Below, piece by piece: positions 1 to 64,000 of a stretch of DNA of 64,000 nucleotides. Source of the DNA: Haloarchaeobius iranensis (GTDB taxonomy: Archaea; Halobacteriota; Halobacteria; Halobacteriales; Natrialbaceae). The position numbers were made by a program, and so were the translations under genes. How positions within the stretch are numbered: position 1 is the first letter of the stretch; every line of letters starts with the position of its first letter. The notes beneath the pieces were generated by a model. That model ran no database searches, was not told the origin of the DNA, and saw only the letters and a list, made by a program, of their open reading frames with translations. The DNA lies in the NCBI RefSeq assembly GCF_900103505.1, contig NZ_FNIA01000013.1:1-64000 (forward strand). The letters are read 5' to 3'.

Positions 1-2
1 AG

Positions 3-323
3 GTCGTCCGCCGGAACGCGGACGACCTGCTATCAGTGGCTGCCGACAAAGCCTTCCACAACTGGATCACGAAATACGAGTTCTACGCACTCGGTGTCGA
101 GCCACTCATCTTACAGCGTGGATCAAGACCGTTAACGCTAGGACATAACGCGCTCATCCGGGCAAAAGGCTACTCTCAGCGCTGGATGGCCGAAACATCG
201 TATTCGACAACGAAGCGCTCGCTCGGCGATGCCGTGCGAGCGCTCGGCTGGTATCGACAGTTCCGTGAAATCGTCCTCATGTTCGCCATCTCCAACATAG
301 AACCGCTCTGTGAACCTCTCTAA
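3..323 (+). CDS. Transposase C-terminal part, cut by window edge
   Basis: The reading frame is open from base 3 and has no convincing start, so this is the end of a gene that begins left of the window. The last third carries a pattern typical of haloarchaeal IS5-like DDE transposases: a glutamate in AETSYSTTKR followed by LGDAVRALGWYRQFREIVL and a hydrophobic tail. That glutamate would be the last residue of the DDE triad. Terminal inverted repeats cannot be seen, so the insertion sequence cannot be delimited. Whether the full transposase is intact is unknown. Family-level call is moderately sure; the IS name is not. Confidence 0.7.
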   Translation, partial: VVRRNADDLLSVAADKAFHNWITKYEFYALGVEPLILQRGSRPLTLGHNALIRAKGYSQRWMAETSYSTTKRSLGDAVRALGWYRQFREIVLMFAISNIEPLCEPL

Positions 324-325
324 CC

Positions 326-892
326 ATGACTCAGCATCTATTCAACACGGCAGATTATGGAGTTCTGAAGCTGTTCGCTCTCGATTCGCAGTACCGTTGG
401 GTTCAGTCAGCAGAGAGTACAGTGACCAGGGTAAAGCGCGATTATCAAGCAAAGCAATTCATCGAACGAGGACCCGACCAGATTGAACTACAGGTCCAGT
501 CTGATGGTGATTTTCGAGGAACTGTCCATCAAAAGCCGGATTGCCTATATACGGGACTTCGCTTCCGAATTTATGTCGAAGCACCGGTCAGTGAATCCGA
601 TGACCTCGACTACCATCTCCGGTTAGGAACTGCAGAGCTGACCAGAGTCTCGGTAACAGGCGACGATTCGAGGACGGTTTTCCTGACCATTGATGAATGG
701 GAGACCAGGTTCGAGGACCGCGACGAGGAACAGTTTGCGGAGCGAGCAAGGGCAAGAATCCTGGGAGACGAAGAAGGAGATATCAGTCCGTTTGCGAAGA
801 TCGCGGAGGCCGAGAGGATTAACGAGTTTGGCATCGACGAGTGGCGAGCCATTTACGACTGGGCGAACAGTGACACGTCTAATCTGTCGTAA
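326..892 (+). CDS. Hypothetical protein, 188 aa
   Basis: I do not recognise this protein. It starts two bases after the transposase stop. It has no signal peptide or membrane segment and is rich in charged residues; the C-terminal third (EWETRFEDRDEEQFAERARARIL) is probably helical. Base composition is visibly lower in GC than the core genes further right, which fits an accessory gene carried beside the insertion sequence. Several antisense frames are open but have no features in their favour. Real gene likely, function unknown. Confidence 0.55.
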   Translation: MTQHLFNTADYGVLKLFALDSQYRWVQSAESTVTRVKRDYQAKQFIERGPDQIELQVQSDGDFRGTVHQKPDCLYTGLRFRIYVEAPVSESDDLDYHLRLGTAELTRVSVTGDDSRTVFLTIDEWETRFEDRDEEQFAERARARILGDEEGDISPFAKIAEAERINEFGIDEWRAIYDWANSDTSNLS

Positions 893-924
893 CACTGAAT
901 ACGCATTCCGCATAATATCATCGT

Positions 925-1119
925 ATGAGCATGGCACCTCGCGTCGTGACCCCCTCCCGTCGGGTGAATGAATACACCGTCGTAATCGACGAGGGAGCGC
1001 GGGACGGACTCAGTGAAGGCGATTCCGTGATGCTCTCAGTAGATGGGAGTGACCACCTGCGCGCGACGGTCGTTGACGTGGCCGAAACAGAGGCTGTACT
1101 CGAAATTAACACAGTCTGA
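925..1119 (+). CDS. Small hypothetical protein, 64 aa
   Basis: A 64-residue soluble protein with alternating beta-like stretches (EYTVVIDEG, GDSVMLSVDG, LRATVVDVAETEAVLEI) suggesting a small beta-barrel or AbrB/OB-like fold. It is acidic as expected for a halophile. It follows the 188-aa gene by 32 bases and may be co-transcribed. No family is recognised and no catalytic motif is visible. Confidence 0.45.
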   Translation: MSMAPRVVTPSRRVNEYTVVIDEGARDGLSEGDSVMLSVDGSDHLRATVVDVAETEAVLEINTV

Positions 1120-1321
1120 GAGCCCATTCAACCGATTTTCAGCGTTTGGGCCGTCGACGAGTGAGAGAGCGAAGCAAGCAGGCTAGGTGACGGTCCGAGA
1201 AAGTTACGAGGGTTTTGGTCCATCTGTTGCCGACCGACCAGTTAAGCGACCGACCGAAGCACAAGAGGTTGGACTGCAGCACAAACGCACTATACAGTAG
1301 GTAGTCGGAAACGGTGGTCGC

Positions 1322-1417
1322 TTAGTCTGCACCGGCACGTTCACGCCAGCCGCAGGCGGGGCACAGCAGCGAGCCGCCGGTCTCGGTGGCGGACGTGGTA
1401 CATCGTGGACATGTCAT
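1322..1417 (-). CDS. 31-aa zinc-ribbon microprotein
   Basis: Reading the minus strand from ATG at 1417 gives a 31-residue protein with two CPxC knuckles: CPRC at residues 3-6 and CPAC at 19-22, the second followed by GW. This spacing (12 residues between knuckles) is a compact zinc ribbon. A GGTGA element lies 7-8 bases before the ATG and is consistent with a ribosome binding site. Haloarchaea are known to make many one- or two-CPxC zinc-finger microproteins with roles in stress and biofilm; assigning this one to any of them is not possible. It ends 95 bases before the next gene on the same strand would have stopped, so it may be read from the same transcript as the 179-aa membrane protein. 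Confidence 0.65.
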   Translation of the reverse strand: MTCPRCTTSATETGGSLLCPACGWRERAGAD

Positions 1418-1495
1418 GTGGGTCACCTCGTTGGGACCGGGACGTGCGGTGAGGGGATGACCCTTCCGGGAGTCTGCGACGCAGTGGCAGGGACG

Positions 1496-2035
1496 TCAGT
1501 CGGCGAGCTCGCGGGTGACCTGCGCGACGCCGACGAGCGTGAGACACAGCAGCACGAGGGAGACGGCGCTGCGGACGACGGAGCGGTACTCGGGGCCGAC
1601 CCAGTCGGTGATAGCTTGCATGGTACTGCCGTAGAACTGGAACAGCAGGACGACGCTGAACAGCCCGAGGACGGCGAGCGCCGCCCAGAGGACGTACGTC
1701 CGGATCTCGTTGCCGGACTCGTTCGGGCGGTGGGCGTCGCGGCTGGAGTCACGGTGGGCGGCGGGTGCTCGGGGTGCGCTGGTATCGTTCCGTGGTGGAG
1801 TGATGTCGGCCCGCGTAGCGGTGGGTTCGTCCCGCGACTCGCCGCTGCTGGTGGTGTACGTGCCGGCGGTGTCGGCGGACTCGCCGGGGGCCGTAGCGCC
1901 GTCGTCGTCGCCGTCGAAGTCGAACCCGGCGTCGGTGTCCTCGGGCGGTCCATCGGCGGACGCCGCGTCGGTGTCCTCGTGTGGTTCGTCGGCGGGCGGT
2001 GCGTCGGTGTCGTGGGTGGTGTCGTCGTCAGTCAT
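1496..2035 (-). CDS. Membrane protein with long acidic N-terminus, 179 aa
   Basis: The first 110 residues are low-complexity and rich in Asp, Thr, Pro and Glu (DTDAPPADEPHEDTD and similar), so probably disordered and solvent exposed. Two hydrophobic segments follow at about residues 113-133 and 152-170, separated by a short loop (STMQAITDWVGPEYRS). The start codon overlaps the stop of the upstream PGF-CTERM gene by 4 bases (ATGA), so the two are translationally coupled and probably act together at the cell surface. No enzyme motif is seen. Confidence 0.65.
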   Translation of the reverse strand: MTDDDTTHDTDAPPADEPHEDTDAASADGPPEDTDAGFDFDGDDDGATAPGESADTAGTYTTSSGESRDEPTATRADITPPRNDTSAPRAPAAHRDSSRDAHRPNESGNEIRTYVLWAALAVLGLFSVVLLFQFYGSTMQAITDWVGPEYRSVVRSAVSLVLLCLTLVGVAQVTRELAD

Positions 2036-3057
2036 CGTCGGAACCTCCGTGCGAACAGGGCGGTCGCGAGCAGTGCGGCGAGGGCGACGGGCACGCCGAA
2101 GCCGGGCTGGCCGCCGTCACCGTCGTCCATCTCGGTTGGTGTCTCGGTCGTGTAGTCGCCGTCAGCCGAGCCGCCGGTGTCGGCGAAGTCGCCGCTCTCG
2201 AAGCTGTCGTTCTCGGTCGTCTCGTCGACGCTGAGGCCGGTGCCGGGGCCGAGGTTGGCGACCGAGCGCTGGGTGTCGATGACGGTGTCGCCGTCCCAGA
2301 GGATCGCGTCGAGGTAGTAGTCGTAGCCGTCGGGGACGGTGAGGTCAGCGCCGGGGGTGACTGTCTCGCCGGGGTCGACCCGACCGACGTCGACGGTGGT
2401 CCGGTCGGCGACGACGTTCGAGCCGTTCTGGCGGGCCTTCAGGACGAAGTGCAGGTCCTCGACGGGTTCGTCGCCGGTGTTGGTCAGGTAGGTCGTCACG
2501 CCGAGGGTCGCCTGCCCGTCGGTGACGTCCTCGATGCTGTACTCGATGACCGGCATCTCCTCGCCCCTGAACTCGTGGAACGCGACGGGCGTGCGTTCGT
2601 ACTCGGGGGTGAGGCTCCCGACACCGGAGATGGTCCGGCGACCGGTGTCGAGTCGCTCCCCGTCGCGGTAGAGCAGGGCCTCGATGGTGTAGTCGCCCTC
2701 CCGGGGAACGGCGAGCGTGCCGGTGGCGTTGACCTCCCGGCCGCCGGTGAGCTCCCCCAGGGAGAGGGTTCGTGTGGCGGCGACGACGCCGTTCTCGTCG
2801 TCGACCGCGCGCAGGAGGACGGTGACGTTCGGTGCGGTGTTCCCGCGGTGTTCGACGTACGGGGTCACGGCGAAGGTGGCCGTGCCGCCGGAGACGTTCT
2901 CGACGGCGATCGTCAGGTCTTCGAGGGAGCCGCCACCGGGGTTGGTCGGTTCGCTCGGCGCTGGGGACTTGACCGCGTCAGGGGCGGCGACGAGGACGCC
3001 GGTGGTCGCCACGATAGCGACCACAGCGACCCCCGCCAGCACTGCTTCGATTCGCAT
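2032..3057 (-). CDS. PGF-CTERM surface protein, 341 aa
   Basis: I place the start at ATG 3057 (MRIEAVLAGVAVVAIVATTG), which gives an N-terminal hydrophobic signal/anchor directly and has a TATA-like element near 3080-3083, 25 bases upstream. The body has two tandem beta-rich repeats (residues about 45-130 and 165-260), each with the pattern V-G-A-T-F/L-x-V-T-x-Y and a DxxxV closing strand, like CARDB/Ig-type modules. The end is a classical haloarchaeal sorting tail: Thr/Asp-rich spacer, PGFGVP, hydrophobic helix and ARRFRR. By family knowledge such tails are processed by archaeosortase ArtA and lipid-anchored. Function beyond cell-surface display is unknown. Confidence 0.8.
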   Translation of the reverse strand: MRIEAVLAGVAVVAIVATTGVLVAAPDAVKSPAPSEPTNPGGGSLEDLTIAVENVSGGTATFAVTPYVEHRGNTAPNVTVLLRAVDDENGVVAATRTLSLGELTGGREVNATGTLAVPREGDYTIEALLYRDGERLDTGRRTISGVGSLTPEYERTPVAFHEFRGEEMPVIEYSIEDVTDGQATLGVTTYLTNTGDEPVEDLHFVLKARQNGSNVVADRTTVDVGRVDPGETVTPGADLTVPDGYDYYLDAILWDGDTVIDTQRSVANLGPGTGLSVDETTENDSFESGDFADTGGSADGDYTTETPTEMDDGDGGQPGFGVPVALAALLATALFARRFRR

Positions 3058-3176
3058 ACGGTCATGTCCAATGGTCTGTATAAGTGCTTTGTGCGTTCGA
3101 CGGTGTGGCGACTGGCCGTAATTCATTTCATTACGACATACATCTACAGACTGTACTGGGCGTCACGACTAGCTTG

Positions 3177-4619
3177 ATGTCAGATACCGAATCCCCGTCC
3201 GTTCTCTGTGTCGTCGCGGCCGACGAGCGACGTGCCTCGCTGGTGGCCGCGTTCGACGAAGGTACGGCGGTCGAGGCGACGGCGTCCGTCGATGCCGCGG
3301 TGGCACAGCTCGAGACAGACGTCGGTATCCACTGCGTCGTGCTGTCCGACGATGCCCCGGACGGGGGCCTCGTGACGGCCATCGAGCGGTTCGACGGGCT
3401 CGTCCTCGACGTGCCGGTCGTCGTGGTGGCCGAGAACCGGTGCGGCGTGGCTCCGGCGGCGCTCGAGGCCGGCGCTGTCGACGTGGTCGACGACGACGGC
3501 GACGTGGCGCGTCGCCTGGCGGCCGAACGCGCGACCCGTGCCGCCGAGCGCTGGATCCAGGAGACGGAGTCCCGAGCGATGTCCAAGGTCCGGCGGCTGT
3601 TCGAGAACACGACCGACGGCATCGTCGAGGCGACGCTGTCGGACGAGACGGCCATCATCCAGCAGGCGAACCGGGCCTTCGCGACGATGGTCGGGGCGGA
3701 GCCGGGCACGCTGGTCGGGCGCGACCTCGACGAGGTCGTGCTCCCGCCGTCCCGGCGCGACGAGGGTCGGACCATCAACCAACGCGTCGCGGGCGGGGAG
3801 CGCGTCGAGACGGAGGTGCAGCGCCTCGCCGACGACGAGGTCCGGACGTTCCTGCTCAGGAGCGTGGCCGTCACCCCGGGGAGCGACCGGGCGTACTTCG
3901 TCTACACCGACGTGACCGAGCGGCGGGAGCGCGAGCGCGAGCTGCAGCGACAGAACGAGCGCCTCGACGAGTTCGCCGGCATCGTCAGCCACGACCTCCG
4001 CAACCCGCTGACGGTCGCCCGCGGTCACCACGAGGTGCTCGCCGACGAGTGCGACCACGCGTCGCTCGCCGACCTCGGCTGGGCGCTCGACCGGATGGAG
4101 TCGCTCATCGCCGACGTGCTCCAGCTCGCCCGGTCAGGGAAGACGGTCGACGACCCTCGGCCGGTGTCGCTCGGGCAGGTCGCGGGGGAGGCGTGGTCGT
4201 ACTGCGACACCGCCGACGCGAGCCTGACCGTCGTCGAGCACGACGGAGCGGTGCTGGCCGACCCGGAGCGTCTGAGCGCGCTGTTCGAGAACCTCTACCG
4301 CAACTCGGTCGCGCACGTCGGCGGCGAGGTGGCGGTCACGGTCGAACGGACGGGCCGCGGCTTCGCGGTCGCCGACGACGGCCCGGGCCTGCCGGTGACG
4401 GACGCCGGCCGCGCGTTCGAGCAGGGCTTTACCACCGCCGAGAGCGGCACGGGCTTCGGGCTGGCCATCGTCGAGGACATCGCCGAGGCCCACGGCTGGA
4501 CGGTCCGGGTGGACCCCGCGCACGACGGCGCACGCTTCGTCTTCGAGAGTGCAGAGTGGGTCGAGGGCGACCCCGGGCCGGGCGAACCGGACGACAGGGT
4601 GCGGGACGCGAACACCTGA
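3177..4619 (+). CDS. PAS-domain sensor histidine kinase
   Basis: 480 aa from ATG 3177. The N-terminal 120 residues form a receiver-like domain (VVLSDDAP near residue 57 at the phospho-acceptor position, closing with AGAVDVVDDDGD). A PAS domain follows at about 137-248 (FENTTDGIVEA to YFVYTDVTERR). A HisKA helix holds SHDLRNP, the phosphorylated histidine at about residue 270. The HATPase domain has the N box (NLYRNSVAHV), G1 (VADDGPGLP) and G2 (TGFGLAIVEDI). This is the usual haloarchaeal REC-PAS-HisKA-HATPase soluble kinase; no membrane segment is present. A response regulator is not adjacent, so partner and signal are unknown. A longer start at 3084 would run into the divergent promoter and is less likely. 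Confidence 0.88.
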   Translation: MSDTESPSVLCVVAADERRASLVAAFDEGTAVEATASVDAAVAQLETDVGIHCVVLSDDAPDGGLVTAIERFDGLVLDVPVVVVAENRCGVAPAALEAGAVDVVDDDGDVARRLAAERATRAAERWIQETESRAMSKVRRLFENTTDGIVEATLSDETAIIQQANRAFATMVGAEPGTLVGRDLDEVVLPPSRRDEGRTINQRVAGGERVETEVQRLADDEVRTFLLRSVAVTPGSDRAYFVYTDVTERRERERELQRQNERLDEFAGIVSHDLRNPLTVARGHHEVLADECDHASLADLGWALDRMESLIADVLQLARSGKTVDDPRPVSLGQVAGEAWSYCDTADASLTVVEHDGAVLADPERLSALFENLYRNSVAHVGGEVAVTVERTGRGFAVADDGPGLPVTDAGRAFEQGFTTAESGTGFGLAIVEDIAEAHGWTVRVDPAHDGARFVFESAEWVEGDPGPGEPDDRVRDANT

Positions 4620-4631
4620 CGGGCGGCCCGT

Positions 4632-5999
4632 TCAGTCCATCGCGCTCCCGCGTTCCGCCATCATCCGCGCGGCCCGGTCCGCCCAGTCGCCGTACCAGAA
4701 GCCGAGCGCGACGACGCCCGCGGCGAGCCCGTAGTAGCCGACGATACCGCCGTACGCGCCGAGGACGCCGTAGCCGAGCGTGACGCCGACGACGTAGCTG
4801 AAGCCGAGGAAGAAGACGCCGAGGCCGAGGACCCGTGCGAGGAACGGCGTGCGCGTCTCGCTGCCGCCCTGCAGGCCGCCGGAGAAGACGACGAACGTCA
4901 CGAGCGCAGGTGCAGTGAGCCCGTAGGCACGGGCGAAGCCGACGCCGTACCGGACCGTCTCGGGGTCGCTGGTGAAGAGGCGGACGAACAGCGGCGCCGT
5001 GGGGACCAGCGCCAGTCCGATGCTCCCGACGGTGACGAGGCCGAGCAGGGCCGTCGCGTAGCCGTTCTCGCGGGCACCCTGGGGGTCGCCCTCGCCGAGC
5101 GCCTGCCCGACGACGACGCTCGCGGCGACGCTGTAACCTCGTGAGAGCGGCCCCGTCACCTGCTGGTAGAGCCGGCGCCCAACCTGGAACGCGGCGTTGA
5201 CCTCCGTGCCGAAGCCGAGCAGCAGCGCGTTGAACGGGAACTCCGCGAACGTCTCCACGAACCCCTCGAGGACGCGGGGCGCGGAGACGACGACCAGCTG
5301 TCTGGCGATGACGGGGTTCGCGGGCCGGGCGAAGCCCGCGCTCGTCCGCCCCGCGAACATCACGAGACAGAGCACGACGGCGGTGAACACGTTGCTGAAG
5401 GCGGTCGCCGCGCCGACGCCGACGATCTCGTAGCGCGGGACGCCGAACAGCCCCAGTCCCAGGGTGACGCTCCCGACGATGTTCAGCCCGTTCGAGACGA
5501 CGTTGATGTACATGGGCGTGCGCGTGTCGCCGGTGCCCTGCAACGACCGGGCGGCGATGAGCGACACCTGGCGGGCCGGCGCGGTCGCGAAGATGATTGC
5601 GAGGTAGGTGCCGCCGAGGCTGGCGACCGTGTCGCTCGCGCCGAGGATGGCGAGTGCCTCGTCGCCGAACGAGACCCCGAACAGGGCGAACGGGATGCCC
5701 GTGACGAGCCCGAGGAGGATGGCCTGTGTGACGGCCTCGTCGCGGTTGGCCGTCGCGTCGGCGCCGGTGTCCTGGCTCGACAGCGTGATGGCCCCGCCAC
5801 CGAGGCCGAGACCGAGGCGGAGCGGGAACCGTGAGTAGAGGTCGGCGAGCCCGATGGCGGCGATGGCGGCGGGCGAGAACAGGCCGGTGACGATGATGTC
5901 GGTGGTCCGCATCGCCGTACGCACCGTCTGCTCGACCATCACCGGCCACGAGAGGCCGAGGACCCGCCGCCAGACCGCGTACAGCCGCCCCCAGTCCAT
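4632..5999 (-). CDS. MATE-family multidrug/polyspecific exporter
   Basis: 455 aa from ATG 5999 (MDWGRLYAVWRRVLGLSWPVM). The protein has about twelve hydrophobic segments and MATE hallmarks: LSWPVMVEQTVRTAMRTTDI in the first helix, FAEFPFNALLLGFGTEVNAAF and SVAASVVVGQALGEGD in the second half. By family knowledge MATE proteins export cationic drugs or metabolites in exchange for Na+ or H+. It is convergent with the histidine kinase, 12 bases apart. An upstream extension to 6179 is possible but its composition is unlike a protein, so it is rejected. Substrate unknown. Confidence 0.88.
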   Translation of the reverse strand: MDWGRLYAVWRRVLGLSWPVMVEQTVRTAMRTTDIIVTGLFSPAAIAAIGLADLYSRFPLRLGLGLGGGAITLSSQDTGADATANRDEAVTQAILLGLVTGIPFALFGVSFGDEALAILGASDTVASLGGTYLAIIFATAPARQVSLIAARSLQGTGDTRTPMYINVVSNGLNIVGSVTLGLGLFGVPRYEIVGVGAATAFSNVFTAVVLCLVMFAGRTSAGFARPANPVIARQLVVVSAPRVLEGFVETFAEFPFNALLLGFGTEVNAAFQVGRRLYQQVTGPLSRGYSVAASVVVGQALGEGDPQGARENGYATALLGLVTVGSIGLALVPTAPLFVRLFTSDPETVRYGVGFARAYGLTAPALVTFVVFSGGLQGGSETRTPFLARVLGLGVFFLGFSYVVGVTLGYGVLGAYGGIVGYYGLAAGVVALGFWYGDWADRAARMMAERGSAMD

Positions 6000-6077
6000 G
6001 GTCCGTCTGCGTCGCTCGGCCCTTTCGTGCTGTCGGAAGCGGAACCGCGAGGGAGCCGGCTCCCCTCGTCGAGACCG

Positions 6078-6480
6078 ATGGGCGTCTTCGTCTACGGGAC
6101 GCTCACCGACCCCGACCGCGTCGCCGCCGTGCTCGACGACTGGTCGTTCGTGCCGGACGCCGTCCGCCGGGGTGCTCACCGGGTCGACGGACGGTACCCG
6201 ACGCTCGCACCCGGTGGCGAGACCGCGGGACGACTGCTCCGAACCGCGGCGACGGACGCGCTCGACCGGTACGAGGGCGTCGAGAGCGGGCTGTACCGAC
6301 GGGGTTCCCGTTCGACGCGGTGACGACCGGACAGCCGGGCCGGTGCAGGTGTACGTCGGCGACCCTGCCCGGCTCGACGCGACCGGCGGGTCGACGCGGC
6401 CCGGGAGCGATCCACCGCCGCTCGCCGAGCTGGCCGAGCTGCTTGCAGCCGACTGTACCGTGGTCGCAACACCCGAATGA
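6078..6480 (+). pseudogene. Gamma-glutamylcyclotransferase-like protein, frameshifted
   Basis: From ATG 6078 the frame starts with MGVFVYGTLTDPDRV, the signature of the GGCT/AIG2-like fold, and continues through YPTLAPGGETAGRLL and ALDRYEGVESGLYRR. It then hits a stop at 6321-6323. Removing one G from the GGGG run at about 6299-6303 restores a continuous second half: VPVRR..., GPVQVYVGDPARLD... to the stop at 6478-6480. The repaired length (about 133 aa) is right for this family. The catalytic Glu of GGCT is probably the one in RYEGVE. Either a real +1 frameshift or a sequence error; the precise fit on both sides makes the disruption itself clear. Confidence 0.8.
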
Positions 6481-6781
6481 CACCCGGCAGACGACCGTCT
6501 GACAGCCGTTCGAGGGCGGGGCTGTATGGCGGTTATACTTTCACTCCGGATGGCTGGCGTTTATGTGCATTCGGGTCGACAACTCAGTTGCACGTCACAC
6601 GCGTGCTACCCCGTATTCCCCTTTGGACGACCTCGGCGGGCTCCCCGTACCCCCGACGGGCGTCTTTTCCTGCGTCACCCACCGAGCCGCCGCGCTGCCG
6701 GTCGTCGAAACCGTGAACGACCCGGGGTGCTCGGCTTCCGATACGGCAATATTAACCGGGCGGCGGTCGAACCCGGCGATT
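6481..6781 (+). other. Non-coding gap before ilvA
   Basis: About 300 bases with no convincing gene. Short open frames exist but have Arg/Pro/Ser-rich shadow composition. The right end holds the ilvA promoter (TATA-like AATATTAAC). I see no T-rich terminator, no long inverted repeat and no leader-peptide run of Thr or Ile codons that would suggest attenuation. Confidence 0.5.
6748..6756 (+). promoter_or_regulatory. TATA element of ilvA
   Basis: AATATTAAC is an AT-rich island in GC-rich DNA about 30 bases before the ilvA ATG at 6782. This is the spacing expected for a leaderless haloarchaeal transcript. Confidence 0.5.
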
Positions 6782-7993
6782 ATGCTCGAACTCGACGATG
6801 TTCTCGCCGCGGAGCCGCGAGTCAGGGAGACATCCCGGCACACACCTATCGAGTACACGCACACCTTCTCGGACATGACGGGCGCGGAGGTCCACCTCAA
6901 GATGGAGAACTTCCAGCGCACCGGCTCGTTCAAGATCCGGGGAGCGACGAACCGCATCGCGACGCTCTCCGAGGAGGAGAAGGCGGCCGGCGTCGTCACC
7001 GCGAGCGCGGGCAACCACGCCCAGGGCGTGGCGCTGGCGGCGACGCGGTCGGGCGTCGACGCGAAGATCGTCATGCCGGAGTACGCACCCATCTCGAAGA
7101 TAAAGGCGACGCAGAGCTACGGCGCGGAGGTCGTCCTCCACGGCGCTGACTACGACGAGGCCGCCGAGCGGGCCCACGAGCTGGAACGCGAGGAGGGGCG
7201 GACGTACGTCCACGCGTTCGACGACGAGAAGGTGATGGCGGGGCAGGGCACCATCGCGCTGGAGATACTGGAGGACCTGCCCGAAACCGAGACGGTGCTC
7301 GTCCCTATCGGCGGCGGCGGTCTCATCTCCGGCATCGCGACCGTCATCAAGGCCAGGAGCCCGGACACCCGCGTCGTCGGCGTCCAGGCCGAGGGCGCAT
7401 CCAGTGTCGCCCAGTCGCTCTCGAAGGGGCACCGCGTCGAGCTCGACCACGTGGACACCATCGCCGACGGTATCGCGGTCCGCGCCCCCGGCACGCTCAC
7501 CTACGAGGTCATCACGGAGCGCGTCGACGAGGTCGTCACGGTCTCCGACCCCGAGATCGCGATGGCGCTGACGTACGTGCTCGAACGCGGGAAGACGCTC
7601 GTCGAGGGTGCCGGCGCGGCTCCCCTCGCCGCCCTGCTGTTCGACAAGTTCGACTACGAGGAGGACGAGGTCGTCGTCCCGGCGATGTGCGGGGGGAACA
7701 TCGACCTCAACATGCTGACGACGGCTATCATGCGCGGCCTCGTCGCGACTGGCCGGTACGTCAAGATCCGCACGGTGCTACGCGACCGCCCTGGCTCGCT
7801 CGAGGACCTCCTGCACGTCATCAGCGAGAAGAAGGCGAACATCTACGCCATCCAGCACGACCGGACCTCCCGCCAGATCGGCATGGCCGACACGGAGGTC
7901 GAGGTGGACCTCGAAACCAGGGGCCGGGACCACATCGACGAGCTGCTCGAGGCCATCCGTGACGCCGGCTACGAGGTCGAAGTACTGGTCTGA
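6782..7993 (+). CDS. ilvA: Threonine deaminase (threonine ammonia-lyase) with ACT domain
   Basis: 403 aa. Converts L-threonine to 2-oxobutyrate and ammonia, the committed step from threonine to isoleucine; the primary product is an enamine/imine. Fold-type II PLP enzyme: the Schiff-base lysine is K51 in SFKIRGA, the substrate loop is SAGNHAQG, and the phosphate-binding loop is IGGGGLISG near residue 176. A C-terminal ACT domain (about 329-403, RTVLRDRPGSLEDLLHVI) suggests allosteric control, probably by a branched-chain amino acid. The length and single ACT domain match the short archaeal/TdcB-like type, so a catabolic role cannot be fully excluded. RidA 950 bases downstream fits the chemistry. 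Confidence 0.92.
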   Translation: MLELDDVLAAEPRVRETSRHTPIEYTHTFSDMTGAEVHLKMENFQRTGSFKIRGATNRIATLSEEEKAAGVVTASAGNHAQGVALAATRSGVDAKIVMPEYAPISKIKATQSYGAEVVLHGADYDEAAERAHELEREEGRTYVHAFDDEKVMAGQGTIALEILEDLPETETVLVPIGGGGLISGIATVIKARSPDTRVVGVQAEGASSVAQSLSKGHRVELDHVDTIADGIAVRAPGTLTYEVITERVDEVVTVSDPEIAMALTYVLERGKTLVEGAGAAPLAALLFDKFDYEEDEVVVPAMCGGNIDLNMLTTAIMRGLVATGRYVKIRTVLRDRPGSLEDLLHVISEKKANIYAIQHDRTSRQIGMADTEVEVDLETRGRDHIDELLEAIRDAGYEVEVLV

Positions 7994-8838
7994 CCGGCGT
8001 ACCGCACGGTGAGGAACTGCTGCCCGTAGAGCCACATCTCGTGGGTGGCGACGATGGCCGTCTCGTCCGTTCTCGGCACGTCCGTCGGCACCGCCGCCCC
8101 ATCCGCGGGCCACACCCGGAACCGCTGTGCCATGGGTAGCTCGAACGAACCCGACGGCGTCAGCAGGTAGAGGCCGGGGTCGCCCGCCGCCTCGGTCGTC
8201 AGCGCGACCGCGCCGTCGTCCAGGTTCCGGAGCGAGAGCACCGTCGAGAGGTTGCACCCGGGCAGGGGCACCCCGATGTTGACGTAGCGCTCGCCGTCGG
8301 CGACGTGCGAGCCGTAGGCCGCGACGAACACCCCGTCGCCGGTGTCGGCGTCGGTACGGACCCACATTCTCGCCCCGTCGCGCGGGTCCAGTGCGGGGTC
8401 GATGCGCTCGAACTCGCTCCGGAGTCGCACCGTCCGTCCGTCGCCCGGCGCGGGGAGGTTCAGCTGTTCCATCCTGCCGGTCAACTGACTCGCCAGCCAC
8501 GCACCCGTCCGGAACGGGCGGTGCCACTCGGCGGTGAGCGAGAGCGCGTGCTCGCTGGTACGCTCGTAGAACGCCCGCACGTCGGGGTCGACCAGCTCCG
8601 GGTCGAAGCCGTCCCCGGCGAACGCGGCCATGTCGTCCATCTCGCCGACGGGGTGGTCGCCGGTGCCGACGCCGGCGCGTGCGACCCAGTCGCCGCCGAC
8701 GCGTCCGCGCGCGACGAGCGGGCTCAGGGGCACGTCGGTCACGCGCGACCCGGCGAGCCGACGGGCCGCGTAGCCCAGGCCGGCGAGACCGAGCGCTGTG
8801 GTGAGGGCTCCGCCGACGGTTCCGCGACGCTCGTCCAT
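7969..8838 (-). CDS. Conserved haloarchaeal hypothetical protein, 289 aa
   Basis: Start chosen at ATG 8838 (MDERRGTVGGALTTALGLAGLGYAARRLAG), which begins with a short hydrophobic segment (about residues 8-25) that could be a membrane anchor. The rest is soluble and beta-rich, with no catalytic motif I recognise (features such as FRTGAWLASQLTGRMEQLNLP and NIGVPLPGCNLSTVLSL). Its last 25 bases overlap the 3' end of ilvA on the other strand, so the two are convergent with overlapping stops. Function unknown. Confidence 0.7.
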   Translation of the reverse strand: MDERRGTVGGALTTALGLAGLGYAARRLAGSRVTDVPLSPLVARGRVGGDWVARAGVGTGDHPVGEMDDMAAFAGDGFDPELVDPDVRAFYERTSEHALSLTAEWHRPFRTGAWLASQLTGRMEQLNLPAPGDGRTVRLRSEFERIDPALDPRDGARMWVRTDADTGDGVFVAAYGSHVADGERYVNIGVPLPGCNLSTVLSLRNLDDGAVALTTEAAGDPGLYLLTPSGSFELPMAQRFRVWPADGAAVPTDVPRTDETAIVATHEMWLYGQQFLTVRYAGQTSTSTS

Positions 8839-8916
8839 CGTCCCGACACGTTCGGCCGCTGGGTCAAGGAACGTGCGGTTCTCGACGACCGGTCCCACCG
8901 CTCCGTAAGTCGTCGG

Positions 8917-8924
8917 TTTTTAAG
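8917..8924 (+). promoter_or_regulatory. TATA element of ridA
   Basis: TTTTTAAG centred 28 bases before the ridA ATG (8949). Strong match in sequence and spacing to a haloarchaeal TATA box for a leaderless mRNA. Confidence 0.65.
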
Positions 8925-8948
8925 ACGGAGGCCGTCGTCCCCCTGCGT

Positions 8949-9329
8949 ATGAAGCGAACTATCAGCACCTCCGACGCCCCCGCGGCAGTCGGCGCGTACA
9001 GCCAGGCGACGACCAACGGCGATGTCATCTTCACCGCCGGCCAGATCCCGATGACGCCCGACGGCGAGCTGCTCGACGACGAGCCCATCGCCGCCCAGAC
9101 ACGCCAGTCGCTCGAGAACGTCGAGGCGATCCTCGACGAGGAGGGCTGCAACATGACGGACGTGCTCAAGGTGACCGTGTTCATGGACGACATCGAGGAC
9201 TTCGACGAGATGAACGACGCCTACAAGGAGTACTTCGTCGACAACCCCCCGGCCCGCTCTGCCGTCGAGGTCGCGAACCTCCCGAAGGGCGTCGGCGTCG
9301 AGATCGAGGCCATCGCCGACGCGGAGTGA
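8949..9329 (+). CDS. ridA: RidA family enamine/imine deaminase
   Basis: 126 aa trimeric YjgF/YER057c/UK114-type protein. It hydrolyses reactive enamines/imines (2-aminoacrylate, 2-aminocrotonate) released by PLP dehydratases to 2-oxo acids. Visible hallmarks: GAYSQA near the N-terminus, TAGQIPMTPDGE, and the catalytic Arg as R103 in PPARSAVEVANLP, followed by the conserved Glu near residue 119. Its place one gene from threonine deaminase is functionally meaningful. The GTG of the next gene overlaps its stop (GTGA). Confidence 0.93.
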   Translation: MKRTISTSDAPAAVGAYSQATTNGDVIFTAGQIPMTPDGELLDDEPIAAQTRQSLENVEAILDEEGCNMTDVLKVTVFMDDIEDFDEMNDAYKEYFVDNPPARSAVEVANLPKGVGVEIEAIADAE

Positions 9330-9526
9330 ACGAGCGCACGAAATCGGCCCTGCTGTGGGGCGCAGTCGGCGTCTTCGCCTTCCTCGTGCTCCACCAGGGC
9401 TACGTGTTCGTGGGGGGACGCGGCGTCGGCATCCTCCCGGCAATCGGCGTGGCGGTCGTCGTCGGTGCCGCCGTGGCAGTGGCGGCGTACGTCGGGGAGG
9501 TCCGGCTGCTCCGGCGCGGGCGGTGA
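9326..9526 (+). CDS. Small two-helix membrane protein, 66 aa
   Basis: GTG start overlaps the ridA stop by 4 bases, so it is translationally coupled to ridA. Two hydrophobic helices (about residues 8-27 and 34-56) joined by a Gly-rich turn, ending in RLLRRGR, which would keep the C-terminus cytoplasmic. No family recognised; a link to RidA function is only suggested by position. Confidence 0.65.
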   Translation: MNERTKSALLWGAVGVFAFLVLHQGYVFVGGRGVGILPAIGVAVVVGAAVAVAAYVGEVRLLRRGR

Positions 9527-9536
9527 CTGCCAGAAG

Positions 9537-9545
9537 TTATTTTAC
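9537..9545 (+). promoter_or_regulatory. TATA element of the secreted HExxH gene
   Basis: TTATTTTAC, centred 29 bases before ATG 9570, in otherwise GC-rich DNA. Fits a leaderless transcript. Confidence 0.55.
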
Positions 9546-9569
9546 TCCTACTGGTTTCATCAGGAAGTA

Positions 9570-11599
9570 ATGAACAGAAAATGGGTTGGGTGTTGCATAG
9601 CTATTTTGCTCTTTGGAGCGGTTACACCGGTCGTAGGCGGTATTACGGACGATTCCGCCCGTGGTGAGTTCAACAGCCCGGCCGCCGATACGGTTCTGGC
9701 ACCCTCGACCGTGCCGAACGAGTCGACGCCGGTCCACGAGATACTCACTTTCGACCGAACACCGGACCGAGACGGACACGTCCGCCTCACCGTCGACTAC
9801 GAACTCCACGAGAGCATCGAGACCCTACAGGTCTGGGTTCCGTTCGATGGCGAGGTGACGAGTACAACGGGAATGGAGCGAGAGGGCGTTACGTATGTTT
9901 GGGAACAGGGAAATCCCGCTCCATCGATGACCATCGTCTTCGAAGCGTTGAATCCGACTATCAGGGAGGATGGGTTCACGGAGGGTGACGGCTGGTCGTT
10001 CGTCGACGCCCGCGTCATGGCACGGGCGACTTCAGCCACGGAAGGACGACTCGACGGATACGGTATCCCCGACTGGAGGTACCGAGAGACCCGGTTCGTC
10101 AACGGTGAGGGCTACGTCGGACGGCAGGTTGCGTACCTCGGAGCCCATAGCACGGTCCACTGGGAGACAGACGACGAACAGTTCACGCTCGTTCTCCCGG
10201 ATTCGACCGACCGCGACGGCTCCGAAGTTCGGGACACGCTCACGGAGGCATCCACCGGCTACATTCCATCCCGGGACACGGTGGGTGTGACGGTGTTCGC
10301 CCTGGACGAACGGTTCGGGGGGCTCAAATTCAGCGTAAACCCCGATACTGCCGTCTCGATGACGGCCCCGGTCGACAGTCCAGAGAACATCTGGGTCCAC
10401 GAGTACGTCCACGTCAGACAGTGGTTCAACACCGAAGACGACCTCGAGTGGTCACCGAGGGGTCGGCGGAGTACCTCGCTGCACTCGAAACGTACCAGCA
10501 GGGCAGAATCTCGTTCACGACGTTCCACGACGCCGTCGAGTCCGAGTCGGATCAGTCGGTCGTTCTCGCTGAACCACGGACTTGGAACGAGTACTCGGAC
10601 TACCGTAAGGGCTCGCGGGTCGCAGCCGCCCTCGACGCACGAATCCGGCAGGAGACCGGGGGGAACTACACACTCCGTGACGTCATCTACGTGCTCAATC
10701 GGGAAGCCGGTAAGTATGCGAGCATGCTGACCCACGAGGACCTGAAGGCGGCCGTCGAACGGGTCGTCGGACGGCCGATGGACGACTGGCTTGACCGTTA
10801 CGTGACGACCAGTGAGGTGCCCTCTGTGCCGGAAGACCCCGGCCTGTTTTCGCAACCGTCGGGGGAGCCAGACGGTGACGGCGACGGCATCGCGAACATC
10901 GTAGAGCAACAGCGAAATGTCTCGTCGCCGTTCCTCGCCGATACCGACGGGGATGGTCTCGATGATGGCTCCGAGTTTGCCAACGGGAGCGATCCGACCG
11001 CGACCGACACGGACGGCGATGGACTGGGCGACGCTGCAGAGGTCCGAGTCCACGGCACGAACCCGAACGCGACCGACACCGACGGCGACGGCTTTTCCGA
11101 TTCAGCGGAGCTCGACAGGTACGAGACCGATCCCACCGCTGCCGACACCGACGACGACGGTGTCAGTGACGAGACGGAGGTGATAGAGCACGGGAGCGAC
11201 CCGACTGTAGAGGATTCGGACGGTGATGGACTCGACGACGGGGTGGAAATCGATCAACACAGCACCGATCCCACCACCGTCGACACTGATGGGGATGGTC
11301 TCGATGACGGAGTCGAGGTCACCGAACACGACACCGATCCGACCCTCATAGACACCGACGGGGACGGCCTGACCGACGGCGAAGAGGTGAACGAGTTCGA
11401 GACGGACCCGAACACCGAGAACGACGAGGAGGAGGTTCGGGCGACGCCGACTGCCACACTTACGCCGACTTCGTCCACGACACAGACGCCGACCGAGACA
11501 GTCACCGGGACGGACAGTGAAACGCCCGGATTCGGCGTGCCAGCGGCGTTCACGGCACTCGGTTGTCTGGTCGCGGCCCGCCGGTACGCCGGGCAGTAG
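9570..11599 (+). pseudogene. Secreted HExxH metalloprotease-like protein with Ca-type repeats, frameshifted
   Basis: The first frame (ATG 9570) has a signal peptide (MNRKWVGCCIAILLFGAVTP...), a long beta-rich domain and the zinc motif HEYVH at residues 277-281. It breaks after EDDLEW at 10451. Reading one base back restores VTEGSAEYLAALETYQQG, where E of TEGSAEY is the expected third zinc ligand of a gluzincin, so the two halves are one gene lacking one G in a TGG(G)TC context. The second half has about eight DTDGDGLDDG-type repeats (thrombospondin type 3/EF-like calcium loops, about 10870-11430), a Thr/Pro linker and a PGFGVP sorting tail ending ARRYAGQ. Repaired length is about 676 aa. Likely a cell-surface peptidase if intact; sequence error or recent inactivation remains open. 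Confidence 0.8.
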
Positions 11600-11620
11600 C
11601 CGTCCGGGAGAAACGTAGCC

Positions 11621-11628
11621 GTTAAATG
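11621..11628 (+). promoter_or_regulatory. TATA element of tRNA-Ser
   Basis: GTTAAATG lies 25-32 bases before the first base of tRNA-Ser, the usual place for an archaeal tRNA promoter. Confidence 0.5.
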
Positions 11629-11652
11629 CAGCACCCGATTATCGACGAACGA

Positions 11653-11734
11653 GCCAGGATGGCCGAACGGTAAGGCGCACGCCTGGAAAGCGTGTTCCCT
11701 TTCGGGATTCAGGGTTCAAATCCCTGTCCTGGCG
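11653..11734 (+). tRNA. tRNA-Ser (anticodon GGA)
   Basis: Acceptor strands GCCAGGA (11653-11659) and TCCTGGC (11727-11733) pair perfectly, with discriminator G. The anticodon stem CACGC/GCGTG encloses loop CTGGAAA, giving anticodon GGA. The long variable arm (TTCCC-TTTC-GGGAT type) is the class II mark of serine tRNA. The T-arm reads AGGGTTCAAATCCCT. CCA is not encoded and no intron is seen. The bases just downstream form an unusual inverted copy of its own 3' end (see repeat). Confidence 0.95.
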
Positions 11735-11857
11735 CTTCTGGAGTCGACAACGACGAGGAGCGCTAGCGACGAGTTCGTCGACTCCAGAACGCCCACAGGG
11801 ATTTGAATCAGGGAGGACGCAGCGGAGCGAGCAGGTCCGACCGTGGTTCGAATCCCT
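11735..11857 (+). repeat. tRNA-Ser trailer element: inverted and direct T-arm copies
   Basis: Three parts can be seen. First, arms TTCTGGAGTCGAC (11736-11748) and GTCGACTCCAGAA (11777-11789) are perfect inverted repeats. Second, ACAGGGATTTGAA (11795-11807) is the exact reverse complement of the tRNA T-arm sequence TTCAAATCCCTGT (11715-11727), so tRNA end plus trailer can fold as one long, nearly continuous hairpin. Third, after a spacer containing CAGGGAGG...GAGCGA...CGACCG, a direct T-arm-like copy GTGGTTCGAATCCCT (11843-11857) can pair with the inverted copy. The same arrangement follows tRNA-Gly. No protein can be read convincingly here. Confidence 0.7.
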
Positions 11858-11954
11858 ATCGGAGACCTCCCCGAACGCACACCCAGCGTCACGAACCCCG
11901 GCAGGTCGTGCGCCTGGCGGTGGTTACAAGCGGTCGCGCGTCGAACCGCCGGGC

Positions 11955-12569
11955 ATGGACACAGCGGCATTCGTCGAGGCGGTCGAGGACGGGAACCGAA
12001 CGGAGCTGTCGCGGCTCGGCTCCTCGAAGTCACTGTACGCGTTGACTGGCGGGGAGATGGACGAGGACCACGTCTTCGCGGTCGTCGAGTCGCTCGCGAC
12101 TGCGCAGGCCAACCGGTACGAGTCGTGGGCCGCGGACGCGGACGGCGAGCTGGCCGACGCGCTGTCGGCCGCGGCCGAGGCCGAGCGAGAACGGGCGAGC
12201 GACGCGGCCGGGAAGACCGACGAGACTGTCGCAGGCGGCCTGTTCGACGGGCTGGACGGCTGCGAGGGGACGGTCGACCGGGCGGGCGGCTTCGTCGCCG
12301 CGACCGTCGTGACGAAGAAGCTGCAGGAGCAGCTCGTCGGCTTCTTCGTCGGGCAGGCCGACCCGACGACGGCGTCGACGTTCCGGAGCTACGGCGGCGA
12401 GCTGGACGAGCGACGCGAGGCGGCGCTGGCGGCGCTCGAAGCGGTCGTCGACGACGAGTCGGAGCGGGAGGCCGCGGTCGAGGCAGCGGCGGGCGTCGTC
12501 ACTGCGGCGTACGATGTGTACGTCGACCGGCTAGAGGCGATGGGCGTGAACCCGAAGCCGGTCTGCTGA
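11955..12569 (+). CDS. Rubrerythrin/ferritin-like family protein, 204 aa
   Basis: The start MDTAAFVEAVEDGNRTELSRLGSSKSLYALTGGEMD and the all-helical Ala/Glu-rich body resemble a family often named 'rubrerythrin family protein' in haloarchaea, with a four-helix ferritin-like fold. The ExxH iron motif expected in helix 2 appears as AEAERERAS, with no His, so I infer that di-iron binding is lost or altered. A TTACAAG element about 30 bases upstream could be the TATA. The fold assignment rests on memory of the family and helix pattern; enzymatic function is not supported. Confidence 0.6.
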   Translation: MDTAAFVEAVEDGNRTELSRLGSSKSLYALTGGEMDEDHVFAVVESLATAQANRYESWAADADGELADALSAAAEAERERASDAAGKTDETVAGGLFDGLDGCEGTVDRAGGFVAATVVTKKLQEQLVGFFVGQADPTTASTFRSYGGELDERREAALAALEAVVDDESEREAAVEAAAGVVTAAYDVYVDRLEAMGVNPKPVC

Positions 12570-12910
12570 GAGCGGAAAGACCGGAGGAATACGGGCGATG
12601 CCATCCACTTCGTGGAGTAGTAGATGACGTGAACTTCGATAAATGTGCCACCGATGCCGATATTAAAGGAGATGATAGAAACCATCAGCTCGCGAGGTAC
12701 TGAACTACACCGTGCCATCGAGCGTCTGAACGAACTCGATGTATACGATATCGGGTAATGCTACCGAGTTCGCTGTACGCCGCTGCGCGGGGCGGATGAG
12801 CCGGAAGAACCGATTCAGAAGTAACTGGCGCGTTTGTATAATCACCCAACAGTCATTAAAAATTCAAACTATATTACATAAACTTGAGCGAGGCGCAAAA
12901 TATTCTTTAT
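12570..12910 (+). other. AT-richer intergenic patch
   Basis: About 340 bases that become markedly AT-rich from about 12840. A 34-codon frame at 12654-12758 (MPILKEMIETISSRG..., preceded by AAAGGAG for its inner ATG) has protein-like helical composition and could be a microprotein or gene remnant; I give it about 20 percent. A longer frame at 12739-12945 has random composition and is rejected. CCACTTCGTGG near 12604-12615 is a short hairpin that could end the upstream transcript. Confidence 0.35.
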
Positions 12911-13099
12911 TTATGAATATGATTCAAATATATTTCTTATTTTAGAATATGTGGTGACAACGATAACTGCGGCGATAACCGCGACCAACATTCTTAAACT
13001 AAGTGAAAGCTCGAACGCATCTCCGGCTGCGGTTCCTGCTAAACCACCGACAACCGCACCAAGAAGTGGCCCAGGCTTTTCTCTATTAGTTTCCGGCAT
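12911..13099 (-). CDS. Small glycine-zipper membrane protein, 62 aa
   Basis: Minus-strand frame MPETNREKPGPLLGAVVGGLAGTAAGDAFEL... has a GxxxGGLAGxxAG glycine-zipper segment (residues 12-27) followed by a strongly hydrophobic helix (MLVAVIAAVIVVTT). CTAATAAA lies about 22 bases before the ATG and could be the TATA of a leaderless mRNA. Composition is AT-rich compared with neighbours, which fits an accessory gene. No known family; a membrane role is the only inference. Confidence 0.55.
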   Translation of the reverse strand: MPETNREKPGPLLGAVVGGLAGTAAGDAFELSLSLRMLVAVIAAVIVVTTYSKIRNIFESYS

Positions 13100-13239
13100 A
13101 AGACAGTAGTCGTTGTTTATTAGCAGAACTCGGATTTGTAGTGTCCAGGCACTGTTGCGAAGGTCAATTTGCAGTAGAGGAGATCTATGATTAATGTCTT
13201 ATGTTCATTGTAGAGGTATCGTTTACAATTTGAGATTCA
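13100..13239. other. AT-rich spacer
   Basis: Short AT-rich stretch between the glycine-zipper gene and the 90-aa gene. Apart from the promoter-like TTTATTAG at 13117-13124 I see nothing in it. Confidence 0.4.
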
Positions 13240-13512
13240 TCATACCCCAGGCAGGGTCTCCCGATAGGCGTGGATGTGCTCCAGCGCGGCGTCGACCTCC
13301 TCGCGGACGGCCGCGCCCTCCTCGTCGGCGATGTCGTCGAGGATGCGCTCGTGGCGTGCGAGCCGGCCGTGGTCGGGCCCGCGTTCGGCCTCGGCGTGGC
13401 GTTCGAACTCCTCGGCCTGTCGGTACAGCCGTTCGCGGGCGTCGGCGTCGGTGGCTGCCTGTGCGGCGGTGCGGACGTGCTCGCCGGCGGTCTCGAGCTG
13501 CTCGCGTGTCAT
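13240..13512 (-). CDS. Small helical haloarchaeal protein (DUF7553-like), 90 aa
   Basis: Fully helical, acidic protein: MTREQLETAGEHVRTAAQAA then a run of Glu/Ala/His helices, the conserved-looking AERGPDHGRLARHERIL and an end HIHAYRETLPGV. I recall this pattern from a haloarchaeal family of unknown function and give the DUF name tentatively. Its ATG overlaps the stop of the upstream lipoprotein by 4 bases (ATGA), so they are co-translated. Confidence 0.7.
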   Translation of the reverse strand: MTREQLETAGEHVRTAAQAATDADARERLYRQAEEFERHAEAERGPDHGRLARHERILDDIADEEGAAVREEVDAALEHIHAYRETLPGV

Positions 13513-14993
13513 ACGTCGACGTACGACCGCTCGGGGGTTGTCGTTTGTGGTGCCAGCGATGTCTGCGCGAACTGATGACGTGGGGTCGTGCGGACGGCCG
13601 GTGGTGAGGGCGGCGTCTCGGCGGTCACGGGTGGCGTCGTCGACGTGGTGACCGCAGGTGCGGCGTCGGCGGTCGCGGTGGTGTTCGCCGCCGACTGGTT
13701 CGTCGTGAGTGCGACGGTCGACCCGTCGAGCGACACGGCGAGCGCGTCGAGCAGGCCGGGCCGGCCGACCGTGACGACCACGGTGGCGTCGTCGGGACGC
13801 GCGGTCGTCGCGCGTACGTCGCCGTCCAGCCGCCAGCGGTCGCCGGTTCGCTCGCCGCCGGCGTCGAAGGTGGCGTTCATCGCGTCGCGGAACTCGGTCG
13901 CGTCGGCGGCGGTGTCCCACCGGGTCACCCAGACGAAGCTGGCGTTCGCGGTCGGGCGTTCGCGGTAGGTGACGAGCCGGTCGTTCCCCCAGCCAGCGGC
14001 GGCTTCGACCGACGCCGGGACCGAGACGCCGTTCTCCAGGACGACGCGTGCGTACGCCTCGCCGAGCGTGTCGGTGGCCGAACCGCGCCACGTCGCGCCC
14101 TCGGCGATGGTCCGGACGTACAGCTCCGCCGGTGGCTCGCTGCCCGGGGCGAGCCCGTGGAGCACCTGCTCGCTGGTCGTCGGTGGCCGCTCGTAGAGCC
14201 CCTCGACCCCATCGAGCCCCGGGGAGTTGTTGCGGACGTAGTCGTACCCGAACCGGTACGCGCCCTGGCCGTGCCGGAAGGGAGTACCGGGGGTGGCCTC
14301 GGCGTACAGCGTCGCGGTACGCTCGCCGCCGGTCGGGGCGTCCAGCCCGTCGGTCTCGACGTACCGTGTCTCTGTCCAGACGGCGACACCCTCGACGATG
14401 CTCCGGGCGGTCCAGCGGGCGTCGGTGCTCGTGCCGCCGACGTTGCGGCGGACCGCCGACACCTGGTTGCGCTGGAACTGGACGACGTGGACGAACTCGT
14501 GGGCGAGTACGACCTCCAGCGCGGCCGGCGAGCCGTTGCCGGGGTAGAGGGTCACGCCGCCGAAGGGACTGGTCGCGCCGTTGGGCGTCCCCCGCAGGTC
14601 GCTGTAGCTGCCGGCGGTCTCGACGCCGACCAGCGCGCCGAACCGGCTGGTCCCGGTCGGGGCGCGGCGCTCGGTCACGTTCGTCCCGAACCACGTGGAG
14701 GCGTTCTCGACGGACACCTCGGTCGGCGGCTCGGCGGTCACGCCGAGCAGTGACTCGACGCGGTCGAACACCGGTGCGGCCGCGAAGGAGAGCCCCTCAC
14801 CCCGGTAGCGGATTTCCGCGTCGGTGTCGCCACCCTGGGCGTCGGTGGGTCCGGCGGACGGCTGTTCGGTCGTCGTGGACTGGTCCGGCGTCGCGGTGGC
14901 CGTCGGCGAGCGGGTGACCTCCTGTGCGCCACAGCCCGCGAGGACGACCAGCAGGGCACAGGCGAGCACGCCCAGACGACGGCCGCGACTCAT
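13509..14993 (-). CDS. HExxH surface lipoprotein, Hvo_1808-like, 494 aa
   Basis: Lipoprotein signal with lipobox LAGC (Cys21) after MSRGRRLGVLACALLVV, then a Thr/Pro/Asp linker. HEFVH at residues 165-169 followed about 40 residues later by VEGVAVWTE gives the zinc ligand layout of a gluzincin. The region GLYERPPTTSEQVLHG and AAGWGNDRLVTYRER...FVWVTRWD matches the protein at 52825-54393 in order and spacing, so these are paralogues. The C-terminal 70 residues are Thr/Ala/Pro-rich and probably unstructured. Proteolytic activity is inferred only from HExxH. Coupled to the 90-aa gene downstream. Confidence 0.75.
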   Translation of the reverse strand: MSRGRRLGVLACALLVVLAGCGAQEVTRSPTATATPDQSTTTEQPSAGPTDAQGGDTDAEIRYRGEGLSFAAAPVFDRVESLLGVTAEPPTEVSVENASTWFGTNVTERRAPTGTSRFGALVGVETAGSYSDLRGTPNGATSPFGGVTLYPGNGSPAALEVVLAHEFVHVVQFQRNQVSAVRRNVGGTSTDARWTARSIVEGVAVWTETRYVETDGLDAPTGGERTATLYAEATPGTPFRHGQGAYRFGYDYVRNNSPGLDGVEGLYERPPTTSEQVLHGLAPGSEPPAELYVRTIAEGATWRGSATDTLGEAYARVVLENGVSVPASVEAAAGWGNDRLVTYRERPTANASFVWVTRWDTAADATEFRDAMNATFDAGGERTGDRWRLDGDVRATTARPDDATVVVTVGRPGLLDALAVSLDGSTVALTTNQSAANTTATADAAPAVTTSTTPPVTAETPPSPPAVRTTPRHQFAQTSLAPQTTTPERSYVDV

Positions 14994-15902
14994 TCAGGCA
15001 GTCACCCGCCGTGCGGCCGTATCGACGCTCTGGTTCCCGCCGATGGGGACCGCGCCATCGGCCTCGGGCGGCAGCGTGACGTCGACGCCCTGGTCGTAGG
15101 CGACGAACTCGCGGCGGACGTCCACGACCTGCTGGAGCTCCTGCCCCCTGATGCTGACGGTCTCGTTCACGTGGATGTCAGAGCGCACCACGCGGTCCGT
15201 CTCGGTCGAGACGTAGAGCGTGGCGTCGAACCGGTGGACCTCGCCGCCACGGAAGTTGACGCCGCTCAGCTCGGCCAGTTCGGCGTCACTGGGACGGAGC
15301 GAGAGGACGTACACCTCCTCGCCGCGGACGCTCTCGGTCCCGGTGACGCTCACGTTCTCGGTGACGTTCAGCAGGTTCGTGTGCAGCTGGAGCGCGCTCC
15401 GGTTCCGCCAGAGCCGGTCGTAGCGGTCGGCGACGTTCTGGGTCACCCACTGCGAGCCGTACTGCCGCTCGAACGCCGGGCTCCGGACGTACAGCGAGTC
15501 GTTCAGCAGGTACGTCGTCTGGTTCACGGTCCGTCCCCCGGTCCGGACGCTCTGGTCGACGGCCAGGCGGCGCTGCTCGGCGTCGATGGTCACGGTGAAC
15601 GTCGCACTGGTGGACTGGCTGGCAGTCGCCGTCGAGACGGTCTGGTCGAGCACGCCCTCGAGCCGGACGTCCGAGACGTCCCGAAGCGCGGTCAGCGCGG
15701 ACTGGCGTATCTCGCGCTCCTCGGCGTCGGAGAACGCGTCTCCGCCGTCGTCGGTCGGCGTGGCGTCGGTCGTCGGGGCGTCGGTCGGCGTTCCGTCGGT
15801 CGGGTCGGTCGTCATCCCGGCGTCGCCCTGGTCCGTACAGCCGGCGAGCACGGGCGACGCGAGCAGGACGACGACCAGTAGGAGGGCCTTCGTTCGTTGC
15901 AT
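14994..15902 (-). CDS. Haloarchaeal lipoprotein, LolA/LppX-like, 302 aa
   Basis: Signal MQRTKALLLVVVLLASPVLAGC with lipobox Cys, a Thr/Asp linker to about residue 55, then a beta-rich domain made of long amphipathic strands (RLEGVLDQTVSTATASQSTSATFTV, RRLAVDQSVRTGGRTVNQTTYLL, YVLSLRPSDAELAEL). This strand pattern resembles LolA/LppX-type lipid-binding half-barrels; the fold is an inference. The stop directly abuts the start of the HExxH lipoprotein, so both are in one operon. Confidence 0.7.
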   Translation of the reverse strand: MQRTKALLLVVVLLASPVLAGCTDQGDAGMTTDPTDGTPTDAPTTDATPTDDGGDAFSDAEEREIRQSALTALRDVSDVRLEGVLDQTVSTATASQSTSATFTVTIDAEQRRLAVDQSVRTGGRTVNQTTYLLNDSLYVRSPAFERQYGSQWVTQNVADRYDRLWRNRSALQLHTNLLNVTENVSVTGTESVRGEEVYVLSLRPSDAELAELSGVNFRGGEVHRFDATLYVSTETDRVVRSDIHVNETVSIRGQELQQVVDVRREFVAYDQGVDVTLPPEADGAVPIGGNQSVDTAARRVTA

Positions 15903-15991
15903 CGTCTACGCCCGGCTTGGGACTGGGAGCCTATAACCCTTCGAGCGACTTTTCGGGGTCGGAAAACACGAGCGTCGAGCGGCGCGACCGG

Positions 15992-16969
15992 TCAGCCGCC
16001 GTCGTCGAGCAGGGACCCGACCTCGTCCGGGGACCAGTTCGCGGGCGTCGGGGAACCCCGGAGCGCGACCCCGAGCGCGACCCAGGCGAGCGCGAGCGGG
16101 ACGACCGCGACCGCGCCGGAGACGGCGGTGGTGTCCGTGAGCGCCAGGGCGACGGCCAGCGTCCCAAGCACCGAGAGCGCGGTAGCCGCGTCCGCGAGCG
16201 TCCCGAGTTCGGGGCGTGCGACGGCCGCGAGCAGCACGGTCCCGACGGCGAGCGTGCCGACGCTGCCGGTGAACGGCGTGAGCGCGGGCTCGACGGCCGC
16301 CCCGAGGAACGGCGCTGGCTCGAGGAGCGCGGCGACGTGGACGCCCGCGACGCCGGCGGTCGCGAGGACGGTGCCGACAGGGTCGAGGGGGCTGCCGAGT
16401 CGTTTGATACGGGTGTGGGCGGCCCAGATACCGCAGACGACGAGGAGCACGGGAACCGAGATCCACGGCCGGACGGCGTCGGCGGCGGGGGCGACGCCCG
16501 CGAGGGTGGCGGCCGCCCAGAGCAGGCCCCCGACGGTCGCGACCGCGCCGCCGCGGCGGACCCACTTCGGCGGCGAGGCGACGGCCTGCGCGAGCGTCCG
16601 GACGGTCAGCGCGGTCGTGACGAACAGCGCGGTTGCGACCGCGGCGACGAAGCCGAGGACGGCGAACAGCAGGGGCGACTCGGGGCGGCCGCGGACGCCG
16701 GGTGCGACGCTCGGCACCGCGACGAAGAACCCGTACAGGGAGACGGCGAGGACGATGCCCGAGACGACGCCGACGCGGGCGTGGCGGCGGAACCCGAGCG
16801 CCTCGAAGAACCGGAGGAGCGGTGGGCGGCCGGGCCGGTGGTCGTCGGACGCCGGAGCGTCGGCCTCGCCCGCCGCGTCGCCGTCGGCGTCGACTGTCGG
16901 CTCCCCGTCGACCGGGCCGGCTGACTCGGTGGCGTCTGTCACGCCCGGGGCTTGGGGCGAGAGGGACAA
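15992..16969 (-). CDS. Multi-pass membrane protein, 325 aa
   Basis: An acidic disordered N-terminus (about 45 residues) precedes PGRPPLLRFFEALGFRRHARVG and then about eight hydrophobic helices. The PPLLRFFxAL motif before the first helix is familiar from haloarchaeal membrane proteins of unknown function. No transport or catalytic motif is seen. It is 18 bases after the MFS gene stop in the same direction and may share its transcript. Confidence 0.65.
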   Translation of the reverse strand: MSLSPQAPGVTDATESAGPVDGEPTVDADGDAAGEADAPASDDHRPGRPPLLRFFEALGFRRHARVGVVSGIVLAVSLYGFFVAVPSVAPGVRGRPESPLLFAVLGFVAAVATALFVTTALTVRTLAQAVASPPKWVRRGGAVATVGGLLWAAATLAGVAPAADAVRPWISVPVLLVVCGIWAAHTRIKRLGSPLDPVGTVLATAGVAGVHVAALLEPAPFLGAAVEPALTPFTGSVGTLAVGTVLLAAVARPELGTLADAATALSVLGTLAVALALTDTTAVSGAVAVVPLALAWVALGVALRGSPTPANWSPDEVGSLLDDGG

Positions 16970-16987
16970 ATCTGCGTCGGTCTCCGG

Positions 16988-18340
16988 TCAGGTGTATGCC
17001 GCGAACTCCTCCCCGCGGACGAGGAAGTACCCGGTTCCGAGGAGGCCGACGACGGTGGAGAATCCGAACGCGACCGCCGGGCCGGAGTAGCCGAGATAGC
17101 CGGCGGAGCCGTACAGCAGCCCGCCGAACGCGGCGCTCGGGATGGTGAGCGTGTTCCGGACGAGGTAGTACGAGCCGGTGACGCGGCCGCCGGTGTTCTC
17201 CTCGGCGGGGCCCACAATGAGTGCCTTGTGCGCTGGCAGCCCGGCGAACCGGAGCCCGGAGAACGCCCAGACCGCGCCGACGACGACGGCCTCCGAGAGC
17301 GAGACGGTGCCGAGGAGGGGCAGCGAGTCGAGGACGACACCGCCGTCGGGCGCCGCCACGAGCATGACCGGGAAGACCGCGTAGACGAAGAAGCCGAGCG
17401 CGACGACGGGTTTCAGCCCGACGCGTTCGGCCAGGTTCGCCACGGGGACCATGGTCACGAGCGCGACGGCCATCTCGACCGCGAGGAACACCCCGAACAG
17501 GGCCTCCGGCGCGAGGTACACCCCGAACAGCGTCGCGTCGGTCGCCAGGTAGCGCGTGACCACGAGGACGGCGAAGCCGTACACCATCCCGTTCGCGAAC
17601 CGGACGAGCGTGTCGCCGACGAGCAGCGGACGCAGCGGGTCGGGCAGGTTCGCGAGGTCGTCCCTGATCCCCGAGAGGCCCTCGAACTCCTTCCCCAGCG
17701 AGTCCTCCTCGGCCTCGTACAGCACGTGCTGGGTGAGCGTCCCGACCAGCGCGACGCCGACCGAGACGGCGAGCACGTACTGGAACCCGGGGTCGAAGCC
17801 GTAGACAGCGAGCAGGCCGGCGGCGACGAGCGGCCCCACCAGAAAGGCGGTCCGCCGGAACGTCTCCGTGCTGGCGAAACCCGTCGCGAGCCGGTCGTTC
17901 GGCACGCTCTGCTTGACGACGGCGAACGTCGCGCCCAGCCCGAACGACTTCCAGGCCTGCGCGAGCACCAGCCCGACGAACACCCACGCCCACGCCGGAA
18001 CCCCCGCGATGGCCAGCGCCGGCGCGAACACCCAGACTGCGAACCCGAGTGCCGACGCCAGCCCGAACAGCGTGAGTGCGGTCCGGGAGCCGATGCGGTC
18101 CGAGATGGCGCCACCGGGATAGGGGTACGCCGCGCCGATGAGGTTCCCGAAGCTCCCGAACAGGCCGACCACGAGTTCGGTGCCGCCGAGGAAGAGGATG
18201 TACTCGCCCATGTACCGCCCCGTCATCTGGAAGCCGAGGCTGAACGCGAACATCGCGACCGAGAGCACGAACACGTCCCGCTCCAGCGCGACGAACTGCC
18301 GGAAGTAGGTGAGCGCGCCGGGCGTGTCGGCGTCCCCCAT
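16988..18340 (-). CDS. MFS transporter
   Basis: 450 aa with twelve hydrophobic segments. The loop between helices 2 and 3 reads YPYPGGAISDRIGSRTALTLFG, the MFS signature G-x-x-x-D-R-x-G-x-R. A longer cytoplasmic loop lies mid-protein (HVLYEAEEDSLGKEFEGL). Start at ATG 18340; GTATAGAAG at 18368-18376 is a TATA candidate 27-30 bases upstream. The substrate cannot be read from sequence; drug or sugar export/import are both possible. Confidence 0.85.
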   Translation of the reverse strand: MGDADTPGALTYFRQFVALERDVFVLSVAMFAFSLGFQMTGRYMGEYILFLGGTELVVGLFGSFGNLIGAAYPYPGGAISDRIGSRTALTLFGLASALGFAVWVFAPALAIAGVPAWAWVFVGLVLAQAWKSFGLGATFAVVKQSVPNDRLATGFASTETFRRTAFLVGPLVAAGLLAVYGFDPGFQYVLAVSVGVALVGTLTQHVLYEAEEDSLGKEFEGLSGIRDDLANLPDPLRPLLVGDTLVRFANGMVYGFAVLVVTRYLATDATLFGVYLAPEALFGVFLAVEMAVALVTMVPVANLAERVGLKPVVALGFFVYAVFPVMLVAAPDGGVVLDSLPLLGTVSLSEAVVVGAVWAFSGLRFAGLPAHKALIVGPAEENTGGRVTGSYYLVRNTLTIPSAAFGGLLYGSAGYLGYSGPAVAFGFSTVVGLLGTGYFLVRGEEFAAYT

Positions 18341-18430
18341 GGCTGGCTGGAGGTGCGGTCGGTTCGGGTATAGAAGGTTCGGTCGGGGAGTATGGAGGGG
18401 TACGTAGTCGTCCCGAGACGAGGTCCGAGT

Positions 18431-19747
18431 CTAAGAATCGGGAGACGCGTACGCGGTGAGGCTTGCGCTTCCTCCCTGGGGATTGGTCACCCCAAACAGG
18501 AGTTCTTCGGAGACGAACGTCGTGAAGACACCGTCGACCGTTCGGTCAATCGTACCGTCGAGTGCCACCTGGAACGTCCGGTACGTCCACGACCCATCAG
18601 TTCGTACCGTCGTGGACACGAACAGTGAGTCACGGCCAACGAACACGTTGCTTTGCCTGACCTCCCCGAGGGTTTGTTCCCATGTGACCGCGCCCGTCTC
18701 CCGGTCCAAGCCGACGAGTCGACCCGAAGACTCGACGACGAACACCCGGCTGTCAGCGACTGCCACTCGGTGTGGGTCCAGATTCGCGTCGGGGTCGTAC
18801 TGCCAGTCTGGGGTCGAACTGTCGTAGGAGATCGCGACCAGTCCAGTATCGGTTACGACGTAGAGACGTTCTCCGTCACTCAACGGATAGTAGATGTTCG
18901 AGAGGGAGCTGGCGTCGGCCAGCCACTGTCGTCGCCCCGATTCGCGGTCGATTCCGAGGAGCACTTGGTTCTCGTCGGCGGACCCGGCGGTTGCAATCAC
19001 GGTGTCGGCGTCCGGATCGACGACGTGCAGCCTGAGTGATTGCTGTGTTCTCGGACTGTCTGCTGGAAGTTCGTACTCCCAGTCGAGCGTCCCGTTCTGT
19101 GGGTCGCGTCGCTGTAGGCGTCTCACCTCTGTCTGGGAATCGTAGACCGTGCCGTAGGGGACGTCACCATCCGTCCAGCGTGGGACGAACTCCTCGGTTC
19201 GCCACAACGGCTCTCCGGTGGTGGCGTCACGAACTACTGAATCGGACAAGGCGTCAAACACTGTTCCACCGGCGTACCACGGTGATCCGCCGCTTGCCGT
19301 CCAAGCTGTCTCGCCGGTCGCAGCGTCAAGTGCCCGGAGTTGGCCGTCACGGCTGCCGAAGATGTAGCCATCACCCAAGACGAGATCCAAGGTTCGTGCA
19401 TCCCGCGTCCAAAGCGGTACGAGCTCCCCCTCGGGTCCAGTCATCGCCACCCGGTTTGAGCCGTCGGGATTTCCCTCGTAGTAGATCGGCCAGGTACCAC
19501 TGACGGTCGATGGCGCGCTCACGTCCTCTGCCGTCGTTTCGTCGGCCTGGTCGCCGTTTTCCGTACTGGTGGTCTGGTCGCCATCCGCGGTGCGGTCCAT
19601 AGCGGTCGTGTCGGATGTGTCTGAGGTGGCGGGTGACGAACCGGAGTTCGATTGTGACAGACAACCAGCGAGCCCAGCGGTAATCGTTGCCCCTATACCT
19701 GTTACTACTGCCCGTCGATGTGCAACCCGGGACAGGTCGAAATCCAT
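18431..19747 (-). CDS. PQQ-type beta-propeller lipoprotein, 438 aa
   Basis: Start at ATG 19747: MDFDLSRVAHRRAVVTGIG followed by lipobox LAGC, a twin-arginine-like lipoprotein signal (HRR before the hydrophobic stretch). After a Thr/Asp linker there are repeated blades with the motif A-x-D-x-x-T-G-E-x-x-W (ALDAATGETAWTASG, GIDRESGRRQWLAD, GLDRETGAVTWEQTLG), typical of PQQ/quinoprotein-like propellers. By family knowledge such haloarchaeal proteins are surface scaffolds or BamB-like; PQQ binding is not implied. Confidence 0.82.
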   Translation of the reverse strand: MDFDLSRVAHRRAVVTGIGATITAGLAGCLSQSNSGSSPATSDTSDTTAMDRTADGDQTTSTENGDQADETTAEDVSAPSTVSGTWPIYYEGNPDGSNRVAMTGPEGELVPLWTRDARTLDLVLGDGYIFGSRDGQLRALDAATGETAWTASGGSPWYAGGTVFDALSDSVVRDATTGEPLWRTEEFVPRWTDGDVPYGTVYDSQTEVRRLQRRDPQNGTLDWEYELPADSPRTQQSLRLHVVDPDADTVIATAGSADENQVLLGIDRESGRRQWLADASSLSNIYYPLSDGERLYVVTDTGLVAISYDSSTPDWQYDPDANLDPHRVAVADSRVFVVESSGRLVGLDRETGAVTWEQTLGEVRQSNVFVGRDSLFVSTTVRTDGSWTYRTFQVALDGTIDRTVDGVFTTFVSEELLFGVTNPQGGSASLTAYASPDS

Positions 19748-19771
19748 CAACAACCCACGATTAGCTGTCAA

Positions 19772-19780
19772 ATGTTTAAA
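19772..19780 (-). promoter_or_regulatory. TATA element of the PQQ-propeller gene
   Basis: Plus-strand ATGTTTAAA (minus TTTAAACAT) lies 25-33 bases upstream of ATG 19747. A strong AT island with the expected spacing for a leaderless transcript. Confidence 0.55.
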
Positions 19781-20007
19781 ACTATCGGGTGGCCACCTCT
19801 CGGCCCGGAACTGATCTTCCACTAATCCACAGCGTTTGGAACGTCGACGTAGATACACACCATATCTACCCCCGATTTGAGGCGTTCAACGAGCCCCCGA
19901 ATCGAGCATTGCCGGAGTACGTCCGCGCCACCCCACGAGACCCCCTCCCGTTCCGTCCCCCACCGTAGTCAGAACACCTAAAGGCGGACCGACCTATGGC
20001 TACGCTA

Positions 20008-20964
20008 ATGACGACTCTGGGAACGGCCAGCGCGGCCCCCGGCGAGGTCGACACCGGTCGCCTCACGGTCGGGGAGACCCGCGACGGCAGTCCCGTCGGC
20101 CTGCCCGTCGCCGTCGTGAACGGCGAGCGCGACGGCAAGACGCTCTACATGCAGGCGGCGAGCGACGGCAACGAGTTGAACGGCGTCGGTGTGATACGCG
20201 AGGTGTTCCCGCAGCTGGACCCCGCCGAACTCGCCGGCGAGATCCGCATCGTCGGCATCGTGAACTACCACGGCTTCCAGATCGACTCCCACCGGAACCC
20301 CATCGACGACACGAAGCTGAACCGGACGTACCCCGGCGACCACGAGGGCACCTCCTCGGAGCGCATCGCGGCGGCGACGTTCGACGCGGCGCGTGACGCG
20401 GACCTCATCCTCGACCTCCACCAGGGGTCGGACAGCCGGATGATACACGAGACGCGGGTGCGCTGTGGCCGCCGCCACCGGATGCACCAGCGCTGTCTCG
20501 AGCTCGCGAAGGTGTTCGGCGCGGGACACATCCTCGACCAGAAGGGGCCGGACGGACAGCTCGCCCGCGCTGGCCCGGACGAGGGCATCCCGACCATCGA
20601 CCCCGAGCTCGGGGGCACCGTCGGCTTCGACGCCGAGAGCGTCGCCGTCGGCGTCGAGGGGGTGTTCAACGTGCTCCGGCACTACGAGTTCATCGAGGGC
20701 GACACCGACCTGACGCCACAGACCCGCGCGTCGGGCTTCGACCAGTACGGCGCGCCGGCGGGCGGGCTGGTCGACTTCGCGGTCGACCTCGGCGACCGGG
20801 TCAAGCGCGGCGACACGCTGTTCCGCGTAACCGACGCGTTCGGCCAGCGCAAGGCCGAGGTGACCGCGGACTCGAACGGCCTGTTCTGGCGGACCCGCCG
20901 CCTCCCGCAGGTCGCGACGGGCGAGTACGTCTGCTCGGTCGGCACCGACATCGACAGCTACTGA
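20008..20964 (+). CDS. Succinylglutamate desuccinylase/aspartoacylase family protein
   Basis: 318 aa from ATG 20008; ATG 19996 in frame is the alternative, but CTAAAG at 19979-19984 sits about 26 bases before 20008. M14-type zinc hydrolase fold: SDGNELNGVG (zinc ligands of the HxxE position appear as D-G-N-E), NRTYPGD, and DLHQGSD with the second His ligand. A C-terminal beta-domain (GGLVDFAVDLGDRVKRGDTLFRV) resembles the barrel-sandwich domain of AstE/ASPA relatives. Note that the first zinc motif reads GNE rather than GxHGNE, so one ligand may be missing. Substrate unknown. Confidence 0.8.
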   Translation: MTTLGTASAAPGEVDTGRLTVGETRDGSPVGLPVAVVNGERDGKTLYMQAASDGNELNGVGVIREVFPQLDPAELAGEIRIVGIVNYHGFQIDSHRNPIDDTKLNRTYPGDHEGTSSERIAAATFDAARDADLILDLHQGSDSRMIHETRVRCGRRHRMHQRCLELAKVFGAGHILDQKGPDGQLARAGPDEGIPTIDPELGGTVGFDAESVAVGVEGVFNVLRHYEFIEGDTDLTPQTRASGFDQYGAPAGGLVDFAVDLGDRVKRGDTLFRVTDAFGQRKAEVTADSNGLFWRTRRLPQVATGEYVCSVGTDIDSY

Positions 20965-21053
20965 CCGCCCGGCAAACCTATCTGCCAGCCCTGCGACCAC
21001 CCAGTCAGGCCCCATATCGGTCACACGCCTCCGACATCAGCCACATCCCTGCC

Positions 21054-22163
21054 ATGACACTACAGAACCTCTACTGCCAGGCCTGCGGTGCGGAGTACGA
21101 CGCCGGTCCGGACGAGCCGTGGCGCTGTTCCTGCGGCCACGCGCTGGACCTCGAGACGCCACCACTCCCCGAGGGCGAGCCGCTGCCGGTGAGCCAGCTC
21201 GACACCCGACGCGGGCTGTGGACGTTCCACGAGTTCCTCCCGGTTGACCGCGCGGTAACGCTCGGCGAAGGGTTCACGCCGGTCGTCGATGCGGGCCGCT
21301 GGGACGCCGAGTTCAAGCTCGAGTACGTCTCTCCGAGCGGCTCGTTCAAGGACCGCGGCGCGACGACGACGCTCTCGCGCGCCGCTGCCCTGGGCGTCGA
21401 CAAGGTCATCGAGGACTCCTCGGGCAACGCCGGTGCGGCCATCGCGACGTACGCGGCCCGCGCGGGCATCGAGGCCGACGTGTACGTGCCCGGCGACGTG
21501 AAGCAGTCGAAGCTGATGGCCATCCAGCGCTCGGGTGCCCGCCCCGTCAGGGTCGAGGGCTCGCGCGAGGACGTGACCGAGGCGGCCGTCGACGCCGTCG
21601 AGTCCGGCGAGGGCTGGTACGCCAGCCACGCCTGGAACCCCGCGTTCTACGCCGGCACGATGACGTTCGCCCTCGAGCTCGCCGCCCAGCGCGACTGGAC
21701 GGTGCCCGACGCGGTCGTGCTCCCCGTCGGCCACGGCACGCTCGCCCTCGGCGCGTACCGCGGCTTCGACCTGCTCGAACGCGCGGGCATCGTCGACCGG
21801 CTGCCTCGACTGCTGGTCGGACAGGCCGCCGGCTACGCTCCTATCGCCGACGAGTTCCGCGGGCTCGTCGCCGAGGACGAGGACGACACCGAGAACGAGA
21901 TCGCCGACGGCATCCAGATATCGGAGCCAGCCCGTCACGCACAGCTCACTGCTGCCATCGAGGACTCCGGGGGCGACGCCATCGCTCTCGGCGAGCACGT
22001 CGTCGAGAACACGCTCGACACCCTCCATAGGGACGGCTTCTACGTCGAGCCCACCTGCGCCGTCGCCCCGGCCGCGCTCACGAAGTACCGCGAGCTCGGC
22101 GTCGTCGACGACGACGAGGACGTGGTCGTCGCGCTGACGGGGAGCGGGCTCACGACGCTCTGA
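21054..22163 (+). CDS. Threonine synthase-like PLP enzyme
   Basis: 369 aa fold-type II PLP protein. An N-terminal zinc ribbon (C8, C11, C25, C27) leads into GEGFTPVV; the Schiff-base lysine is K99 in SGSFKDRGA, the substrate loop is DSSGNAGAA and the phosphate loop is PVGHGTLALGA. The C-terminal ALTGSGL is also typical. Family knowledge: ThrC converts O-phosphohomoserine to threonine. Haloarchaea carry several ThrC paralogues and the variant phosphate loop (GHGT instead of GNxGN) suggests this may be one of the non-canonical copies. It is followed 2 bases later by a Nudix gene. Confidence 0.78.
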   Translation: MTLQNLYCQACGAEYDAGPDEPWRCSCGHALDLETPPLPEGEPLPVSQLDTRRGLWTFHEFLPVDRAVTLGEGFTPVVDAGRWDAEFKLEYVSPSGSFKDRGATTTLSRAAALGVDKVIEDSSGNAGAAIATYAARAGIEADVYVPGDVKQSKLMAIQRSGARPVRVEGSREDVTEAAVDAVESGEGWYASHAWNPAFYAGTMTFALELAAQRDWTVPDAVVLPVGHGTLALGAYRGFDLLERAGIVDRLPRLLVGQAAGYAPIADEFRGLVAEDEDDTENEIADGIQISEPARHAQLTAAIEDSGGDAIALGEHVVENTLDTLHRDGFYVEPTCAVAPAALTKYRELGVVDDDEDVVVALTGSGLTTL

Positions 22164-22165
22164 CC

Positions 22166-22705
22166 GTGACGACCTACCCCGCCAGCTTCTGCCCGGACTG
22201 TGGCACGGAACTCGACGAGCGCCAGCTCGACGGGCGCGAGCGTCGGTACTGCGAGGCCTGCGAGCGGATCGTCTGGCACAACCCCGCACCGTGTGCCGGC
22301 GTCGGTGTCGTCGGCGAAGAGGGCGTCTTGCTCGTCCAGCGCGACGTGCCCCCCGGCCGTGGCGAGTGGAGCGTCCCCGGCGGCCACCTGGAGGCCGACG
22401 AGCCCGCCCCCGTCGCGGCGGCACGCGAACTCGAGGAGGAGACCGGACTCCGGGCCGACCCCACCGACCTCGCGCTGCTCGACTGCTTCCACACCAGCAA
22501 CGGCGACGGCAAGTACGTCGTCTCCATCGGCTACGCGGTCGCCGCCGACCGCTGCGACGGTACGGCGACGGTCCGCGACGAGGTACAGGCCGTCGGCTGG
22601 TTCACGCCCGAATCCTTCGCGTCACACGACGGCGTCCTCCACGGGGACCACACGGGGCGGTTCCGTGCCGCCTGGGGCTGGTTCCGGCGGGACGCTACGG
22701 CGTGA
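22166..22705 (+). CDS. Nudix hydrolase with zinc ribbon
   Basis: 179 aa, GTG start 2 bases after the previous stop, so co-transcribed. The zinc ribbon has C9-C12 and C29-C32, as in NADH pyrophosphatase-type (NudC-like) and related Nudix proteins. The Nudix box is complete at about residues 72-94: GGHLEADEP...REL-EEETGL with the two metal-binding Glu pairs. Expected to cleave a nucleoside diphosphate linked to another moiety; the substrate is not clear. Its last 11 bases overlap the pilin gene on the opposite strand. Confidence 0.85.
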   Translation: MTTYPASFCPDCGTELDERQLDGRERRYCEACERIVWHNPAPCAGVGVVGEEGVLLVQRDVPPGRGEWSVPGGHLEADEPAPVAAARELEEETGLRADPTDLALLDCFHTSNGDGKYVVSIGYAVAADRCDGTATVRDEVQAVGWFTPESFASHDGVLHGDHTGRFRAAWGWFRRDATA

Positions 22706-23351
22706 CGGCGGTCCGGTTGTGGCCCGTGCCGACGGTCGTCTCCGCGAGGACCGCGGTGAAGTCGTCGCCGCGGTAGATGACGGTGACCGACTCCCCCGGC
22801 TGCACCACGTCGTAGGCCTGGCCCGCGTTCCGCTCCTGGATGACCAGGCGCTGGCCCGCGCTCACGTTCTCGGCCCACTCCAGGACGACACCGGAGTCCG
22901 ACCCGTCGGTGTCGCCGGGCGGCCCCCCGCAGGTCCCGGCGGGCGACACGCGCTCGCCGTCGACCCGGCAGGGCTTGTTCAGGTCGTTGAACTCGTCGTC
23001 GTCGACCTCGACGACCAGCCCCGGGACGTCGAACGTGGCCGACGAACTCTCGCTGTCCTCGGTGCCGTTGTACACCGTCTCGCCGCCGACGAGGACGGTC
23101 AGCCGGTCCCGGTCGAGGCGGTCGCCGCCGACGTGCGTGACGACGACGGTGTCGTTCTTCGCGACGCCGTCCCCGAAGTTCGCCGACTCGATCGTGACCC
23201 GTGCCGACGGCGCGGGCTCGGGCGGCTCCTGCAGGAACTGCGGGACGTACACCGCCACCGTGACGACGGTCGCGAACACGAGCCCGACCATCAGCACGAC
23301 CGCTATCGGCGACGTGGCCGCGTCCTCGTCGCTGGACTCGAGCGTGTTCAC
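22695..23351 (-). CDS. Archaeal type IV pilin-like protein (DUF1628 type)
   Basis: 218 aa. The N-terminus ESSDEDAATSPIAVVLMVGLVFATVV is a class III signal-like segment: short acidic head, then the SPIAVVLM hydrophobic helix that mediates pilin assembly after prepilin peptidase cleavage. The rest is an extracellular beta-domain with two Cys (RPCR..., PAGTC) that may form a disulphide. Unlike most pilins the residues before the cleavage site are acidic, not Lys/Arg, so processing by PibD is uncertain. No pilus assembly genes are adjacent. Confidence 0.75.
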   Translation of the reverse strand: MNTLESSDEDAATSPIAVVLMVGLVFATVVTVAVYVPQFLQEPPEPAPSARVTIESANFGDGVAKNDTVVVTHVGGDRLDRDRLTVLVGGETVYNGTEDSESSSATFDVPGLVVEVDDDEFNDLNKPCRVDGERVSPAGTCGGPPGDTDGSDSGVVLEWAENVSAGQRLVIQERNAGQAYDVVQPGESVTVIYRGDDFTAVLAETTVGTGHNRTAVTP

Positions 23352-23454
23352 CGGCGGTTCCCCTCGTCTGCGTCCGTGTCCCCCAACACACCTCTATCGT
23401 CAGGCGGTACGGACAAATAGTTGACGGCGAACCGACATTCACCGGCACTCGGGG

Positions 23455-23650
23455 CGGGCGGACCTCGTCGCCGGCGGCGCGGATGTCGAACTCGAACGGC
23501 CGCGCCGACTCGGGCTGGGTGAGGACGTACCAGACCGCGTCGGCGACGGCGTCCGGGCCGGTCCACGCCTCGTGGTCGGGGACGCGCTCGCGCAGGGACG
23601 GCTCGTCGGTCTGCTCGCACGTGCTGGTCCGGGGGCCGACGCGGTACCGG
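23455..23650 (-). pseudogene. Remnant of a short-chain dehydrogenase C-terminus
   Basis: Within the 380-base gap between the pilin and ilvE, one minus-strand frame reads EAWTGPDAVADAVWYVLTQP then FEFDIRAAGDEVRPP. This pattern (D-V-A-D-A-V-x-Y-V-L-x-x-P, then two strands and AGDE) is how haloarchaeal SDR proteins end. No Rossmann motif, no YxxxK and no start codon are found upstream, so the N-terminal three quarters are missing. Likely a decayed gene; the rest of the gap shows nothing else. Confidence 0.5.
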
Positions 23651-23733
23651 ACTGACTGGCCCGCATGTTGCGCCAACCGAGGGCCGGACGCAAATCGCCC
23701 ACACCTATATGGGACGCAAGCATTGCCCCGACT

Positions 23734-24669
23734 ATGAGCTTCGCCGAGATGGACGTGGACACGATCTGGATGGACGGGGAGTACGTCGACTGGGAGGACG
23801 CACAGATACACGTGCTCACCCACGGACTCCACTACGGAACCGGGGTCTTCGAGGGCGCGCGGTGTTACGATACGGAGAACGGCCCGGCTATCTTCCGCTG
23901 GGACGAACACGTCGAGCGGCTGTACGAGTCCTGCAAGCCGTACGAGATGGAGATCGACCACGAGCCCGCGGAGATCACCGAGGCGACGAAGACGCTCATC
24001 GCCGAGCAGGACCTCGCCTCCTGCTACATCCGTCCCATCGTCTACTACGGCTACAAGAGCCTTGGCGTCTCGCCGGGTGACTGCCCGACCCGGACCGCCA
24101 TCGCGTGCTGGCCGTGGGGCACCTACCTCGGCGAGGACGCACTGGAGAACGGTATCAAGGTGAAGATATCCTCGTGGCGCAAGCACTCCTCCAGCCAGAT
24201 CCCGACGAACGCGAAGACGACCGGCCTGTACGTCAACAGCCTCCTGGCCGGCGAGGAGGCCCGCCGCAACGGCTTCCGCGAGGCTATCGTCCTGAACAAG
24301 GAGGGTAACGTCGCCGAGGGCCCCGGCGAGAACATCTTCCTCGTCCGCGACGGGGAGCTGTACACGCCCGGGCTCTCCGAGAGCATCCTCGACGGCATCA
24401 CCCGCGACACCGTCATCACCCTCGCCGAGGAACTGGGCTACGAGGTCCACGACAACGTCTCCATCTCGCGTGGCGAACTCAACACCGCCGACGAGCTGTT
24501 CTTCACCGGCTCCGCCGCCGAGGTCACGCCCATCCGGCAGGTCGACAACGTCGAGATCGGCGACGGCTCGCGCGGGCCGATCACCGAGGAGATCCAGCAG
24601 CGCTTCTTCGACGTGGTCAACCGGCGCACCGACGACCACGAGGAGTGGTTCGACTACGTCGACGCCTGA
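23734..24669 (+). CDS. ilvE: Branched-chain amino acid aminotransferase
   Basis: 311 aa fold-type IV PLP enzyme. It transfers the amino group between glutamate and the 2-oxo acids of Leu, Ile and Val, the last step of their synthesis. Hallmarks: HGLHYGTGVFEGARCY near the start, R100 in SCYIRPIVYYGY, the PLP lysine K161 in PTNAKTTGLYVNSL, and EGPGENIFLVRDG plus FFTGSAAEVTPIRQVD. The family consensus is complete. A start at MDVDT (23749) is possible. It stands alone here but belongs with ilvA functionally. Confidence 0.93.
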   Translation: MSFAEMDVDTIWMDGEYVDWEDAQIHVLTHGLHYGTGVFEGARCYDTENGPAIFRWDEHVERLYESCKPYEMEIDHEPAEITEATKTLIAEQDLASCYIRPIVYYGYKSLGVSPGDCPTRTAIACWPWGTYLGEDALENGIKVKISSWRKHSSSQIPTNAKTTGLYVNSLLAGEEARRNGFREAIVLNKEGNVAEGPGENIFLVRDGELYTPGLSESILDGITRDTVITLAEELGYEVHDNVSISRGELNTADELFFTGSAAEVTPIRQVDNVEIGDGSRGPITEEIQQRFFDVVNRRTDDHEEWFDYVDA

Positions 24670-24754
24670 ACTGGACGGCCTGATTCTACTGCGGTTCGCG
24701 GCTCTTCTCCCGCTCGCGCACCGCCACGACTCGCTGCGGCCGCTTCGAAGCGCC

Positions 24755-25408
24755 CTACTCCTTCTCTTCGACTTCGACCAGGTCCTCGACCGTCGAGTTG
24801 CCCATCCGTTCGGAGTCGCCGAACCCGGCCGAGAGGATGCGGGTGAGGGCGTCCTCGACGCGCTCGTCCGTCTCCTCGATCTCCTCGGGCGGAATCTCGA
24901 TGACGAACCCGGTAGTGATGTTCGGTGCCGTCGGCAGGAACACCACCTCGCGGCCGTCCTCGGTCGTCTTGCCGGTCTTGAACGCGGTCAGGCGCATCCC
25001 CGGGAGCGGCTCGACGCGGACGGGCGTCTGGAGCGAGTCCGTGCCGCCGAGTGCGGTCTCGGCGGCCATCTTCGAGGCGTTGTAGACGACGCGCAGCCCG
25101 GGGACGCGGTTGGCCATGTTGTCGATGAGACCCTCGGCCAGGTTACCGACGGCAGTGCGCATCAGATAGCCGACAGAGAAGACGAAGACGACGAAGACGG
25201 CGAGGACGACCAGCACGCGGAGGGGTTCGACGAGGGTGCTCGCGACGCCCGACGACAGCCCGAGGTCGGTGAGCAGGTCGACCTTGATGACGCGCTGTGG
25301 GGTGACGGCGGAGATGACGCCGTACAGCCAGGCGATGACGTAGGCGCTGACGAGCACGGGCAGGACGACGATGAGACCCGATGCGAAGTCCCGTTTCCAC
25401 GACGACAT
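24755..25408 (-). CDS. DUF502 family membrane protein
   Basis: 217 aa from ATG 25408. Two membrane helices (GLIVVLPVLVSAYVIAWLYGVI and VLVVLAVFVVFVFSVGYLM) precede a soluble domain with VPGLRVVYNASKMA, GKTTEDGREVVFLPTAPN and TTGFVIEIPPEEIEE. This GREVVFLPTAPNPTSG-type stretch is the DUF502 signature. Family function is not established; a role in membrane protein trafficking or LCV3-like processes is only known in plants. Confidence 0.85.
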   Translation of the reverse strand: MSSWKRDFASGLIVVLPVLVSAYVIAWLYGVISAVTPQRVIKVDLLTDLGLSSGVASTLVEPLRVLVVLAVFVVFVFSVGYLMRTAVGNLAEGLIDNMANRVPGLRVVYNASKMAAETALGGTDSLQTPVRVEPLPGMRLTAFKTGKTTEDGREVVFLPTAPNITTGFVIEIPPEEIEETDERVEDALTRILSAGFGDSERMGNSTVEDLVEVEEKE

Positions 25409-25447
25409 ATACGCGACAAATCCCACCGCGGGGTTATGTCTCTGTTC

Positions 25448-26287
25448 CTATCGGCCGAGGACCGCCCGTAACGCGAACGTGACGTTTTCTTTCCGTTCGC
25501 GGACCCGCCGGTAGAAGTACGAGAGCCACTTCCCGCCGTAGGGGGCGTACTGCCACACCTCGACTCCCTCGCTGGCGAGGTCGAACTGGGCGTCCTCGCG
25601 CACGCCCATGAGCATCTGCACCTCGTAGGGGGTACCGTGTTCCGCGTGGAGGTCCCGTGCCATCGCGATCATCTCCGGGTCGTGGCTGCCGACCGCGATG
25701 CCGTCGTCGAACTGCTCGAACATCTGCGTGAGGAGGTCGCGGTACTGCCGGTCGACGCGGGACTTCTCCGTGTACGCGACCGACTGCGGCTCGTCGTACG
25801 CGCCCTTCACCAGTCGGACCTTCCCGGGCACGTCCGCAAGCCGCTCCAGGTCCTCGGGCGTGCGCTTGAGGTTCGCCTGGATGCAGACGCCGACGTTGCC
25901 GTCGGTCTCGCGGGCGTACTTCTCGAAGGCGTCGAGCGTCGCGTCGGTCGTGTGGCGGTCCTCCATGTCGACCCACACGAACGTGCCGGCCTCGTCGGCC
26001 ACGTCGACGATCTCGCCGAGCAGCTCGTCGAACACGTCGTCGCCGACGTCCAGCCCGATCTGCGATGGTTTGATCGAGATGCAGGCGTCGACCTCGGTGT
26101 CGCCGATGTCCGCGACCAGCTGCTTGTACGTCTCGGCGTCGTCCTCGGCCGGCCCGCGCTCGTCGTAGTGCTCGCCGAGCAGGTTCAGGATGACCTTCAC
26201 GTCGCCCTCGTTCAGCTCCCGGGCGTGCGCCAGTGCCTCCGCTGGTGTCTCCCCGGCGACGAACCGGCTCGCGATGGGTGGAATCAT
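25448..26287 (-). CDS. Proline dehydrogenase
   Basis: 279 aa FAD-dependent beta/alpha-barrel enzyme that oxidises L-proline to 1-pyrroline-5-carboxylate and feeds electrons to the quinone pool. Recognised from barrel strands SIKPSQIGLD, VWVDMEDRHTTDATL, VGVCIQANLKRT, VRLVKGAYDEP, and the C-terminal substrate motif YGGKWLSYFYRRVRER (Arg pair binds the proline carboxylate). Length matches the monofunctional PutA-PRODH/PruA-partner type; a P5C dehydrogenase is not adjacent. The promoter region may include the GTTTAC inverted repeat at 26384-26402. Confidence 0.9.
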   Translation of the reverse strand: MIPPIASRFVAGETPAEALAHARELNEGDVKVILNLLGEHYDERGPAEDDAETYKQLVADIGDTEVDACISIKPSQIGLDVGDDVFDELLGEIVDVADEAGTFVWVDMEDRHTTDATLDAFEKYARETDGNVGVCIQANLKRTPEDLERLADVPGKVRLVKGAYDEPQSVAYTEKSRVDRQYRDLLTQMFEQFDDGIAVGSHDPEMIAMARDLHAEHGTPYEVQMLMGVREDAQFDLASEGVEVWQYAPYGGKWLSYFYRRVRERKENVTFALRAVLGR

Positions 26288-26383
26288 GCCCGAGAGTGGG
26301 GGCCGGTGGTACAAGAGGATTGATGTACCGGGCTGGGATGTCTGACCGCCGGTTCGACCGAGGCCGTGCACCACGGGCGGCCG

Positions 26384-26402
26384 GTTTACCTTCCTTGTAA
26401 AC
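26384..26402. promoter_or_regulatory. Inverted repeat GTTTAC-N7-GTAAAC
   Basis: Perfect 6-base arms (26384-26389 and 26397-26402) with a CTTCCTT spacer, standing out as AT-rich in GC-rich DNA. It lies about 100 bases before the proline dehydrogenase start, possibly in its promoter. The arm size suits an archaeal dimeric regulator such as an Lrp/AsnC protein. Inference only. Confidence 0.4.
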
Positions 26403-26602
26403 TCCGTTCGGTGACCCGGTGCGGGACGGAGTCCACCGAGGCCAGGCCCGCGAGACGCTCGGAGTCTACTGGCTGCGGGCGGCTCCGGAGCCGTCCTCGT
26501 CCGGGACGTGCCGGCTGTTCGTGGTCCTCGTCGTCGCGGGCTCCACCGACGCGACGGGGTCGCTGACACGACGAGTCCGTCGATTCGACGACGACCCAGA
26601 CG

Positions 26603-26610
26603 CCTTAAGG
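26603..26610 (+). promoter_or_regulatory. TATA element of carS
   Basis: CCTTAAGG centred about 27 bases before the carS ATG at 26634. Good spacing for a leaderless transcript. Confidence 0.5.
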
Positions 26611-26633
26611 TGGCCGGTCGATATCCCACGAAC

Positions 26634-27179
26634 ATGGACCTCGTCTCGACGGTGGTCGTCGCTTTCTGGGCGATGCTCCCCGCGTACGTGCCGAACAACG
26701 CCGCCGTCCTCCTCGGCGGCGGCCGGCCCATCGACGGGGGGCGGAACCTCGGCGAGCGGCGCATCCTGGGCGACGGGAAGACCTGGCGTGGGACAATCGT
26801 CGGCACGGGCGTCGGCGTCGGGCTCGCGCTGCTGCTCTCCGAGGTCGCAACACCGGTCGGTGAGGCCGTGAACGTTGCACTGCCGACGTTCCCGCTGCCG
26901 GTCGCGTTCGGGCTCGCCTTCGGCGCGATGGTCGGCGACATCGGCGCGTCGTTCCTCAAACGCCGGACCGGCCGGGACCGCGGGGCCGCGTTCCCCGGGC
27001 TGGACCAGCTGGACTTCGTCGTGGGAGCGCTCGCGCTCGCCGCCGCCGTCGACCCCGCGTGGTTCGGCGAGTGGTTCACGGGTCCCGTGCTCGCGGTCGT
27101 CGTCGTCGTGACGCCGCTGCTGCACGTCGGGACCAACGGGGTGGCGTACGCGCTCGACCTGAAAGAGGAGCCGTGGTGA
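26634..27179 (+). CDS. carS: CDP-archaeol synthase
   Basis: 181 aa integral membrane protein that activates unsaturated archaetidic acid with CTP to CDP-archaeol, the branch point for all archaeal polar lipids. Family signature in order: [20 protein letters not shown], then [30 protein letters not shown], and [14 protein letters not shown] with the metal-binding Asp residues. Four to five hydrophobic helices. Length is normal for CarS. The neighbour pyrE is 55 bases downstream in the same direction. Confidence 0.92.
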
Positions 27180-27234
27180 GACAGCCCGATTGAATCCACG
27201 GGCCTTATTGTCGCCGGGCGCGGCTCTCAGTCCA

Positions 27235-27765
27235 ATGACGAACGACGAGCTCATCTCGGCGCTGGTGGCGGCGGACGCGGTTCGCTTCGGCGAGTTCGAA
27301 CTGAGCCACGGCGGCACGAGCGAGTACTACGTGGACAAGTACCTGTTCGAGACGGACGTGGACTGCCTGCGCCGGATCGGCGACGCGTTCGCGGAGCGGG
27401 TCGCGGACACGAAGCTGGCGGGCGTCGCGCTCGGCGGGGTCCCGCTCGTGGTGGCGACCGCACTGGCGGCCGACCTGCCGTACGTCATCGCCCGCAAGCA
27501 GCAGAAGGAGTACGGCACCGCGAACCTCGTCGAGGGGCGGCTGGACGAGGCCGAGGAGGTCGTCGTGGTCGAGGACATCGCCACGACGGGCCAGTCAGCC
27601 GTCGACGCCGTGGAAGCGCTCCGTGACGCCGGCGCGGTGGTGAACCGTGCGCTCATCGTCGTCGACCGGGAGGAGGGCGGCCGGGAGAACCTCGCCGACG
27701 TGGGCGTCGAGATGGAGGCACTCGTCACCGCGAGCGACCTGCTCGACCACGCCGACGATGGATAG
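27235..27765 (+). CDS. pyrE: Orotate phosphoribosyltransferase
   Basis: 176 aa. Joins orotate and PRPP to OMP in pyrimidine synthesis. The PRPP loop [13 protein letters not shown] (residues about 105-117) is exact, and [15 protein letters not shown] plus RKQQKEYGT form the conserved 5'-phosphate/catalytic loop. Length fits archaeal PyrE. A TATA-like CCTTATTG lies about 28 bases before ATG. A second PRT-fold protein, gfcR, is 2.2 kb downstream, so the two should not be confused. Confidence 0.92.
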
Positions 27766-27943
27766 CGCCGTGCGATAGAGTAGCACAGCTCGCATCGCAA
27801 CCCTTTTCTTGCAGTCTCGGCTATTGAGATGTACGATGGTAGGTGTCTGCTTTACAGGCCGGGCGGCAGCCCACTTCTAACATCAACGTCCACCTACCGT
27901 TCTCCGCGTTCGCAGACACCGACCAGAGACATCCACAACAGCC

Positions 27944-29887
27944 ATGTCCCAGTCAGAATCCGAATCACAGATAGCGGTCGTACTACCGGACGGATCCGAA
28001 CTCTCCGTCCCCGAGGGAGCCAGCGTCGAAGACGTCGCCTACGAGATCGGGCCCGGTCTCGGTCGGGACACCGTCGCGGGCAAGATCGACGGCGACCTCG
28101 TCGCCAAGGAGGCCGAGGTCCACGACGGCGCGGCCATCGAGATCGTCACCGACGGCTCCGACGAGTACGTCGAGGTGATGCGCCACACGGCCGCCCACGT
28201 CCTCGCGCAGGCGGTGAAACGACTGTACCCGGACGCCGAACTCGCCATCGGCCCACCGACGGACGAGGGCTTCTACTACGACTTCGACGACATCGACGTC
28301 GACGCCGACGACCTCGCCGACCTCGAGGACGAGATGGCCGACATCGTCGAGGCCGACCTCGAACTCGAACGCGAGGAAGTGTCCTACGAGGACGCCAAGG
28401 AGCGCCTCGCCGACGAGCCGTACAAGCTCGAACTGCTCGACGAACTTCACGAAGAGGGCGCGCAGATAACGTTCTACTCCCAGGGCGACTTCGAGGACCT
28501 CTGTGCCGGCCCGCACGTCGAATCCACGGGTGAGATCGGCGCGTTCGACCTGCTCGAGATTGCCGGCGCGTACTGGCGCGGCGACGAGGACAACGAGATG
28601 CAGACGCGCATCTACGGTACGGCGTTCGAGAGCGAGGACGATCTCGAACAGTTCCTCGACCGCAAGGAGGAGGCCGAGCGACGCGACCACCGCAAGATCG
28701 GCAACCAGATGGACCTGTTCTCCATCCAGGACGTGACGGGGCCGGGGCTGCCGCTCTACCACCCGAACGGCAAGACGGTGCTGCGCGAGCTCGAGCGGTT
28801 CATCGAGGACCTCAACCTCGACGCGGGCTACGAGTACGTCGAGACGCCCCACCTGTTCAAGACGGACCTCTGGAAGCGCTCGGGCCACTACGAGAACTAC
28901 GAGGACGACATGTTCCTCTTCGAGGTCGACGACGACGAGTTCGGCCTCAAGCCGATGAACTGTCCGGGCCACGCCGCCATCTTCCAGGACCAGTCCTGGA
29001 GCTATCGCGACCTGCCGGTGCGCTACGCGGAGGACGGGAAGGTGTACCGCAAGGAGCAGTCGGGCGAGCTCTCCGGACTCTCCCGCGTCTGGGCGTTCAC
29101 CATCGACGACGGCCACCTGTTCGTCCGCCCGGACCAGATTGAGGCGGAGGTCGAGCAGATCCTCGACGCCATCGACACGGTGCTCGACACGTTCGAGCTC
29201 GACTACGAGGTCGCCCTCGCCACGCGCCCGGAGAAGTCCGTCGGGAGCGACGAGATCTGGGAGAAGGCCGAGTCCATCCTCGAGCGGGTCATCGAGGAGC
29301 ACGAGGACGACTACGTCATCGAGGACGGCGACGGCGCGTTCTACGGCCCGAAGATCGACTTCGCGTTCGAGGACGCCCTCGGCCGCAAGTGGGACGGCCC
29401 GACGGTCCAGCTCGACTTCAACATGCCCGAGCGCTTCGACCTCTCCTACGTCGGCGAGGACAACGAGCACCACCGCCCGGTGATGATCCACCGCGGCGTC
29501 TACGGCTCGTACGAGCGCTTCTTCATGGTGCTCATCGAGCACTTCGAGGGCAAGTTCCCGTTCTGGCTCGCCCCCGAGCAGGTCCGCATCCTCGCCATCT
29601 CGGACGACAACCTCGACTACGCCTACGAGATCGCCGAGGAGTTCGACGAGTTCCGCGTCGAGGTCAACGACCGCGACGCGACCATCGAGCGGAAGATCCG
29701 CGGCGCACACAACGACCGCGTGCCGTACATGATAATCGTCGGCGGCAACGAGGAGGAGGCCGGCAACATCTCGGTGCGCGACCGCAACGAGAACCAGGAG
29801 TACGACGTCGAGATCGACGCGTTCCGCGACCACCTCCGCCGCGAGCGCGACGAGAAGCACGTCGAACCGGACTTCCTGCTGGACTGA
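27944..29887 (+). CDS. thrS: Threonyl-tRNA synthetase
   Basis: 647 aa. Domains in order: TGS (residues about 8-70, [14 protein letters not shown]), editing/SAD domain with [11 protein letters not shown] and [10 protein letters not shown], class II catalytic core ([59 protein letters not shown]) and a C-terminal anticodon-binding domain (PEQVRILAI... to [16 protein letters not shown]). This is the bacterial-like full-length ThrRS architecture with its own editing domain. A 176-base region upstream separates it from pyrE. Confidence 0.95.
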
Positions 29888-30010
29888 TTTCGCTCCGCCG
29901 CCGCTGCCCTCTCCACCGCCGCTGCCGCCCTCTCCGTTCTCCCGGGCCCACCCGAACATTGCACGTCTGTGGACACCGACACCGGTTTTCGATTCGACGT
30001 ATTCATACTT

Positions 30011-30024
30011 GTGCAACCGTGTAA
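30011..30024 (+). promoter_or_regulatory. Candidate operator before gfcR
   Basis: GTGCAACCGTGTAA lies between a TATA-like TATTCATAC (30000-30008) and the gfcR ATG (30032), where a bound protein would block initiation. Thirteen of fourteen bases match GTGCAATCGTGTAA at the NCS2 permease promoter (36053-36066), where it is half of a palindrome. Confidence 0.5.
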
Positions 30025-30031
30025 CTCGGTC

Positions 30032-30748
30032 ATGAACCGCGCAGAGAAGGCGGCGCTCCAGCTTCGCGCCGTCGACGTGCTCCAGATGTTGAAGGAGACG
30101 CGCACCTACGACGAGCTCGCCGAGGTCACCGGTCTCCCTGCGGGCGACCTGAACCGCTACGTGAACGGCCACGTCCTCCCGAGCGCCGAGCGCGCCCGCG
30201 AAGTCGTCTCCGGCGTCGGCCACGAGGCCCTCGGCGACGAGCTCGAGGCCAGAATCGAGGTCGACGACGAGGGCTACGTCGACAACTCCGCGGCCGTCTT
30301 CGACCAGGCGTTCCTCGACCTCGTCGCGCCGGTCGCCGCCGACGCCTACGAGTTCGAGCGGCCGGACGCCGTGCTGACCGCGGCGACGGACGGCATCACG
30401 CTCGCGGCGGCGATGGCGAGCTACTTCGGCGCTCGCTGTGTCTACGCGAAGAAGAGCAAGGAGACCGCAGTCGAGGAGTTCGTCGAGGCCCGCCAGCGCC
30501 TCCAGTCCGGCATCGAGCTCACCTACTACCTGCCCGCCTCCTCCCTCTCCGCCGGCGACACCGTCCTGGTCGTCGACGACCTCATCCGCTCCGGCGAGAC
30601 CCAGGAGCTGCTGCTCGACATCGCGGACCACGCCGGCGCGACGGTCGGCGGCGTCTTCGCCCTCATCGCGGTCGGCGACGAGGGCACCGAGCGCGCGGCC
30701 GCGCTCACCGACGCGCCCGTCGGCGCGCTGGTCGACGTCGAACCCTGA
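30032..30748 (+). CDS. gfcR: GfcR-type PRTase-fold transcriptional regulator
   Basis: 238 aa. N-terminal HTH (about residues 20-55: YDELAEVTGLPAGDLNRYVNGHVLPSAERA) fused to a type I phosphoribosyltransferase domain with PRPP loop VLVVDDLIRSGET. Family knowledge: in Haloferax this protein, once misnamed an orotate PRTase, is the regulator GfcR needed for glucose and fructose breakdown. PRPP or a related metabolite is a plausible effector. ATG 30032 is chosen because the TATA-like element is 28 bases upstream (leaderless). A possible self-regulating operator is listed separately. Confidence 0.88.
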   Translation: MNRAEKAALQLRAVDVLQMLKETRTYDELAEVTGLPAGDLNRYVNGHVLPSAERAREVVSGVGHEALGDELEARIEVDDEGYVDNSAAVFDQAFLDLVAPVAADAYEFERPDAVLTAATDGITLAAAMASYFGARCVYAKKSKETAVEEFVEARQRLQSGIELTYYLPASSLSAGDTVLVVDDLIRSGETQELLLDIADHAGATVGGVFALIAVGDEGTERAAALTDAPVGALVDVEP

Positions 30749-30782
30749 GCCTTTTCTTCGCCGCGCTCGCGGATGTGACCAG

Positions 30783-31625
30783 ATGCGACCTCGCTCCGCC
30801 CTTGCGACGGCCGGCGGCCTCGTGGGCGTCGTCGCGCTCGCGGCGGCGCTCTCCACGCCGGCGACACCCGTCACCGCCAGCGTCGGCACCGGCGGGGGCC
30901 GGGTCGTCGCCCGTGCGGTCGCGGCGGTCTTCGCACTGCTCGCGGTCGTCGCCGCGCCGCTGCTCCTGCCGGCGCTCGGCCGCGAGGGCCTCACGGAGTC
31001 CATCGACCTCAGGCTGGCCGCCGTCATGATCCTTCTGGCCGGCGTCCTCGCCGCCGTCGTCGCGTTCCTGCTCGCGAACGCGAGCGGGGGTGGGACCTCC
31101 CTCCCCGCCGGCACCGGTAGCGGCCCGCTCGGCGCGGCGGACCAGTCCACGCCGGACACGACGACCGGTCCCGGCGGGACCGGACTCGCCGGGCTGGCGG
31201 TCGTCGCGGCCGTCGGGCTCGCGGGTGCCGGGCTGCTCTGGCTGCGGCTCCGGACCACGACCGACACACCGACCGAGGCGGACGACGCGGACACGGCCGC
31301 GACCCGGGCGGCCGTCGCAGCGACGGCCGGTACGGCCGCGGAGCGGCTGGTCAGGGGCGACAGGCCGGTCGACAACGTCGTCTACCGGGCGTGGCGCGAG
31401 ATGACCGCCGCGCTGGACGTCGGTGCGCCCGCGTCGACGACGCCCGGCGAGTTCGCCGCGGCGGCGGTCGACGCCGGGTTCGACGCCGACGCCGTCGCCG
31501 ACCTGACCGACGTGTTCGAGACGGTCCGCTACGGCGACGAGGCCCCCGAGGCGTACGCGGACCGGGCGCGGCGGGCGCTCGAACGGATGGAGGCGACGAC
31601 CGACGGGGGCGGTCCGGAGCCGTGA
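30783..31625 (+). CDS. DUF4129 membrane protein
   Basis: 280 aa. Three or four hydrophobic helices in the first 160 residues, then a cytoplasmic C-terminal region with the DUF4129 pattern: VDNVVYRAWREMTAAL..., STTPGEFAAAAVDAGF, VADLTDVFETVRYG and ARRALERM. By family knowledge it occurs with MoxR ATPases and DUF58 proteins. Its stop overlaps the GTG of the DUF58 gene. No MoxR gene is in this operon. Confidence 0.85.
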   Translation: MRPRSALATAGGLVGVVALAAALSTPATPVTASVGTGGGRVVARAVAAVFALLAVVAAPLLLPALGREGLTESIDLRLAAVMILLAGVLAAVVAFLLANASGGGTSLPAGTGSGPLGAADQSTPDTTTGPGGTGLAGLAVVAAVGLAGAGLLWLRLRTTTDTPTEADDADTAATRAAVAATAGTAAERLVRGDRPVDNVVYRAWREMTAALDVGAPASTTPGEFAAAAVDAGFDADAVADLTDVFETVRYGDEAPEAYADRARRALERMEATTDGGGPEP

Positions 31626-33526
31626 ACCGTGCGCTCGCTGCCGGCGGGCTCGCGGCCGTCGGCGTCGGCCTGCTCGGCCTGTTCGAACTCGGGGCCGGCG
31701 TTGCCGCCGCGTTCGCCGTCGTGACGCTGCTCCTGACCGCGTGGCTCGCCAGCAGCGTGGTCGTCGACGGGCGCGACGAGCGGACGCTTCCGTCCGTCGA
31801 GCGGGCCGCCGGGACCGAGCCACCGGGGGCGAGCATCGCCGACGCGTTGGGCCAGTTCGTCGGCGGGGGCCGCGTCGGCCGCTCCGCACGGGACCTCCGG
31901 GGCGCGCTGTCGGCGGCCGCCGTCTCCGCCCTCGTCCGGGCCGGCGACCGCTCGCGGGACGAGGCCGAGTCGGCCGTCGCCGCCGGCACCTGGACCGACG
32001 ACGCCCGCGCCGCCGCGTTCCTCGCCGACGGCGACGAGGACGACGCCTCGTGGCGCGACCGCCTCCCGTTCGGCGGCGGGTCGACGCTCCGGGACGACGT
32101 CCGGGCGACCGTCGACGCCGTCGCGAGCGTCGCCGGGGTCGAACGTGCCGGCGACGCACCGGTCTGGTTCGCCGTCCGCCCCGGGACTCCCGTCGAGACG
32201 GTGCCCTCGCTGCCTCCGGACCACGACGGCGGCCTCTACGTCCGCGAACGACGGTCGACCGGGCGCTGGCGCGGGCTACGCGCGCTCGGCCTCGCCACGC
32301 TCGCGGTCGGGACCCTGCTGCGCTCGCCGTCGGTCGTCCTGCTCGGCGCGCTCCCGTTCGGTTACCTCGGCGCGGCCGCGCTCGGTGCCAGCCGGCTCGG
32401 GGCCGACGCCGGCCGCGACGCACCCGACATCGCCGTCGAGCGGACGCTGGCCGACGAGGGCGTCGCCCCGGGCGACAGGGTCGCGGTCGAGCTGACGGTG
32501 ACCAACGAGGGCGCGTCGACGGTCGCTGACTGCCGGCTGGTCGACGGCGTGCCCGTCGGGCTCCCGGTCGTCGACGGGTCCGCCCGCGCCGCCGTCACGC
32601 TGGCCCCGGGCGAGTCGACGACGCTCCGGTACGCGGTCGCCGCCCGCCGCGGGAGCCACGCGTTCGGCCCGACGCTTGCGGTCGTCCGGGACGGGACGGC
32701 GGCGCGGGCGGTCGAGTGCCTGTGTCCCGCGGCGTCCACGCTCCGCGTGCTCCCCCGCTTCCGGGCGAGCGGGACGGTGCCGCTCCGCCGGCAAGCCACC
32801 CGTGCCGCGGGCGAGATACGGACCGGTGACGGTGGCGAAGGGACGACGTTCCACGCGACCCGGGAGTACCGGAAGGGCGACCCCCTCTCCCGCGTCGACT
32901 GGCGACGCTGGGCCCGAACCGGCGAGTTCGCGACCGTCGAGTTCGAGCGCGAGCGCGCGGCGACGGTCGTCTTCGTCGTCGATGCCCGTGCCGCGAGCTA
33001 CGTCGCGCCCGACCCCGAGTCCGAACACGCGCTCGACCGGGCACTCGGCGCGGTCGCGTCGCTCTACCCCTCGCTGACCGACGCCGGGAACCGGGTCGGC
33101 CTCACCGCCGTCAGTACCGCCGACTGCTGGGTGCCGCCGGGCGCGGGTGCGGGCCACCGCGCCCGGTTCCGGGAGACACTCGGCACGCACCCGGCGCTGT
33201 CGTCGGCCCCCGAGGGCACCAACCTCGCCGCGCGGCAGGCCATCGCCCGGCTCGACCGCCGGCTGCCGTCCGGCGCGCAGGTGCTCCTGCTCTCGCCGCT
33301 CTGTGACGACTACGCCGCGGCGATCGCCCGCCGCTTCGAGGTCGGCGGCCACCCGGCGACCGTCGTCAGCCCGGACCCGACGACGACGGACTCCCCGAGC
33401 CAGACGCTGGCGCGGGTCGCCCGCGAGAACCGGGTCCACGACCTCCGCGAGGCCGGCGTGACGGTGGTCGACTGGGCGTGGGACGAGCCGCTCTCGGCAG
33501 CGCTCGAACGGGGTGAGCGACGGTGA
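31622..33526 (+). CDS. DUF58 protein with extra N-terminal membrane domain, 634 aa
   Basis: GTG start overlaps the DUF4129 stop. Residues 1-200 hold two helices and a helical region (LSAAAVSALVRAGDRSRDEAESAVAAGTWTDD) that I recall as a separate small gene (DUF7269-like) in related operons, so a gene fusion is likely. Residues about 230-300 add two more helices. The rest is DUF58/CARDB-like: EGVAPGDRVAVELTVTNEG, then GTTFHATREYRKGDPLSRVDWRRWART, the DUF58 core signature, and a VWA-like end with FVVDARAAS. By family knowledge these act with MoxR in complex assembly at the membrane. Confidence 0.83.
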   Translation: MNRALAAGGLAAVGVGLLGLFELGAGVAAAFAVVTLLLTAWLASSVVVDGRDERTLPSVERAAGTEPPGASIADALGQFVGGGRVGRSARDLRGALSAAAVSALVRAGDRSRDEAESAVAAGTWTDDARAAAFLADGDEDDASWRDRLPFGGGSTLRDDVRATVDAVASVAGVERAGDAPVWFAVRPGTPVETVPSLPPDHDGGLYVRERRSTGRWRGLRALGLATLAVGTLLRSPSVVLLGALPFGYLGAAALGASRLGADAGRDAPDIAVERTLADEGVAPGDRVAVELTVTNEGASTVADCRLVDGVPVGLPVVDGSARAAVTLAPGESTTLRYAVAARRGSHAFGPTLAVVRDGTAARAVECLCPAASTLRVLPRFRASGTVPLRRQATRAAGEIRTGDGGEGTTFHATREYRKGDPLSRVDWRRWARTGEFATVEFERERAATVVFVVDARAASYVAPDPESEHALDRALGAVASLYPSLTDAGNRVGLTAVSTADCWVPPGAGAGHRARFRETLGTHPALSSAPEGTNLAARQAIARLDRRLPSGAQVLLLSPLCDDYAAAIARRFEVGGHPATVVSPDPTTTDSPSQTLARVARENRVHDLREAGVTVVDWAWDEPLSAALERGERR

Positions 33527-34014
33527 CCGCGCGGCCGACCGGCGCGGGCGCCTGGGCGAGCCTCGTCGCGGGCGGGGTCGCGCTCGTCGTCGCCAGCCTC
33601 GCGGGCGTCGGCACGCTCGCCCTCGGCGGCGTCGGGTTCGGCCTGCTCGCGGCCGGGCTGTGGCGCGGCGTCGCGCCCGGTATCACGCTCGGGTCGCTCG
33701 GGCTCTTCGGGGCCGTCGTCCTCGCCGGGACGGTGCTCGCCCCGCTCACGACCCTGCTCGGCGGCCTCGGGGCGGTGGTCGCGTGGGACACCGGCCACCA
33801 CGCACGGAGCCTCGGCCGGCAGCTCGGCCGCGAGAGCCCGACGCGCGCCGTCGAACTGCGACATCTCGGGTACGCACTCGCCGTGGGGGCGACCGCGGTC
33901 GGCGTCGGCTACGGCGGCTACCTGCTCGTCGTCGGGCGTCTCGGGGCGGGCTCGTCCGCGCTGCTGTTCGCGGGAGCGGTCGCGCTGCTGGTCGCGTTCG
34001 GACGCGAGTTCTAG
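33523..34014 (+). CDS. Membrane protein of the DUF58 operon, 163 aa
   Basis: GTG start overlapping the DUF58 stop by 4 bases. Five hydrophobic helices with a cytoplasmic loop VVAWDTGHHARSLGRQLGRESPTRAVELRH between helices 3 and 4. The TGHHARSLGRQLGR motif is familiar from the third member of haloarchaeal DUF4129-DUF58 operons (DUF7519-like, tentative). Function unknown. Its stop overlaps the helicase stop on the other strand by 4 bases. Confidence 0.7.
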   Translation: MTARPTGAGAWASLVAGGVALVVASLAGVGTLALGGVGFGLLAAGLWRGVAPGITLGSLGLFGAVVLAGTVLAPLTTLLGGLGAVVAWDTGHHARSLGRQLGRESPTRAVELRHLGYALAVGATAVGVGYGGYLLVVGRLGAGSSALLFAGAVALLVAFGREF

Positions 34015-35933
34015 GCCTCCCGTTCGACCAGCGCCTCGCGCGTCTCGCGGATGACCCGGGCGACGCTCTCGACCTCGCCGCCCTCGTCGGCGATGTAGCC
34101 AGCGATGGACTCCGTGGCCGCGAGCAGCCACGCCGCGCGCTCGGCGATGCGGCCCACGTCGCCCGGCCCGACGCCGTACTGGTTCGCGAGCTCGTCCAGC
34201 GCGACACCGTCGGCCCAGTCCGCGAGCATCAGCGCGGTCTTGAACACGTCCAGCCAGCGCTGGAAGTCGCCGTCGAAGCTCATCACCGACTTCGTGAGCT
34301 CGCTCTCGCGCCGGGTCGCCGCGTCCGTCACGCGGCCGGCCTCGTCGTTGCGGACGTACAGCGTCGGCATGTCGCTCGTGTCGCAGACGAGTTCGAGCAC
34401 GGTCAGCGGCGTCACGCGCGGGAGGTCGGCCGCCTGCTCGATGGCGTCGACGACCGACCGCCCGGTGACGGGGTCGACGTACACCCGGGAGACGAGCGCC
34501 CCGAGCCGGGTGGCCGCGAGCCCCTCGCGACGCTCGAGCATCCCCGACGCCGCGAGGTAGTCGAGCACGTCGCCGACGACGGAGCCGAGTTCGTCGGCGG
34601 CGCGCTGGTGCCCGTAGAACGTCTCGTCGAGGAGGTCGAGCACCTCCGTTCTCGAGTCGGCGAACCCCGACGCGACCGTCGAGAGCACGTGGGTGCGCAG
34701 GGCGCGCTCGCTGTCGAGCTTCGAGGTGACGCGTTCGGGCTCCGCGCCGACGTAGCGGTCGCGGAGCTCGGCCGCCTCCGCGGCGTCGCCGGCGACCAGC
34801 AGCGCCTCGCCGTAGGGGTCGAGGTGGGGACGGCCCGCCCGGCCGAACATCTGGTGGACCTCGAGGACGGGGAGCGGTGCCATCCCGTCCCCGTCGTAGC
34901 GCTCGTGGTCCCGGACGACGACCCGGCGGGCGGGGACGTTCACCCCCGCCGCGAGCGTCGGCGTGGCGACGATGACCGTCAGCTCGCGGTCCCGGAAGGC
35001 GTCCTCGACGACCCGGCGCTGGTCGGCGGAGAGCCCGGCGTGGTGGAACGCGACCGCGTTGGCAGCCGAGCGCGCGAGGTCGGTCCCGGTGCCGGTCGTC
35101 GCCAGGACCCGCAGCTCCTCCGCCACCTCGGCGGCATCGTCGAGGAACTCGTCGGCGAGGTCGTCGGCGAGTGCCTGGGCCGACCGCCGCGAGGAGACGA
35201 ACACGAGGCACTGGCCGCCGTCGTCGACCGCGTCGCGGGCGAGCGCGATGGCCGGCTGGTCGCCGCCCGTCGGCACGTCGCGCTCCTCGCCGTCGTCGAA
35301 GACGGCGGTCTCCTCGGCGTAGACGCCGGTCTTCAGCTCGACCGGCCGCCAGTCGCTCGCGACGAGTTCGGCGTCGAGCCAGTCCGCGATCTCGGCGGCG
35401 TTGCCGACCGTCGCGGAGAGCCCGACGAGCTGGATGTCGGGCGTGAGCCGGCGGAGCTTGGCGACGGTCACCTCCAGCGTCGGCCCGCGGCCGTCCTGGT
35501 CGAGCAGGTGTATCTCGTCGACGACCGCGCAGTCGACCGCCGATATCCACTCCGCGCCGTTGCGAATCGCCGAGTCGACCTTCTCGCTGGTCGCGACGAC
35601 GATGTCGTGCTCGGCGAGGTCCTCGTCGGTCGCGTCGAAGTCGCCCGTCGCGATGCCGACGCTCACGCCCGGCAGCTCGGTGAACTCGTCGTACTTCTCC
35701 GTCGCGAGCGCCCGCAGCGGGACGACGTACACCGCCGGCCCGTCGCTGGTGAGCATCGCGAGCTGGGCGACGAACGTCTTGCCCGACGCGGTGGGCACCG
35801 CCGCAAGTACCCGTTCGCCCTCGCAGACGCCGGCCTCGACGGCCGCCTGCTGTGGCGGGTAGAGCTCCTCGACGCCCTGGGCCTCGAAGTGCGCGACGAA
35901 GCGCTCGGCCAGCGGCAGGTCCGCGACGTGCAT
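34011..35933 (-). CDS. Ski2/Hel308-like DEAH-box helicase
   Basis: 640 aa. Motif I AAVPTASGKTFVAQL, motif II VVDEIHLL, motif III GLSATVGN, motif IV/V region VIVATPTLAAGVNVPARRVVV, motif VI HQMFGRAGRPHLDPYGEAL, then winged-helix and ratchet-like helical domains. This is the Hel308 (Ski2-like) layout, a 3'-5' DNA unwinding enzyme linked to repair of stalled forks, but the protein is shorter than the roughly 700-800 residues typical of haloarchaeal Hel308 and may be a paralogue. Start at 35933 is leaderless with a clear TATA. Confidence 0.87.
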   Translation of the reverse strand: MHVADLPLAERFVAHFEAQGVEELYPPQQAAVEAGVCEGERVLAAVPTASGKTFVAQLAMLTSDGPAVYVVPLRALATEKYDEFTELPGVSVGIATGDFDATDEDLAEHDIVVATSEKVDSAIRNGAEWISAVDCAVVDEIHLLDQDGRGPTLEVTVAKLRRLTPDIQLVGLSATVGNAAEIADWLDAELVASDWRPVELKTGVYAEETAVFDDGEERDVPTGGDQPAIALARDAVDDGGQCLVFVSSRRSAQALADDLADEFLDDAAEVAEELRVLATTGTGTDLARSAANAVAFHHAGLSADQRRVVEDAFRDRELTVIVATPTLAAGVNVPARRVVVRDHERYDGDGMAPLPVLEVHQMFGRAGRPHLDPYGEALLVAGDAAEAAELRDRYVGAEPERVTSKLDSERALRTHVLSTVASGFADSRTEVLDLLDETFYGHQRAADELGSVVGDVLDYLAASGMLERREGLAATRLGALVSRVYVDPVTGRSVVDAIEQAADLPRVTPLTVLELVCDTSDMPTLYVRNDEAGRVTDAATRRESELTKSVMSFDGDFQRWLDVFKTALMLADWADGVALDELANQYGVGPGDVGRIAERAAWLLAATESIAGYIADEGGEVESVARVIRETREALVEREA

Positions 35934-35956
35934 CTACCACGGTGTTCGGCGGGATG

Positions 35957-35966
35957 GTATAAAAAG
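35957..35966 (-). promoter_or_regulatory. TATA element of the helicase gene
   Basis: Plus-strand GTATAAAAAG (minus CTTTTTATAC) centred 28 bases before ATG 35933. One of the best TATA boxes in the window. Confidence 0.7.
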
Positions 35967-36055
35967 TGGAGCCGCGCCCGGGGCCCGCGAGCCGGTCCGG
36001 AGCCATCAGGGGTCGCGGGAGCAGTCGGGCAGCCGCGGACGCGTTTCCCGGTGTG

Positions 36056-36079
36056 CAATCGTGTAATTATACACGATTG
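36056..36079. promoter_or_regulatory. 24-bp palindromic operator before the purine permease
   Basis: CAATCGTGT (36056-36064) and ACACGATTG (36071-36079) are perfect inverted arms around AATTAT. The centre with its flanks (TAATTATA) looks like the TATA box of the NCS2 permease gene, so a dimeric repressor would block TBP. The left arm extended (GTGCAATCGTGTAA) recurs before gfcR with one mismatch. Confidence 0.6.
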
Positions 36080-36150
36080 TGTGTGTGTCCCACCGTTGTT
36101 TTTCCGTAACGCTCTAGTACTGCAGTTCTGTGGTTGGCCGTACGTGCATT

Positions 36151-37629
36151 ATGGGTTCCAGTGAGAGTGCGGCGGAGCAGTCGGACGCTAGTGGTGGGTC
36201 CAGCTGGTTCGCCGACTACTTCGGCTTCGACGAGCACGGTACAGACCTCAAAACCGAACTCCTGGCGGGGCTGACGACGTTCCTGACGATGAGCTACATC
36301 GTCGCCGTGAACCCGCAGATAATGGCTCAGACGAGGGACAACGAGGGGAACGTCACGAGTCCCGGCATCGCGCTGTCCGGCTACACCGACGACCAGGTCA
36401 TCCAGATGCTCGCGGTCGTCACCATCCTCGCGAGCGTCGCCGCCATCCTCGTGATGGCGTTCTACGCGAACCGGCCGTTCGCGCAGGCACCCGGCCTCGG
36501 ACTGAACGCCTTCTTCGCGTTCACCGTCGTCGGCGCGATGGGTATCCCGTGGCAGACAGCCCTCGCCGCCGTCGTCACCGAAGGTGTGCTGTTCATCGTC
36601 CTGACCGCCGTCGGCGCGCGGGAGTACGTCATCGGCCTCATCCCCGAACCGGTGAAGTTCTCGGTCGGAACGGGTATCGGGCTGTTCCTCGGCATCATCG
36701 GCCTGGAGGCGATGGGCATCATCACCGGCGAGGCGGGCACCATCGTCGCGCTGTCCTCCATCGCGGAGAGCCCGGCCGCCATCGTCTCCGCCGTCGGGCT
36801 GTTCCTCACCGTGGCGCTCTACGCCCGGGGGGTGAAGGGCTCCATCGTCATCGGCATCGTACTGACCACGCTCGCCGGCTTCGCGCTCTCGTTCGCCGGC
36901 ATCGGCTCGGGGTCGCTCTCGGGCGATTTCATCACCGAGGGCGCGTTCGTCGCCGGCGAACTCCCGCAGGCGACCTACGACATCACGCCGCTGGCCGGCG
37001 CGTTCCTCTCCGGCTTCCAGGACGTCGAGGCGTTCACGTTCGCACTCGTCGTGTTCACGTTCTTCTTCGTGGACTTCTTCGACACCGCCGGCACGCTCGT
37101 CGGCGTCGGCCAGGCCGGCGACTTCCTCGACGAGGACGGCGAACTGCCGGACATCGACAAGCCCCTGATGGCGGACGCGGTCGGTACGACCACGGGCGGC
37201 ATGCTCGGCACCTCGACCGTCACGACGTACATCGAGTCCGCGACCGGCGTCGAGGAGGGCGGCCGAACGGGGATGACCGCGCTCGTGGTCGCGACCCTCT
37301 TCCTCGTCTCGCTCGTGTTCGTCCCGCTCGCGGCCGCGATTCCCCTGTACGCGTCGCATATCGCGCTGGTCGTCGTGGCCATCCTGATGCTGCGCAACGT
37401 CGTCGAGGTCCAGTGGGACGACATCACCCACGCGGTCCCGGCGGGGCTGACCATCATGGTCATGCCCTTCACGTTCTCCATCGCGTACGGTATCGCGGCA
37501 GGTATCCTCAGCTATCCCATCGTCAAGACCGCCGCCGGCGAGTTCGACGAGACGAACGCCGGGCAGTGGTTGCTCGCGGGTGCGTTCCTCGTCTACTTCG
37601 CCGTGCGAACCAGCGGCATCGTCGGCTGA
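36151..37629 (+). CDS. NCS2/AzgA-type purine permease
   Basis: 492 aa with about twelve to thirteen hydrophobic segments. Family hallmarks: KTELLAGLTTFLTMSYIVAVNPQIM, FAQAPGLGLNAFFAFTVV, FVDFFDTAGTLVGVGQAG and the signature GTTTGGMLGTSTVTTYIESATGVEEGGRTG. The AzgA/PbuG subgroup transports adenine, guanine and hypoxanthine with protons. The mRNA leader is about 57 bases if transcription starts 27 bases after the TATA within the palindrome. The operator suggests repression by a nucleobase- or PRPP-sensing protein. Confidence 0.9.
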   Translation: MGSSESAAEQSDASGGSSWFADYFGFDEHGTDLKTELLAGLTTFLTMSYIVAVNPQIMAQTRDNEGNVTSPGIALSGYTDDQVIQMLAVVTILASVAAILVMAFYANRPFAQAPGLGLNAFFAFTVVGAMGIPWQTALAAVVTEGVLFIVLTAVGAREYVIGLIPEPVKFSVGTGIGLFLGIIGLEAMGIITGEAGTIVALSSIAESPAAIVSAVGLFLTVALYARGVKGSIVIGIVLTTLAGFALSFAGIGSGSLSGDFITEGAFVAGELPQATYDITPLAGAFLSGFQDVEAFTFALVVFTFFFVDFFDTAGTLVGVGQAGDFLDEDGELPDIDKPLMADAVGTTTGGMLGTSTVTTYIESATGVEEGGRTGMTALVVATLFLVSLVFVPLAAAIPLYASHIALVVVAILMLRNVVEVQWDDITHAVPAGLTIMVMPFTFSIAYGIAAGILSYPIVKTAAGEFDETNAGQWLLAGAFLVYFAVRTSGIVG

Positions 37630-37719
37630 CACCCGGTGACGCTCTCGCGCCGTGGTCTGACGCCAGCGGCGCACACGACCGCCGTCCCTTTTATCGCGAG
37701 GCGCCAAGCGGTGACCAGC

Positions 37720-37965
37720 ATGTCCAACCTCGAACTGTACGACCTCCCCGGCTGCCCGTTCTGCGCGAAGGTGAAGACAAAGCTCGACGAACTCGGCCTC
37801 GAGTACGAGACCCACGAGGTGCCACGGTCGCACAGCCAGCGCACCGAAGTGAAGGCGGTCAGCGGTCAGACGGGCGTCCCGGTTCTGGTCGACCCGGACA
37901 ACGGCGTCGAGGGGATGCCCGAGTCCGACGACATCGTCGCCTACCTCGAGAAGCAGTACGCCTGA
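37720..37965 (+). CDS. Glutaredoxin-like protein
   Basis: 81 aa thioredoxin-fold protein with CPFC at residues 12-15, TGVPVLVDPDNG (cis-Pro loop) and a C-terminal helix SDDIVAYLEKQYA. Length and motif match GST N-terminal/glutaredoxin proteins of haloarchaea, which lack glutathione but have gamma-glutamylcysteine. A redox role is likely; the partner is unknown. CTTTTATC lies about 31 bases before the ATG and may be the TATA. Confidence 0.85.
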   Translation: MSNLELYDLPGCPFCAKVKTKLDELGLEYETHEVPRSHSQRTEVKAVSGQTGVPVLVDPDNGVEGMPESDDIVAYLEKQYA

Positions 37966-38073
37966 GCGCGTCTCGGGGTCGTCCCGATGTCCGGCGGTCC
38001 CGCCGACGCGCGGGGCACGCCGTCCCGGCCGGTGACCGCGGCGGCACGGAACGGTCGGCGCGACGACAATCTT

Positions 38074-38080
38074 CTTAAAT
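38074..38080 (+). promoter_or_regulatory. TATA element of the DUF5808 gene
   Basis: CTTAAAT centred 25 bases before ATG 38102 in a GC-rich region. Fits a leaderless mRNA. Confidence 0.55.
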
Positions 38081-38101
38081 CAACCGCCCGTACGGACAGG
38101 T

Positions 38102-38374
38102 ATGTCCGATAAACCGAGTTCTGGCGAGATTCTGGGGGTTCCGTACAACTTCGAACGGCCGAGCCTGAGCCGCATGCTCTCCTCGTACTGGGAGCCCGGC
38201 GAGGGGATGCTCGTGAAGAAGCCGTTCGGCATCGGCTACACGCTGAACCTGGCGAACTGGCGTTCGTGGGTCGTCATCGCGGTGGCCGGCGGCCTGCTCT
38301 GGCAGGAGCGTAACTCCGGCTCGGAGGCTGCCGAAGATGAGGACGAGGCCGTCGAGGTCATCGTCGAGGACTAG
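38102..38374 (+). CDS. DUF5808-like small protein, 90 aa
   Basis: Recognisable start SGEILGVPYNFERPSLSRMLSSYWEPGEGMLVKKPFGIGYTLNLANWRSWVV, the GxGYTLNxxN core of DUF5808, then one hydrophobic helix (WVVIAVAGGLLW) and an acidic tail. Function not established. It abuts nuoCD stop to stop (convergent). Confidence 0.75.
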   Translation: MSDKPSSGEILGVPYNFERPSLSRMLSSYWEPGEGMLVKKPFGIGYTLNLANWRSWVVIAVAGGLLWQERNSGSEAAEDEDEAVEVIVED

Positions 38375-40030
38375 TCAGCGGTCCACTTCTCCCATGATCG
38401 TATCGAGGCTGCCCAGCGACGCGACCAGGTCGGGGACGTACTCGCCCTCGGCCATGGCGGGCAGCGCGGAGAGGTTCGAGAAGCACGGGCTCCGGATCTT
38501 GAAGCGCGCCGGCTCGTCCGTCCCATCCGAGCGCATGTAGATGCCGAGTTCGCCCTTCGCGCCCTCGACGGCGCGGTACACCTCGGTGTCGGCCTCGGGC
38601 TTGAGGGTGCGTGGGACGTTGGACTGGATGGTGCGGTCCTCCTCGGGCCACGCCTCGAGGACGTCGACGCACTGCTCGATGATCTTCGCGGACTCCTCGA
38701 CCTCCTGCAGTCGAACGAGCACGCGGGCGAAGTTGTCACAGCCGTCGCGCGTGACCACTTCCCAGTCGAGTTCGTCGTAGTAGCCGTACGGGTCGTCCCG
38801 GCGGAGGTCGTAGTCGACCCCGGAGCCGCGGGCGACGGGGCCGGTGCAGCCGTACTCCCTCGCGACCTCCGGGTCGAGGTGGCCGGTGTCGACACAGCGG
38901 AGCTGGAATATCTCGTTGCTCGTCAGCAGGTCGTGGTACTCCTCCAGCGCGGGTGGCAGCGTCGCCAGCGTCTCGCGCACGTCCGCGAAGAACGCCTCCC
39001 GCGGGTCGGGGAGGTCCCAGGCGACCCCGCCGAGTCTGAAGTAGTTGAACATCATCCGCTGCCCGGTGAGCTGTTCGAGCAAGCCCAGCGCCTTCTCACG
39101 GTCGCGGATGCCGTACTGGAAGACGGCGGTGAACTCGCCGAAGACGTCCAGTGCGTACGTCGCGATGGCGAGCATGTGGGAGGCGATGCGGCAGAGCTCG
39201 GCCCCCATCGTCCGGATGACCTGCGCGTACTCCGGCACCTCGATGTCGGCCATGTCCTCGGCGGCACGGGCGTACGCCCACTCGTTCAGCAGGCCCGCTG
39301 ACGCCCAGTCCCAGCGGTCGGGGTACGGCATGATCTGGTGGCGGTAGCTGCCGTTCTGGCACATCTGCTCCTCGCAGCGGTGGATGAAGCCGATGTCCGG
39401 GTCCACGTCGGCCACCGTCTCGCCGTCGAGCACCGTCTTGACGTGCAACACGCCGTGGGTCGACGGGTGATGTGGGCCGATGTTGAGGAACAGCGTGTCC
39501 TGCTCGCGCTCGTCGTCCCGCAGCGGGTTGGCGTGCTCCTCCAGTGGGACGACCTGTGGCTGGTCCTGGTCGTAGTCCAGCGAGAGCGGATGCCCCTGCC
39601 AGGTGCGCGGGAGGAGGATGCGCCGCGGGTCCGGGTGGTCGCCGTAGTCGATGCCGACGAGGTCGAACGCCTCGCGCTCGTGCCAGTTGGCCGTCTCGTA
39701 GACGGGGGCGGCGGACTCGCTCCACGGGTCGTCGACGCTCGTCGGGACGACGACGCTCAGCTCGTCGGTCGGGTCGTCGTACTGCTTCAGGTGGTAGATG
39801 GTCTCGTAGCGGTCCTCGTACTGCTGGGCGGTGACGCAGGAGCAGTGGTCGTAGCCCGCCTCGCGCTTGAGATGGCTGAGGACGGTCTGGACCTCGTCCG
39901 GCCGGACGACGATGCCCGGCGCGTTCAGGTGCTCCTCGCGGTCGAGGACGTACTCACCCACGAGGCCGTCGATGTCCGGTTCGGCCGCGCCTTCGGTCCG
40001 TGCCAGCGTCCCGGCCGTTCCGCCGCTCAC
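38375..40030 (-). CDS. nuoCD: NADH dehydrogenase-like complex subunit CD
   Basis: 551 aa from GTG 40030. The NuoC part (about 20-160) carries YETIYHLKQYDDP, NWHEREAFDLVGIDYGDHPDPRRILLP and TWQGHPLSLDYD; the NuoD part has IGPHHPSTHGVLHV, IGFIHRCEEQMCQNGSYRHQIMPY, GPVARGSGVDYDLRR and the C-terminal KIRSPCFSNLSALP...GSLDTIMGEVDR. It forms part of the hydrophilic arm of the haloarchaeal Nuo complex at the quinone site. GTG is favoured because AGGAGGTG sits 7 bases upstream; ATG 40099 (leaderless) is the alternative. No other nuo gene is adjacent, which is unusual. Confidence 0.9.
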   Translation of the reverse strand: MSGGTAGTLARTEGAAEPDIDGLVGEYVLDREEHLNAPGIVVRPDEVQTVLSHLKREAGYDHCSCVTAQQYEDRYETIYHLKQYDDPTDELSVVVPTSVDDPWSESAAPVYETANWHEREAFDLVGIDYGDHPDPRRILLPRTWQGHPLSLDYDQDQPQVVPLEEHANPLRDDEREQDTLFLNIGPHHPSTHGVLHVKTVLDGETVADVDPDIGFIHRCEEQMCQNGSYRHQIMPYPDRWDWASAGLLNEWAYARAAEDMADIEVPEYAQVIRTMGAELCRIASHMLAIATYALDVFGEFTAVFQYGIRDREKALGLLEQLTGQRMMFNYFRLGGVAWDLPDPREAFFADVRETLATLPPALEEYHDLLTSNEIFQLRCVDTGHLDPEVAREYGCTGPVARGSGVDYDLRRDDPYGYYDELDWEVVTRDGCDNFARVLVRLQEVEESAKIIEQCVDVLEAWPEEDRTIQSNVPRTLKPEADTEVYRAVEGAKGELGIYMRSDGTDEPARFKIRSPCFSNLSALPAMAEGEYVPDLVASLGSLDTIMGEVDR

Positions 40031-40120
40031 GGCGCGGCACCTCCTGTGTGACTCGTCGGTCGCTCCATACCGGTGTTCGTGCCCCACGAGCCACGGCATT
40101 TTGGTCGCAGTCGCTAGGGG

Positions 40121-40127
40121 ATTTAAG
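40121..40127. promoter_or_regulatory. Shared bidirectional TATA box, nuoCD and bat-HTH gene
   Basis: ATTTAAG is nearly symmetric and lies 27 bases before the ATG at 40151 (+) and 25 bases before the ATG at 40099 (-). No other AT-rich stretch is in the 52-base interval between them, so one TATA box probably serves both directions. Confidence 0.6.
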
Positions 40128-40150
40128 TCCCCGGCCCGAACCCGCCGCCG

Positions 40151-40804
40151 ATGAAGTACCTGCAGGTCACGTTCAGGCACTCGGCGGAGACCATCCACCC
40201 GATGCACGAGTTCGTCTGCGACCACGGAAGGTACGACGAGTACCACCTCGTGAACTGGAACTTCGCCACGCCCGACGCGAACACGCTCCTGTTCCACGTC
40301 CGCGGCCCGCGCGAACCCTACGAGGGGGCGCTCCGGGAGGTCGAGGGGGTCCGGTCGTTCGAGGTCGCACCGCTCGGCGACGACCGGTTCTACGTCTACG
40401 TCATGGACGAGCCGGACGAGACCGGGCGGGGGCTGATGGACGCGTTCTCCCGGCCGAGCATCGCCGCCGTCCCGCCGCTGTCCTACCGGATGGACCGCTC
40501 GGTGTCCATCGGGGTCCTCGGCGAGCCCGACCGCCTCTGGGAGGTGTTCGAGGCGACCCCGGACGGTATCGACGTCGACATCGAGCGGGTCGGCCAGTAC
40601 GCCGCGGACCCGGCTGTCGCCGGCGCACGGCTCACGGACCGCCAGCGCGAGGCCGTCCGCGTCGCACAGGAACTCGGCTACTACGAGGTGCCGCGGGACG
40701 CCACCGTGGCGGACGTGGCCAACGCGCTCGACTGCTCGACGGGCACCGCCGCCGAACATCTCCAGAAGGCCGCCGCCGAACTGCTCGGCGACCTGGACTG
40801 CTGA
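40151..40804 (+). CDS. Bat-type helix-turn-helix regulator
   Basis: 217 aa. An N-terminal sensor-like domain (about 1-145, KYLQVTFRHSAETIHPMHEFV) is followed by the bacterioopsin-activator HTH: LTDRQREAVRVAQELGYYEVPRDATVADVANALDCSTGTAAEHLQKAAAEL. This LTxRQ...GYY..PR..T...A..L form is the HTH_10 signature. Target genes are unknown; nuoCD shares its promoter and may be controlled with it. Confidence 0.88.
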   Translation: MKYLQVTFRHSAETIHPMHEFVCDHGRYDEYHLVNWNFATPDANTLLFHVRGPREPYEGALREVEGVRSFEVAPLGDDRFYVYVMDEPDETGRGLMDAFSRPSIAAVPPLSYRMDRSVSIGVLGEPDRLWEVFEATPDGIDVDIERVGQYAADPAVAGARLTDRQREAVRVAQELGYYEVPRDATVADVANALDCSTGTAAEHLQKAAAELLGDLDC

Positions 40805-40862
40805 CTGTCGGGTGTCGACCGCGACCGACGGCTCTTTGACGCCGACACGCCGACGCTACCGC

Positions 40863-41426
40863 ATGACGATTCGCTTCGTGACGAGCAACGAGGGGAAGGT
40901 TCGCGAGGCCAGCGAGTACCTCACCGAACCCGTCGAGCAGGTGAACTACGACTACACCGAGATACAGAGCGACGACCTCGGCGACATCGCCGCCCACGGC
41001 GCACGCGAGGCGTTCGCCCACCTGGGCGGCGAGGCGCCGGTGCTGGTCGACGACGCCGGGCTCTTCTGCGACGCCTTCGACGGCTTCCCGGGCCCGTACT
41101 CGGCCTACGTCCAGGACACCGTCGGCGTGGGGGGCGTCCGCGAACTCGTCGCCACCGCCGACGACGACCGGGCGCGATTCCGGACCGTCCTCGCGTACTA
41201 CGACGGCGACGAGGTCGTCACGTTCGACGGCGCGGTCCAGGGTCGCATCGTCGACCCGCGCGGCGACGGCGGTTTCGGATACGACCCCATCTTCGAGCAC
41301 GACGGGCAGACGCTCGCGGAGATGAGCACCGCCGAGAAGAACGCCATCAGCCACCGTGGCCGCGCCCTGGCGAAGTTCGCGGACTGGCTCGCCGCCGAGC
41401 CAGCCGAGCGGAAGGGGCCACGGTAG
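40863..41426 (+). CDS. XTP/dITP pyrophosphatase (Ham1/RdgB)
   Basis: 187 aa. Removes deaminated purine nucleotides (XTP, ITP, dITP) by release of pyrophosphate. Signature stretches: FVTSNEGKVREASEYL, VDDAGLFCDAFDGFPGPYSAYV (catalytic Asp pair) and GDGGFGYDPIFEHDGQTLAEMSTAEKNAISHRGRAL. Complete and of normal length. 58 bases after the bat-HTH gene in the same direction. Confidence 0.92.
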   Translation: MTIRFVTSNEGKVREASEYLTEPVEQVNYDYTEIQSDDLGDIAAHGAREAFAHLGGEAPVLVDDAGLFCDAFDGFPGPYSAYVQDTVGVGGVRELVATADDDRARFRTVLAYYDGDEVVTFDGAVQGRIVDPRGDGGFGYDPIFEHDGQTLAEMSTAEKNAISHRGRALAKFADWLAAEPAERKGPR

Positions 41427-41620
41427 CCCCCCATCCGCTCACCCGGCAGTTCAAGTACGAAGCCGGGGACAGGGTCGGCGTGTACTGACGACCGACCCCC
41501 GGCTGACCGAGGCGCGAGCGCGGCACATCGCCGGGGGCAGCAGCGCGCCGCCTGTTCGCCATCGCGTTCCGTCCGACCGAAACCCGAAGGGTTACTCTCC
41601 CGGCGTCCCCCGTTGCCGAT

Positions 41621-42400
41621 ATGACACGCGACACCGCCCTCGTCACCGGCGCGTCCGCCGGCATCGGTCGCGAGCTCGCCAGACAGTTCGCCCGTCACGG
41701 CCACGACGTCGTCGCCGTCGCCCGCAGCGAGGCGACGCTCGACGAGGTGGCCGACGAGATAGAGTCCCGCTACGCCGTCGACGTGACGCCGCTCCCGATG
41801 GACCTCGACCGGGACGGCGCGAGCCAGGAGCTGTACGACGCGGTTCACGAGCGCGGCCTCGACGTGGGTATCCTCGTGAACAACGTCGGTATCGGCACCT
41901 ACGGCCCGTTCGCCGACAGCGACCTCGACGAGGAGCGCACGCAGCTCCGGCTCAACGTCGTCACGCTCGTCGAGCTGACCCGGCTGTTCCTCGACGACTT
42001 CACCGCGCAGGACCGCGGGAAGATCCTCAACGTGGGCTCGACCGCTGGCTTCCAGCCGGGGCCGTTCATGGCCGGCTACTACGCCAGCAAGGCGTACGTC
42101 AACTCCTTCACCGAGGCGCTCGCCGAGGAGCTCCGCGAGACCGGCGTCTCCGCGACGGTGCTCGCTCCGGGTCCCGTGGACACGGACTTCCAGTCGCGTG
42201 CGGGCATGACGGACTCGGCGGTCGGGTCGACGTACAAACAGCCCGTCGAGGATGTCGCGAAGGCCGGCTACACCGGGCTGATGAAGGGCAAGGCGGTCGT
42301 CGTCCCGGGGCTGCCGATGAAGGCGCTGTACCTGCTGTCGCGTGTGACGCCGCGACCCATCCTCCGGCGGGTCGCACGGATTGTCAACGAAGAGCGGTAA
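41621..42400 (+). CDS. Short-chain dehydrogenase/reductase
   Basis: 259 aa SDR with TGASAGIGRELARQFA (cofactor binding), NNVGIGTYG, catalytic Ser in NVGSTAGFQ, and YYASKAY (Tyr and Lys of YxxxK). The end with VPGLPMKALYLLSRVTPRPILRRVARIVNE resembles DltE/3-oxoacyl reductase-like lipid-associated SDRs. NADP preference is plausible (Arg after second strand, VAVARSEATL) but not certain. Substrate unknown. Confidence 0.87.
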   Translation: MTRDTALVTGASAGIGRELARQFARHGHDVVAVARSEATLDEVADEIESRYAVDVTPLPMDLDRDGASQELYDAVHERGLDVGILVNNVGIGTYGPFADSDLDEERTQLRLNVVTLVELTRLFLDDFTAQDRGKILNVGSTAGFQPGPFMAGYYASKAYVNSFTEALAEELRETGVSATVLAPGPVDTDFQSRAGMTDSAVGSTYKQPVEDVAKAGYTGLMKGKAVVVPGLPMKALYLLSRVTPRPILRRVARIVNEER

Positions 42401-42439
42401 TCGCAAGTCGTATTGGGCTCCTGTCCGGCGGTTACGGTG

Positions 42440-42643
42440 ATGTCCTCCGGAACGTTCGTCAGGCGACTTGGCCCCCATCGAGCCGCGTTGCTCGCTGCCG
42501 GTGGTAGCGCCACCGCGCTCCTGCTGGTGGCTGCACTGCTCTTCCTGGCCGACTCCGTGCTGTACTGGCTGGTCCTCGGGTTCGCGCCGGTCGACTTCGG
42601 TCTCGTCTACCTCCTCCTCAAGCGGAGCTTCGAGCAGGCCTGA
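42440..42643 (+). CDS. Small two-helix membrane protein, 67 aa
   Basis: MSSGTFVRRLGPHRAAL then two hydrophobic segments (LLAAGGSATALLLVAALLFL and VLYWLVLGFAPVDFGLVYLLL) and a short charged tail. 40 bases after the SDR. No family known. Convergent with the PIN gene, stops one base apart. Confidence 0.6.
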   Translation: MSSGTFVRRLGPHRAALLAAGGSATALLLVAALLFLADSVLYWLVLGFAPVDFGLVYLLLKRSFEQA

Positions 42644-43114
42644 TCAGGCCCGCGGGTCGCGGTCCGGCCCCGGGTACTCGCCACCGACCGTGGCCTCGTA
42701 CAGGCTCTCGGCGTCGAACAGCCGTGCGAACGCGTCCGGTGTCCGGACGCTGACCGACATCCGGCGGTTCAGGTTCGCCCCGGCGTCGACGCTACCCAGC
42801 CCCTCGTCGAAGCTGAGGAGGTGTGCGGCCCGCCCCCGGTACGCCGACGCGAGACCAGGGTGGTCGGTCGCGGGGTGGTCGACTGGCTCGCGCTCCCGTT
42901 CGATCCGCTCGCGCCAGTCCGCGGCGAGCGACGCGTCCGTCAGCGTCGCGATGACCGCCGCCGCGTCGTCGAGCAGATGGTCGCTCGCGACCAGTGTCAC
43001 CCAGTCGTGTCGCCGGACGTGGTCCATGGCCGCGCGGCTCGCCCCGTCACAGCAGAGGTCGGCGACGAGTACGTCCGCGTCGGCGACGACGCGGGCGGCA
43101 GCCTCAACGCCCAT
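42644..43114 (-). CDS. PIN-domain-like protein, 156 aa
   Basis: Start at ATG 43114, overlapping the end of the 45-aa gene by 11 bases. PIN-like layout: VVADADVLVADL (first Asp), WVTLVASDHLLDDAAAVIATL (second acidic position) and AAHLLSFDEGLGSVDAGANLN (third Asp). Family knowledge: PIN domains are Mg-dependent RNases, including VapC toxins and rRNA processing enzymes. It is the last gene of a coupled three-gene operon. I recall a haloarchaeal DUF (7384) of this type but am not sure. Confidence 0.65.
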   Translation of the reverse strand: MGVEAAARVVADADVLVADLCCDGASRAAMDHVRRHDWVTLVASDHLLDDAAAVIATLTDASLAADWRERIEREREPVDHPATDHPGLASAYRGRAAHLLSFDEGLGSVDAGANLNRRMSVSVRTPDAFARLFDAESLYEATVGGEYPGPDRDPRA

Positions 43115-43241
43115 CGCCGCCCTCCTCGTCGGCGTCCGGGTCGTCGGCGCTCGCGGCACGGCGTTCGGTGAGCGTCGCCCGCACGTCGTCGACGGTCACG
43201 TCGTACGCGGCCGCCCGGTCGAACAGCGCTTCCCAGCTCAT
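43104..43241 (-). CDS. 45-aa acidic small protein between aldolase and PIN genes
   Basis: Reads MSWEALFDRAAAYDVTVDDVRATLTERRA then an Asp/Glu-rich tail to stop at 43104-43106. The ATG overlaps the stop of the dapA-like gene (ATGA) and its end overlaps the PIN start by 11 bases, so it is tightly coupled on both sides. The N-terminal 30 residues would form two helices. A helical partner just before a PIN gene is also the VapB-VapC arrangement, but no DNA-binding motif is seen. Confidence 0.7.
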   Translation of the reverse strand: MSWEALFDRAAAYDVTVDDVRATLTERRAASADDPDADEEGGDGR

Positions 43242-44101
43242 CGTGCGGCCTCGACGAGTTCGGCGAGCTCGGTCGCGGTGGCGTCGTCGACCGGGCCGAA
43301 CGGCCGCCGGACGTGGCCGGCGGGGAGCGACCGCGAGCGCATCGCGGCCTTCAGTCCCGGGACGCCGTAGCGGGCGGTGACCGCTCGGTTCAGTTCGACG
43401 AGCGCCCGGTTCAGCGCGCGTGCACCGTCGTCGTCCCCGTCGGCGTGGCGTTCGTACACCTCGCTCGCGCGTTCGGGGACGACGTTCGCCAGCGCGAGGA
43501 CCCCACCGTCAGCGCCGTGGTCGAGTCCGGCAGCGTAGATGCTTCCGCTCCCGACGAGCACGGCGAAGTCGGCGTCCTCGGTGAGCGCAGCGGTGCGCTG
43601 GAGCCGTTCGAGGTTCCCGCTCGAGTCCTTGATGCCACCGACGTTCGGGTGTGTCGCGAGCGACTCGACGGTGCGCGGGTCGAGCGCCGTCTCGGTGTAC
43701 TTCGGGACGCTGTAGAGGTAGATGGGGATGGGGCTCTCGTCGGCGAGGTCGCGGTAGTACGACGCGAGTGCCGACTGGTCGTGTCTGAAGTAGTAGGGGG
43801 TCACCACGAGCGCGGCGTCGGCACCGGCCGCGGCGGCAGCCTCGGTGTCGGCGAGCGTCTCGCGGTAGCCCGGCTGCCCCGTGCCGGCGAGGACGGGCAC
43901 CTCGCTTCGGTCGGCGACGACCTCGACGACGCGACGGCGCTCCACTGGCGTGAGCAGTGGTGCCTCGCTGTTCGACCCACACGGCACGACGAAATCGACC
44001 CCGGCGTCGGTGACGCGGTCGACCAGCGCGCGGAGTGCGGCTTCGTCCACGTCGCCGGTCTCGTCGAAGGGTGTCACGAGCGGCAGTCCGGTGCCTTGCA
44101 T
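43238..44101 (-). CDS. Dihydrodipicolinate synthase family aldolase
   Basis: 287 aa class I aldolase of the DapA/NanA/KDG-aldolase group. Schiff-base lysine K158 in GGIKDSSGN and the catalytic Tyr130 in IYLYSVPKYT. The phosphate/carboxylate loop reads PCGSNSEAPLL instead of the GTTGE(S/A) of lysine-pathway DapA, so true DapA activity is doubtful and a 2-keto-3-deoxy acid or related substrate is as likely. First gene of the operon with the 45-aa and PIN genes. Confidence 0.82.
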   Translation of the reverse strand: MQGTGLPLVTPFDETGDVDEAALRALVDRVTDAGVDFVVPCGSNSEAPLLTPVERRRVVEVVADRSEVPVLAGTGQPGYRETLADTEAAAAAGADAALVVTPYYFRHDQSALASYYRDLADESPIPIYLYSVPKYTETALDPRTVESLATHPNVGGIKDSSGNLERLQRTAALTEDADFAVLVGSGSIYAAGLDHGADGGVLALANVVPERASEVYERHADGDDDGARALNRALVELNRAVTARYGVPGLKAAMRSRSLPAGHVRRPFGPVDDATATELAELVEAAR

Positions 44102-44295
44102 GGTCGTAGTGAGTCGGCGGGACGACAAAAGCGAACCGCTGGCGGGTATCCGCGTCGGTGTGCGACAAACGTCTGACGTAGCTTTATGAGCAACCGATGT
44201 CACGAACCGATAGGGCGCGCACGACGGCCTCGAACTCCCATCCTACACGTCGCGCGCCCGGTAGCTGTCTCTCCCCCCTTTCCACCTTCACACGC

Positions 44296-44952
44296 TCAGG
44301 CAGCGGTGAGTGCCTGGCGGACCGAGTCGATGCCCGTCTGTTCGACGACGACGGCGAGCCGGTCGCCCGCCTCGATGGACGTCGAGGGGAGCGGAATCGT
44401 GAGCGGGCCGTCGCTGGAGCCGTGGGCGTAGACTCGTGCCTGCTCGGGCAGGTCGACCTCGACGACGCGCTTACCGACGAGCTGGGAGTCCGCAGGGATC
44501 TCGAAGACGGAGAACTGCAGGTTCTCGGTCACGTCCGCGAGGACGTTGAAGTCGCCACCGAGCATCGCGGTCTTCGCCCCGGCGGCACCCAGCCGTTCGG
44601 GGTAGATGACCTCGTCGACGTCGCTGGCGTACTTCTCGTAGATGTCCTCGCGGTAGTCCTCGTCGATGCGGAGGACGGTCCGGGCACCGTTGTGCTTCCC
44701 GATCATACAGGCGGTGAAGTTCGCGTTCAGGTCGGGCGTGAGCGCGGCGATGGCGTCCGAGTCGGCGATTCCAGCTTCGACGAGGACGTCCTCGTCCTCG
44801 GCGTCGCCCTCGACGACGTCGAACCCGTCGTTGCGCGCGCGCTCCACGCGGTCCGGGTCGTTGTCGACGACGACGACGTCGTGGCCCTCCTCGCTGAGGA
44901 TGCGGCAGGTTCTCGTTCCGACACGACCGTAGCCCACGATAACGAACTTCAT
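44296..44952 (-). CDS. TrkA-type RCK protein
   Basis: 218 aa. RCK_N Rossmann domain (MKFVIVGYGRVGTRTCRILSEEGHDVVVVDND) followed by an RCK_C domain (SVFEIPADSQLVGKRVVEVDLPEQARVY...). Such proteins gate TrkH/KtrB potassium channels in response to NAD(H) or nucleotides. No TrkH is beside it here. A 195-base non-coding interval separates it from the ABC operon on the other strand. Confidence 0.88.
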   Translation of the reverse strand: MKFVIVGYGRVGTRTCRILSEEGHDVVVVDNDPDRVERARNDGFDVVEGDAEDEDVLVEAGIADSDAIAALTPDLNANFTACMIGKHNGARTVLRIDEDYREDIYEKYASDVDEVIYPERLGAAGAKTAMLGGDFNVLADVTENLQFSVFEIPADSQLVGKRVVEVDLPEQARVYAHGSSDGPLTIPLPSTSIEAGDRLAVVVEQTGIDSVRQALTAA

Positions 44953-45116
44953 GGGGGACGCTACGCGAGCGGGGGGTAAAAAAGATAGTCCCGGGAGGGC
45001 GGCCGATGTGGGGCGGGAGCAGGCGGTCGGTTCGCTGTGGATGCCGAAGTCGACAGGCTTGAATCCACCGGTCTGACAGGCTGACCCCGCCGTCAGCTTT
45101 CGATTTCACCACGTAG

Positions 45117-45125
45117 GTTTATCTA
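45117..45125 (+). promoter_or_regulatory. TATA element of the Liv-Lut operon
   Basis: GTTTATCTA centred 27 bases before the ATG at 45148. Leaderless start of a seven-gene transcript is predicted. Confidence 0.6.
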
Positions 45126-45147
45126 TGGTCGTTTGTTAGTCCTGGGC

Positions 45148-46410
45148 ATGAGTGGCAACAACACTTGGGGTACGGTGGACAGGCGTACGATGCTCCGCGC
45201 CGCTGGCGCGGCAGGCATCGGTGGACTCGCGGGCTGTCTCGGCGGTGGCGGCGGCGAGGGTGGTGCGAACGACCTGACCGTCGGCTTCGCGACGTCGCTG
45301 TCGGGGCCGTTCTCGGTGTTCGGCCAGTCGGCGCTCGACGGGGCGATGCTCGCGGTCGAGGACCTGGAGGAGGAACTCGGCGTCAGCATCACGGTCGAGG
45401 ACGGGGACACCCAGCTCGACCCGCAGACGGGCGTGAGCCAGCTCCAGCGGATGGTCACCGAGGCCGACGCGGACTTCACGATGGGGGCTGTCTCGTCGAG
45501 CGCCGCGCAGGCGATGGCCTCGTGGGCGAACGAGAACGAGGTCATCTACATGCCGACGGGAGCACACGGCGACGGGCTGACCGGCGAGGCGTGCGGGCCG
45601 TACTCGTTCCGTCCGACCGCGTCGAACTCGATGCTCGCGGCGAGCATCGGTGCCGAGATGGCCGAGAGCGCGGACAGCTGGTACCTGCTCTACTCGGACT
45701 ACGCGTGGGGCCAGACCGCACAGGCGGCGGTGACCCGCATCCTGGAGGAGCAGGGCAAGGAGGTCGTCGGCCGGTCGGCGACGCCGTTCCCGGCGGACGA
45801 CTACTCGCCGTACCTCAACGAGGCGGACAACTCCGGCGCAGAGGGCATCGGGATGCTCATCGCGGGACTCGACCTGCGGAAGGCGTCCAACCAGCTCGTT
45901 TCGCAGGGCATGCAGGGGGACTACACGCTCGCGATGCACCAGCTCGAGGACGCCGTCTTCTGGGGTCTGGACCGTGAGTCGGCCGGAATTCTCGACTCCG
46001 CGGGGCAGGTCTGGGGGCCGGCGGTCGACACCGACGCGAGCGTCGACTTCTGCGAGCGCGTCGCCGAGAGCTCCGAGACGGACCCGTACGTCCGGCACTT
46101 CCTCGGCTACCTCTCGATGGACCAGGCGGTGCGGGCGGCCGTGCGGGCGGACTCGACCAACGCCGACGACATGCGCGGGGCGCTGGAGGGCCACGAGGTG
46201 ACGTCCATGGCCGCCGACATCAAGGGCGGCGACAGTGGCATGTACTGGCGCGAGGGCGACCACCAGCTCATCCAGCCCACCTACACAGTCGAGGCGATGG
46301 CGGTCGAGGAGATGTCCGAGGACCCCTACAAGCGGTGGTTCCAGACGGTGAACACGTACGACGGTGACGACGTGGCACGCCCGGTCTCCGAAACCGGCTG
46401 TTCGATGTGA
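45148..46410 (+). CDS. Branched-chain amino acid-type ABC transporter, substrate-binding lipoprotein
   Basis: 420 aa. Twin-arginine-like lipoprotein signal (TVDRRTMLRAAGAAGIGGLAGC, Cys of the lipobox) then GGGGGEGG spacer. Body is a type I periplasmic-binding protein of the HAAT/LivJ kind: LTVGFATSLSGPFSVFGQSALDGAMLAVED, VSSSAAQAMASWANENEVIYM, and EGIGMLIAGLDLRKASNQL. The family binds amino acids, amides, urea or aromatic and short-chain acids. Context with LUD genes suggests an organic acid such as lactate. livH begins 3 bases after its stop. Confidence 0.88.
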   Translation: MSGNNTWGTVDRRTMLRAAGAAGIGGLAGCLGGGGGEGGANDLTVGFATSLSGPFSVFGQSALDGAMLAVEDLEEELGVSITVEDGDTQLDPQTGVSQLQRMVTEADADFTMGAVSSSAAQAMASWANENEVIYMPTGAHGDGLTGEACGPYSFRPTASNSMLAASIGAEMAESADSWYLLYSDYAWGQTAQAAVTRILEEQGKEVVGRSATPFPADDYSPYLNEADNSGAEGIGMLIAGLDLRKASNQLVSQGMQGDYTLAMHQLEDAVFWGLDRESAGILDSAGQVWGPAVDTDASVDFCERVAESSETDPYVRHFLGYLSMDQAVRAAVRADSTNADDMRGALEGHEVTSMAADIKGGDSGMYWREGDHQLIQPTYTVEAMAVEEMSEDPYKRWFQTVNTYDGDDVARPVSETGCSM

Positions 46411-46413
46411 TCG

Positions 46414-47433
46414 ATGAACACGACGGAACTCACTCGTGAGGACCTCGCGACGGTCTCGCCGGCCTGGTGGGCCGCCGCCCTCGTGGCGGTCGTCCTGCTA
46501 GCGGTCACGTTCGCCGTCGAGCCCGGGCTGTTCATCGACCAGGCCATCGGCGGCCTCGTGTACGGGATGGTGCTGGTGCTCGTCACGCTCGGGCTCTCGC
46601 TCATCCTCGGGCTGATGGGTATCGTCAACTTCGCCCACGGCGCGTTCTTCATGCTGGGTGCGTACCTCTCGTACTCGGTCGTCGTCACGCTCGGCCTGCC
46701 GTTCTGGGCGGCGCTGATACTGGCACCGCTCGCCGTCGGCGTGGTCGGCGTCGTCCTGGAGATCACCGTGCTGCGATACCTCTACGGTTCGGACCCCATC
46801 GTCAGCCTGCTCGCGACGTTCGGCCTGACGATGATGATCGAGGAGGTCATCCGCGCGTACTGGGGCACCGCACCGCTGGAGATCTCCCGTCCGTCGGTAC
46901 TGACGCGCGGGACGGACCTCGGCGTGACGACGGTGCCGACCTACCGGCTGTTCCTGGTCGGCGTCGCGGTGCTCACCATCGTCGCGGTGTACCTGCTCAT
47001 CTCGCGGACGGACTTCGGGCTCACGGTCAGGGCCGGGGTGCAGGACGGCGAGATGACCGAGTTCGTCGGGGTGAACCTCCCGGTTCGCTTCACCGCGATG
47101 TTCTTCCTCGGCGCGGCGCTGGCCGGCTTCGCCGGCGTGCTGTACTCGGCCGAGACGGGCATGCGGACGACGATGGGTGAGACGTTCGTCATCCTCGCGT
47201 TCGTGGTCGTCGTCGTCGGTGGTATCGGGAGCCTGTTCGGGAGCGTGGTGAGCGGCATCCTCATCGGCGTGTCGGCGTACCTCACGCCGGTCGTGCTCTC
47301 CGCGCTCGCGGAGGTGACGAACCAGCCGTGGCTGGCGCTCCAGATCCGGGACCTCGTCCCGTACCTCGTGATGATACTCATCCTGCTGTACCGGCCACGG
47401 GGGCTGTTCGGCGAGGAGGGGTTCCTGGAATGA
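46414..47433 (+). CDS. livH: Branched-chain-type ABC permease (LivH)
   Basis: 339 aa with eight or so hydrophobic segments. LivH signature: IDQAIGGLVYGMVLVLVTLGLSLILGLMGIVNFAHGAFFMLGAYLSYS and the EAA-like loop GIGSLFGSVVSGILIGV. First of the two inner-membrane subunits. Its stop overlaps the livM start by 4 bases. Confidence 0.9.
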   Translation: MNTTELTREDLATVSPAWWAAALVAVVLLAVTFAVEPGLFIDQAIGGLVYGMVLVLVTLGLSLILGLMGIVNFAHGAFFMLGAYLSYSVVVTLGLPFWAALILAPLAVGVVGVVLEITVLRYLYGSDPIVSLLATFGLTMMIEEVIRAYWGTAPLEISRPSVLTRGTDLGVTTVPTYRLFLVGVAVLTIVAVYLLISRTDFGLTVRAGVQDGEMTEFVGVNLPVRFTAMFFLGAALAGFAGVLYSAETGMRTTMGETFVILAFVVVVVGGIGSLFGSVVSGILIGVSAYLTPVVLSALAEVTNQPWLALQIRDLVPYLVMILILLYRPRGLFGEEGFLE

Positions 47434-48542
47434 GCGGCGAGACGGCGACCGGCGGCGGGTCGACCGAGACGCTGGACCGCGCGCGCTCGCTGCTCGGACG
47501 CTACCGGGTGCCGGTCGGGCTCGTCCTGGTCGTCGTGCTGTTGCGCCCGGTCATCTCGAACCCGCTGCTGCTCGGCTACGAGGCCGTCGCGGCGACCATC
47601 CTCATCTGGATGGTGTTCGTCGCGGCGTTCAACCTGCTGTTCGGCTACGCGGGCCTGCTCTCGTTCGGGCACGCGATGTTCCTCGGCTTCGGGATGTACG
47701 CCGCGGCCATCGGCGTCTCCGGCCGGGCCGGCGCACCCCAGCTGCCGTTCCCGGTCGCCGCGGCAATCGGCATCGCCGTCGCGGCGACGGTCGGCTACCT
47801 GCTCGGGCGGCTCACCGTCGAGAAGGGCGAGATATACTTCGCCTTCCTCACACTGGCGGTCGCACAGGCAGTGGAGTTCACCGCGAACCGTAACCCGCTG
47901 AACCTCACCGGGGGCTCGAACGGCGTCACGCAGAACGTGCTGCCGGGCTTCGTCGAGTCGACGCGGGGCCAGCTCGTCGTCGTCTTCGGGGGCCTCGAGG
48001 TCGACTGGTACTGGTTCGTGTCGGCCGTGTTCCTCGTCTCGATGCTCGCGCTCTGGCAGATCGTCCGCTCGCCGTTCGGGCGGTCGCTCGTCGCCATCCG
48101 CGAGAACGGCGACCTCGCGCGGGCGATGGGAATCGACACGACCCGGTACAAGGTGCAGGCGTTCACCATCAGCGCCGCGTTCTCCGCGCTCGCCGGGTCG
48201 GTGCTGATGGTCGACCGGTACGGCGCGTCACAGGAGACCCTCAGCGTCATCACCAGCGGCGACACCGTGCTGATGGCCGTCCTCGGCGGGGTCCGGTACT
48301 TCTTCGGACCCATCGCGGGCGTGTTCGTCTGGCAGTTCGCCGAGGAGTTCCTCAACGAGTTCGAGGTGCTACACCTCGGGTTCACCAGCGTCGACCTCTC
48401 GGGGGTGTTGACCCACTGGCAGTTCTTCCTCGGCGCGCTGTTCGTCGTGCTCGTCGTGGTCGCCCCGCTGGAGGGCATCTGGGGCTACCTGCGTGACTGG
48501 GTGCGCGACCTCTACGTCCGTCTCAAGGGGGTGGCCGAATGA
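47430..48542 (+). CDS. livM: Branched-chain-type ABC permease (LivM)
   Basis: 370 aa, ATGA overlap with livH. Nine to ten hydrophobic segments, LivM signature FNLLFGYAGLLSFGHAMFLGFGMYAA and RSPFGRSLVAIRENGDLARAMGIDTTRYKVQAFTISAAFSALAGS. The stop overlaps the livG start by 4 bases. Confidence 0.9.
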   Translation: MSGETATGGGSTETLDRARSLLGRYRVPVGLVLVVVLLRPVISNPLLLGYEAVAATILIWMVFVAAFNLLFGYAGLLSFGHAMFLGFGMYAAAIGVSGRAGAPQLPFPVAAAIGIAVAATVGYLLGRLTVEKGEIYFAFLTLAVAQAVEFTANRNPLNLTGGSNGVTQNVLPGFVESTRGQLVVVFGGLEVDWYWFVSAVFLVSMLALWQIVRSPFGRSLVAIRENGDLARAMGIDTTRYKVQAFTISAAFSALAGSVLMVDRYGASQETLSVITSGDTVLMAVLGGVRYFFGPIAGVFVWQFAEEFLNEFEVLHLGFTSVDLSGVLTHWQFFLGALFVVLVVVAPLEGIWGYLRDWVRDLYVRLKGVAE

Positions 48543-49408
48543 GCGACACCGCCGACACAGCCACCGAGACGACCGACGACGTGGAGCCGACGGACGCCGG
48601 CCGCGAGGCCGACACGATGCCGTCGCCGGACCCCGCCGTCGATCCAACGACGGCCGCCCTGGCGACCGACGGCCTCCGCCGGACGTTCGGCGAGGTCACC
48701 GCGGTCGACCGCGTCTCGCTCGGCGTCGAGCGCGGCGAGCTCCGGGCCATCATCGGCCCGAACGGCGCTGGCAAGACGACGCTGTTCAACACCATCATGG
48801 GGACGCTCCCGCCGACCGACGGACGGGTGTTCCTCGACGGGCAGGACGTCACCGAGCGCGACGAGCACGAGCGCCCCCACCTCGGGCTGGCGCGGTCGTT
48901 CCAGTCGAACGAGCTGTTCGAGGAACAGACGGTGCTCGAGAACGTCCGCGTCGTCGTCCAGACGAGCCGTCGCGGCGCGTTCAGCTTCGACCTGTTCCGG
49001 GACCACCGGTCCGTGGGCAGGGAGCGAGCCCTCGAACTGCTCGACACCGTCGGGCTCGACGCGCCACCGTCGACGCTCGCGAAGAACCTCTCGCACGGCG
49101 ACCAGCGCCGGCTCGGCATCGCGATGGCGCTGGCGACCGAGCCCGAGGTGCTGCTGCTGGACGAACCAACCTCGGGGATGAGCCCCGGCGCGACGACGGC
49201 GACGGCGAACCTCATCGAGGAGATCCGTGACGAGCTCGGGCTGACGGTCGTCCTCATCGAGCACGACATGGACGTCGTGCTCTCCATCTCGGACCGCATC
49301 TCGGTGCTGAACCGCGGGTCGCTCATCGCGACCGGCCCGCCGGAGGAGATACAGGCGAACGACGCCGTCCAGGACGCGTACCTCGGCGGTATGCGGGAGG
49401 AACTATGA
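48539..49408 (+). CDS. livG: ABC ATPase LivG
   Basis: 289 aa. Acidic N-terminal extension of about 40 residues (DTADTATETTDDVEP...), Walker A GPNGAGKTTLFN, signature LSHGDQRRLGIAMALA (LSHGD in place of LSGGQ, a common LivG form) and Walker B LLLDEPTSGMSP. LivG-type ending QANDAVQDAYLGG. 4-base overlap with both neighbours. Confidence 0.92.
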   Translation: MSDTADTATETTDDVEPTDAGREADTMPSPDPAVDPTTAALATDGLRRTFGEVTAVDRVSLGVERGELRAIIGPNGAGKTTLFNTIMGTLPPTDGRVFLDGQDVTERDEHERPHLGLARSFQSNELFEEQTVLENVRVVVQTSRRGAFSFDLFRDHRSVGRERALELLDTVGLDAPPSTLAKNLSHGDQRRLGIAMALATEPEVLLLDEPTSGMSPGATTATANLIEEIRDELGLTVVLIEHDMDVVLSISDRISVLNRGSLIATGPPEEIQANDAVQDAYLGGMREEL

Positions 49409-50163
49409 GTTCGGACTGGGACGCTAGCACGACCGCTGACGCGACGGAACCGTCCGGCGCACTGCTCGAAGTCGACGGCCTCGCGGCCGGCTACGACACC
49501 GGCCAGGTGCTGTTCGACGTCGACCTCGCCATCGAGGAGGGCGAGCTGGTCTCCCTGCTCGGACGCAACGGCGCGGGGAAGACCACGACGATGCACGCCA
49601 TCATGGGCGCCGACGAGCCGGCGGTGCTCGGCGGCGACATCCGGTACCGCGGCGAGTCCATCGTTGACTGGCAGTCACACCGGCGCGCGAACCGCGGTAT
49701 CGCCATCGTGCCGGAGAAGCGGCGGTGCTTCCCTCGTCTCTCGGTCGTCGAGAACGTCCGTCTCGCCATCAACCACGCGCAGAACCCGCTCGGGCTGGAC
49801 GAGGCGCTCGCGTTCTTCCCCGAACTCGACGACATGCGCGGGAAGGAGGCCCGGAACATGAGCGGCGGCGAACAGCAGATGCTCGCCATCGCCCGCGCGC
49901 TCGCGGCGAACCCGGACCTGATGCTGCTCGACGAGCCGTTCGAGGGGCTCGCGCCGTACATCGTCCGGCGCATCGAGGACATCGTCGCCGATATCAACGC
50001 CGAACAGGGTATCACGGTCTTCTTCGTCGAGCAGAACGTCGCGGCCGCACTCGCCATCGCGGACCGCCACTACGTGCTCGACGAGGGCCATATCGTCGAC
50101 GAGGTGACGAGCGACCGCATCCGCGAGGACGAGGAGTTCCGTCAACGATACCTCGGTGTGTGA
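49405..50163 (+). CDS. livF: ABC ATPase LivF
   Basis: 252 aa. Walker A GRNGAGKTTTMHAIMG, signature MSGGEQQMLAIARAL, Walker B MLLDEPFEGLAPYIV. The EGLAP after Walker B is typical of LivF. Ends TSDRIREDEEFRQRYLGV, as normal for LivF. The LUD gene starts 2 bases after its stop. Confidence 0.92.
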   Translation: MSSDWDASTTADATEPSGALLEVDGLAAGYDTGQVLFDVDLAIEEGELVSLLGRNGAGKTTTMHAIMGADEPAVLGGDIRYRGESIVDWQSHRRANRGIAIVPEKRRCFPRLSVVENVRLAINHAQNPLGLDEALAFFPELDDMRGKEARNMSGGEQQMLAIARALAANPDLMLLDEPFEGLAPYIVRRIEDIVADINAEQGITVFFVEQNVAAALAIADRHYVLDEGHIVDEVTSDRIREDEEFRQRYLGV

Positions 50164-50165
50164 CC

Positions 50166-50681
50166 GTGTCTTCGAGAGTGACAGTCACCGACGACTTCCT
50201 GGACGCGCTCGACGACCTCGACGTGTCCCACGACCGGACGACACTCGCCGACCTGCCGGCGACGCTCGCCGACGCGGTCACCGACCCGGCAGTCGGTGTG
50301 CCGCTGCACGTCGACGCCAGCCTGCCCGGTTCGGTCGCGACGACGTTCACCCCGAGCGAGCTGCAGGACGCCGCGACGGGGGTCACGCCCGCCCGCCTCG
50401 GTATCGCGGAGTACGGGAGCGTCGTCATCCGGTCGAGCGCCGGCGGCGACGAACCGCTGAGCCTCTACCCCGAGCGACACGTGGCGGTGCTCGACGCCGC
50501 CGACGTGGTCGCGACGGGACGGGACGCGGTCGACTGGCTCGCCAGCGAGGTCGCCGCCGGCCGGGGCTCGCACGTGCTCGCGACCGGTGCCTCCGCGACG
50601 GCGGACATGGGTGGGCTCGTCGAGGGCGTCCACGGCCCGAACGAGGTCCACGTCGTGCTCGTGGAGGCCGATACCGAATGA
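50166..50681 (+). CDS. LUD-domain protein, LutC-like
   Basis: 171 aa from GTG 50166. LUD (lactate utilisation) domain, seen in IAEYGSVVIRSSAGGDEPLSLYPERHVAVLDAADVV and the ending TADMGGLVEGVHGPNEVHVVLVE (the S/T-A-D-I-x-x-x-x-V-x-G-x-H-G-P signature of LutC/YkgG). LutC works with LutA and LutB to oxidise L-lactate to pyruvate. Its stop overlaps the lutB-like start by 4 bases. Some LUD proteins lack known substrates, so lactate is inferred from family only. Confidence 0.82.
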   Translation: MSSRVTVTDDFLDALDDLDVSHDRTTLADLPATLADAVTDPAVGVPLHVDASLPGSVATTFTPSELQDAATGVTPARLGIAEYGSVVIRSSAGGDEPLSLYPERHVAVLDAADVVATGRDAVDWLASEVAAGRGSHVLATGASATADMGGLVEGVHGPNEVHVVLVEADTE

Positions 50682-52891
50682 GCTCCGAACGCAAGCAGAA
50701 GGCGGCACAGCTCCGTCACCTGCTCGAGACCGAGGGGCCGCTCATCGGGCCGAAGGTCAGCTCGAAGAACCGCGACCGCTACGCCGCCGCAGAGCGGTTC
50801 GACGCGTGGGACAGCACCCGTGACGAGGCACGGGCCATCAAGGAGGCCGCCATCGCGGACCTCCCCGAACTGCTCGAACAGCTCCGCGAGTCGGTCGAGG
50901 CGAACGGCGGCACCGTCTACGTCGCCGACGACGCGGCCGACGCGAACCGCTACGTCACCGAGCTGTGCGACGAGCAGGGCGCGGAGACGCTCGTGAAGTC
51001 GAAGTCGATGACGACGGAGGAGCTGGAGCTGAACGACGCGCTCGCGGCCGCCGGCGTGGACACCTACGAGACGGACCTCGGGGAGTTCGTGATTCAACTG
51101 GCCGAGGAGTCGCCGAGCCACATCGTCGGTCCGGCGCTGCACAAGTCCCGCGAGGAGATCGCCGACCTGCTGAACGCGACGTTCGAGCCCGACGAACCGC
51201 TGGAGACGGCCGAGGAGATGACCCGGTTCGCCCGGGACTACCTCGGCGAGCGCATCCGCGAGGCCGACGTCGGCGTGACCGGCGCGAACTTCGTCTTCGC
51301 CGAGTCGGGATCGATGGCGCTCGTGACGAACGAGGGCAACGCCCGGAAATGTGCGGTGACGCCGGACACCCACGTCGCCGTCACCGGAATCGAGAAGATA
51401 CTGCCGTCGGTCGACGACTTCGGCCCGTTCGTCGACCTCATCTCGAAGGCGGCGACCGGGCAGGACATCTCGCGGTACGTCTCCCTGTTCACGCCGCCGG
51501 TGGCCTCGCCGACGCTCGACTTCGAGAGCGACGAGCCCATCGAGTTCGGCGAGGCGACCGCCGAGCGCGACGACCCCGACGACGACCGCGCGTTCCACCT
51601 CGTGCTCGTCGACAACGGCCGCACCGAGCTGCGCGAGGACGACCAGCTGCGGGAGACGCTGTACTGCATCCGCTGTGGCGCGTGCTCGAACTCGTGTGCG
51701 AACTTCCAGGCCGTCGGCGGCCACGGCTTCGGCGGCGAGACGTACTCCGGGGGCATCGCGACCGGCTGGGAGGCCGGCGTCCACGGCATGGACAGCGCCG
51801 CCGAGTTCAACGACCTCTGTACGGGCTGCTCGCGCTGTGTCGACGCCTGCCCCGTGAAGATCGACATCCCGTGGATCAACACGGTCGTCCGCGACCGGCT
51901 GAACCGCGACGCCGACCCCGACACCTTCGACCATCTCGTCGACGGACTGTCGCCCGACGAGGAGCCGTCCGGGCTCGCGCTGGACAAGCGCCTGTTCGGC
52001 AACTTCGAGCGGCTGGCGAAGCTCGGGAGCGCGACCGCGCCCGTCTCGAACTGGCTGGCCGACGCCGGCCCCGCCCGGGCGGCGATGGAGCGCGTCCTCG
52101 GCGTCGACCGCCGGCGCGACCTGCCGCGGTTCCGGCGGGAGACGCTGGTCGACTGGTTCGACGACCGCGGGCCGCGCGTCGCTGCCGACGACGCTTCGCG
52201 GGAGGCGGTGCTCTACCCCGACGCGTACACGAACTACGTGCTCGTCGACCGCGGGAAGGCGGCGGTCCGGGCGCTGGAGGCGCTCGACGTGCGCGTCCAC
52301 GTGCCCCGCGTCCGGTCCTCGGGCCGTGCACCGCTCTCGCAGGGGATGATCTCGACCGCGGAGGACCACGCCCACCACGTCTACGCCGGACTGGCCGAGC
52401 ACATCGACGCCGGCCGGGACGTGGTGGTCGTCGAGCCCTCCGCCCTGGCGATGTTCGAGCGGGAGTACGAGCGGCTCCTGGCCCCGGAATCCGCGGACCG
52501 GCTGGCCGACGCGAGCTACGAGGTCATGGAGTACGTGTACGGCCTGCTGGAGAACGGTGGCTCGCCCGACGCGCTCGGGAGCCCGCCGGAGGCCGTCGCC
52601 TACCACAGCCACTGCCAGGGCCGAACGCTCGACCTCGAGCCGTACACCGTCGCGGTGCTCGAGGCGTGTGGCGCGACGGTCCGCACCTCGGACGTGGAGT
52701 GCTGCGGGATGGCCGGCAGCTTCGGCTACAAGGAGAGCTACTACGAGCTGAGCATGGACGTCGGCGAGGAGCTCGCCGACCAGTTCGCCGGCGAGCCGGT
52801 CGTCGCCGCCAGCGGCACGTCCTGTCAGGAACAGCTCGACGCGCTGCTCGGCGGCGAGGTTCCGCACGCGGTCGAGTTGATCGCGCCCTGA
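50678..52891 (+). CDS. LutB-LutA-like fusion: LUD, 2x[4Fe-4S], CCG domain
   Basis: 737 aa. Residues about 1-310 are a LutB-type LUD domain (TLVKSKSMTTEELELNDAL; GVTGANFVFAESGSMALVTNEGNAR). Two ferredoxin clusters follow: C330-C333-C336-C340 (CIRCGACSNSC) and C381-C384-C387-C391. The C-terminal third is a LutA/GlpC-like CCG region with one full motif: HCQGR, ECCGMAGSFGYKESY (about C674-C675) and SCQEQL. The first CCG motif reads RSSGRAPLSQGM near residue 546, so its cysteines are replaced by serines. Normally LutA and LutB are separate; here one chain carries both. Final gene of the operon; its 3' 67 bases overlap the antisense lipoprotein gene. Confidence 0.85.
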   Translation: MSSERKQKAAQLRHLLETEGPLIGPKVSSKNRDRYAAAERFDAWDSTRDEARAIKEAAIADLPELLEQLRESVEANGGTVYVADDAADANRYVTELCDEQGAETLVKSKSMTTEELELNDALAAAGVDTYETDLGEFVIQLAEESPSHIVGPALHKSREEIADLLNATFEPDEPLETAEEMTRFARDYLGERIREADVGVTGANFVFAESGSMALVTNEGNARKCAVTPDTHVAVTGIEKILPSVDDFGPFVDLISKAATGQDISRYVSLFTPPVASPTLDFESDEPIEFGEATAERDDPDDDRAFHLVLVDNGRTELREDDQLRETLYCIRCGACSNSCANFQAVGGHGFGGETYSGGIATGWEAGVHGMDSAAEFNDLCTGCSRCVDACPVKIDIPWINTVVRDRLNRDADPDTFDHLVDGLSPDEEPSGLALDKRLFGNFERLAKLGSATAPVSNWLADAGPARAAMERVLGVDRRRDLPRFRRETLVDWFDDRGPRVAADDASREAVLYPDAYTNYVLVDRGKAAVRALEALDVRVHVPRVRSSGRAPLSQGMISTAEDHAHHVYAGLAEHIDAGRDVVVVEPSALAMFEREYERLLAPESADRLADASYEVMEYVYGLLENGGSPDALGSPPEAVAYHSHCQGRTLDLEPYTVAVLEACGATVRTSDVECCGMAGSFGYKESYYELSMDVGEELADQFAGEPVVAASGTSCQEQLDALLGGEVPHAVELIAP

Positions 52892-54393
52892 GCCGGTGCG
52901 ACGTCGGCCGCGGCGACCCGGCTGTTCTGCGGGTGTATCTCGGCCAGCGACGACCGGTCGGGCCCGTTCACGATGGTCACGGCGTCGTTCGAGACGCGCA
53001 CGGAGAACGCGTCGGCGAACTCCCCGTCGTTGATGACCCAGGTCTCGGCGGTGGCGCGGACGGCCCCGTGGTACTCGAGCAGGTCGCGATACGCGCTCGC
53101 GAACTCGCGAGCCTCGGCGTTCGAGTCCCACTCGATGCGCCAGACGTAGCCCGTCTCCTCGCCGTTGCGGTAGGCGTACAGCCGGTCGCCGCCCCAGCCG
53201 GCGCTCGGGGCGAGGTCGTAGGTGAGCCGTGGTCCCGGGCCGTCCTGCCGGCGGAACGCGTCCTCCGCGACGAGACTCCCGTCGCGGTCGTCGTACAGCG
53301 TGTAGGCGAACATCGTGGCGAGGCTCGCCTCGCCGAGGGTCCGGCCCGCCGGTTCGCCCGCGGTCACGCGCTCCCAGTCGCCCGTGCTGCGGTCGGGGAC
53401 CGAGACCGACCTGGCGTCGTCCGGGTTCGACCGCCAGTGGATGACCTGCTCGGTCGACAGGGGCGGCTCCTGGTAGAGTTCGGCGACGCCGTCCCAGCCC
53501 TCGCGCTCGTACACGCCGGCGACCATCGACTCGCCGGCGGCGTACGGGAAGTACGACTGCAGGTAGATACCCAGGTTCGGGCCGGCCCGGTCGACGGCTG
53601 CGTTCCCGCCCGAGCCACCGTCGCCGCCGTCGGCCCCGCCGCCGCCCTCGTCGGTCCAGTCGCTCCGGCGCAGGCAGTCCCACTCCTCGCCACAGCGCGC
53701 CTCGTACCGGCGTTCGGCGAAGTTCGCGTCACCCTCGATGAGCGCCCGGAGCGCGACGATGCCGTCCTGCGAGACGTTCTGGGGGATGCGGGTCTGCCGG
53801 AGCGGCCCCCGGAACTGGTAGGCGTGGACGAGCTCGTGGCCGAGCGTCAGCTCGGCCAGTCTGGGCGTGTCGGAGTTCGAGACGACGACGATGCGGTCCT
53901 GCTGGGTGTCGTAGTAGCCCTGCACCGACGCCTCCCGGGTCGCCTCCTCGGCCTCGCCCGCGTCGGTCGTCTCGCCGACGACGAACAGCGCCTCGAACTC
54001 CGCGGCGCGCTCGGCCGCGGCGGCGCGCTGGCCGGCCGTCGGCGAGCCGCCGTCGCCGCCGCTCCCCCTGTACTCGGAGCGGTTGACGAGCTCGACGGCG
54101 ACGGGCTCGTCGAACTCGATGTCCCGCACGACCTCGACGCGGGCCATCGCACGGGAGACGAGTGCCTGCAGTTCGGCCTCGGTCAGACCGTCCTCGGGGT
54201 CGACGTTCAGCGACTCGTTGTGCCAGTACCCCCGTTCCCAGCCCTGTACGTCGGTTGTCGGGTCCGTGACGGAGGGGTCGGCCGCGAGCGAGTCGTCGCC
54301 CGCCGGTGGGTCGGCTTCCTGTGCGCCGAGCGCGGTACAGCCGGACAGCACGACCACCGCCAGCGTGACGACGAGCAGCAGGGACCTGCGCAT
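52825..54393 (-). CDS. Hvo_1808-like HExxH surface lipoprotein, 522 aa
   Basis: Lipobox LSGC (Cys19) after MRRSLLLVVTLAVVV, then a Pro/Asp linker. HELVH at residues 186-190 and IEGDANFAE about 32 residues later form a gluzincin-like zinc site. Later blocks (ELYQEPPLSTEQVIHW; APSAGWGGDRLYAYRNG...YVWRIEWD) match the protein at 13509-14993. The name comes from a haloarchaeal surface protein family I recall. Proteolysis is not proven. The last 22 codons overlap the fused Lut gene antisense and give a Ser/Ala/Cys-poor-conservation tail (GAINSTACGTSPPSSASS), so the true end may have drifted. Confidence 0.78.
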   Translation of the reverse strand: MRRSLLLVVTLAVVVLSGCTALGAQEADPPAGDDSLAADPSVTDPTTDVQGWERGYWHNESLNVDPEDGLTEAELQALVSRAMARVEVVRDIEFDEPVAVELVNRSEYRGSGGDGGSPTAGQRAAAAERAAEFEALFVVGETTDAGEAEEATREASVQGYYDTQQDRIVVVSNSDTPRLAELTLGHELVHAYQFRGPLRQTRIPQNVSQDGIVALRALIEGDANFAERRYEARCGEEWDCLRRSDWTDEGGGGADGGDGGSGGNAAVDRAGPNLGIYLQSYFPYAAGESMVAGVYEREGWDGVAELYQEPPLSTEQVIHWRSNPDDARSVSVPDRSTGDWERVTAGEPAGRTLGEASLATMFAYTLYDDRDGSLVAEDAFRRQDGPGPRLTYDLAPSAGWGGDRLYAYRNGEETGYVWRIEWDSNAEAREFASAYRDLLEYHGAVRATAETWVINDGEFADAFSVRVSNDAVTIVNGPDRSSLAEIHPQNSRVAAADVAPAQGAINSTACGTSPPSSASSCS

Positions 54394-54438
54394 TCACCCG
54401 ACGTTCGAACCGGCCGGACAAAAGCCGTGCGACCGTCG

Positions 54439-55065
54439 CTACGCCACCCGAGCGACCGCCTGCACCCAGCCGTCCTGGCTCGCGACCTCCGCGGCGTCGG
54501 CCGTCTCGACGTGCACGGGCTCGAAGCCGGTGTCGACCAGCAGCTCGCACACCGCGGCCGCCGTGTGGCGCTCGAAGAACCGTCCCAGACCGTCGAAGCC
54601 GCTCTCGTCGCCGCGCTTCAGCGAGCAGTACAGCGTCCCGTCGCCGTCGAGCACCCGCGCGAACTCGGACAGCGTCGCCGGCACGTCCCCACGAGGCACG
54701 TGCAGCAGCGAGGCACACGCCCAGACGCCGTCGAAGCTGTTCGGGCCGAAGGGTAGGGTGCGCATGTCGCCCAGCGCGAACCGGGCGTCGGAGACGTTCT
54801 CGCGACCGCTCTCGATGAACGACGGCGTCACGTCCAGCCCGGTCACGTCGTACCCGCGGTCTGCGAACGTCTCCGCGTCCGAGCCGGGGCCACAGCCCAC
54901 GTCGAGGATTCGGGTGCCCTGGAGGGCGTCGAAGAACGGCTCGCCGAACCGCTCCGCGATGGACTCGCGTCGGTACTTCTCCACGAACGCGTCGCTGTTG
55001 GATTCGTAGACGGACCGGGTTCGGGCGACCTCGTCCATGCCGTCGCCGTCTCCGCGTCCGGTCAT
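54439..55065 (-). CDS. SAM-dependent class I methyltransferase
   Basis: 208 aa from ATG 55065 (ATG 55038, MDEVARTRS, is the alternative). Motif I ILDVGCGPGSDAETFADRG, motif post-I VTGLDVTPSFI, motif IV DGVWACASLLHVPRG. Standard Rossmann methyltransferase of the UbiE/methyltransf_11 group. Substrate unknown. Lies between the lipoprotein and transporter genes, all on the minus strand. Confidence 0.86.
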   Translation of the reverse strand: MTGRGDGDGMDEVARTRSVYESNSDAFVEKYRRESIAERFGEPFFDALQGTRILDVGCGPGSDAETFADRGYDVTGLDVTPSFIESGRENVSDARFALGDMRTLPFGPNSFDGVWACASLLHVPRGDVPATLSEFARVLDGDGTLYCSLKRGDESGFDGLGRFFERHTAAAVCELLVDTGFEPVHVETADAAEVASQDGWVQAVARVA

Positions 55066-55100
55066 CAATCTTTGGCGTGGGGTCGAGGACCGGCCCGGGC

Positions 55101-57275
55101 TCAGAACACCAGCCGTTCGAGCAGGCGGCGCAGCAGGCCGGGCCGTTCGGACTGCGTGGGGTAGACGGTGACGGTCGTACACTGGGGGCTCGGGAACGCC
55201 GGCCGTTCGTCGAACAGCGCGCTCCGGAGCCGGTGGTCGGCACCGCGGCGGACGACCACGTCCGGCCGCGTTTCGCGGCCGCCGTCCGTGCGGACGGGCG
55301 TCGACTGGACCGGGACGGAGAGGAGCGACGACAGGTCCGACTGGTACTCCCCGACGGTGGCCCGGTACTGGTCCGGGGCGTCGCTGTCGACCGGGTACCA
55401 GAGCGAGATCCGGCCGTCGTTGGCCCGGGCGACGGTCTCCGCGACCGAGACGGCGAGTGGGTCGTACGGGCCGACGCCCGCGAGGACGACGTGCTGAGGG
55501 CGGTCGTAGCCCAGGTTGTCGACGAGCAGCACGTCACAGGGTGCGTGGCGGACGACCCAGTCGATGGGGTCGCCGAACAGCCGCGAGCGGAGCCGGAGCG
55601 GCTCGTGCTCGGCGAGCACCGTGTCGACCTCGCGGTCGGCGGCGACGTTGACGATGGCGTGTTTCGTGTCGTGGCTGACGACCTCGTCGGCCTCGACGTC
55701 CACACCGAACTCGGCCCCGAGCTCCGTGACCCGCGTCTCGAACGAGAGGTCCGACGAGGACTGCACGGTCATCTCCTCGGTCAGCGGGGCCTGGTCAGGC
55801 ACCTCCTCGAAGCGGACCGCGACCACTCGGCCGTCGTGCGGCCGGACGAGGTCGGCGGCGAGCGCGACCAGCGAGCGCTCCCGGTCCGGCCCGACGTCCT
55901 TCGTGAGGGCGACGAGCACCTCGTGGGTGGGCTCGGACTGGCCGTCCGCGACGTCGGTCAGTGCGGAGCGGCTGACCTGGCGGCGGATGGCGTCCCGCGC
56001 GGTGCCCTCCCGGTCCACCCGCGGCCGGACGTAGACGAGGTACCAGCCGATGCTCGCGACCGTGATGACCACGGCCCCGACGAGGGCGACCGTCCCCATC
56101 TGGGTCAGCAGCGCGACGCCGGCGACGACGCCGAAGAGCTGCATCCAGGGGTACAGTGGCGAGGTGAACTCGGGTTCGTACTCGGCCTCCCCCTCACGGA
56201 AGGCGACGACGGCGAGGTTGATGAGCGCGAACACGAGTATCTGGAACGCGCTCGCGAGCTTGGCGATCTCCAGGATCGGCACGAACGCGATGAGCACCAG
56301 CAGCACCGCTCCGGTGAGGGTGATGGAAGCCACGGGCGTTCCGAACCGCTCGCTGATCGTCGAGAGCGACGGCGGTGCGAGGTCGTCCCGGCTCATCGCG
56401 AACGGGTAGCGCGACGAGGAGAGGATGCCGGCGTTCGCGGTGGAGACGAGCGCGAGGATGGCGGCCCCGATGACCGCGTACACGCCGGCGGTCCCGAGCG
56501 TCTGCTCGGCGGCGACCGCGACCGGCGTGAGCGACCCGGCGACGCTACCGGGGTCGGTCACCCCGACGAGCACGGCGACGATGGCGACGTAGAGAACGGT
56601 CGTGAACGCGAGCGACCCCAGGATGCCGAGCGGGATGTTCCGGCCGGGGTCCTCGACCTCTTCGGCGACGCTCGCGACCTTCGTGACGCCGGCGTAGGAG
56701 ACGAACACCAGCCCGGTCGCCGCGAGGAGCCCACCGAGGCCCGCGTCGAAGAAGTTCGCGTAGTTCGCCGACTGGACGGCCGGTGCGCTGCCGGCCGCGA
56801 ACCAGCCGAGTGCGGCGAGCATCACGACGACGATGCCGAGCTGGAGCTGTCCCGTCTGCTTCGCGCCGACGACGTTCACCAGGATCAACAGCGCCGCGAG
56901 CCCGAGCGCGACGGGCTTGAGCGGGAGGTCGAACAGCAACAGCAGGTAGGGAACCCCGCCGACGAGCGCGAGCGCCCCCTTGAACGAGAGCGAGAACCAC
57001 GTACCGACGCCGGCGATGGTGCCGAGCAGCGGTCCCATCCCGCGCTCGATGTAGATGTACGTCCCGCCGGCCTCGGGCATCGCCGTCGCCATCTCCGACT
57101 TCGAGAGCGCCGCTGGGACGACGAGGATGCCGGCCAGGAGGTACGCGACGACGACGAGCGGGCCCGCGATGCCGAGCGCCAGCGCCGGGAGGATGAAGAT
57201 GCCGCTCCCGATCATCGCGCCGATGCTGATGGCGAGGACCGACGGCAGCCCGAGGTCCCGTTCGAGCTCCTTCAT
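55101..57275 (-). CDS. APC amino acid permease with C-terminal USP domains
   Basis: 724 aa. About twelve membrane helices of the APC superfamily (IGAMIGSGIFILPALALGIAGPL, the GSGIF ligand loop; FVSYAGVTKVASVAEEVEDPGRNIP). From about residue 440 a soluble part contains two universal-stress-protein-like folds (THEVLVALTKDVGPDRERSLVALAADL; PQHVVLAGVGPYDPLAVSVAETVARAN). This APC-USP form is known from haloarchaea and cyanobacteria and suggests regulation by nucleotides. Its start overlaps the RCK gene stop by 4 bases. Confidence 0.9.
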   Translation of the reverse strand: MKELERDLGLPSVLAISIGAMIGSGIFILPALALGIAGPLVVVAYLLAGILVVPAALSKSEMATAMPEAGGTYIYIERGMGPLLGTIAGVGTWFSLSFKGALALVGGVPYLLLLFDLPLKPVALGLAALLILVNVVGAKQTGQLQLGIVVVMLAALGWFAAGSAPAVQSANYANFFDAGLGGLLAATGLVFVSYAGVTKVASVAEEVEDPGRNIPLGILGSLAFTTVLYVAIVAVLVGVTDPGSVAGSLTPVAVAAEQTLGTAGVYAVIGAAILALVSTANAGILSSSRYPFAMSRDDLAPPSLSTISERFGTPVASITLTGAVLLVLIAFVPILEIAKLASAFQILVFALINLAVVAFREGEAEYEPEFTSPLYPWMQLFGVVAGVALLTQMGTVALVGAVVITVASIGWYLVYVRPRVDREGTARDAIRRQVSRSALTDVADGQSEPTHEVLVALTKDVGPDRERSLVALAADLVRPHDGRVVAVRFEEVPDQAPLTEEMTVQSSSDLSFETRVTELGAEFGVDVEADEVVSHDTKHAIVNVAADREVDTVLAEHEPLRLRSRLFGDPIDWVVRHAPCDVLLVDNLGYDRPQHVVLAGVGPYDPLAVSVAETVARANDGRISLWYPVDSDAPDQYRATVGEYQSDLSSLLSVPVQSTPVRTDGGRETRPDVVVRRGADHRLRSALFDERPAFPSPQCTTVTVYPTQSERPGLLRRLLERLVF

Positions 57276-57682
57276 AACGCCTCCGCGACGCCGGTCGACA
57301 GCGCGGTCGCCGCGCAGACCGACTCGTGGCCGGCCTCCTCGAACAGGCGGACGCTGCTCGGCCGGTTCGCCAGGACGATGATGCGGTCCGGGTCGAAGTG
57401 GACGCGGACGAGCTGTGCCGCGAGCAGGTTCGTCCGGTCGTGGCGGGTCGCTACCACGACGGTCGAGCCCGGCCCGATGCCCGTCGTTTCGAGCGCCTGT
57501 ACGTCGGTCGGGTCTGCCTCGTGCGAGGGGACCACCGACGACTCGTGACTGTCGTCGACGTACCGCGCCCGCAGACCGACGTCAGCGAGGCGTCTGGCAA
57601 CCTGTTCTCCGACTGGGCCGCCGCCGAGGACGTACCAGGCGTCGACGGGCGGTTCGTCCCGGCCGCGTGGGTTCTGTATCAT
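57272..57682 (-). CDS. TrkA-N (RCK) NAD-binding protein, 136 aa
   Basis: Start at ATG 57682. Rossmann domain only: DAWYVLGGGPVGEQVARRLADVG, ARYVDDSHES, GPGSTVVVATRHDRTNLLAAQLVR, IIVLANRPSSVRLFEEAGHE. No RCK_C part. Coupled by ATGA overlap to the APC-USP transporter, which it probably controls, since separate RCK subunits of this size are known for haloarchaeal APC-type transporters. Confidence 0.84.
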   Translation of the reverse strand: MIQNPRGRDEPPVDAWYVLGGGPVGEQVARRLADVGLRARYVDDSHESSVVPSHEADPTDVQALETTGIGPGSTVVVATRHDRTNLLAAQLVRVHFDPDRIIVLANRPSSVRLFEEAGHESVCAATALSTGVAEAL

Positions 57683-57765
57683 GGTCGGGGGAGATGTGGT
57701 CCGGGCCGCGGTTCGCGACCACGGACCGGGGTCGTACTCCGTGTTAGGCGACGGAACAGCATAAA

Positions 57766-57790
57766 ACAACCGCTTCATTTCACAGGTTGT
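57766..57790. promoter_or_regulatory. Inverted repeat ACAACC-N13-GGTTGT in the transporter/AsnC interval
   Basis: Perfect 6-base arms between the divergent transporter operon and the AsnC gene, next to TTTTAT on the transporter side (about 80 bases before the RCK start) and upstream of ATTAAACACGCTAAAC near 57804-57819, which has two TAAAC half-sites. Suitable for binding by the adjacent Lrp/AsnC protein. Confidence 0.45.
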
Positions 57791-57888
57791 CAAAATAAGG
57801 GCGATTAAACACGCTAAACGTCTTTACACTCCGCCGGTGACGACGCGGTTCGACGACACGCACTCGCGACCGCCGTCGGAGCCAAACA

Positions 57889-58419
57889 ATGAATAGTGCT
57901 CGACGACCACCCAGAGAGCAGATGAAGGACGGCACACTCGACGACGTCGACAGACACATCCTGTACTATCTCCAGCGAGACGCCAGACACACCTCGTCCA
58001 GCGACATCGCCGAGGAGCTCGACATCTCGCCGAGCACGGTCCGGACGCGACTCAAGGAACTCGAGACCAGCGGCGTCATCCGGGGCTACCACATCGACAT
58101 CGACTACGACCTCGCCGGCTACCCGCTGTACACGAAGATAATCTGTACCGCGCCGGTTCCGGACCGCGACACCCTCGCGGACCGCGCCCGCGAGGTCGAC
58201 GGCGTGACCGCCGTCCGAGAGATCATGACCGGCGAGCGGAACGTCTACGTCAACGCCATCGGCACGGACCACGACGACCTCAACCGAATCGCACAGGAAC
58301 TCGACGAGCTCGGGCTCAGGATCGTCGACGAACAGCTCATCCGCGACGAGTACGTCTGCCCGTACCACGGCTTCCTCGACGCCGAGGCGGAGCCGTCCCT
58401 GCCCGACGCCGAGGACTGA
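57889..58419 (+). CDS. Lrp/AsnC family transcriptional regulator
   Basis: 176 aa from ATG 57889 (MKDGTLDDVD at 57922 is the other candidate). N-terminal HTH (LDDVDRHILYYLQRDARHTSSSDIAEELDISPSTVRTRLKEL), then an RAM-like ligand domain (VIRGYHIDIDYDLAGYPLYTKIICTAPV; VTAVREIMTGERNVYVNAIG). By family knowledge such proteins sense amino acids. The divergent APC-USP transporter is the obvious target. Confidence 0.88.
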   Translation: MNSARRPPREQMKDGTLDDVDRHILYYLQRDARHTSSSDIAEELDISPSTVRTRLKELETSGVIRGYHIDIDYDLAGYPLYTKIICTAPVPDRDTLADRAREVDGVTAVREIMTGERNVYVNAIGTDHDDLNRIAQELDELGLRIVDEQLIRDEYVCPYHGFLDAEAEPSLPDAED

Positions 58420-58565
58420 CCGCGACGAGAAGCAGGTCCGGGGCCGCTCGTCACCCCAGAGCCCCCGACGACGCGCTCCGGTCAGTTCTCGACCGGAATC
58501 TCGGTGCCAGTGACCGTCCTCCGTCGTGACGGGCTGTCGCTCCTCGATTTCTACGTCGCGAGAAG

Positions 58566-58637
58566 AGCCTAGGCCGGGATTTGAACCCGGGCTCTCGTCC
58601 TTACCAAGGACGCGCTTTACCGCTAAGCTACCCAGGC
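58566..58637 (-). tRNA. tRNA-Thr (anticodon GGT)
   Basis: Minus strand, 72 bases. Acceptor GCCTGGG pairs with CCTAGGC (one G-T), discriminator T. Anticodon stem CGTCC/GGACG with loop TTGGTAA gives anticodon GGT. D-arm TAGCTTAGCGGTAAAGC and T-arm CCGGGTTCAAATCCCGG are standard. No intron, no CCA encoded. TTAAAAC about 30-38 bases upstream is the likely TATA. Unlike the other two tRNAs here, its downstream DNA holds no T-arm copies. Confidence 0.95.
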
Positions 58638-58692
58638 ACCGAAGTGCATCCTATCGTTGCTCGGTGTAGTTTTAATGGGTTTCGATTCCGCC

Positions 58693-59367
58693 CTACGAAT
58701 CCGTCGCCGACTGGCGGACGTGGTCGTCGGCCCTGCCGGCGGTCTCGCTGGCCGTCGCGCCGATACTGAGGTCGGTCGCGGCGGGGAGTGTCTCGACCGC
58801 TGGCAGCGGCTCGCTCCCGTCGGTTGGCACGAGGCCGGTGAGCTGGGCGAACAGCTCGGTGGTGGGAGTGGCACCGACGGCGGTGGTGCCGGCGACGGCG
58901 GCGAGTTCGAACACGTCGCGTTCGAGGCTGGCATCGAGGGCGGTCGTGTCGGCGTCGGGCTGCCGGCGGTCGGTCTGGTCGCGGCCGAAGTCGCGGACGG
59001 TCCCGACGGCCTTGGCGGCGGCGTCGGTCCGCGCGAGGAGGTAGAAACCGCGGGAGACGAGCACCGTGGCGGCCAGCGAGTCGAGGTTGGCCTGCGTGTG
59101 GTCGTCGGTCTCGGTCCAGGGCTCGTCGTGGGCGAGCGAGCGGGTGAGCCGGAGGCCGTCGTAGATGAGCTGCACGCCTGCGGCCCTGTCGACGACGCTC
59201 TCGACGTCGACGTCGTCGTCGCAGGCGCGGGCACAGCGGAGCGTCACCACGCCGGGGGCCATCGGCGCGGCTGCCAGGCGGGATGCGATGTCGTCCCGGA
59301 GCCGGTCGGGGTAGATGTCGGCGAGCGCCTCCCGGGCGGCGCGCCTGCACGTTGCGACCTCGTCCAT
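58693..59367 (-). CDS. Conserved haloarchaeal protein, 224 aa (DUF7114-like)
   Basis: Helical protein: MDEVATCRRAAREALADIYPDRLRDDIASRL, DRAAGVQLIYDGLRLTRSLAHDEPWTETDDHTQANLDSLAATVLVSRGFYLLARTDAA. The HDEPW after an RxL helix and the overall helix pattern recall polyprenyl-synthase-like folds, but the DDxxD motif is absent. I recall this as a haloarchaeal family of unknown function (name tentative). Confidence 0.65.
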   Translation of the reverse strand: MDEVATCRRAAREALADIYPDRLRDDIASRLAAAPMAPGVVTLRCARACDDDVDVESVVDRAAGVQLIYDGLRLTRSLAHDEPWTETDDHTQANLDSLAATVLVSRGFYLLARTDAAAKAVGTVRDFGRDQTDRRQPDADTTALDASLERDVFELAAVAGTTAVGATPTTELFAQLTGLVPTDGSEPLPAVETLPAATDLSIGATASETAGRADDHVRQSATDS

Positions 59368-59426
59368 TGCCGCCGACTAGCGGGGGGAAAGGCAAAGACC
59401 TTTGGAAAGCGAAGACTCGCCAACGT

Positions 59427-60116
59427 ATGATCGAAACGGCAGTCGACGGGGACGTGACCCGGGTGACACTCTCCCGGCCGGACCGGCGGAACGCGTTCAC
59501 CGAGTCCGGGCTGCGGGCGCTGCGGTCGGCGGTGACCGGGGCGGAGACGCCGGTGGTGTTCCTGACCGGCGAGGGGGCGGCGTTCTCCGCGGGGGCGGAC
59601 CTCGAGGTCGTCACGGGTCTGGGCCACGAGGAGGCGCGGACGTTCGCGCAGCTGGGCCAGTCGGTCGCGACCGCCATCGAGGAGGCCGAGGCGGTCGTCG
59701 TCGTCGGCATCGATGGGCCGGCCCGGGGCGGCGGGGTGGAGCTGGCGCTCGCCTGCGACGTCCGGGTCGCCACGCCCGCGGCCACGTTCGCCGAGACGGG
59801 CGTCTCGCTCGGCCTGTTCGGCGCGTGGGGTGGGACGGCACGGCTCCCGTGCGTCGTCGGCGAGGGCGAGGCGATGGACCTCGCGCTGTCGGGCCGGACC
59901 GTCGATGCCGACGAAGCACTGCGGATGGGGCTCGTCTCGCGCGTGGTCGACGAGCCGGCGGCCGTCGCCGAGACGATAGCCGGGAACGACCCCGCCGCAC
60001 TGTCGGTGCTGAAGCGACGGCTGCGCGACGACGCGGACCGGGTGGTCCAGCACGCCCGCGAGGCCGATGCCTTCGCGGACCTGGTCGAGCGGAACGCCGG
60101 CGACCTCTCCTGGTGA
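59427..60116 (+). CDS. Enoyl-CoA hydratase/isomerase family protein
   Basis: 229 aa crotonase fold. Signatures: LSRPDRRNAFTESGLRAL, oxyanion hole FSAGADLEVV, second oxyanion glycine GPARGGGVELALACDVRVAT, and PAATFAETGVSLGLFGAWGGT. The catalytic Glu pair of true hydratases is not both evident (GLFGAWGGT near the second position), so isomerase or other acyl-CoA activity is possible. 92 bases before a coupled SDR. Confidence 0.86.
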   Translation: MIETAVDGDVTRVTLSRPDRRNAFTESGLRALRSAVTGAETPVVFLTGEGAAFSAGADLEVVTGLGHEEARTFAQLGQSVATAIEEAEAVVVVGIDGPARGGGVELALACDVRVATPAATFAETGVSLGLFGAWGGTARLPCVVGEGEAMDLALSGRTVDADEALRMGLVSRVVDEPAAVAETIAGNDPAALSVLKRRLRDDADRVVQHAREADAFADLVERNAGDLSW

Positions 60117-60208
60117 CGGCACCGAACCGGCCGCCGCGGACCTGACACTCGCGCTACCAAACCGCGCTTCAGCGAACGCTTTTGGGCCTCTCACCACTGG
60201 CGTCTCCC

Positions 60209-60865
60209 ATGACGGGAACCGCAGTCGTCGCTGGTGTCGGGCCGAAGATCGGCGAGGCAGTCGCACGCGAACTCCACGACGCGGGCTACGATGTGGGGCT
60301 GTTCGCGCGCTCGGAGGGGTCCATCGAGGAGCTGGCAGCTGACCTCGGCGAGGGCGCGCTCGCGGTCCCGGCCGACGTGACCGACCAGGAGTCCGTCCAG
60401 TCGGGGATGACCACGGTGCGCGAGGCGTTCGGGCCGGTCTCGGCGCTGGTGTTGAACGCGACCGGCGGCGGGGGCGGTCCCGTCGGCGATGCGAACGCGG
60501 AACGGCTCCGCGACATCTTCGACGTGCGCGTCGCCGGCTCGCTCGCCTGTGTCAACGCCGCGCTGTCGGACCTCCGCGAGACCGAGGGCACGGTCATCTT
60601 CAGCGGGACGACGTACGCCGACTCGCTCGTCCCCGAGCAGATAGAGTGGGGGGCGGTCGGCCCGGCCGCACGGGGGCTCTCGAAGTCCCTGGCGACCGCC
60701 CTCGACGACGTACAGGTCACCTACGTCCGCATCGGGAGTCGCGTCGACCCGGTCGGCCAGGTCGACGACGACGCCCTGAGCGCGGCCGAGGTGGCGGCAA
60801 GGTACCGCGAGCTGGTCGAGCGCGACGCGGCCGTCACGCGGGAGCTGGACCTGCGACAGCGGTAG
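60209..60865 (+). CDS. Atypical SDR lacking YxxxK, 218 aa
   Basis: N-terminal Rossmann: VVAGVGPKIGEAVARELHDAGYDVGLFAR with Arg for NADP, then VLNATGGGGG for NNAG. In place of Ser...YxxxK it reads VIFSGTTY...IEWGAVGPAARGLSKSL: the catalytic Tyr and Lys are missing, so oxidoreductase chemistry is doubtful. A function as a non-catalytic or different enzyme is possible. Family membership is clear; role unknown. Confidence 0.8.
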   Translation: MTGTAVVAGVGPKIGEAVARELHDAGYDVGLFARSEGSIEELAADLGEGALAVPADVTDQESVQSGMTTVREAFGPVSALVLNATGGGGGPVGDANAERLRDIFDVRVAGSLACVNAALSDLRETEGTVIFSGTTYADSLVPEQIEWGAVGPAARGLSKSLATALDDVQVTYVRIGSRVDPVGQVDDDALSAAEVAARYRELVERDAAVTRELDLRQR

Positions 60866-60923
60866 TGGGTTTCGCGAACGCCCACACGGAAAATATGAGT
60901 ACTCCCGGGTACACGTGGGGTGT

Positions 60924-61553
60924 GTGCACGAGTGCGACCACTGTTCGGAGTCGTTCGAGGACGAGGAACCGTACCTCGAACACCTGCGGGACGAACACGC
61001 CGACGACCTCGGCCCAATCGAGCAGCGACGGGTCGACGCGCTGGACGACGGCGACGACGGCCTCCCGGGGTTCGTCTACGCCGCGGCGGCCGTCGTCGGT
61101 CTCGTCCTGCTCGGGGGCGTCGCCGTCGGCCTGCTCGGCGGCGGCGGCGGGGGTGGACCCAGCACGCTGAACGACAGCGCGCCGCAACAGCCGACCAACA
61201 TCGGCGGCCCGCACCACCACGGCGGGATGACCGTCACCATCGACGGGCGGTCGCTCGACTTCAGCCAGCCGGAGTTCCAGCGAGCACGCGAGAACCCCGC
61301 CTTCCACTACGAGCGCGGCAACGGCGGGCGGTGGCACGTCCACGCCCGCGGCGTGACCCTGGAGTACGCGCTGGAGAGCCTCGGTATCGATGTCGCCCCC
61401 GAGGCACTGGCCTTCGAGGGGACGGTGTACCGGACCGGCGAGGGTGACACGGTCCGCTTCGTCGTCAACGACCAGCCGGTCGACCCGACGACGTACGAAC
61501 TCCAGGAGGGAGACCAGGTGGAGGTCGTGGCGACGAACAACGCGAGCGCCTGA
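60924..61553 (+). CDS. C2H2 zinc-finger single-pass membrane protein, 209 aa
   Basis: From GTG 60924 (in-frame GTG 60915 is the alternative); AAAATATG at 60890-60897 is 27-34 bases upstream. Residues 4-25 form CDHCSESF...YLEHLRDEH, a C2H2 finger (Cys4, Cys7, His21, His25 type). A membrane helix GFVYAAAAVVGLVLLGGVAVGLLGG follows, then a Gly/His linker (GGPHHHGGM) and an outside beta domain (HYERGNGGRWHVHARGVTLEYALESLGIDV; VRFVVNDQPVDPTTYELQEGDQVEVV) with several His suited to metal binding. No family function known. Confidence 0.78.
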   Translation: MHECDHCSESFEDEEPYLEHLRDEHADDLGPIEQRRVDALDDGDDGLPGFVYAAAAVVGLVLLGGVAVGLLGGGGGGGPSTLNDSAPQQPTNIGGPHHHGGMTVTIDGRSLDFSQPEFQRARENPAFHYERGNGGRWHVHARGVTLEYALESLGIDVAPEALAFEGTVYRTGEGDTVRFVVNDQPVDPTTYELQEGDQVEVVATNNASA

Positions 61554-62351
61554 TTACAGGTCGGCCGGTTCGGGTGCGGGCGGCATCGAGCGCTTGTGGG
61601 CGCTCTTCTCGTACAGCTCGCGGACGGTCTCGACGACGCCCTCCTCGACGCCCAGCTCGCGTGCCGTCGCGGCGGTGGAGGCGCCGCCCTCGATGTGGAG
61701 CGCGATGACGGCGTCGACGACGTCGTAGCCGACCCCCATCTCGTCCTCGTCGGTCTGGTCGGCCCAGAGCTCCGCCGTCGCGGGCTTCTCGGCCAGGTCC
61801 TCCGGGGCACCGAGGTGACGGGCGAGCTGGCGGACCTGCTGCTTGTACAGGTTGCCGATGGGGTTGCAGTCGACGGCCTGGTCGCCGTACTTCGTGAAGT
61901 AGCCGGTCAGCGCCTCGGCCTTGTTTCCGGTGCCGAGGACAACCCGGTTCTCCTCGTTGGCGACGTAGTAGTTGAGGACGCCCCGGACGCGTGCAGCGGT
62001 GTTGCCCACGGCGACGGTGTCCTCCGCGGCGTCGGGGATCGAATCGACGATCTCGTCGACGATGCTCCCGATCTCGATCACGTCGTAGTCGATGCCGAGG
62101 TCCTCGGCGACGCGCTCGGCGTCGCTCATGTTCTCGTCGCTGGAGACGCGCGAGGGCAGGACGAGCCCGCGGACGTGTTCGCGACCGAGCGCCTCGACGG
62201 CCAGGTAGGCGGTCGTGGTGCTGTCGACGCCACCGGAGAGTCCCAGTACGGCACCGGTTGCGCCGGCGTCGGCGACGACATCCTGGATGAAGCCCACGAT
62301 GTGGTCGCGCTGTGCGGTCAGTTCCTCGTCTCCGAGCCGGAGGTCTATCAT
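61554..62351 (-). CDS. nadE: NAD+ synthetase, ammonia-dependent
   Basis: 265 aa ATP pyrophosphatase. Amidates deamido-NAD to NAD. The PP-loop LGLSGGVDSTTTAYL (residues about 37-51) is exact; DLGIDYDVIEIGSIVDEI, GTGNKAEALTGYFTKYGD and NLYKQQVRQLARHLG, ELWADQTDEDEMG all match NadE. No glutaminase domain, so NH3 or an external partner supplies nitrogen. The stop abuts the C2H2 gene. Confidence 0.93.
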   Translation of the reverse strand: MIDLRLGDEELTAQRDHIVGFIQDVVADAGATGAVLGLSGGVDSTTTAYLAVEALGREHVRGLVLPSRVSSDENMSDAERVAEDLGIDYDVIEIGSIVDEIVDSIPDAAEDTVAVGNTAARVRGVLNYYVANEENRVVLGTGNKAEALTGYFTKYGDQAVDCNPIGNLYKQQVRQLARHLGAPEDLAEKPATAELWADQTDEDEMGVGYDVVDAVIALHIEGGASTAATARELGVEEGVVETVRELYEKSAHKRSMPPAPEPADL

Positions 62352-62484
62352 CGTCCGACGCTTGGGAGTACAGGACCAATAACGTTCCTCGGTCCCGCCT
62401 GGAACTGGACGACCGTCCAGTCGGGCGAAGCGCTACGTTCAAGTGCCATCGGGGGGAAGGACGGAGTGGAATCGCTGTGCGTCT

Positions 62485-62604
62485 GCGCCGTTGGTCCCGC
62501 GAACGAAGTGCGTGACCCCGGTGCGAACGGAGGCAGTGAACGAGCGCCGTTGGTCCCGCGAACGAAGTGAGTGGGACCTCGGCGCGAACGAACGCAGTGA
62601 GTGA
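62485..62604 (+). repeat. Two tandem ~60-bp repeats starting with the tRNA-Gly 5' end
   Basis: GCGCCGTTGGTCC, the first 13 bases of tRNA-Gly, occurs at 62485 and 62544 and again as the true tRNA at 62605. Each of the first two copies continues with CGCGAACGAAGTG and a GCGAACG.A.GCAGTGA end, so the unit is 59 and 61 bases. The 130 bases before it (62352-62484) contain the nadE promoter and show nothing else. Confidence 0.8.
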
Positions 62605-62675
62605 GCGCCGTTGGTCCAGTGGTAGGACAGTGGCTTCCCAAGCCACTAGCCCGGGTTCAATTCCCGGACGGCGCA
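62605..62675 (+). tRNA. tRNA-Gly (anticodon CCC)
   Basis: 71 bases. Acceptor GCGCCGT pairs with ACGGCGC (62668-62674), discriminator A. Anticodon stem GTGGC/GCCAC with loop TTCCCAA gives anticodon CCC. T-arm CCGGGTTCAATTCCCGG is perfect. No intron and no CCA. No clear TATA can be placed because the repeats run right up to the gene; this deserves attention. Confidence 0.95.
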
Positions 62676-62773
62676 TCCTTGTCTCGAACGAAGTGAGAGA
62701 CAGTACCGGCAGCGGGAATTGAACCAGGGAGCGAACGGGGTGAGCGACCGTGGTTCGGTTCCCGGACGGCGCA
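62676..62773 (+). repeat. tRNA-Gly trailer element: hairpin, inverted and direct T-arm copies
   Basis: Hairpin TGTCTC...GAGACA (62680-62702) comes first. CGGGAATTGAACC (62713-62725) is the exact reverse complement of the tRNA T-arm GGTTCAATTCCCG (62654-62666). After a spacer AGGGAGCG...GAGCGACCG, GGTTCGGTTCCCGGACGGCGCA... (62752-62773) repeats the tRNA 3' end with 20 of 22 bases equal. The order and spacer wording match the tRNA-Ser trailer at 11735-11857. Confidence 0.75.
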
Positions 62774-63103
62774 CGTCTCCCCACCCACCGGATGCGGACC
62801 TCGGCACTGGACGCCCCCAGCATCCGGCTGGTGGCGCTGTTGCGGAATCGCAGTTCGGTCCCGCGCGTACAGGCGCTGGTTGGACGCGGGAACCCGAGCT
62901 TTCGAGTCCGTCGCGAACGGTCATCCGGTTCGGTTCGAAACCACCGGGTAACGAGTTCCTGACGCAGAAAACCACCCGACAGCGCGGCAGGTAAAAGACC
63001 GTATTATTCCCGTTGGGTCGCTTACACTCCGAACGACGGTGAGGTAATCCGTGGTTAGCTATGTCCCCACGTATCAATGTTGTGGCCGGGGAGTTGGAAG
63101 GCC
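62774..63103 (+). other. Non-coding gap after tRNA-Gly trailer
   Basis: About 330 bases. Arg/Ser-rich frames crossing it look like shadows. It holds GTATTATTC at 63002-63010 and a 21-codon frame MSPRINVV... at 63061-63126 that overlaps the next gene and is unconvincing. I see no other gene. Confidence 0.4.
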
Positions 63104-63361
63104 GTGAGCCAAAACGCACAATCTGATACTGGGGGTATCGATCCACCCGCGACGGGTGAACAGCGGAGGGCGGAGTCGCTCGTGTTCGACGTCCTCTCCG
63201 AATCGACGGTCGCCGAGCGGTGGCCACAGCTCGAACGTGGCTACTCGTCGAACGACTTCGTGACCATCCAGGCCGCAGTCGCGGTCGAGTGGGACGACAT
63301 CGAGCACGAGGACCTCGACGTCGAGCCGGAAGCGCTACTCGACTGTGCGGAGGGGGAGTGA
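63104..63361 (+). CDS. Small haloarchaeal protein, 85 aa
   Basis: GTG start (MSQNAQSDTGGIDPP...). Body AESLVFDVLSESTVAERWPQLERGYSSNDFVTIQAAVAVEWDDIEHEDLDVEPEALLDCAEGE is acidic and probably helical with one strand. The FVTIQAAVAVEWDDI stretch looks conserved-type. No known function. Next gene begins 1 base after its stop. Confidence 0.55.
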   Translation: MSQNAQSDTGGIDPPATGEQRRAESLVFDVLSESTVAERWPQLERGYSSNDFVTIQAAVAVEWDDIEHEDLDVEPEALLDCAEGE

Positions 63362-63362
63362 G

Positions 63363-63542
63363 ATGCGGTTCCCGACCATGGTCCGGCTGGTGGTCGGTCT
63401 GGCGTTGTTCGCACTGACCGCACTCGCCCTGGCGTGGTCGCTCGAGGGAGCGGTGTACGCGCTGGGGTCGATCGGCATCCTCGCAGTCTGTCTGTTCACG
63501 GTCGGACTCGCGCTCGAACCGGAGCTTCGAGGCACCTACTGA
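63363..63542 (+). CDS. Small two-helix membrane protein, 59 aa
   Basis: Two hydrophobic segments (MVRLVVGLALFALTALALAWSL and VYALGSIGILAVCLFTVGLAL) with a short charged end. Directly after the 85-aa gene, so an operon is likely. Family unknown. Confidence 0.55.
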   Translation: MRFPTMVRLVVGLALFALTALALAWSLEGAVYALGSIGILAVCLFTVGLALEPELRGTY

Positions 63543-63653
63543 TTCCACAGCTTCGCGGCGTCATCCCGCTGGCGCCCTCGCACTTCTTCGCGCACCGTCC
63601 ACGGAGCAGCGGCTTCGGGGTCCGAGTAGCCTGAGAAGCGCAGACAGCCGAGC

Positions 63654-63806
63654 CTACCGCGACGGCGACGAGCGATGGTCCGTCTGCTCGGTGACGGCGA
63701 CGGTGGTATCGGACTCGATCCAGGCGTCTAAGTTCTCTCGGTCGTAGATGATGAGTCCGTTGACCGTCTCGCGGCCGACGTACCGTTCGGAATCCGTATC
63801 TTCCAT
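63654..63806 (-). CDS. Small DUF7331-like protein, 50 aa
   Basis: ATG 63806: MEDTDSERYVGRETVNGLIIYDRENLDAWIESDTTVAV. The RYVGRETVxGxxxYDRENxDAWI motif is common in very small haloarchaeal proteins (DUF7331, tentative). Extending to 63866 would add an Arg/Pro-rich stretch and is rejected. Function unknown. Confidence 0.7.
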   Translation of the reverse strand: MEDTDSERYVGRETVNGLIIYDRENLDAWIESDTTVAVTEQTDHRSSPSR

Positions 63807-63869
63807 TCGAGTCGATTCAGGATTCCGCCGCGCTGGGCTTATGTTTGCTGGCCGGCGTGGCCACAACGC

Positions 63870-64000
63870 CTAAGCACCGGACAGCGACTTCGTGCAGTTG
63901 CGACAGTACCGGTAGCGCGAGTCGGGCTCGTTCGACGCGCCGCAGTGTGGACAGCGGCGACTGTCGGTCGTCTCGCTGCCGCGGACCGAGGTGTTCGCCA
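63870..64000 (-). CDS. Zinc-ribbon protein, C-terminal part, cut by window edge
   Basis: The frame ends with stop at 63870-63872 and reads back through SLSGA, YCRNCTKSL, PDSRYRYC, CPHCGASNEPDSRYRYCRNC and a Ser/Thr-rich N-terminal side. Two CxxC knuckles (CPHC and CRNC) form a double zinc ribbon, here at the C-terminus. The start is beyond the right edge, so length is unknown. Confidence 0.7.
   Translation of the reverse strand, partial: ANTSVRGSETTDSRRCPHCGASNEPDSRYRYCRNCTKSLSGA

Follow-up and report, generated by a model that had tools for sequence, protein, structure and literature searches.

The sequence behind tRNA-Ser(GGA) in the window, that is, the whole stretch of 64,000 nucleotides of Haloarchaeobius iranensis analysed here, is probably one unit of a tRNA-anchored, gene-less and recombining cassette array with integron-like behaviour. 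The cassette system is dynamic at the DNA level: it is active, class-wide and recombining. We observe its distribution, its linkage to tRNA genes, a fixed orientation, filled and empty sites, the free association of modules and an Arg-ended cassette in Lys arrays. At the window locus the modules follow the tRNA in the order hairpin-1 (H1), inverted copy (I or A'), core (CAGGGA..GACCGTGG) and direct copy (D); their coordinates, with those of a second unit in the window, are collected in table 1.

Table 1. Parts of the two tRNA-anchored units in the window and the evidence for each
Feature	Position	Strand	Evidence
tRNA-Ser(GGA), array anchor	11653-11735	+	ARAGORN; Rfam RF00005 (61.4 bits)
A, T-loop to acceptor 3' end of tRNA-Ser, the segment copied in the array	11715-11735	+	inverted-repeat arm 11715-11727
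H1 module, 13-bp stem 11736-11748 / 11777-11789, loop with GACGAGGAGCGCTAGCGACGAG	11736-11789	+	inverted repeat, fold
I (A'), inverted tRNA-Ser T-arm copy, exact at 11795-11807; acceptor-like remnant CGCCC before the exact part	11790-11807	-	13/13 nt match tRNA
Conserved core TCAGGGAGGAC...GTCCGACCGTGG	11808-11846	+	covariance model R1, alignment A1, covariation
D, direct tRNA 3'-end copy TTCGAATCCCTATCGGAGACC, diverged	11847-11867	+	14/21 to Ser, 17/21 to Glu-CTC
tRNA-Gly(CCC), anchor of second array	62605-62675	+	tRNA prediction
Second unit: H1 62676-62712, inverted copy 62713-62723, core 62724-62753, direct copy 62754-62774	62676-62774	+	

The limits of A are supported by related loci, in which the array periods begin exactly at the T-loop. 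The initial annotation had described an exact inverted copy of the T-arm (11715-11727 against 11795-11807) and 13-bp arms (11736-11748 against 11777-11789), and both are exact where it placed them; chance would yield an exact match of 13 nt in some 400 nt about 6e-6 times. The second T-arm-like copy that it reported at 11843-11857 is also present, but the homology spans 11847-11867. The description of these as copies of the tRNA's own T-arm holds for the inverted copy, whereas it is uncertain for the direct one, whose slightly better match to tRNA-Glu(CTC) is suggestive only of that tRNA as its possible source. In the core, GG/CC pairs and a tandem G.A/A.G (11811-11814 with 11839-11842) close a variable stem, and the covariance model R1 matches the unit at 11796-11858 with an E value of 2e-11. 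The folded trailer region of the tRNA is more stable than 200 of 200 shuffles (z about -5.9). In the minimum-energy fold the tRNA, hairpin-1 and hairpin-2 (I paired with D) form simultaneously; thus, the two exclusive folds suggested initially, with I pairing either with the tRNA or with D, both exist on paper but need not compete. A search of the Ser locus against Rfam matched the tRNA and nothing further. To the eye, the protein encoded upstream of tRNA-Ser (window 10421-11599) has repeats of the Asp-rich form DTDGDG, a Thr-rich segment and a PGF-CTERM-like C-terminus (ETPGFGVPAAFTALGCLVAARR).

Although the arrangement noticed by the initial annotation is real, its repetition had been missed. 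The second unit, behind tRNA-Gly(CCC), is matched by R1 at 62712-62765, and a search of the same genome with the Ser region returned 13 places, mostly behind other tRNAs. Overall, units stand behind 17 of the 44 tRNAs of the genome (Arg, Asn, Asp x2, Glu, Gly x3, His, Leu, Lys x2, Met, Ser x2, Thr and Val), and two further arrays are now displaced from a tRNA. A chance origin of the window feature is ruled out by this recurrence in the genome and in the class. The arms correspond to the local tRNA, as with TTCAATTCCC of Lys and Gly(CCC) and TTCGATTCTC of His, which recur in mirrored form within their own units. The covariance model finds 19 copies of the core hairpin in the genome, 17 of which lie 31-195 nt 3' of a same-strand tRNA, while the remaining two sit after the displaced 3' ends of tRNA-Arg(CCG) and tRNA-Val.

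The displaced tRNA-Arg(CCG) array (G000:C22:108638-108780; L002 / L053) lies beyond a tRNA 3' half and beside the start of an integrase-like ORF (translation read by eye), and an intact tRNA-Arg(CCG) is found on another contig (G000:C17:5655-5727); the configuration indicates that a large integrated element has parted the tRNA from its array. The tRNA-less Val array (G000:C62:45885-45941; L054) is about 14.5 kb from tRNA-Val(CAC) (G000:C62:31381-31455) and is followed by sequence resembling that tRNA's own downstream flank. Here too, an integrated element probably lies between tRNA and array.

The general plan of a unit runs A, H1 hairpin, inverted A', core and again A (= D), where A denotes the 3' end of the tRNA beginning with TTC of the T-loop, and T-loop sites alternate in orientation along the arrays. 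Modules are hairpins of 30-110 nt with no ORFs, and units measure about 70-200 bp. Some form tandem arrays, such as four identical 111-bp or three near-identical 108-bp units, and the phase of the period is set exactly at TTC. The core has the consensus CAGGGA-NN...N'N'-GACCGTGG. Of 120 distinct cores, 110 have complementary dinucleotides past the tandem GA.GA (shuffle maximum 74), the pairs seen including GC/GC, GT/AC, AC/GT and GG/CC, and the tRNA-sense strand gives the better fold in 82 of 90 cores. Covariation and better sense-strand folding together indicate that core structure matters on the tRNA-sense strand, whether in RNA or in single-stranded DNA; such covariation would be seen for a folded DNA strand as well as for a structured RNA. 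Inspection by eye led us to drop a kink-turn/L7Ae or bulge-helix-bulge interpretation of the GA.GA motif, as there is no 3-nt bulge.

A core pattern without tRNA-specific bases matched 91 stretches in GTDB genomes, all except two of them haloarchaeal. In named genomes (80 loci examined) a same-strand tRNA precedes 79 of 86 matches, over more than 20 isoacceptors, and two of the seven exceptions are actinobacterial chance matches. Orientation is fixed, the core lying on the same strand as the tRNA in 79/79 tRNA-linked cases. Matches of the covariance model occur in 182 of the 194 haloarchaeal genomes examined and in 64 of the 66 genera, with up to 27 copies per genome; a draw across the phylum gave matches in 28 of the 33 genomes from the class and in none of the 164 from outside it. 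In this sample the cassette family is restricted to the haloarchaeal class. Carriage of the core by viruses was considered and rejected, as the core pattern is absent from IMG/VR. One viral contig (L274; IMGVR_UViG_3300027007_000028, 246-280) terminates in an array of tRNA-Gly(GCC) whose core is a variant; an array may turn up at the edge of a presumed provirus.

Close relatives provide filled and empty versions of the tRNA-Ser(GGA) site. In one congener (G402) the site is empty, and TTTTCGCGACGCA follows directly 3' of the tRNA. In another (G391) a unit roughly 200 bp long, whose H1 and core are not those of the Ser unit in the window, sits exactly between the tRNA end and a direct copy, which is followed by TTTTTCGCGACGCA, the trailer that adjoins the tRNA in G402. 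The window carries a third version. Conservation of the inverted copy at orthologous tRNA-Ser loci, on which the initial annotation had in part staked its observation, is mixed: among 30 tRNA-Ser(GGA) loci of the family the inverted copy is present at 16 and absent from 14, the direct copy is present at 15, and both occur at 13.

Thirty genomes of one genus (g23, probably Halorubrum) share an orthologous tRNA-Lys(TTT) locus that reveals module shuffling. Five H1 types and six core types make up 18 combinations among 27 units, compared with 16.9 expected if they were independent; H1 and core types associate freely at this locus. Pairs sharing the first core type are no closer kin than the others (flank identity 0.741 vs 0.739), and same-type modules are more alike than their flanks in 187 of 196 pairs, a figure partly built in because types are defined by similarity. 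Exchange also crosses between tRNA genes. A 74-bp cassette (X), normally behind tRNA-Arg(CCT), is found in the Lys arrays of several genomes, and comparison of a genome that carries it (G103) with one that has the empty site (G111) reveals a clean insertion with ATCCC at both junctions, which fits a 5-bp target duplication and a shared crossover alike. The Arg acceptor is kept at the left end and the Lys acceptor is joined at the right. Such an insertion would be the outcome expected from integration of a cassette at the T-arm of D. Of the three origins offered initially, the scar of an integrative element comes closest, in that DNA has been inserted together with a tRNA 3' end, and it is backed by the exact empty site in the congener and by cassettes moving among tRNA loci; what does not hold is that it records one old event.

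I and D usually copy the adjacent tRNA, whose own acceptor end is found on 182 of 255 downstream T-loop sites; D is near-exact in most other units and diverged in the Ser unit of the window. Across 156 units, the cells in which D departs from the tRNA divide into 38 with I still identical to the tRNA, 7 with I identical to D and 2 with I unlike both. Thus I mostly keeps the tRNA sequence where D has mutated, which disfavours strong selection on the I-D stem, and simple fold-back selection on I and D is unsupported by these counts. The inner core stem, in contrast, is compensated, whereas the I-D stem mostly is not. I and D are tRNA copies decaying independently. In the same 156 units A to G changes on the tRNA-sense strand are enriched in both copies, an excess that could reflect tolerance of G.U pairs or a strand-biased mutation process. 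Many D copies have an extra T-loop base (TTCAATATCCC, TTCACTATCCC and the like) that the tRNA and I lack; it spans several genera and different tRNAs (L060, L065, L070, L085, L087, L095, L127).

Whole units as well as single modules come and go at the T-arm (TTCRAATCCC), where they also multiply in tandem and change places, and the tRNAs remain intact. In our reading an entering unit supplies a new tRNA 3' end, and so the tRNA is preserved, the old 3' end being shifted downstream as D; later cassettes can then land on D, sparing the tRNA any risk. The exchange may be site-specific recombination, perhaps by a tyrosine recombinase on the T-arm and possibly via folded sense-strand DNA, and the arrays would be selfish or neutral rather than host machinery. 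Archaeal integrases act at the T stem-loop region and at tRNA gene 3' ends (PMC8371274), and one such enzyme recombines short stretches of homology as well (PMC5495485). We put forward tentatively, and with less confidence than the cassette array itself, an undescribed class-wide mobile system in which the T-arm of essentially any tRNA gene serves as the site of a dedicated haloarchaeal recombinase, probably acting on the folded sense strand. No recombinase gene is linked to the units. PF00589 counts bear no relation to unit number, with 23 units and one integrase match in G124 and four to 17 matches in unit-free genomes, so that a link between units and integrase load was discarded and a simple integrase model is disfavoured. 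Two further points count against site-specific recombination: circles of 74-200 bp are small for classical integration, and short-homology recombination could yield the same junctions. Against the cassette reading, core covariation and sense-strand folding also fit an RNA function.

Short-homology recombination with the tRNA as master copy is the main rival, and a possible one, if on balance somewhat unlikely. In this scenario generic homologous or microhomology recombination, gene conversion or template switching between nearby A repeats would shape the units with no dedicated enzyme. A alone is common to all units, so any exchange would show at A whatever its cause, and identical tandem repeats are typical of slippage or unequal exchange. 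Furthermore, I and D track the tRNA yet decay apart, as expected from re-templating by the tRNA, and the number of integrases does not follow that of cassettes. However, in the transfer from Arg to Lys no more than about 5 bp (ATCCC) served at the right junction, core modules are joined to tRNA-specific ends across about 10-13 bp, and the conserved, covarying core and its fixed orientation are left unexplained.

In an alternative scenario the unit would be transcribed with the tRNA as a structured part of the pre-tRNA trailer, and the resulting RNA would serve the host (in processing or stability, as an sRNA or as a protein-binding hairpin), the DNA shuffling being incidental. The conserved GGGA/GACC with compensatory changes around it (the 110 of 120 cores above), the better folding of the sense strand, the invariable same-strand position and the many I-only changes that are G.U-compatible (50 of 161) all speak for it, and an sRNA, as the initial annotation had suggested, or another RNA role may still be played by the unit given the core compensation and sense-strand folding. 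Yet the units are missing at many orthologous tRNAs, including that of a congener at the Ser locus of the window, unrelated core types freely substitute for each other, the I-D stem is mostly uncompensated (7 vs 38) and the Rfam match is limited to the tRNA; we regard this explanation as unlikely. Already disfavoured, and very unlikely, is the reading of the units as attachment sites left behind, in the form of attL/attR-like repeats, when large integrative elements or proviruses excised or decayed. A direct copy of a tRNA 3' end is the hallmark of such elements, two arrays of this genome lie beyond integrated elements at tRNA-Arg and tRNA-Val, and partial tRNAs beside full copies are reported for Haloferax gibbonsii (PMC7921747). 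But decay would not account for a shared core and an inverted T-arm behind more than 20 tRNA types across 64 genera, or for identical tandem units or free module combinations, and the core pattern does not occur in IMG/VR. Finally, the T-arm mimic proposed initially, which would recruit or sequester tRNA-processing enzymes by means of the two mutually exclusive pairings of I, is highly improbable and found no positive support: the minimum-energy fold pairs I with D while the tRNA folds normally, D has the conserved CCGTGG in place of a matching T-stem 5' strand, and the changes in I and D are mostly uncompensated (38 vs 7).

Mobile DNA favours tRNA genes as landing sites, and the smallest units using them were previously not known. 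Inserts of 74-200 bp that are class-wide and polymorphic between close relatives offer natural filled and empty sites, chimeric tRNA junctions and module reshuffling, which makes archaeal T-arm recombination directly testable. The arrays explain the 'partial tRNA adjacent to full copy' of haloarchaeal annotation, and tRNA annotation, att-site prediction and the setting of provirus boundaries could all suffer from them. If a dedicated recombinase does act on them, tRNA genes would be the anchors of integron-like arrays.

Several known systems share part of this picture. With tRNA-targeting integrative elements and proviruses (PMC8371274) the units have in common the tRNA 3' half as target, the restoration of the tRNA by the insert and the direct copy at the far end. 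In contrast, at about 70-200 bp they are too short for an integrase and cargo, and none lies inside; they add an inverted copy and a class-wide core, and occupy more than 20 tRNA types at once. REP/BIME elements similarly comprise alternately inverted repeats, two kinds of linker (as in A-H1-A'-core-A) and tandem copies, but they are one family-wide dispersed extragenic repeat, whereas here the repeated arm is locus-specific, being the local tRNA end, and confined to tRNA loci (79/86 sites). The SMRs and MITEs of Haloquadratum walsbyi (PMC3119063) are likewise haloarchaeal, non-coding, mobile and about 80-110 bp long; the SMRs, however, have terminal inverted repeats of their own and target other mobile elements, not tRNA ends. 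Partial tRNAs have been noticed next to full tRNAs in Haloferax gibbonsii (PMC7921747), where the accessible text concerns the direct copy alone, with no inverted copy, core, array or shuffling, and tRNA fragments arising from integration have been reported (PMC9897764). As far as their accessible text goes, none of these three papers (PMC7921747, PMC9897764, PMC3119063) describes the inverted copy, the core or the arrays. The initial annotation knew of no described element of this form, and in the open literature, to which our search was confined (subscription papers and supplements lay outside its scope), we likewise found no account of a mobile array of this kind.

Another parallel is with integron cassette arrays, above all those that lack an integrase (CALIN), which share a single anchor, modules with a common recombination site, shuffling and exchange between genomes. 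Integron sites are strand-specific imperfect hairpins, and in this they may resemble the core hairpin of the cassettes. The units differ in having no ORFs and no linked integron integrase (PF00589 matches were only counted), and in that the site is the tRNA T-arm itself, in alternating orientation. Lacking integrase, cargo and ORFs, they are neither tRNA-integrating elements nor integrons; they would rather represent a form of mobile DNA that is anchored at tRNA genes and behaves like an integron array devoid of genes.
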